Below, piece after piece: positions 1 through 10,704 of a stretch of DNA of 10,704 nt. Within the stretch, counting starts at the first letter, position 1. Each line of letters starts with the position of its first letter. Both the position numbers and the translations under genes were made by a program. Source of the stretch: Acidobacteriota bacterium (GTDB lineage Bacteria; Acidobacteriota; Holophagae; Holophagales; Holophagaceae); contig JAJYBX010000026.1 of NCBI GenBank assembly GCA_021778785.1, positions 304 through 11,007 on the forward strand, given 5' to 3'. The notes beneath the pieces were generated by a model. It had not been told where the DNA came from. It worked only from the letters and a program-made list of their open reading frames with translations, and searched no databases.

Positions 1-51
1 CGCGCTTGCGGGCCGGCTGCCACTCGGGGGTCCAAATCCACCATGCCTCAA

Positions 52-95
52 CCAACACAAGCAAGGGGTCCCGAAGGACCCCTTGCTTGTGTTGG
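52..95 (-). terminator. Strong hairpin terminator after tRNA-Asn
   Basis: A perfect 20-bp inverted repeat (arms 52-71 and 76-95) encloses a four-base loop, which reads TTCG on the minus strand. It sits immediately 3' of the minus-strand tRNA-Asn. The first arm in transcription order (95 to 76) begins with the encoded CCA end of the tRNA, so the terminal CCA is part of the stem. After the hairpin the minus strand continues TTGAGG, so there is only a short T run; the length of the stem and the stable UUCG-type loop are the main evidence. An intrinsic terminator is the likeliest role; a processing signal for the tRNA 3' end is the alternative. Confidence 0.8.
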
Positions 96-168
96 CTCCG
101 GAGGAGGGATTTGAACCCCCGACCTAGTGATTAACAGTCACCCGCTCTGACCCCTGAGCTACTCCGGA
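93..168 (-). tRNA. tRNA-Asn, anticodon GTT
   Basis: Read on the minus strand from 168 to 93, the sequence folds as a 76-nt tRNA. The acceptor stem pairs TCCGGAG (168-162) with CTCCGGA (103-97), followed by discriminator G at 96 and an encoded CCA at 95-93. The D-arm contains AGCTCAG, the T-loop contains GGTTCAAATC, and the anticodon loop is CTGTTAA (137-131) with anticodon GTT at 135-133, which reads AAC/AAU. The gene lies 56 bp beyond the mglA stop codon and has its own promoter candidate and terminator, so it is probably a single-gene unit rather than the end of the mgl transcript. Confidence 0.97.
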
Positions 169-181
169 AGGGCGAAGGTCC

Positions 182-209
182 ATTCTACCGGAGGCGATCG
201 CGAATTCAA
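182..209 (-). promoter_or_regulatory. Sigma70-like promoter for tRNA-Asn
   Basis: On the minus strand there is a -35 hexamer TTGAAT (209-204), a 16-bp spacer, and a -10 hexamer TAGAAT (187-182). The -10 matches the consensus in five of six positions and the -35 in four of six. Transcription would start near 175, a few bases before the mature tRNA 5' end at 168. It fills the gap between mglA and the tRNA. Assignment is from sequence and position only. Confidence 0.6.
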
Positions 210-224
210 GCGGGGGCGGGCGGT

Positions 225-809
225 CTAGCCCCGCTGGAGTTCCATGAGGATCTGCCGGGCGGCGGCCTTGAGGGTCTCGATGACGCCGGTGCCCTGGTTG
301 GCGACGGCCTCGATCATGGGTTCGCCACGGAAGCGGAGGAGGCGTTCCATCTCGACCACGGGGGCCGCGGAGGGCATGTCGCGCTTGTTCAGCTGCAGGA
401 CGTAGGGGATGGAACGGATGTCGAACCCGTTCTCCTTGAGGTTGGTGGCCAGGTTGGCGATGGACTCGATGTTGGCCTCCATCCGGGCCTTCTGGCTGTC
501 GGCCACGAAGATGATGCCGTCGCAGCCGCGCAGGATGAGCTTCCGGCTGGCATCGTAGAAGACCTGGCCGGGCACCGTGTAGAGGTGGAAGCGGACCTTG
601 AAGCCCTTCACCGTCCCCATGTCCAGGGGCAGGAAATCGAAGAAGAGGGTGCGATCCGTCTCCGTGGCGAGGCTGACCAGCTTGCCCTTCTTCTCGGGAT
701 TGGCCTGCTCGTAGATCCACTGGATGTTCGTGGTCTTCCCGCAGAGGCCGGGGCCGTAGTAGACGATCTTGCAGTTGATCTCGCGGGACGCGTAGTTGAT
801 GAAGGTCAT
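225..809 (-). CDS. mglA: MglA polarity GTPase
   Basis: A 194-aa Ras-like GTPase of the MglA family. In Myxococcus, MglA-GTP marks the leading pole and drives gliding and type IV pilus motility. The sequence shows the P-loop GPGLCGKTT at residues 19-27, a switch region TDRTLFFDFLP (51-61), TVPGQ (78-82) and the base-recognition motif NKRD (141-144). Arg53 and Gln82 sit at the numbers known to be needed for MglB-stimulated GTP hydrolysis in Myxococcus MglA, so it should be active and GAP-responsive. Length is that of the family. The ATG start gives the canonical MxFINYxSREINCK N-terminus; only a weak GGGG-type ribosome site precedes it, consistent with translational coupling. It lies 12 bp after mglB. 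The motility or polarity process it serves in this organism is inference. Confidence 0.95.
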   Translation of the reverse strand: MTFINYASREINCKIVYYGPGLCGKTTNIQWIYEQANPEKKGKLVSLATETDRTLFFDFLPLDMGTVKGFKVRFHLYTVPGQVFYDASRKLILRGCDGIIFVADSQKARMEANIESIANLATNLKENGFDIRSIPYVLQLNKRDMPSAAPVVEMERLLRFRGEPMIEAVANQGTGVIETLKAAARQILMELQRG

Positions 810-821
810 GGACGGCCCCGA

Positions 822-1319
822 CTAGTCGCCGAAGAGCCGGTCGATGTCTTCGTCCGTGATCTCGGAGAAGGGACTCTCGAACCGGTTCCCCGTGTCCGAT
901 TCCTTCTGGGCCCGCTGTTCCACCTGGTCGAAGATCTCCTGCAGTTCCTTGCTGGCCTTCTTCACCCGCAGCCGCACCAGGGCCAGGCTGGAGTTCTGGT
1001 CGAAGATGACCACCAGGATGCCGCGCTTGCCGACGATGGAGATGTGGAGGTTGTCCTTCTCCCCCTCGTGGAAGAGCAGGCTGAACTCCTTCTCTCCGAT
1101 GAGCTTGGCCAGGCCGTCCGTGGCCGCCACGTTCCCGGCGGTGAGGGAGGCCAGGCTGGTGGCGTCGATGCTCTTCACATCCCCGGCCGCGGCGATCTGC
1201 TGGCCGTTCTTGTCCACCAGGAACACCACCTTGGCCGAGGCATCCTTGGAGAGGCGGCCGATGATCTCCTGGAGGAGCTTGTACTCCTCCTCGAACATGA
1301 CGAGATCCAGCTTGGCCAC
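822..1319 (-). CDS. mglB: MglB roadblock/LC7 GTPase-activating protein
   Basis: A 165-aa roadblock/LC7-domain protein, the partner of MglA. In Myxococcus, MglB forms a homodimer that binds MglA asymmetrically, speeds GTP hydrolysis and confines MglA-GTP to one pole. The near-universal block FLVDKNGQ (residues 33-40), SLASLTAGNVAA (55-66) and the run of strands and helix ending in LVRLRVKKAS (114-123) match the family. The C-terminal tail FSEITDEDIDRLF (151-163) is the acidic helix that in Myxococcus MglB reaches back onto MglA, so it is complete. The start is GTG at 1319, preceded by GGAGG (1329-1325) at a 5-base spacing; the next in-frame start (Met8) would remove conserved N-terminal sequence. 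It is 46 bp after deoC and 12 bp before mglA in transcription order, probably one operon. Confidence 0.94.
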   Translation of the reverse strand: MAKLDLVMFEEEYKLLQEIIGRLSKDASAKVVFLVDKNGQQIAAAGDVKSIDATSLASLTAGNVAATDGLAKLIGEKEFSLLFHEGEKDNLHISIVGKRGILVVIFDQNSSLALVRLRVKKASKELQEIFDQVEQRAQKESDTGNRFESPFSEITDEDIDRLFGD

Positions 1320-1365
1320 GACAACCTCCGGGGGACTGCTGTCTGGAGGATACCGCAGTTGACGA

Positions 1366-2214
1366 TCAGTAGGCGCCGGAGCCGGCCCCGCCCCGGGCCA
1401 CCGCCACGGAGGCCGAGAGGCCCAGGCGGGTGGCGCCGGCGAGGACCATGCCCAGGGCGGCCTCGTAGGTGCGGATCCCCCCGGAGGCCTTGACGCCCAG
1501 GGCCGTGCCCACGGTCCGGCGCATGAGGGTCACGTCCGCCTCCGTCGCCCCGCCGGTGGAGAAGCCGGTGGAGGTCTTCACGAAATCCAGGCCGGCCTCC
1601 AGGGCCAGTTCGCAGGCCCGGGCCTTCTCCCCATCGGTGAGCAGGCAGGTCTCCAGGATCACCTTCAGCGTGGCGGGGGCGGGAACCGCGGCCCGGAGCG
1701 CCCGGAGGTCCTCCGCGACCCGGTCCCACTGCCCGGACTTGGCCGGACCGAGGGCCAGGACCATGTCCACCTCCTGGGCCCCGTCGCGGAGGGCGGTCTC
1801 GGCCTCGAAGGCCTTCGCCCGGGTGGCGGCGGCCCCCAGGGGGAAGCCCACCACCGTGCAGGTCCGGACCGGGCTGCCCTTCAGCAGCCCCGCGGCCAGG
1901 GGCACCCAGACGGGGTTCACACAGACCGAGGCGAAGCCGTACTGGCGGGCCTCGGCGCAGAGGACCTCCACCTGGGCCGCCGTGGCATCCGCCTTGAGCA
2001 GGGTGTGATCGATGAGGGGGGCCAGGTCCCAGGGGCCCGCCGGCGCCCGGCATTCGGAGACGGGGCGGTGATGCACCCCCTGCGCGTCGCGGAGGAGGCA
2101 CCACCCCTCGTCGCATCCCAGCAGTTGGGGGCGCGCAGCGGAGGGCTGGTCAAGAAGCCGGGCGCGGACTTCGGCGGTGAGGTCGAGCAGCAGGTCCTTC
2201 ATGGGATCCATCAT
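1366..2214 (-). CDS. deoC: Deoxyribose-phosphate aldolase
   Basis: A 282-aa class I aldolase that cleaves 2-deoxyribose 5-phosphate to acetaldehyde and glyceraldehyde 3-phosphate in deoxynucleoside salvage; cytoplasmic. Visible DeoC signatures are LIDHTLLKADAT (residues 67-78), EVDMV with Asp150, the Schiff-base lysine Lys213 in DFVKTSTGFSTGGAT (210-224), and the second essential lysine Lys242 in GVKASGGIRT (240-249). The C-terminus RLGLSASVAV fits the phosphate-binding end. It carries about 65 residues before the barrel, longer than the usual N-terminus, rich in Leu/Arg and of no family I recognise. Three in-frame ATGs lie at the start (residues 1, 2, 5); an AGGA (2231-2228) lies rather far upstream, so the exact start is uncertain. 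It is the first gene before mglBA on the same strand; no functional link is evident. Confidence 0.93.
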   Translation of the reverse strand: MMDPMKDLLLDLTAEVRARLLDQPSAARPQLLGCDEGWCLLRDAQGVHHRPVSECRAPAGPWDLAPLIDHTLLKADATAAQVEVLCAEARQYGFASVCVNPVWVPLAAGLLKGSPVRTCTVVGFPLGAAATRAKAFEAETALRDGAQEVDMVLALGPAKSGQWDRVAEDLRALRAAVPAPATLKVILETCLLTDGEKARACELALEAGLDFVKTSTGFSTGGATEADVTLMRRTVGTALGVKASGGIRTYEAALGMVLAGATRLGLSASVAVARGGAGSGAY

Positions 2215-2248
2215 GGCGCCAAGGGGATCCTGCGGAAAGCCGGGTACA

Positions 2249-2276
2249 GGAAAAGCGGGCCGAAGCCCGCTTTTCC
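2249..2276 (-). terminator. Terminator of the lysine-rich protein gene
   Basis: A perfect 12-bp inverted repeat (2249-2260 and 2265-2276) has a four-base loop, TTCG on the minus strand. The stem carries AAAA on the entering arm and TTTT near the end of the exiting arm, giving the T run typical of an intrinsic terminator. It lies 19 bp beyond the stop codon of the minus-strand lysine-rich gene and 34 bp before the deoC start, so it would separate the two transcripts. The A/T symmetry could let it work in both directions, but no plus-strand gene ends here. Confidence 0.85.
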
Positions 2277-2295
2277 ATGGATCAGGTGGCGGAGA

Positions 2296-2850
2296 CTACT
2301 TCTTCTCGGCCTTCTTCTCAGCCTTCTTGGCTTCCTTCTTCACGGCCTTCTTGGCTTCCTTCTTCTCGGCCTTCTTCTCCTCGCCGTTCATGGCCTTCTT
2401 CTCGGCCTTGGGAGCAGCCTCGGCCTTCTTCTCGGCCTTCTTGGCGTGGTGCTTCTTGGCCTTCTTCTCAGCCTTGGGGGCCTCGGCCTTCTTCTCCTCG
2501 GCGGTCATGGCCTTCTTCTCAGCCTTCTTGGCTTCCTTCTTCACGGCCTTCTTGGCTTCCTTCTTCTCGGCCTTCTTCTCCTCGCCGTTCATGGCCTTCT
2601 TCTCGGCCTTGGGAGCAGCCTCAGCCTTCTTCTCGGCCTTCTTGGCGTGGTGCTTCTTGGCCTTGGGGGCGGCCTTCTCTTCGGCCTTCTTCTCCTCGCC
2701 GGCCAGGGCCTTCTTCTCGGCCTTCTTGGTCTCCTTCTTCTCGACCTTCTGGACCTTCTCGGCCTTCTTGGGCTCGGGCTTCTTGGCCTCACCGGCGAAA
2801 GCGGGGCTGATCAGCGCAGCGGCGATGAGCAGCAGGGCAAGCTTCTTCAT
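2296..2850 (-). CDS. Secreted Lys/Ala/Glu-rich repeat protein
   Basis: A 184-aa protein of unknown function. It starts with a clear signal peptide, MKKLALLLIAAALISPAFA, with predicted cleavage before Gly20, so it is probably exported. The remainder is almost entirely Lys, Ala and Glu with a few Pro, Met and His. Units such as KKAMNGEEKKAEKK recur, and the block around KKHHAKKAEKKAEAAPKAEK occurs twice as part of a near-perfect 52-residue duplication. The pattern resembles histone H1 tails and should be very basic and helical or disordered; nucleic acid, anionic polysaccharide or envelope binding are guesses. The ATG at 2850 is chosen because GGGAG (2861-2857) precedes it by 6 bases and because the signal peptide starts there. 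A sigma54-type promoter candidate lies upstream and a terminator downstream, so it is a single-gene unit. Nearly all lysines use AAG. Confidence 0.85.
   Translation of the reverse strand: MKKLALLLIAAALISPAFAGEAKKPEPKKAEKVQKVEKKETKKAEKKALAGEEKKAEEKAAPKAKKHHAKKAEKKAEAAPKAEKKAMNGEEKKAEKKEAKKAVKKEAKKAEKKAMTAEEKKAEAPKAEKKAKKHHAKKAEKKAEAAPKAEKKAMNGEEKKAEKKEAKKAVKKEAKKAEKKAEKK
2308..2463 (-). repeat. 156-bp direct repeat, copy in the 3' part of the Lys-rich gene
   Basis: This block matches 2509-2664 base for base at an offset of 201 bp, except for one difference (G at 2422, A at 2623) that is synonymous. The offset is 67 codons and the repeat is 52 codons, so the reading frame is kept. Near-identity even at silent sites suggests recent duplication or gene conversion rather than old selection for composition. 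Confidence 0.9.
2509..2664 (-). repeat. 156-bp direct repeat, copy in the middle of the Lys-rich gene
   Basis: Partner of the block at 2308-2463, with one synonymous mismatch. Weaker copies of the same KKA-x-x-x-EEKKAE unit continue toward the signal peptide (up to about 2790), so the gene appears to have grown by internal duplication from the 3' side. Confidence 0.9.
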
Positions 2851-2899
2851 GACGTTCTCCCTGGGGGTATCCGGCACGGCCGGAATCTGGGTCTCAATA

Positions 2900-2916
2900 A
2901 GCAGGATCCAGGCCAA
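2900..2916 (-). promoter_or_regulatory. Sigma54-type (-24/-12) promoter candidate
   Basis: The minus strand from 2916 to 2900 reads TTGGCCTGGATCCTGCT. Against the sigma54 consensus TTGGCACRNNNNTTGCW, all but three of the specified positions match, and the invariant GG and GC are exactly ten bases apart. The predicted start site is near 2889, giving a leader of about 40 bases before the Shine-Dalgarno and ATG at 2850 of the lysine-rich gene. The upstream neighbour encodes a sigma54-dependent activator, which supports the reading. It is a single short motif match and has not been tested. Confidence 0.55.
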
Positions 2917-2950
2917 TACAAAAATGTTAATAATAAATATCTTACAAACT
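2917..2950. promoter_or_regulatory. AT-rich spacer between palindrome and -24 element
   Basis: This 34-bp stretch is almost entirely A and T, in strong contrast to the GC-rich surroundings. It separates the palindrome at 2967-2987 from the -24/-12 element. In sigma54 promoters such a segment is often a bend or an IHF-type site that lets the upstream-bound activator loop to the polymerase. No clear IHF consensus is seen; a conventional sigma70 promoter hidden in the AT-rich DNA is the alternative. Confidence 0.4.
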
Positions 2951-2966
2951 CGACTCATCCCGAAAT

Positions 2967-2987
2967 CAGGTTGCATCCTGCAACCTG
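2967..2987. promoter_or_regulatory. 21-bp palindrome, likely activator-binding site
   Basis: Two 9-bp arms, CAGGTTGCA (2967-2975) and TGCAACCTG (2979-2987), are separated by three bases. The centre is about 88 bp upstream of the predicted start from the -24/-12 element, the usual place for an enhancer site of a sigma54 activator. It also lies 22 bp beyond the stop codon of the response-regulator gene, so a hairpin terminator for that gene is possible; against that, the loop is only three bases and the following minus-strand sequence (ATTTCGG) has a poor T run. Confidence 0.5.
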
Positions 2988-3009
2988 TGGCAGGCTGCGA
3001 CTCGGCGGC

Positions 3010-4383
3010 CTACTCGCCACCCTCGTGGAACCCGTACCGCTTGAGCTTCCGGTAGAGGGTCGTGCGGTCCACGCCCAGGACCTCGGCGATGCGCTGCTTC
3101 TCCCGGTGGCGTCCCACCAGGATCTGGATGTAGCGCCGTTCCAGTTCGTCCAGGGTGGGCCAGTCCTCGATGAGGGCGGGAACCTCGTCGCCCGCTCCCG
3201 GCTCCCGGAGGGTGCGCTTGAGGACGTCCGCCTGGATCTTCGCGGGGAGGTCATCCACCGTGATCTCCCGGCCCCGGCTCAGCTGGGTGAGGTTCTCCAC
3301 GGCGTTGGCCAGCTCGCGCACATTCCCCGGCCAGGAGTAGGCCTCCAGGACCCGGCGGGCTTCGGGATGCAGGTGGTAGGCCTGCTGGTCCTTCTGGGCG
3401 AACTCGGAGAGGAAGTGGTCCAGGAGGGGGGGGATGTCCTCGCGGCGCTCCCGGAGGGAGGGCACCGCCAGTTCCACCACGCTCAGCCGGTAGTAGAGGT
3501 CCTCCCGGAAGGACCCGGCCTTGACCATCTGCTGCAGGTCCCGGTTGGTGGCGGCGATGACGCGGGAATCCACCTTGATGGTGCGGGTGCCGCCGACCCG
3601 GCGGATCTCCTGCTCCTGGAGCACCCGGAGGAGGCGTACCTGGAAGTTGGGGCTGGTCTCCCCGATCTCGTCCAGGAAGATGGTGCCGCCGGAGGCCTCC
3701 TCGAAGAGCCCCGGCTTCTCGCCGGCGGCCCCGGTGAAGGAGCCCTTCACGTGGCCGAAGAGCTCGGATTCGAGCAGGCTCTCCGTGAGGGCGCCGCAGT
3801 TCACGGCCACGAAGGGGCGGTCCCGCCGGTCGCTGGAGAGGTGGATGCTCCGGGCCACCAATTCCTTCCCCGTGCCGCTCTCCCCGGTGATGAGCACCGT
3901 GGCCCGGGAATTCTGGAGGCTGGCGATGGTCTTGTAGACGGCCATCATCTTCGGGCTGGAGCCGATCATCAGGCTGCGCTTCCCTTTGGGCGAGGCGGCC
4001 TTCTCCGTGGCCTGGCCGCTGGACTGCCGCCGGGCCAGGGCGCGGGCGACGAGGGCCTTCAGCTCCTCGTTGTTCCAGGGCTTGCTGAGGAAGTCGAAGG
4101 CGCCTTCGCGCACGGCCTCGATGGCCGTCTCCAGCGTCCCGAAGCCCGACAGGAGGATCGTGTCCACGCCGAGGGGCTTGGCCACCCGGAGCAGATCCAG
4201 CCCATCCTTCTTCGCCTCGAGGTTGATGTCCGAGAGCAGCAGATCGAAGGGCTCCTTGTGGAGCAGTTCCGTGGCCCGGTCCGGGTGCGTGGCCTTGACC
4301 ACCTCCAGGCCCAGGGTCTCCAGGAGCTCCTCCAGGAACTCGCAGGTCTCCTTGCTGTCATCCACCACCAGCACCCGGGCCAT
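3010..4383 (-). CDS. Sigma54-dependent response regulator (NtrC family)
   Basis: A 457-aa two-component activator of sigma54 RNA polymerase. The receiver domain (about 1-118) has the acidic pair Asp8/Asp9, phospho-acceptor Asp52 in LLLSDIN, Ser79 and Lys101 in SKP. The AAA+ domain (about 138-375) has Walker A GESGTGKE (167-174), Walker B GGTIFLDEIGE (232-242) and the sigma54-contact loop as GSFTGA (214-219) rather than the usual GAFTGA. The C-terminal Fis-type HTH, IAEVLGVDRTTLYRKLKRYGF (432-452), binds DNA. The ATG at 4383 is preceded by GGGAGG and begins exactly at the receiver (MARVLVVDDS). No histidine kinase gene is present here, so the sensor is unknown. The gene is divergent from the exported protein at 4475 and upstream of the lysine-rich gene, whose sigma54-like promoter is a candidate target. 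Confidence 0.95.
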   Translation of the reverse strand: MARVLVVDDSKETCEFLEELLETLGLEVVKATHPDRATELLHKEPFDLLLSDINLEAKKDGLDLLRVAKPLGVDTILLSGFGTLETAIEAVREGAFDFLSKPWNNEELKALVARALARRQSSGQATEKAASPKGKRSLMIGSSPKMMAVYKTIASLQNSRATVLITGESGTGKELVARSIHLSSDRRDRPFVAVNCGALTESLLESELFGHVKGSFTGAAGEKPGLFEEASGGTIFLDEIGETSPNFQVRLLRVLQEQEIRRVGGTRTIKVDSRVIAATNRDLQQMVKAGSFREDLYYRLSVVELAVPSLRERREDIPPLLDHFLSEFAQKDQQAYHLHPEARRVLEAYSWPGNVRELANAVENLTQLSRGREITVDDLPAKIQADVLKRTLREPGAGDEVPALIEDWPTLDELERRYIQILVGRHREKQRIAEVLGVDRTTLYRKLKRYGFHEGGE

Positions 4384-4424
4384 GGCGCCTCCCGGGATGA
4401 AGGTATCCCAAACCGGGCTTCCGG

Positions 4425-4451
4425 CCGAAGCACCGCGAGCGTATGCTTCGG
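4425..4451. promoter_or_regulatory. Inverted repeat in the divergent intergenic region
   Basis: Arms CCGAAGCA (4425-4432) and TGCTTCGG (4444-4451) are perfect 8-bp inverted repeats separated by 11 bases. They lie in the 91-bp gap between the divergent response-regulator gene and the exported-protein gene. Centre-to-centre spacing of the half-sites is about 19 bp, roughly two helical turns, which suits a dimeric regulator on one DNA face. No convincing sigma70 hexamers are visible, although TATGCT (4442-4447) on the plus strand could be a -10. Operator function is inference. Confidence 0.4.
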
Positions 4452-4474
4452 AACACCCATCCCGGAGAATTCCC

Positions 4475-5209
4475 ATGCGAAGGCTTGCGCCCCTTGCCAT
4501 TTCGGCCATCTTCTCCTGCCTCAGCCTCCTCGGCGGCGATCTCACCATCACCTCCCACGTCAGCGGGAAGGGCCACTTCGCCAAGGAGGGCAGCCAGGTC
4601 CAGTACGTGGACGCCACCCGGCTGCGGACGAACAACGAGGGCACCGGGATCGACAGCCTGGTGGACTATGGGCACGAAGTCTTCTACACCATCGACCACA
4701 CCAAGAAGGTGGTCACCAAGGTCACGTTCAAGGACATGCAGGAGGCCATGCAGGCCATGGAGGACCAGATGGCCAACATGCCTGGGATGGTCACGCGCAT
4801 GATGTTCGGCGACACCACCGAGGTGAAGGTGGAGCAGCTCGGGGCCGACACCGTCCTGGGCCGTCCCTGCAGGAAGGTCCGCGTCAGCATCGGCAAGATG
4901 GTCGAGGAGCTGAGCGTGGATCCCTCCCTCCAGTTCCCCATCCACGACTACGCCAAGGCGATGTCCTTCGCGAACCGCATGCCGGGCGCCATGGGCACCC
5001 TGTTCAAGCGGATCTCCCAGGAGGTCGGCAAGCTCAAGGGCGTCGCCCTCCGCACCCATATCAAAGGCCTCATGGGCATGGACATCACCACCGAGGCCAC
5101 CGCCGTCTCCACGGCCCCCATCCCCGCCAGTGTCTGGGCCCTGCCGGCGGGCTACAGCGTCCGGGATGGCGGAAAGGAGATGAAGGAGAGCATGAAGGGC
5201 CCGCACTAG
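4475..5209 (+). CDS. Exported protein of unknown function
   Basis: A 244-aa protein with a signal-like N-terminus: MRRLAPLAISAIFSCLSLLGG has two arginines followed by a hydrophobic stretch. A cysteine at 15 (IFSC) could be a poor lipobox; otherwise cleavage near residue 21 is likely. The mature part alternates beta-like segments with a Met-rich helix (MQEAMQAMEDQMANMPGM, about residues 90-107). It contains the phrase LGADTVLGRPCRKVRV followed by PSLQFPIHDYAKAM, a layout like the loosely defined DUF4412-type exported proteins in which a signalling or structural role is unknown; I hold that resemblance lightly. The ATG is preceded by GGAG (4464-4467) at 7 bases. It is divergent from the response regulator and ends 12 bp before a hairpin. 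Confidence 0.8.
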   Translation: MRRLAPLAISAIFSCLSLLGGDLTITSHVSGKGHFAKEGSQVQYVDATRLRTNNEGTGIDSLVDYGHEVFYTIDHTKKVVTKVTFKDMQEAMQAMEDQMANMPGMVTRMMFGDTTEVKVEQLGADTVLGRPCRKVRVSIGKMVEELSVDPSLQFPIHDYAKAMSFANRMPGAMGTLFKRISQEVGKLKGVALRTHIKGLMGMDITTEATAVSTAPIPASVWALPAGYSVRDGGKEMKESMKGPH

Positions 5210-5220
5210 CTAGACTGGAC

Positions 5221-5239
5221 GGGGCCCTTCGCGGGCCCC
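5221..5239 (+). terminator. Hairpin between the exported-protein gene and xseB
   Basis: Arms GGGGCCC (5221-5227) and GGGCCCC (5233-5239) pair perfectly around a five-base TTCGC loop, followed by TTCCGTT. It starts 12 bp after the stop at 5209 and ends 17 bp before the xseB ATG. An intrinsic terminator with a weak T run is likely, but its closeness to xseB means it could also act as an attenuator or affect ribosome access. Confidence 0.6.
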
Positions 5240-5256
5240 TTCCGTTCGGACGCCCC

Positions 5257-5505
5257 ATGAGCCCCCAGCCCACCCCGCCCTCCTTCGACGACGGCCTCGA
5301 CCGGCTGGAGGCCCTCGTGCAGCAGCTGGAATCCGGCAACCTGAGCCTGGAGGAGGCGCTGGCCCGCTTCGAGGAGGGGGTCCAGCTCAGCCAGGCCCTC
5401 CAGCAGCAGCTGGCGGAGGCCCAGCGCAAGGTGGAGGTCCTCAAGGCCGGGCTGGGCGGCGAGTACCGGGCCGAGCCCCTGGAGCCCGGCAAGGGGGCCC
5501 CGTGA
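5257..5505 (+). CDS. xseB: Exonuclease VII small subunit
   Basis: An 82-aa cytoplasmic protein, the regulatory subunit that binds several-fold to XseA to form exonuclease VII, a single-strand-specific nuclease. The family core is plain: FDDGLDRLEALVQQLESGNLSLEEALARFEEGVQL (residues 10-44), followed by a coiled-coil helix rich in Gln (QALQQQLAEAQRKVEVL, 46-62). Length is typical. XseA is not in this window. The ATG at 5257 has no clear ribosome binding site, and a hairpin lies just upstream, so expression may be low or depend on readthrough. The stop overlaps the ispA GTG start by GTGA, giving translational coupling, and the order xseB-ispA-dxs matches that of E. coli. Confidence 0.92.
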   Translation: MSPQPTPPSFDDGLDRLEALVQQLESGNLSLEEALARFEEGVQLSQALQQQLAEAQRKVEVLKAGLGGEYRAEPLEPGKGAP

Positions 5506-6533
5506 GCGGCGAGGCCGCCACCCGGGTCCAGGCGGACCTGGCGCGGCTGCTTCCCCTCCTGGACGCCCGGCTCACCACGTCCTTCCAGGATGGCGAGGCC
5601 GCCCGCCTGGCCGAGGCCATGCGCTACAGCCTGGAGGCCGGCGGCAAGCGGGTGCGCCCCGTGCTCTGCCTGCTGGCCGCCGAGGCCGTGGGCGGGCGGA
5701 CGGAGGATGCCCTGCCCGGGGCCCTGGCCCTGGAATACATCCACACCTACTCCCTCATCCACGACGACCTGCCGGCCATGGACGACGACGACCTCCGCCG
5801 GGGCCGCCCCACGAGCCACAAGGTGTACGGCGAGGGGCACGCCATCCTGGCGGGGGACGGCCTGCTCACCGAGGCCTTCCGCGTGCTGGCCGCCGGGCCC
5901 GGCGATCCGGCCACCCTGCTGGAGGCCACCGTCCTGCTGGCCGAGGCCGCGGGCTGGCGGGGCATGGTGGGCGGCCAGGCCCTGGACCTGGAGGGCGAAG
6001 CACGAGCGAAGACCCACCGGCTCGCGAAGCGAGATGGCCCGAAGGGCGAGGCCCAGGGAGGCTCCGCCTCCACGAGAGCAGCGAGTGGGAAGGCGCTCCA
6101 AGAGGAGCGCCTGTCAGGCGGAGGGCCGAGTGAGGGCGAGACCCTCGACCACTACGACCTGGACCACCTCCGTCTCATCCACCGCCTCAAGACCGGCGCC
6201 CTGCTGCGGGCCTCCCTGGAGATGGGCGCGGTCCTGGGCGGTGCCTCCGCCGCCGATCGGACCGCCCTCCGCGCCACCGGCGAGGCCCTCGGCCTGGCCT
6301 TCCAGATCCAGGACGACATCCTCGACGCCACGGCCACGGACGCCGACCTGGGCAAGCGGGCCGGGAAGGACGCCGGCAGGGGTAAGATCACCTACCCGTC
6401 CCTCCTGGGCCTGGACGGCGCCCGCAGGGCCCTGGAGGAGGCGACCGAGACCGCCCTATGCCGACTAGCATCCCTTCCCAACCGGACTTCCCTGGAGGCC
6501 TGGGCCAGGTACTTGGCCCAGCGCGGGAAGTAG
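5502..6533 (+). CDS. ispA: Polyprenyl (farnesyl/geranylgeranyl) diphosphate synthase with in-frame insert
   Basis: A 343-aa trans-prenyltransferase that condenses DMAPP/IPP into farnesyl (or geranylgeranyl) diphosphate, feeding quinone, carotenoid and lipid-carrier synthesis. It shows GGKRVRP (47-53), the first Asp-rich motif DDLPAMD (88-94), GGQALDLEGE (157-166), the helix with LKTGALLRAS (229-238), and the second Asp-rich motif DDILD (271-275), so the catalytic residues are intact. Residues 167-213 are an extra 47-residue low-complexity segment between GGQALDLEGE and TLDHYDLDHL; without it the protein is 296 aa, normal for IspA. The insert is not expected in the family and lies in what should be a surface loop after a conserved helix, so activity may be retained. 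GTG start, overlapping xseB. Exact chain length of the product cannot be told from this sequence. Confidence 0.93.
   Translation: MSGEAATRVQADLARLLPLLDARLTTSFQDGEAARLAEAMRYSLEAGGKRVRPVLCLLAAEAVGGRTEDALPGALALEYIHTYSLIHDDLPAMDDDDLRRGRPTSHKVYGEGHAILAGDGLLTEAFRVLAAGPGDPATLLEATVLLAEAAGWRGMVGGQALDLEGEARAKTHRLAKRDGPKGEAQGGSASTRAASGKALQEERLSGGGPSEGETLDHYDLDHLRLIHRLKTGALLRASLEMGAVLGGASAADRTALRATGEALGLAFQIQDDILDATATDADLGKRAGKDAGRGKITYPSLLGLDGARRALEEATETALCRLASLPNRTSLEAWARYLAQRGK
5991..6139 (+). mobile_element. Putative palindromic insertion element inside ispA
   Basis: An exact 8-bp direct repeat GAGGGCGA flanks the insert (5991-5998 and 6132-6139); one copy plus the insert is 141 bp, or 47 codons, so the frame is kept. 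The insert holds small hairpins in series: CTCGC-GAA-GCGAG (6021-6033), GCCC-GAA-GGGC (6037-6047), GGAGGC-TCC-GCCTCC (6057-6071), and a 9-bp stem with AAGA loop (6091-6112). Twelve of its 47 codons end in A or T, against one of the 47 codons before it. This fits a small non-autonomous palindromic element that inserted in frame, as described in principle for Rickettsia palindromic elements. No transposase is nearby and no second copy is in this window; I recognise no named family. Alternative: an ancestral insertion of the lineage. Confidence 0.65.
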
Positions 6534-6541
6534 GGCGAACC

Positions 6542-8470
6542 ATGACCGGACCCGCGAGCCCCTATCCCCTGCTGGACTCCCTGTCCGCCCCCCAGCAGAT
6601 CCGCCACTTCACCCCCGCCCAGCTGGAGCAGCTGGCCGCGGAGGTGCGCGCCTTCCTCATCGCCTCGGTCTCCGAGACCGGCGGGCACTTCAGCTCCAAC
6701 CTCGGCACCGTCGAACTGACGGTGGCCCTCTTCCACCACTTCGACTTCCTGCAGGACCGCATCGTCTGGGACGTGGGCCACCAGGCCTACCCCCACAAGA
6801 TCCTCACGGGACGCAAGGACCGCTTCCCCACCCTGCGCATGCACCACGGGCTCTCGGGCTTCCTGAAGCGGGACGAGAGCCCCTACGACCACTTCGGGGC
6901 CGGCCACGCCAGCACCAGCATCTCCGCGGTGCTGGGCATGGCGAAGGCCCGGGACCTGCAGAAGCAGGACCACACCTGCATCGCCGTCATCGGGGACGGA
7001 TCCATGACCGCCGGCATGGCCTTCGAGGGCCTCAACCAGGCGGGCTACCTGGTCACCAGGAAATTCCTGGTGATCCTCAACGACAACGACATGAGCATCA
7101 ACCCCAACGTGGGCTCGCTCCAGGGCTACCTGAACCAGATCATGTCGGGGCAGTACTACCACCGCTGGCGGGACCGCATCGAGCACGCCATCAAGGCCAT
7201 CCCCCTGGAGGGGCTCAGCAAGGGCGTGGCCAAGGCCGCCAAATGGAGCGAGGAGAGCTTCAAGCGCCTCATGGTGCCCGGCCTGCTCTTCGAGGATCTG
7301 GGGTTCCGCTACATGGGCCCGGTGAACGGGCACGACGTGAACGCCGTCTCCAAGGCCCTGACCGAGGCCAAGGAGAAGATGAAGGACGGTCCCGTGCTCC
7401 TGCACGTGCAGACCAAGAAGGGCTACGGCTACGAGCCCGCCGTGCAGGATCCCCTGAAGTGGCACGGCGTCACCGCCTTCGATGCGGAGGCCGGCGAGAT
7501 CATCAAGGTGGTCCAGGACCCAGCGAAACCCGCGCCCCCGAGCTACACCTCGGTCTTCGGCAAGGCCCTGGTGGAGCTGGGCAAGCACGACGAGAAGATC
7601 GTGGGCATCACCGCCGCCATGCTCGACGGCACGGGGATGAACCTCTTCCAGAAGGCCCACCCCGACCGCTGCTTCGACGTGGGCATCGCCGAGCAGCACG
7701 CCGTGACCTTCGCCGCGGGCCTCGCGGCCCAGGGCATGCGGCCCGTCTGTGCCATCTACTCCACCTTCCTGCAGCGGGGCTTCGACCAGGTGGCCCATGA
7801 CGTGTGCATCCAGGACCTGCCCGTGACCTTCGCCCTGGACCGCGGCGGCATCGTGGGGGCCGACGGGCCCACCCACCACGGCCTCTACGACATGGCCTAC
7901 CTGCGCTGCCTGCCCAACATCGTGCTCATGGCCCCCAAGGACGAGAACGAGCTGCGGCGGATGCTCATGACCGCCCTCTACTGCGGCCATCCGGCGGCCC
8001 TGCGCTACCCCCGGGGCAGCGGCCTGGGCGTGCCCCTGGAGGAACCCATCACCGCCCTGCCCGTGGGCAAGGGGGAGCTGCTGCGGGAGGGCTCGGACCT
8101 GCTCCTCTGCGCCATCGGCTCCATGGTGGATCCGGCCCTGCGCACGGCCGAGGCCCTGGCGGCGGAGGGGATCTCCTGCGCCGTGATCAACGCCCGCTTC
8201 ATCAAGCCCCTGGACGCCGACCTCCTCCACACCTGGGCCCGCCCCTGCCGGGCGGTGGTGACCCTCGAGGAGGGCTGCGCCCCCGGCGGCTTCGGCGCCG
8301 CGGTGGCGGAGTCCCTGGCGGACGGCGGCCTGGTCCGCCCCCTGCTGCGCTGCGCGGTACCTGACCACCTGGTCCACCATGGCGATCCCAGGCGGCTGCT
8401 GGAGGAGGAGGGGCTCGATCCTGCCAGCCTGCTGCGACGGATCCGGGAATTCCACGGCACGCTCAAGTAA
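6542..8470 (+). CDS. dxs: 1-deoxy-D-xylulose-5-phosphate synthase
   Basis: A 642-aa thiamine-diphosphate enzyme that condenses pyruvate and glyceraldehyde 3-phosphate to DXP, the first and often rate-limiting step of the MEP isoprenoid pathway; it also feeds thiamine and pyridoxal synthesis. Seen are His49 in SETGGHF, His80 in DVGHQAYPHK, the ThDP-Mg motif GDGSMTAG...NDND (151-183), catalytic Glu384 in GIAEQHAV, and DGPTHHG (441-447) with the His of the E. coli active site. Length fits the family. The ATG at 6542 is chosen because AGGG (6532-6535, overlapping the ispA stop) lies 6 bases upstream and it begins just before the conserved SLS-APQQIRHF. A longer reading from 6458 overlaps ispA and is unneeded. 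Last gene of the xseB-ispA-dxs operon; no terminator is obvious after it. Confidence 0.97.
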   Translation: MTGPASPYPLLDSLSAPQQIRHFTPAQLEQLAAEVRAFLIASVSETGGHFSSNLGTVELTVALFHHFDFLQDRIVWDVGHQAYPHKILTGRKDRFPTLRMHHGLSGFLKRDESPYDHFGAGHASTSISAVLGMAKARDLQKQDHTCIAVIGDGSMTAGMAFEGLNQAGYLVTRKFLVILNDNDMSINPNVGSLQGYLNQIMSGQYYHRWRDRIEHAIKAIPLEGLSKGVAKAAKWSEESFKRLMVPGLLFEDLGFRYMGPVNGHDVNAVSKALTEAKEKMKDGPVLLHVQTKKGYGYEPAVQDPLKWHGVTAFDAEAGEIIKVVQDPAKPAPPSYTSVFGKALVELGKHDEKIVGITAAMLDGTGMNLFQKAHPDRCFDVGIAEQHAVTFAAGLAAQGMRPVCAIYSTFLQRGFDQVAHDVCIQDLPVTFALDRGGIVGADGPTHHGLYDMAYLRCLPNIVLMAPKDENELRRMLMTALYCGHPAALRYPRGSGLGVPLEEPITALPVGKGELLREGSDLLLCAIGSMVDPALRTAEALAAEGISCAVINARFIKPLDADLLHTWARPCRAVVTLEEGCAPGGFGAAVAESLADGGLVRPLLRCAVPDHLVHHGDPRRLLEEEGLDPASLLRRIREFHGTLK

Positions 8471-8543
8471 AACCTTGCGCACGGGGCGGGAAATTCCTAA
8501 GGTTTCACCTAACCCAGGTTCCGTTTCCAGGCTGAGGAGTTCC

Positions 8544-9440
8544 GTGAGGCTTCACCCGAGTCGTACCTTGACCCTCTGCGCCCTGGCCGTGGCCACCGTC
8601 CTCCTTCCCGCCCAGGGATGGGATGGCGCCACCCAGGCCCAGGGGTGGGCGCGCCAGGACAAGGACGACTCCTTCACCTTCTACGATCCCGGGGCGAAGG
8701 TCCTCCACACCTGGATGCGCGACGGCGGCGAGATCCGCACCATCCCCCTCGGCCGCCTGGAGACGCCTCCTTCCAAGTGGATCGTCGACCCCCGCGGCAA
8801 CGCCTGGGTGGTCGATGGCACCACCCTCACGCAGATCGAGCCCACGGGCCGCATCACGAAGACCATCAAGCTGCCTGCTGAAGTGGGAAGCGTCTGCTGG
8901 GACACCAAGGGCTTCGTCCTCTCCTTCAAGACCCAGGAGCCCTACCTCGAGAAGCGCCGCTATTCCGACGGGGACGATCTGTGGATCTTCGGCGCCAAGC
9001 CCGGCAACAAGGAGGCCCTCTCCAACCGGAACCTCCATCCCCTGCTGATGGATGATCTCGACCACATCCTGCTGGGGAACGGGAACGATCTGAACCTGAG
9101 CCTGATCAACGCCGACTCGGGCAAGAAGGAGGGCGAGACGGCCTTCAAGCTGGGCAAGGACCCTGCGCCCGCCTTCGCCGGGGGATCGCTGGACCGCGGC
9201 CCCCTCTGCCTCTGGAGCGGCAAGAACGTCGCGTTCGCCTCCCTGAAGGCCACGGACCTGCCGGACGCCGTCCGGGGCACCCTGCAAGGCCAGGTCCTCG
9301 CCCGCATCGACCTCACGTCCTCCGCCGTGGCGTTCCTCCCCACGGGGCTCGGGGACGACCACCTGCTGGTGGGTGTCCTCGAGGGCAATGCCGTGTTCGT
9401 GAATCCCAAGGGCGGGCTGCTGCTGGTGCCGGTGAAGTAG
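8544..9440 (+). CDS. Exported propeller-like protein of unknown function
   Basis: A 298-aa protein I do not recognise by name. The first about 24 residues look like a signal peptide (MRLHPSRTLTLCALAVATVLLPAQG). The mature part has repeated short strands such as WIVDPRGNAWVVDGTTLTQIEPTG and VCWDTKGFVLSFK, a pattern seen in NHL- or SMP-30/streptogramin-lyase-like beta-propellers, though the repeats are too diverged to count confidently. The start is GTG at 8544, preceded by GAGGAG (8534-8539); no better ATG precedes the hydrophobic segment. It starts 73 bp after dxs, in a gap with no strong terminator or promoter, so it may be cotranscribed or have a weak promoter of its own. Its stop at 9438-9440 abuts the stop of the convergent gene. 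Confidence 0.75.
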   Translation: MRLHPSRTLTLCALAVATVLLPAQGWDGATQAQGWARQDKDDSFTFYDPGAKVLHTWMRDGGEIRTIPLGRLETPPSKWIVDPRGNAWVVDGTTLTQIEPTGRITKTIKLPAEVGSVCWDTKGFVLSFKTQEPYLEKRRYSDGDDLWIFGAKPGNKEALSNRNLHPLLMDDLDHILLGNGNDLNLSLINADSGKKEGETAFKLGKDPAPAFAGGSLDRGPLCLWSGKNVAFASLKATDLPDAVRGTLQGQVLARIDLTSSAVAFLPTGLGDDHLLVGVLEGNAVFVNPKGGLLLVPVK

Positions 9441-10704
9441 CTACTTGGCCAGGAGGCGCTCCCGGTCCAGGTAGGGGATCGTGCGCCAGTTGTCCACCGT
9501 CGAGAGCGAGAGGCTGGGCCGCGAGAGGACGTACTCCAGCAGGAGGTTCCGCTGGAGGGCCTTGGTCACCAGGTCCGGCTGCCCCTTGAAGCCGATGGCC
9601 GCCATGTAGCCGCCGCCCCCCCTCAGGCGGTAGGTGCTCAGGGCCAGGGTGAAGACCTGATCCGGCCCCACGGGCCGGCCCTGGTAGCGGAGCCCCACCA
9701 CCCGGCTGCCCACGGGCTTGCCCAGGTCCAGGGCATAGGTCACGCCATCCACCGTGTCCACGTTGTAGAAGGGCATCTCGCGGTTGAAGAGATCCGGCTT
9801 CCAGCTGAAGTGGTAGGCCGTCGCCGCGCGCTCCCGGGAGAGCCGCAGCTGGGCGCCGGTGAGGTGGATGCGGGCCACCCGGTTGTCGAAGGGGAAGAGC
9901 GCGTAGAACTGGCGCACGCTGGTGGGCCCCTTGGGGATGAAGATCCCGGGGTCGGCGCAGGCCGCCGCGGAGAGCTGGGCCCCCGTGGCCTGGCGCTGGA
10001 CCTGGTGGACCAGCTGGGCCAGGGGCGTGTCCTCCATCCGGCCCCAGCGGCCGTCCAGATCCGTGAGCAGGGTCGTGGCCGGCGTGTCCAGGTAGCGGGT
10101 CGTGGCCGCCCTCAGGTCCGCCGTGAGACGCAGGACCTCGGCATCCACCGGCGTGTCCGCCGCGGGCCGGATCAGCCGGCCCTTGGCGGAGAGCACCCGC
10201 CAATGGCCGTCCTCCTGGCGGAGGTCCAGGTCCACCGCCGCCAGGGCCCGGCCATAGCACTGGGCCTGGAGGATCGGCACCCCCTTGTGTTCCGTCTGGA
10301 CCGCCGTGTGCGTGTGGCCCGTGAAGATGGCATCCAGGCCCGGCACCTGGTCCGCCAGGCGGAGCGCCTCGTTCTCGTCCCCCTCGCGGCCGTCCACCTT
10401 GCCCAGGCCGGAATGGAGCAGTGCGACCACCACATCGGCCTTCGTCTCCGCCTTCAGGCGCGGCACCAGGGTCCGGGCCGTGGCCACGATGTCCCGGAAG
10501 CGCAGGCCGGGATAATTCTCCGGCTCCTCCATCTGCGGGATGGCGGGGGTGGTGAAGCCCAGGATCAGGATCCGGACCCCCGCCATCGTCACGAGGGCCG
10601 AGGCGGGGAAGGCCCCGTGGCCCTGGGCATCCACCGTGTTGGCCGACAGGAAGGGGAACTTCGCCTCCTTCTCGGTCGAGCGCAGGAGGTCCAGACCGAA
10701 GTTG
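9441..10704 (-). CDS. 5'-nucleotidase / cyclic-nucleotide phosphodiesterase family protein, N-terminus beyond window
   Basis: The 3' part (420 residues) of a calcineurin-like two-domain nucleotidase; the gene continues past the right edge. The reading frame stays open to 10704 with NFGLDLLRSTEKEAKFPFLSAN, which follows the GNHE metal motif in this family, so the missing part is the signal peptide and first metal ligands. Visible are ALLHSG (metal-ligand His, about fragment residue 97), GHTHTAV (129-135), then the C-terminal substrate domain with FPFDN (270-274), LTGAQLR and STYRLRGGGGY (356-366). The tail TVDNWRTIPY resembles the CpdB-like 2',3'-cyclic-nucleotide phosphodiesterase/3'-nucleotidase branch more than classic UshA, which I hold lightly. 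Such enzymes are periplasmic and release nucleosides and phosphate for uptake. A link to deoC (deoxynucleoside salvage) is only thematic. Confidence 0.88.
   Translation of the reverse strand, partial: NFGLDLLRSTEKEAKFPFLSANTVDAQGHGAFPASALVTMAGVRILILGFTTPAIPQMEEPENYPGLRFRDIVATARTLVPRLKAETKADVVVALLHSGLGKVDGREGDENEALRLADQVPGLDAIFTGHTHTAVQTEHKGVPILQAQCYGRALAAVDLDLRQEDGHWRVLSAKGRLIRPAADTPVDAEVLRLTADLRAATTRYLDTPATTLLTDLDGRWGRMEDTPLAQLVHQVQRQATGAQLSAAACADPGIFIPKGPTSVRQFYALFPFDNRVARIHLTGAQLRLSRERAATAYHFSWKPDLFNREMPFYNVDTVDGVTYALDLGKPVGSRVVGLRYQGRPVGPDQVFTLALSTYRLRGGGGYMAAIGFKGQPDLVTKALQRNLLLEYVLSRPSLSLSTVDNWRTIPYLDRERLLAK

Follow-up and report, generated by a model that had tools for sequence, protein, structure and literature searches.

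Why does an ispA gene carry an additional in-frame palindromic unit, and has this unit moved there? The question is raised by a 10,704-nt stretch of DNA from an Acidobacteriota bacterium (here called the window), in which ispA, of the farnesyl diphosphate synthase type, occupies positions 5502–6533 of the forward (+) strand and encodes 343 amino acids including the insert. The protein matches the NCBIfam model NF045485 (FPPsyn) in two stretches with 318.5 bits against a cut-off of 275. An initial annotation of the sequence proposed a small mobile element of 141 bp within this gene, bracketed by an exact 8-bp direct repeat. Both repeat copies (GAGGGCGA, 5991–5998 and 6132–6139) are indeed present, and the 141-bp unit is read in frame in the 343-aa ORF. 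The reported contrast in codon usage is real as well: one of the 47 codons preceding the insert ends in A or T, as claimed, and the count within the insert is 13 of 47 rather than 12, compared with 15 of 295 in the rest of ispA (Fisher P = 1e-5). The limits of the element had been set at 5991 and 6139 and require revision, as comparison with other copies places its ends at 5993 and 6133. We consider it probable (roughly 0.85) that positions 5993–6133 represent one copy of a small mobile family of Geothrix and near genera, which has no enzyme of its own and is compatible with translation at two niches.

The insert is defined by the comparison of 45 ispA genes and by the ends of other copies of the family. 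It is the long form of the element (141 bp, + strand) and adds 47 residues. Directly to its left lies the target side GGA (5990–5992, +), which is retained in empty sites such as that of G001 (..CTGGA/GGGCGAGAC.., the slash marking the site), and its right end is GTGA (6130–6133, +), corresponding in start-codon copies to a new start codon plus A. Among 47 genomes of the genus, 45 have an IspA match; the 45 genes compared were read from 44 of these, and one more gene ended at a contig edge before the site. Five of the 45 genes are filled (G000, G009, G019, G033 and one of two in the 72%-complete assembly G011). The other 40 are cleanly empty, most reading GGQALDLEGE/..YDL. This patchy presence, together with further copies in the window's own genome and across the genus, supports the proposal of a mobile element. 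The two ispA genes of G011 lie on contigs C73 and C82, one filled and near-identical to that of the window, the other empty, and this assembly is probably a mixed bin.

Copies of the element are widespread in the genus. A plain DNA search with the ispA unit hit 36 of the 37 genus genomes searched and none of 23 others. A covariance model of four hairpins, built from 13 short copies chosen by eye, matched 46 of 47 Geothrix genomes at E<=0.01, with at most 28 matches per genome; none of 23 genomes outside the family was matched, an empty answer that is uninformative by itself. The window's own genome yields 14 matches at E<=0.05, of which 10 reach E<=2.3e-6; among the weak ones, two overlap each other and one resembles another repeat. 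When 297 genomes were drawn evenly across the phylum, the model matched 25 of them: 21 Geothrix genomes, three from other genera in the family (five such genera were drawn, two giving no match) and one distant assembly, whose single-copy match could be contamination. Element size is mostly 72–78 bp, with long forms of up to about 141 bp. At the gathering score, Rfam finds just a tRNA in the window (96–168) and no family in 12 loci with copies, so a known Rfam structured RNA was rejected. One start-codon copy gave no blastn match to plasmids or phages in a search from which records very near the window were possibly excluded. Elsewhere in the window, an ORF on the reverse (−) strand (2296–2976) is rich in lysine, alanine and glutamate and contains internal repeats (KKAEKKEAKKAVKKEAKKAEKK).

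The gene-sense strand of the element can fold into four hairpins, two of which are usually capped by GNA triloops (all positions on the + strand). Hairpin 1 (5993–6015) pairs GGG (5993–5995) with CCC (6013–6015) around a loop in which the alignment of copies reveals a conserved GAGCG(A/G)A; the ispA version is a slipped form of the GGCC/GGCC pairing of other copies, and changes on both sides are seen at 4/4 pairs of this helix. Hairpin 2 (6017–6037) carries a GAA triloop at 6026–6028, shows two-sided changes at 8/9 pairs, and has a GNA triloop in 98 of the 122 copies with a recognisable stem. Hairpin 3 (6038–6046) reads CCC-GAA-GGG; 141 of 163 copies fit the pattern of this hairpin, 137 of those 141 with a GNA triloop; all four bases are observed at N. 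Hairpin 4 (6050–6127) is closed by the covarying helix of GGCCC (6050–6054) with GGGCC (6123–6127), and in the long form its loop holds an extra 63 nt. This block, termed module B (approximately 6057–6119), is delimited by the difference between lengths of 141 and 78, by its inverted repeat and by matches elsewhere to just that part. It contains hairpins of GGAGGC/GCCTCC (6057–6071) and AGGCGCTCC/GGAGCGCCT (6091–6112) and is missing from the 78-bp short-form ispA inserts of G019 and G033. In the long forms compared, the length that module B adds to hairpin 4 is divisible by three. The module (GGAGGCTCCGCCTCC...GTCAGGCGGAGG) also occurs as a repeat on its own, sometimes in inverted pairs (e.g., L125, L128, L114, L115). 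A further repeat of 82–85 bp with a similar hairpin layout, ending in GTCA, lies behind an apparent tRNA 3′ end (GGTTCGAACCCC) at locus L255 (G000, contig C219).

The four hairpins of the family covary strongly. In an alignment of 133 distinct rows, pairing holds in 94.9% of cells, and 20 of 24 pairs are changed on both sides. Double-sided changes occupy 399 cells, as opposed to 12–56 with slid partners, and none of 500 shuffles reached as many; the alignment behind these counts had been fitted to the covariance model, which favours the model, and the gap is still wide. The succession of hairpins suggested for the insert is seen both in the RNA fold of 5991–6139 and in the covariation of the family. 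By itself, the energy of that fold is modest evidence for structure, at −69.6 kcal/mol and z −2.31; 6 of 200 shuffled sequences were at least as stable. The branched long-range fold of the initial annotation, in which CTCGC (6021–6025) pairs with GCGAG (6081–6085), gives way to local and nested hairpins, the CTCGC pairing instead with GCGAG at 6029–6033 within the covarying hairpin 2. According to the passage of one paper that cites earlier work, GNA loops are unusually stable in DNA minihairpins (PMC6479982, citing Yoshizawa 1997), which would favour a single-stranded DNA intermediate.

The exact 8-bp repeat of the window takes on a different meaning once other copies are considered. The left end of the element, GGCCGAAGC, is found in many copies, including sites with unrelated flanks, and since it resembles the target GGGCGAGAC, the 8-mer spans element and target. 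Moreover, of the five filled genus genes, three (G000, G011, G019) have an exact repeat and two (G009, G033) an imperfect one; the repeat is probably not a plain, faithful target duplication, and an 8-bp target duplication at ispA is accordingly disfavoured. The most that might qualify as a target-site duplication is the (A/G)TGA overlap. The ends were tabulated for 176 unique copies from 168 searched loci, some of them overlapping in region. TGA occupies the three positions immediately left of the element in 136 of the 175 copies with that much flank, and the 176 right ends include 94 GTGA, 40 ATGA and 18 GTCA. Copies thus follow a GA, usually as (A/G)TGA, and most end in (A/G)TGA. Those inside genes are mostly preceded by CGA, GGA or AGA, suggesting a looser target rule there. 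The right end regenerates the target, so that units can stack head to tail without spacing, and exact arrays of this kind exist, e.g., five 74-bp units in G032. Printed copies begin mostly with GG or GC and end mostly with (A/G)TGA or GTCA, and a GTAG/CGTC head was not encountered among them. Terminal inverted repeats combined with a target-site duplication, as in MITEs, were not found, the ends GGCCGAAGC.. and ..GAGTGA/..GCGTGA not being inverted repeats. Taken together, copies are variably present at fixed sites in related genomes, have precise ends and stack in tandem, and by their sequences the surviving ones fit translation in two ways, with lengths of 3n inside genes and 3n+2 (74 nt) at gene starts.

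The initial annotation overlooked that the commonest copies examined sit at start codons, where they resemble a portable leader cistron; such copies outnumber those within proteins. With sufficient flank, 82 copies are 74 nt long and have TGA on both sides, the left side reading ATGA (55), GTGA (26) or TTGA (1). The old start codon reads a leader of 25 codons, such as MSTKQERSATLAKPKPEGRGTGGAA, and the TGA of this leader overlaps a new (A/G)TG carried by the element. In all 82 copies, the frame is open from the left start codon to the final TGA. AGGAGG occurs within the last 24 nt of 71/82, usually six bases before the supplied start, and AGGA, always ending 8 nt upstream of that start, in 78/82. 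In 64 of the 82 copies, the best coding frame on the downstream side agrees with the supplied start; among copies with a clear signal, the figure is 59 of 63. When the same numbers of substitutions were placed at random or according to observed site rates, a null that ignores the relatedness of copies, means of 71.9 and 75.9 of 82 frames, respectively, stayed open, and in none of 1000 runs did all 82. The leader substitutions are spread over the three codon positions (275, 181 and 256 at positions 1, 2 and 3), and no protein-level conservation of the leader peptide is seen in them. Since they are not concentrated at third positions, it is the open frame rather than a particular peptide that seems to be preserved.

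The 64 copies of length 3n+2 with a matching frame precede 33 different genes, a count to be read with the relatedness of the copies by descent and the orthology of many sites in mind. Of 29 downstream proteins scanned (from 30 groups), 19 could be named at E<=1e-8, e.g., NuoC, DnaE, MurF, NAD synthase, Ddl, ClpX, PntB and KdpA. The hemC start illustrates the pattern. The site was retrieved from 30 of the 45 genomes with a match; 10 of the 30 hold one to three copies at this position and 20 hold none. A near-exact pair consists of the empty site of G063 (CCATGA/GCAGGAAGCACGTCACA) and the filled site of G061 (CCATGA/element..GCCGCATGA/GCAGGAAGCACGTCACG). The ORF upstream of hemC terminates in the TGA of ATGA, and the insertion preserves both overlaps. 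The downstream gene would be started either by a ribosome coming off the completed leader or by one attracted to the Shine-Dalgarno site carried on the element. Restart or Shine-Dalgarno-driven initiation at the supplied start would in turn make the insertion nearly neutral.

Within proteins, the element is passed through in frame. A coding signal was detected both left and right of 14 of the 34 copies of length 3n; 12 of the 14 are in frame, with 10 sharing one phase. For 105 copies of other lengths, both signals are present in 22, and in 20 of these the frame to the right agrees with the supplied start. At a slightly lower threshold, 14 in-frame copies are obtained, two at gene starts and 12 inside seven protein families: IspA, UvrA, topoisomerase III, trigger factor, a homogentisate-dioxygenase-like protein, methionine--tRNA ligase and a large protein lacking an NCBIfam match. 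Eleven of the 12 mid-protein copies share a phase, and the trigger factor copy is read in another. The copy in methionine--tRNA ligase is located between the catalytic part and the C-terminal domain, and topoisomerase III of G017 contains two copies in tandem. Three in-protein copies, in ispA, topoisomerase III and trigger factor, belong to the window's own genome. The resulting peptide comprises about 25 residues (47 in the long form), often starts with E(A/P/T)EAGA and uses a different frame from the start-codon leaders.

The initial annotation expected the IspA insertion to lie in a loop, clear of the Asp-rich motifs, and the AlphaFold2 model (mean pLDDT 82.2) agrees for most of its length. 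The first dozen or so inserted residues prolong the preceding helix, and residues 179–216, with values below 50, form a non-helical stretch between helices 155–177 and 220–229. Most of the insert is therefore a predicted disordered loop. It is distant in sequence from the Asp-rich motifs, which are unaffected, and Foldseek with this model returned prenyl synthases. Inserted peptides of this kind offer raw material for protein evolution, tandem copies being already present in some IspA and topoisomerase proteins.

An explanation confined to ispA has to account for these findings differently. If the insert were an old, lineage-specific and immobile IspA loop, and the other repeats chance GC-rich palindromes, one would understand why the ispA inserts observed all occupy a single, identical position and have distinctive features in common, the hairpin-2 sequence for instance. 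This reading is barely credible, given the clean empty site in 40 of 45 ispA genes and in the nearest compared genome, G001, and given that copies with the same fold and ends and with similar peptides occur in six further protein families and before 33 genes. How the allele now travels is a separate matter. Among the best 120 IspA relatives from the protein database, 23 carry an insert at the exact site, including the window's cluster P0001, in short, long, doubled long (P0016, in tandem) and one-and-a-half short (P0021) forms; two of the 120 were unreadable by pattern and of empty-type length, and by eye P0035 was scored as filled and P0025 as empty. On an insert-free tree of 119 proteins (P0016 dropped), the 22 carriers are scattered and need at least 18 changes, six of them forced by well-supported branches; shuffled labels gave a mean of 20.5, with 30 of 500 as low as observed, on a tree whose bootstrap has not settled. 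Between G000 and G009, the insert-bearing segment is 0.946 identical over 186 nt, compared with 0.803 and 0.879 for its flanks. The nearest other genome in the flank comparison, G001 (0.906 and 0.930), is empty. Because the carriers are scattered and the insert segment is more alike than its flanks, the insert has been gained, lost or exchanged repeatedly. These data make it a serious possibility, if short of an even chance, that the ispA allele now owes its spread or loss between species to homologous recombination or precise excision and not to new insertions into ispA. Such a process is silent on the first arrival and on the copies elsewhere, and with the tree in its present state, repeated insertion at a hot spot fits too; insertion, exchange and precise loss are all compatible with it. 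The start-codon copies, in turn, could be cis-regulatory RNAs, i.e., immobile translational leaders or attenuators inherited with their genes, as the conserved fold, the Shine-Dalgarno motif in the last hairpin and the leader ORF coupled to the start codon would suggest. We regard this as very unlikely, since the downstream genes are functionally unrelated (NuoC, DnaE, ClpX, MurF, KdpA, PntB, RND permease), presence at hemC is patchy, tandem arrays and in-protein copies exist, and the 12 Rfam-searched loci contain no known family. Regulation as a side effect of the element is possible.

Under the preferred reading of a mobile family, the weakest step is movement itself, which would proceed via the folded single strand with an enzyme supplied in trans. 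One-strand hairpins with GNA loops, a fixed short insertion sequence and head-to-tail copies are in the style of single-strand transposition, and the element might thus be a REP-like repeat moved by a domesticated IS200-type Y1 transposase (RAYT). This is improbable in view of the distribution of the HUH transposase family Y1_Tnp, which was found in 5 of 47 genus genomes and is lacking in 42, including the window's (80% complete) and the five copy-richest. Furthermore, the Y1 elements of G067 and G020 (11 of 15 Y1 loci compared) have ends unrelated to the element, which itself has no GTAG head; a RAYT/IS200 mobiliser is not supported. The IS200-like elements in question are near-identical within each genome, five in G067 (L200, L204, L206, L208, L210) and six in G020 (L201, L205, L207, L209, L211, L212), all with GC-rich end hairpins and unrelated to the mobile element. 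An IS91-like Y2 mobiliser was rejected, as Y2_Tnp, the second HUH family examined, is patchy (10/47 genus genomes) and absent from the window's genome (80% complete); it was also absent from 14 control genomes. The copy-rich G009 and G066 hold short or interrupted Y2_Tnp matches. A bolder and rather doubtful proposal is that a single family uses start-codon coupling and in-frame passage according to a hairpin length of 3n+2 or 3n, moves as a GNA-capped single-stranded DNA fold by means of a non-Y1, non-Y2 enzyme, and joins mycobacterial interspersed repetitive units (MIRUs) and Rickettsia palindromic elements (RPEs) in one class of mobile DNA compatible with translation.

Beside some copies, gene 3′ ends are partly duplicated. 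This concerns three genes: nuoD (L134, L276, L316; named from L134), one which we take to be lepA-like (L318, L320, L336, L197) and one that is presumably uvrA-like (L192, L193, L221). In G002, a 348-bp unit consisting of the end of the uvrA-like gene plus the element is repeated three times. Overall, the flank recurs nearby in 14 of 141 copies examined. These duplications fall outside the best explanation, and one-ended transposition would be a guess at their origin.

The family shows that a gene-less parasite can persist in a dense bacterial genome where translation can continue. Many sites are available in filled and empty form in Geothrix species, several of them cultivated, which makes both the mobiliser and the effect of the leader cistron on expression testable. 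The statement that the insert belongs to no named family holds for this sequence as far as the tests reached, and no description of the Geothrix family, or of one family with both niches, was found among the listed titles and opening lines of abstracts of open-licence papers; elements of this kind nevertheless have precedents in RPEs and MIRUs.

Among known systems, REP/BIME sequences are short palindromes thought to be spread by an enzyme in trans, the RAYT. Geothrix elements are likewise short palindromes for which a trans-acting enzyme may be supposed, but the unit is multi-hairpin, has no GTAG head and resides mostly in carriers without a Y1 transposase. BOX, RUP and SPRITE of pneumococcus are small non-autonomous repeats able to form ORFs (PMC3049150); they differ in that the part of that account concerned with these repeats reports neither start-codon targeting nor, for the ORFs it treats, a good Shine-Dalgarno sequence (PMC3049150). 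In bicistronic-design leaders, as outlined in a section of PMC12548453, ribosomes reach the gene by way of a short first cistron. Those leaders are engineered, whereas the Geothrix element is natural and mobile. MIRUs insert into DTGA sites as units of about 50–100 bp and form tandem copies. They are summarised in one passage as mobile repeats whose insertion sites are start codons and whose internal ORF is coupled, at −4 nt, to the gene (PMC12548453, citing Supply et al. 1997). The 82 of 82 Geothrix leaders of 74 nt that end in TGA within (A/G)TGA, and the filled and empty hemC pairs, match this layout; in contrast, mycobacteria belong to another phylum and the Geothrix family also occurs in frame inside proteins, the comparison being one of descriptions. 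RPEs (Ogata et al. 2000, 2002, as cited) are presented in the relevant parts of two papers as palindromic elements of about 150 bp that lie in frame in unrelated genes and encode a conserved peptide (PMC10969869, PMC3733652). The likeness here lies in the 12 mid-protein copies in seven families with a shared peptide. By description, the systems differ in that Rickettsia is of another phylum and that most Geothrix copies examined sit at start codons, a mode unmentioned for RPEs in those parts of the two papers (PMC10969869, PMC3733652). By analogy, and claiming membership in neither group, the start-codon class would work like a MIRU and the ispA class like an RPE, compared as described; the Geothrix family thereby adds a third phylum to a phenomenon known from Rickettsia and mycobacteria and links both descriptions.
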